Translations under genes and position numbers: made by a program
Assembly: GCA_902474785.1 (NCBI GenBank)
Contig: CABRXB010000075.1
Coordinates: 1 to 6,181, forward strand
Length of the DNA: 6,181 nt
Origin: an uncultured Eubacteriales bacterium
GTDB lineage: Bacteria; Bacillota; Clostridia; Oscillospirales; Feifaniaceae
Reading direction: 5' to 3'
Shown here: positions 1 through 6,181 of the stretch, in pieces
Layout: each line of letters begins with the position of its first letter
How positions within the stretch are numbered: the first letter of the stretch is position 1
Notes under the pieces: model-generated
Seen by the model: only the letters and a program-made list of their open reading frames with translations
Databases searched by the model: none
What the model was told of the DNA's origin: nothing

Positions 1-120
1 GGGGGGGTTCCCTCCATATTTTGAGCAGAGTTTCCCGCGGCGGTCAAGTTCAAATCTTCCTGAATTTCGCGTTCCTACAACAAATCGTTTTTCACCGCTG
101 TCTATTCATGGAACGTTCAC

Positions 121-149
121 TTGACATCCTCATTGGAGAGTGCTATCCT
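121..149 (+). promoter_or_regulatory. Sigma-A type promoter with extended -10, driving the operon
   Basis: The -35 box is a perfect TTGACA at 121-126. A 17-nt spacer leads to TATCCT at 144-149 (4 of 6 matches to TATAAT), preceded directly by TGC at 141-143, which is an extended -10 (TGn). Transcription should start near 155-157, inside the inverted repeat at 151-166 and about 30 nt before the TTG start of the regulator gene. It is the only good plus-strand promoter I see in the window, so it probably drives all five genes. The start point is inferred from spacing only. Confidence 0.8.
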
Positions 150-150
150 T

Positions 151-166
151 GGAAAGTAAACTTTCC
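151..166. promoter_or_regulatory. Probable operator: perfect 16-bp inverted repeat over the transcription start
   Basis: GGAAAGT-AA-ACTTTCC is a perfect palindrome with 7-bp arms and a 2-bp centre. It begins two bases after the -10 box and covers the expected transcription start, where a bound dimer would block RNA polymerase. The next gene encodes a small XRE helix-turn-helix protein, a family that often represses its own gene through such short palindromes. The repeat itself is seen directly; its role as the regulator's binding site is inferred. Seven-base arms with a 2-bp loop make an RNA hairpin or terminator function unlikely. Confidence 0.7.
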
Positions 167-174
167 ATAAAGAC

Positions 175-185
175 AGGGGGGAGGG
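175..185 (+). promoter_or_regulatory. Ribosome binding site that selects the TTG start at 188
   Basis: The purine run AGGGGGGAGGG ends two bases before TTG at 188-190, and its GGAGG core (180-184) has a usable, somewhat short spacing to that start. It argues for TTG over the in-frame GTG at 140, which lies inside the promoter spacer upstream of the expected transcript start and could not be translated from that mRNA. Confidence 0.7.
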
Positions 186-187
186 CG

Positions 188-388
188 TTGAAAAACAACC
201 TGGAACAACTGCGCAAGCAGCGCGGCATCAAGCAGGAAGAACTGGCGACGGTGTTGCGCGTGTCGCGGCAGACCATCGGATCGCTTGAAAACGGACGATA
301 CAACCCCTCCATCCTGCTGGCCTTCAAGCTGGCCCGCTACTTTGGGCTGACCATCCAAGACATCTTCATCTACGAGGAGGAGTCTTAA
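188..388 (+). CDS. Small XRE-family (Cro/CI-like) transcriptional regulator, 66 aa
   Basis: A DNA-binding protein made of little more than one helix-turn-helix domain, probably the repressor of this operon. With TTG at 188 as start it has 66 residues. Helix 1 is about residues 4-12 (NLEQLRKQR). The helix-turn-helix covers about 16-35, with KQEELATVL as the first helix and SRQTIGSLENG leading into recognition. The following YNPSILLAFKLARYFGLTIQDIF is split here as YNPS (38-41), then the core LAFKLA and the end IQDIF (56-60). This matches the short COG1476-type regulators common in Firmicutes, usually 65-70 residues. A longer in-frame reading from GTG 140 would add 16 unrelated residues (MLSLESKL...) and start within the promoter, so I reject it. 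The gene ends one base before the next start. No ligand or sensor domain is present, so any signal must come from a partner, possibly the membrane protein encoded next. Confidence 0.9.
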   Translation: MKNNLEQLRKQRGIKQEELATVLRVSRQTIGSLENGRYNPSILLAFKLARYFGLTIQDIFIYEEES

Positions 389-389
389 C

Positions 390-836
390 GTGAAAAAATC
401 CGTCTTGTACACGGGCCTTGCCCTGCTCATCTGCGGACTGATCTGCTGTGCCGCGGCCTCCTTTGGCGACTTCGCCTACACCGGCTTTCTGTGGGGGCTG
501 ACCGGCGCAGGGCTGGCCTGCGGCGTCGCCACGCTGTTTACCTACTGGTATTATCAGGATCCCAAACGCTCCGAGCTCTACGAACGACACATCGAGATGA
601 AAAAAATTCTGCTGGAAGACGAGCGGCGTATCATGCTGCGCGACAAGGCGTGTTACTACACCTTTTGCTCGCTGATCCTCTTTGAATGTGTGTGCATCGT
701 CGTCTTCTCGCTGCTGGCCACCTTTGGCATCTGTATGCCCTTTAGCCGCTCCATCGTGGTCATTCTAAGCGCCCTTGTGCTGCTTCACCTGATCTACAAT
801 CTTGTGGTGTTCCACTGGTTGAGCCGCAGATTGTAA
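390..836 (+). CDS. Four-helix, cysteine-rich membrane protein paired with the XRE regulator (DUF2178-like)
   Basis: An integral membrane protein of 148 residues with no recognised catalytic motif. It starts at GTG 390 behind a strong GAGGAGGAG (374-382), one base after the regulator's stop, so the two are probably translationally coupled. Predicted membrane helices lie at about 4-23, 30-54, 88-112 and 120-144. Between helices 2 and 3 is a charged cytoplasmic segment (about 56-87) containing DERRIMLRDKA, which resembles the conserved loop of the DUF2178 family that commonly sits beside small XRE regulators; this assignment is from memory. Nine cysteines (15, 19, 20, 44, 88, 93, 100, 102, 115) are many for its size, most in or near membrane helices. 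Position suggests a sensor or anti-repressor that controls the regulator according to membrane state or pump substrate, but this is inference. It could equally be an accessory protein of the pump. Confidence 0.75.
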   Translation: MKKSVLYTGLALLICGLICCAAASFGDFAYTGFLWGLTGAGLACGVATLFTYWYYQDPKRSELYERHIEMKKILLEDERRIMLRDKACYYTFCSLILFECVCIVVFSLLATFGICMPFSRSIVVILSALVLLHLIYNLVVFHWLSRRL

Positions 837-899
837 CAAAACGTGCAACCGCCTCTTTTTCACCGTCAATCAACGTAAGATACAAAGGAGTTTGGACCC

Positions 900-2153
900 A
901 TGAAAAAAAAGCTGATCTCTCTGCTCTGCGCCCTGTCGCTGGCCGCGCTCACCCCGCTTTGCGCGCTGGCCGACGACGCCTCAGAGCCGGCCCCCCTGTC
1001 TGCCGACCCCGCCGACGCGCCGGGCACGCTGTCGTTTGAACATCTGGAACAGCGCGTGCGCGAGGGCAACCTCACCATGCGCTCTGTGGACGAGAGCATG
1101 GCAAGCCTTGACGCCATGGATCGCAAGCAGGCCTACGACACGCTGCTTGAAGCCCACAATTCCATGACCGACATGCTCTTCAACTATGCCAAGATGGGCA
1201 ACATCTACGCAGGTTCCGGCGAGGCCGGCTCCTTTGGCGCGCTGTATACCCAGATGGACGCCGGCTACAGCGCCGCCTATCTCTCGGCCCAGCAAGAGCA
1301 AATGCGCGCGCAGCTCGACGCCCTCAAGCCCGAGGAATATGAGAAGACCTACAGCGAAGCCGTGTGGCAGATGGAGACCAGCCGCAACCAGATCGTCTAC
1401 GGCGCCCAGACGCTTTACATCACCACGCTCTCGCTCGAGCGCTCCCTGTCCGACGGACAGCGCGGCCTTGCCGCCCTCGACCGCACCGTGGCCGAGATGG
1501 AAAAACGCTTTGAGCTTGGGCAGATCTCTCAGCTCACGCTGCTCGAACTCAAGAAAACCCGCACCGAGACTGCCAGCAGCCTGACCTCTCTCTCGCTTCA
1601 AATCGAGCGGCTCAAATCGCAGCTCTGCGCCCTGGTGGGCGAGAGCCTCACGCAGACCTGCACCCTTCTGCCCCTCCCTGCCGTGACCCAAGAGCAGCTC
1701 GATGCCATGGACATCGAGGCCGACCTCGCGCTGGCCAAGGAAAACAGCCTTGCCCTCTATTTGCGTCAAAAAGAGGTCGACGACGCCAAGGAGAAATGGG
1801 AAGACGCCTCCTCCGGCTATCAGAAGGACATGGCCGAGCACGACTACAACGCCATTGTCTACTCCAAAGACGCCGCCATCCAGAGTTTTGAGCTCTCCTT
1901 TTTGAATCTGTCGCGCACGGTGACCGACAACGCGCAGCTTCTTGAAGCGGCAAAAGAGTCGCTGGCCTTTGAGCAGCAAAACCATGAAGCCGCCCTTTTG
2001 AAGCACGAACGCGGAATGATCTCCGACAACGAGCTGGCCACGGCGGACGAGGCGCTCGAGGCCGCCCGCTCGAAGGTGTCTGCCTGCTCCGACAGTCTGT
2101 TGAGCGCCTACAACAACTATCAGTGGGCCATGCGCGGCATCATCAACGAATAA
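900..2153 (+). CDS. TolC-family (outer membrane efflux protein) duct component, apparently without barrel strands
   Basis: The duct component of a tripartite efflux pump, 417 residues, exported. ATG at 900 follows AAAGGAG (884-890) with good spacing. Residues 1-24 form a Sec signal peptide: KKK, a hydrophobic core, then ALA before Asp25. No lipobox is seen (Cys21 is preceded by TPL). The mature part is almost wholly helical and shows the two-fold repeat of the OEP family. Repeat 1 ends with RFELGQIS (Gly207) and a long helix to ALVG (247); repeat 2 has HERGMISDNEL (Gly372) followed by a helix to the C terminus. These correspond to the VGL...TDV turn and following helix of E. coli TolC, at the periplasmic tip that meets the adaptor. 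Mature length is about 393, against about 471 for E. coli TolC. At the places where TolC has its barrel strands (about 140-180 and 300-340) I see charged, helix-like sequence. The adaptor and permease genes follow directly, supporting the role. Confidence 0.8.
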   Translation: MKKKLISLLCALSLAALTPLCALADDASEPAPLSADPADAPGTLSFEHLEQRVREGNLTMRSVDESMASLDAMDRKQAYDTLLEAHNSMTDMLFNYAKMGNIYAGSGEAGSFGALYTQMDAGYSAAYLSAQQEQMRAQLDALKPEEYEKTYSEAVWQMETSRNQIVYGAQTLYITTLSLERSLSDGQRGLAALDRTVAEMEKRFELGQISQLTLLELKKTRTETASSLTSLSLQIERLKSQLCALVGESLTQTCTLLPLPAVTQEQLDAMDIEADLALAKENSLALYLRQKEVDDAKEKWEDASSGYQKDMAEHDYNAIVYSKDAAIQSFELSFLNLSRTVTDNAQLLEAAKESLAFEQQNHEAALLKHERGMISDNELATADEALEAARSKVSACSDSLLSAYNNYQWAMRGIINE

Positions 2154-2171
2154 GAAAAGAGGAATCCTGAT

Positions 2172-3290
2172 ATGAATCATGCAAAATCATCTTCTGTTGC
2201 GATGAAACTGCTGACGCTTGGCGCCGCGTTGTCCCTGCTGCTCGGCTGCTCCCCCGCCGAGCCGGTTTCTGCTAATCCCTCCGAGCCCGTTGGCACCCCC
2301 GTGCAGGTGTCCACCGTCACCCACGGCGACATGGCGGCGCAGGCGCGTCTGTCCGGCAAGGTGGCCGCGGCGCGCGACGTGCCCATTCTGGCGCCGCTCA
2401 CGGCCAAGGTCACGGCCGTCTATGTGCGCGTGGGCGACCATGTGGAAAACGGCCAGGTGCTCTTCTCACTGGACAAGAGCGACCTTCAGACCTCCTACAA
2501 CTCGCTGTCAAACGACTATGCACGCACCAAGGATTTGCTGACAGCCCAGGTGGAGCAGGCGCAAAACAACTACGACAATACCGCCGCCCTGCTCGAAATT
2601 GGCGCTGCCTCCCAGGTGGAGCTCGACGCCGCGCGTGTGACGCTGCTCTCGGCCCAGACCTCCATGGCTTCGACCTTGCAACAGCTCGAGGACAACCTCA
2701 AAACACTGCGCGACACCCTGGCCGACGCCGATGTCAAATCCACCATTGACGGCACGGTTTCGGCCCTGTCTGTGGTGGCCGGCGCCATGGCCACCCCGAC
2801 CTCTCCCGCTGCCATGGTCAGCGAGGGCGGCTCCCAGGTGACCGTCTCGGTGTCCGAGGCCGTGCAGCCCTATCTCACGGTGGGAGACACCGCGCAGGTT
2901 GTGATCTCCTCTGTCTCCGCCGAGCCCGTTTTGGCCACCATTCGCACCGTCTCCCCCGCCGCCGGCGCCATGACGCAGCTCTTCGACGTGGTGCTCGATT
3001 TGCCGGAGCAGACGGCCGCCACCGCCGGCATGTTTGCCACCGTCACCTTCGAAACCGAGCGCCGCCAGGATGTGGTGCTCATCCCGACCGAGGCCATTTT
3101 GAACGATGGGGTCTCCCAGTCGGTCTTTGTCGTGGAGGAGGGCGCCGCCAGCCAGCGTGTGCTGACCACGGGTCTTGTGGGCGACGGCGTCACCGAGGTT
3201 CTCGAGGGATTGACCGGCGGCGAGCAGCTTGTCGTCGTGGGGCAAAGCTATCTCACCGACGGCGCCGCCGTGCGCATCGTGGAGGGCTGA
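2172..3290 (+). CDS. RND periplasmic adaptor (membrane fusion protein, HlyD/AcrA type), lipoprotein
   Basis: The adaptor linking permease to TolC-like duct, 372 residues. ATG at 2172 lies 18 bp after the previous stop with AAGAGGAA upstream; ATG 2202 (Met11) is a less likely start. The N terminus is a lipoprotein signal with lipobox LLGC, lipidation at Cys26, so the protein is anchored to the outer face of the cytoplasmic membrane. Domains: lipoyl half 1 at about 60-101 (VPILAPLTAKV, VGDHVENGQVLFSLD), alpha-hairpin at about 104-186, lipoyl half 2 at about 187-208 (STIDGTVSAL), beta-barrel about 222-295, and membrane-proximal domain about 300-370 (IPTEAIL near 304-310). At the hairpin tip, NTAALLEIGAAS aligns with the AcrA RLS motif that contacts TolC: Leu140 and Ser147 match, while the Arg is Asn136. 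The downstream permease starts four bases after the stop, so the subunits are co-produced. Confidence 0.93.
   Translation: MNHAKSSSVAMKLLTLGAALSLLLGCSPAEPVSANPSEPVGTPVQVSTVTHGDMAAQARLSGKVAAARDVPILAPLTAKVTAVYVRVGDHVENGQVLFSLDKSDLQTSYNSLSNDYARTKDLLTAQVEQAQNNYDNTAALLEIGAASQVELDAARVTLLSAQTSMASTLQQLEDNLKTLRDTLADADVKSTIDGTVSALSVVAGAMATPTSPAAMVSEGGSQVTVSVSEAVQPYLTVGDTAQVVISSVSAEPVLATIRTVSPAAGAMTQLFDVVLDLPEQTAATAGMFATVTFETERRQDVVLIPTEAILNDGVSQSVFVVEEGAASQRVLTTGLVGDGVTEVLEGLTGGEQLVVVGQSYLTDGAAVRIVEG
3281..3286 (+). promoter_or_regulatory. Ribosome binding site of the permease, inside the adaptor's last codons
   Basis: GGAGGG lies within the last codons of the adaptor gene, 8 nt before GTG 3295. It fixes GTG as the permease start, which gives the short cytoplasmic N terminus (MKIAEF) normal for RND permeases, and points to translational coupling across the 4-nt gap. 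Confidence 0.7.
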
Positions 3291-3294
3291 CACA

Positions 3295-6181
3295 GTGAAA
3301 ATTGCGGAATTTTGTATCAAGCACAAGGTGACAACCTCGCTCGTCTTCATCATCATCGTCATCTTCGGTCTCACGGGATTTTCCAGCCTGTCGCTGGCCA
3401 TGTTGCCCAACATGGAGTTTCCCATGGCGGTGGTCTACGCCGTCTATCCCGGCGCGGGCCCGCAGGAGGTGGAGGAACTTGTCACAAGGCCGCTGGAGTC
3501 GGCCTGCGCCACCGTGTCGGGCATGGAGGAGCTCACCTCGAGTTCCTCTGAAAACATGAGCATGGTCATGGTCACCTTTTCAGACGGCACCAACATGGAC
3601 ACGGCCGCCCTCAACCTGCGCGAAAAGATCGACCTTGTGAAGTCGAGCCTGCCCGACGACTGTCAGGCCCCCACCGTCATGACCATCAACCCCGACATGA
3701 TGCCGGTCGCGGTCTACGCTCTGACAGGGCGCGACCTGGCCGATTTGCAAAATCTGGCGGAGGACGTCTTCTCCCCGGCGCTTGAGCGCGTGGAGGGCGT
3801 CGCTTCGGTCGAGGTGTCTGGCGGCGTGGAAAGCGAGATCGCCGTTGTCACCTACGCCGACCGTCTGGCGGGCTACGGCCTTTCGGTCTCCTACATCTCC
3901 AACATCCTGTCGGCCAACAACATGATGATCCCGGCCGGCACCGTGCAAAACGGTTCGGGCACCCTGTCGGTGCGCACCGATGCGCAGTTCTCCTCCATCG
4001 ACGACATCCGCGACACGCTCATCCCCCTGCCGACAGGCGGCAGCGTGCGCCTGGGCGAGCTTGCCGACGTCCAGTTGACCCGGCAGGACGCCACCGCCAT
4101 GGCAAAGGTCAACGGCGAGGCCTGCGTGCTGCTCACGCTCAACAAACAGTCGGACGTCAACACCGTTACGGTGTCGCGCGCTGCGCAAAAGTCCATGGAG
4201 AAACTGCGCGCCGACTATCCGGCCGTGGCCGTCACCTCGGTCATGGACCAGAGCGACTACATCGACCTCTCGGTGGACAACGCCGTGCAAAACATCGTGC
4301 TGGGTGTGCTTTTGGCCGCCATGGTGCTGCTGCTCTTTCTGCGCGACGGCGGCGCCACCACCGTCATCGCCATTTCGATGCCGGTCTGCATCATCTCGGT
4401 ATTTCTGCTCATGCAAATTCTCGACATCACGCTCAACATGATGAGCCTGGGAGGGCTTGCCATGGGTGTGGGCATGATTGTCGACAACTCCATTGTGGTG
4501 CTCGAGAACATCTTCACCCACAGGGCCGACGGCAAGAGCCGTTGGGAGGCCTGTATCGAAGGGTCGGCTGAGATCTCCCTTTCGATCACCGCCTCCACGC
4601 TGACCACCGTCGTTGTGTTTTTGCCCATCGGGTTGACCTCCGGCCTCTCGGGTCAGATCTTCCGCGACTTCTGCCTGACCATCGCCTCGCTGCTGCTCTC
4701 GTCGCTCTTCATCGCGCTCACGCTGGTTCCCCTGCTGTGCTACTCTCTGCTCGACCGCAAGGGCAAGGGCCAGCAGCGTCTGATCGCAACCGCCAGCGGG
4801 CAAAAAACCGGGTTTGCACAGCGCTTCATGGATCGCTATCGCAAGACCCTGGCGTTTCTGCTCAAAAAGCGGTGGGTGGCCGTCTGCGTCTCCCTGGCGC
4901 TTGTCGTCTTCTTTGGCGCTGTTTCGGCCTCGGTCGGGGCGGAGCTGCTGCCCGACATGGATCAGGGCTCTGTCTCCATCAATGTCTCCATGCCGCTTGG
5001 CAGCGAACTCGAGGAGACTGCCGCCATCTCCGACCGCATCTCTTCAATCATCATGGAAAACGTGCCCGAGCTCGACGAATTTTACTACTCCGCCTCCGAT
5101 TCCTCCTCGTCCTTTGTGGTCAACTTAGTGGAGCTCAGGCAGCGCGACCGCTCGGCGCATGAGATCGGCGATGCGCTGCGCGAGAAGCTCTCCGACATCG
5201 CCGGCTGCGTTGTCACGGTGGACAGCTCGGGCATGATGGGCATGGTGTCCGGCAATGAAATCTATGTTCAACTGACCGGCGACGACTACGACCGCCTGTC
5301 GGGACTTGCCGATCAACTGGTTGCGCGCATCGCCGCCCTGCCCGACGCCGTCGACGTCGAGAGCTCGGCCTCCGAGCGCACCCCGCAGGTCAACATCGCT
5401 GTCAACCGGCAAAACGCCGCGCGGTTCGGCCTGACGGCCGCCACCATCGGCTCGGCTGTGCGCAGCGAGCTGACCGGCACCACCGCCACCACCCTCAAAC
5501 TAGGCGGCAACGAGATCGACATCTCGGTCAAGGGCGACGCCGTCTCCGCCACCTCCCTTGACGCACTCAAGGCCATGCCCATCTCCACCTCCTACGGCAA
5601 TATCCCGCTCGAGCTGGTGGCGGATGTGACGGTGGAGCTGGCGCCTTTGTCCATCACGCGAAGCAACCAAAGCCGCGTCATCACCGTGACGGGCAACACC
5701 CTCTCGGGCGACGTTGTGGCCATGACCCATTCCATTCAGGGCATTTTGGCCGACTTCCCACTGCCCGAGGGCTACTTTGCCGACACGGGCGGCTCCTATG
5801 AGGACATGAACGAGGCCTTCTCCACCCTGGGCCGCGCCCTGCTCATCGCCGTGGGGCTTGTCTACTTTGTGCTGGCCAGCCAGTTTGAATCCTTCCTGAT
5901 GCCGGTCATCATCATGATGGTGCTGCCCATCGCCTTTTTGGGCGGCATCTTCGGTCTGCCGCTCACCGGCAACAAGATCTCGATGGTGGCCATCATCGGC
6001 GTCATCATGCTGGCCGGCGTCGTGGTCAACGCATGCATCGTGCTGGTTGACTACATCAACATCAGGCGAGGCCGAGGCGAGGAGAAAGACGAGGCCATCT
6101 TAAACGCCTGTCCGCGCCGCGTGCGCCCCGTGCTCATGACCACGCTGACCACCATTTTGGGCCTGCTTCCCATGGTCTTCT
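3295..6181 (+). CDS. RND-family efflux permease (HAE1/AcrB-like), 3' end cut by the window
   Basis: The proton-driven inner-membrane pump. GTG 3295 opens a frame that runs unbroken to the window end: 962 residues seen, with some 60-90 probably missing (family length about 1,020-1,050). Membrane helix 1 is at about 12-34, followed by MLPN and the hallmark YPGAGPQEVEELVTRPLE (51-68). Then come periplasmic domain 1, helices 2-6 (about 332-485), helix 7 (about 527-547), periplasmic domain 2, helices 8-10 (about 846-922, with ASQFESFLMPV after helix 8) and the start of helix 11. Helix 12 is outside the window. Proton-relay positions by hand alignment to AcrB: Asp407 is Asp397, Asp408 is Asn398 (IVDNSIVVLEN), Lys940 is Asn912, Arg971 is Arg942 and Thr978 is Thr949. 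Such changes are, from memory, common in non-proteobacterial RND pumps. Substrate cannot be told from sequence; the family exports drugs, detergents, lipids or peptides. It is probably a homotrimer with the adaptor and duct encoded upstream. Confidence 0.95.
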   Translation, partial: MKIAEFCIKHKVTTSLVFIIIVIFGLTGFSSLSLAMLPNMEFPMAVVYAVYPGAGPQEVEELVTRPLESACATVSGMEELTSSSSENMSMVMVTFSDGTNMDTAALNLREKIDLVKSSLPDDCQAPTVMTINPDMMPVAVYALTGRDLADLQNLAEDVFSPALERVEGVASVEVSGGVESEIAVVTYADRLAGYGLSVSYISNILSANNMMIPAGTVQNGSGTLSVRTDAQFSSIDDIRDTLIPLPTGGSVRLGELADVQLTRQDATAMAKVNGEACVLLTLNKQSDVNTVTVSRAAQKSMEKLRADYPAVAVTSVMDQSDYIDLSVDNAVQNIVLGVLLAAMVLLLFLRDGGATTVIAISMPVCIISVFLLMQILDITLNMMSLGGLAMGVGMIVDNSIVVLENIFTHRADGKSRWEACIEGSAEISLSITASTLTTVVVFLPIGLTSGLSGQIFRDFCLTIASLLLSSLFIALTLVPLLCYSLLDRKGKGQQRLIATASGQKTGFAQRFMDRYRKTLAFLLKKRWVAVCVSLALVVFFGAVSASVGAELLPDMDQGSVSINVSMPLGSELEETAAISDRISSIIMENVPELDEFYYSASDSSSSFVVNLVELRQRDRSAHEIGDALREKLSDIAGCVVTVDSSGMMGMVSGNEIYVQLTGDDYDRLSGLADQLVARIAALPDAVDVESSASERTPQVNIAVNRQNAARFGLTAATIGSAVRSELTGTTATTLKLGGNEIDISVKGDAVSATSLDALKAMPISTSYGNIPLELVADVTVELAPLSITRSNQSRVITVTGNTLSGDVVAMTHSIQGILADFPLPEGYFADTGGSYEDMNEAFSTLGRALLIAVGLVYFVLASQFESFLMPVIIMMVLPIAFLGGIFGLPLTGNKISMVAIIGVIMLAGVVVNACIVLVDYINIRRGRGEEKDEAILNACPRRVRPVLMTTLTTILGLLPMVF

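Follow-up and report, generated by a model that had tools for sequence, protein, structure and literature searches.

We analyzed a window of 6,181 nucleotides (the whole stretch of DNA under study) from an uncultured Eubacteriales bacterium, which encompasses a compact cluster of five genes, all on the + strand. The cluster begins with an Xre-type HTH regulator (140..388; PF01381, 64.9 bits), whose start is the mechanical start of the open reading frame, so that the true start may lie further in. Next comes a 148-aa protein (390..836), classed as a membrane protein by hydrophobic stretches read by eye and assigned to no family by a Pfam search; it may be a sensor for the Xre-type regulator. 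It is followed by a 417-aa OEP protein (900..2153; PF02321), a TolC-like protein with an all-helical predicted model and the TolC fold that apparently lacks the barrel and is likely the exit duct. The cluster continues with an RND-type adaptor, or membrane fusion protein, with a lipobox (2172..3290; TIGR01730, 176.5 bits against a cut-off of 94.9), and an RND transporter that runs off the end of the window (3295..6181; PF00873, 726.5 bits). Judged from the spacing, the five genes, from position 140 to the end of the window, likely form one operon. The duct is thus encoded beside an RND permease and an RND-type adaptor, the composition of a tripartite pump, and, as described for TolC-like proteins of monoderm Firmicutes, together with its adaptor and transporter.

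This neighborhood is conserved to varying extents among the relatives. All five genes occur in identical order in a Clostridia MAG (L001; duct identity 78%), and a homologue of the 148-aa protein lies between the regulator and the duct both there and in L003. In a genome named Candidatus Galloscillospira (L002; duct identity 77%), the locus begins at the duct, followed by the adaptor and RND genes, and Agathobaculum massiliense (L004; duct identity 30%) carries two ducts, an adaptor and an RND gene. Two different TolC-like duct genes in tandem were found in 6 of 57 related genomes (L004:8434-9981 and 9968-11248, and also G005, G006, G007, G008 and G038), with a partial pair in G010; such tandem genes might encode hetero-oligomeric ducts.

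The duct matches PF02321 with 33.1 bits (cut-off 22) in two OEP stretches, and so has both repeats characteristic of the TolC outer-membrane factor family, in agreement with a preliminary description of this reading frame. Both tip turns named there were confirmed: G207 of repeat 1 (1518..1520) and G372 of repeat 2 (2013..2015) are glycine in 187 and 186, respectively, of 188 aligned sequences, a set that combines 151 database proteins with 37 locus frames and includes the duct's own database copy (P0001) and many near-identical entries. The first tip turn is TolC-like in sequence (RFELG in the duct, RFNVG in E. coli TolC). At residue 250 (1647-1649), the window encodes Leu, whereas P0001, although listed as 100% identical, has Pro. 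At the N-terminus, a signal peptide without a lipobox (residues 1–24, 900..971) ends at an ALA|DD cleavage site identified by eye and is followed by an acidic, proline-rich linker (residues 25–41, 972..1022) that varies in length among the aligned relatives; residues 25–48 carry a net charge of -6, and the pLDDT of the predicted model stays below 50 up to residue 36. Neither a lipobox nor an LPxTG motif is visible in the duct, and among 151 database relatives, LPxTG/NPxT was found in none and a loose lipobox pattern in one, so that the earlier claim of a protein without lipobox or sorting signal stands. Beyond residue 25, the maximum 19-residue hydropathy of the duct is only 1.07.

The AlphaFold model of the duct monomer (mean pLDDT 83.6) contains no strand of three or more residues, the sole strand-like pairing being a two-residue bridge (43-44/255-256), and a second AlphaFold model, of the relative P0100, likewise has no strand of this length. 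The four barrel strands per protomer that are typical of the TolC family are therefore missing from both predicted models, as the preliminary description had anticipated. The models instead display long helical hairpins with tip turns in a TolC fold, and the solved structures closest to the duct model are those of TolC; because a PDB sequence search with the duct found no match at E values up to 1, this fold match rests on predicted models. At the position of the first barrel strand pair of TolC, the model places a helical hairpin (residues 75–141, 1122..1322) consisting of H75-105, a loop (106-120) and H121-141, and at that of the second pair, a four-residue loop (residues 303–306, 1806..1817); the long helices of the two repeats are H144-205 (1329..1514) and H307-370 (1818..2009). 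Of the two barrel sites originally proposed, the one at residues 300–340 accordingly holds, containing the short loop, whereas the one at 140–180 does not, being mostly occupied by H144-205, with the barrel replaced further upstream, at H75-105 and H121-141. The block pLDDT of this hairpin is only 48-83 in the duct model compared with 89-93 for its equivalent in P0100. The two hairpin helices are hydrophilic (GRAVY -0.49 and -0.47), which speaks against bilayer insertion, and the segment varies in length, with 69 residues in the duct (75–143) and a family median of 51 (95th percentile, 91). A scan of beta and alpha moments was dropped as uninformative, given that it did not single out the barrel segments of TolC itself (alpha exceeded beta in one of the two); for duct residues 92–141, it yielded a beta value of 0.23 versus an alpha value of 0.17, which does not favor the barrel-less reading. 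The lack of an alternating polar/apolar pattern, previously put forward as a sign of barrel loss, is thus unusable as a test.

The spacing of the tip glycines provides a measure of the shortening that extends to the whole group. This spacing is 165 residues in the duct compared with 218 in TolC, 208 in CusC and 208 in MdtP of E. coli. Both glycines are retained in 185 of the 188 aligned sequences, at a spacing of 154-175; the shortening is thus shared throughout the clade, in which the repeat-2 segment is 33-64 residues shorter than in the three E. coli ducts. Repeat 1 shows no net shortening, the first strand pair being replaced by the predicted helical hairpin. A profile alignment with E. 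coli TolC places the extra residues of TolC at about residues 299–316 of the duct (probability 40%, E 0.0003). Together, the models and the spacing indicate that the barrel domain is wholly or partly missing, a feature described for TolC-like proteins from monoderm Firmicutes. Along the OEP profile, the best stretch of the duct extends over positions 91-187 and that of TolC over 2-187; however, in the relative G011, the match spans positions 6-183 of 187, nearly the whole profile, which counts against the barrel-less reading. The overall length deficit, which had been equated with the four missing strands, turned out to be a coincidence: the mature duct has 393 residues and TolC 471, and the difference of 78 is made up of 61 residues from the stretch of TolC after the second tip glycine and 53 from repeat 2, offset by 36 additional residues in the duct up to G207 (hand arithmetic on the tip-glycine positions, with cleavage after residue 24 set by eye).

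Several other proteins that match the OEP profile differ in architecture. A distant 692-aa OEP protein (L031:1111-3186; G016:C47) continues beyond its second repeat with some 200 residues that are assigned to no family, and its tip glycines are about 238 residues apart, so it is not obviously barrel-less. At three further loci (L030, L040 and L043), the coiled-coil part of large, by eye permease-like proteins (frames of 639 to 975 aa) matches the profile, making these proteins false friends when PF02321 is used to count TolC proteins.

In AcrA/TolC, the adaptor and the duct meet tip to tip. The adaptor encoded in the window has a lipobox cysteine (C26 in LLGC, 2247..2249) shared by all 36 of the aligned adaptor frames, and the tip of its hairpin (residues 136–147, 2577..2612), the putative docking site for the tip turns of the duct, is strongly conserved, with G144, A145 and A146 present in all 36 frames and L140 in 97%.

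We searched for outer-membrane machinery in 57 related genomes of unstated completeness, comprising those with the nearest loci (G001-G003) and 54 from the family of Agathobaculum. Neither Omp85 (0/57; 7 of 14 control genomes matched) nor LpxC (0/57; 4 of 14 controls) was detected in any of them, and among 291 genomes spread over the class, none had an Omp85 match above the cut-off, with one match below it in G170. Judging from these relatives, the host of the duct likely has no outer membrane. The idea of a helical duct adapted to a cell without this membrane, as initially put forward, is thus supported both by the lack of barrel strands in the models and by the relatives, in which the searches for Omp85 and LpxC returned nothing that would contradict it.

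The same 57 genomes were used to assess the association with S-layer proteins. The A1 family profile was found in 32 of these, in 31 with E <1e-40, and SLH domains are present in all 31 genomes with a strong duct match. They are, however, also present in 24 of the remaining 26, that is, in 55 of 57 overall, so their presence says little and does not discriminate between genomes; the published S-layer correlation was reproduced without gaining force. The CWB2 domain, which anchors the S-layer proteins of C. difficile, was found in none of the 57 genomes. The duct itself has no wall-binding domain, and a similarity search of the flanks of L001-L004 revealed no SLH frames (with L002 spanning only 10 kb and L003 only 3 kb).

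A physical connection between TolC-like proteins and SLH domains came to light in another clostridial branch. A survey of the class, with six candidates scored per genome and used only as a source of loci, yielded matches in 41 of 291 genomes, at least three of which (G129, G243 and G260) match only in the N-terminal part. Among the proteins at these loci is a 591-aa protein of G098 (L098/L108; G098:C41:3183-4955) that combines two SLH stretches (104.5 bits) with two OEP stretches (76.7 bits). Two database proteins of the same architecture, P0153 and P0154, align to it with 36% and 35% identity, so that the SLH domains are N-terminal to the TolC-like part in three divergent fusions. Apart from P0152, the database copy of the query, these two were the only proteins with both families in their precomputed domains among the 120 listed of 362 matches, and in a survey of the order (198 genomes, six candidates each), G098 alone matched across both halves among the matches listed. 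All three fusions have a tip-glycine spacing of 168, a barrel-less value, and G098 has no Omp85 match.

In the same branch, four loci (L138-L141, from G370, G360, G351 and G126) contain an unfused duct gene directly 3' of a gene for a large SLH protein (823-913 aa). A second SLH gene follows the duct in three of them, in two with a 147-aa frame in between, and the fourth contig ends there. On the upstream side, each of the four loci has an S41 peptidase and three have a CTP synthase; on the downstream side, two have Rho (neighbors were assigned by Pfam for the representatives L138 and L139 and by similarity for L140 and L141); no adaptor or RND homologue was detected within these stretches. 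Adaptor-like neighbors are present at L144 and L145, the latter also with RND-like frames. Tip spacing is 167-168 in the duct at each of the eight loci L138-L145, and none of the 21 genomes chosen from the order survey for a duct match had an Omp85 match. Thus, in a branch other than that of the duct described here, barrel-less TolC proteins are physically and genetically linked to the SLH wall-anchoring system. We recognized no report of SLH::TolC fusions in the open-licence PMC literature, of which coverage was partial; for TolC-family proteins of Gram-positive bacteria, the papers that we recognized there were PMC8809574 and PMC4137172.

These findings lead us to conclude, with high confidence, that the 417-aa protein is the barrel-less duct of an RND pump. 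Quite probably, this member of the TolC family, which is predicted to be barrel-less, leads the substrates of the pump from the adaptor outward across the wall of a Clostridia cell that likely has a single membrane, whereas the chances for the exact seat in the wall are about even, the location being deduced indirectly. Under this scheme, the duct would trimerize as TolC does, the adaptor would be lipid-anchored in the cytoplasmic membrane, and contact between adaptor and duct would be made by the hairpin tips of the former, on which the tip turns of the latter would dock. By analogy with AcrA/TolC, the RND pump would load the channel, and the helical tube would run outward through the peptidoglycan. 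The far end of the duct might then be located in the wall/S-layer zone, which would replace the bilayer as the outer seat, and be held by protein contacts and by the adaptor instead of being seated in lipid.

Alternatively, the host might possess a cryptic outer membrane that the helical hairpins of the duct cross in the manner of Wza, a precedent for helical pores in outer membranes. The predicted outer hairpins do sit where barrel strands would be, but their hydrophilic helices, the low hydropathy of the duct after the signal peptide and the lack of both Omp85 and LpxC in the relatives make this scenario highly improbable. Hardly any weight can be given to the possibility that the gene merely persists from a diderm ancestor and that its product no longer functions, even though an envelope locus of diderm Firmicutes with OmpM and efflux genes is absent from monoderms, as stated in the part of PMC5007114 available to us: the tip glycines, their neighbors and the gene order are conserved in relatives at 35-64% identity, and a relic would be expected to decay.

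The two more serious alternatives concern where the duct ends. In line with a proposal made for C. difficile (PMC8809574, accessible portion), it could form a pore within the S-layer itself and not just pass through the wall, and the occurrence of SLH domains in every genome with a strong family match, along with the fusions and the ducts beside SLH genes in the other branch, is compatible with such a placement. The near-ubiquity of SLH domains, the complete lack of CWB2 in the related genomes and the absence of SLH from the duct and, in the flanks searched, from the vicinity of its closest relatives detract from this proposal, which we regard as a real possibility that falls short of probable. 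It is somewhat more doubtful that the adaptor alone holds the duct and that the tube opens within the wall, short of the surface, mainly completing or gating the RND pump. The duct has neither a lipid anchor nor a sorting signal, and the lipobox and tip residues of the adaptor are strongly conserved, all in keeping with such an arrangement; conversely, relatives retain both the linker and the outer hairpin, albeit at variable length, which argues for an outer contact, and, in the portions of the respective sources available, an OEP protein appears in the surface proteome of a Gram-positive bacterium (PMC4137172) and a TolC-like protein in C. difficile secretomes (PMC8809574).

Returning to the wall-crossing duct that we favor, a tentative evolutionary scenario, to which we assign slightly less than even chances, is that after the loss of the outer membrane, TolC was converted into a wall-anchored duct, with helical caps taking the place of the barrel in the three-part pumps of monoderm Clostridia and, in some lineages, a fused SLH part taking over the anchoring role of the bilayer. 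Why cells with a single membrane retain ducts of the TolC type, and where such ducts end, becomes a testable question in light of the clade-wide loss of the barrel with retention of the tube and the docking tips, together with the SLH fusions in another clostridial branch: does the wall or S-layer serve as the new outer barrier for pump discharge? The answer is also relevant to how machinery of the envelope persists when diderms become monoderms. For specialists, the SLH fusions hold the greatest interest, alongside the helical hairpin and the measurement made across the clade.

The duct is a new member of a group known from earlier work on monoderm Firmicutes, and the core idea, a TolC-like protein whose barrel is reduced, has been published for C. 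difficile (PMC8809574). In the part of that 2022 study available to us, 12 such proteins are described, many encoded in operons with adaptor and cytoplasmic-membrane transporter genes; the C. difficile protein, in a homology model built with Phyre2, shows an omission in the barrel domain, which as modeled is hydrophilic; BAM is stated to be absent from monoderm Firmicutes and S-layer genes to be present; and the S-layer location of the C. difficile protein is offered as a hypothesis. Its main text mentions neither Ruminococcaceae nor any name with the stem Oscillospir-. As far as this portion of the study allows comparison, the protein described here is likewise a secreted OEP protein encoded with an adaptor and a cytoplasmic-membrane transporter, but here, two AlphaFold models (of the duct and of P0100) replace the strands by a helical hairpin, and the extent of the shortening was determined in 185 relatives. 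The surface proteome mentioned above is that of Desulfotomaculum reducens, in which an OEP-family protein is accompanied by HlyD-family proteins (PMC4137172, in part).

Compared with E. coli TolC (PDB 1EK9 and other structures), the duct models are devoid of barrel strands, the tips are 165 rather than 218 residues apart, and 61 fewer residues follow the second tip glycine. The SLH::TolC fusions resemble OmpM of diderm Firmicutes, which combines SLH with a porin, in that SLH is joined to an outer-membrane protein family; however, OmpM, according to the sections of PMC5007114 at hand, ties the outer membrane to the wall, whereas the fusions have barrel-less spacing and the host G098 has no Omp85 match. 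Finally, in the mycobacterial MmpS5L5 pump, as presented in the available part of PMC12501195, a helical tube likewise forms the exit path, but in that case the coiled coil that makes up the tube belongs to the pump itself, whereas here the tube is a separate protein of the TolC family.
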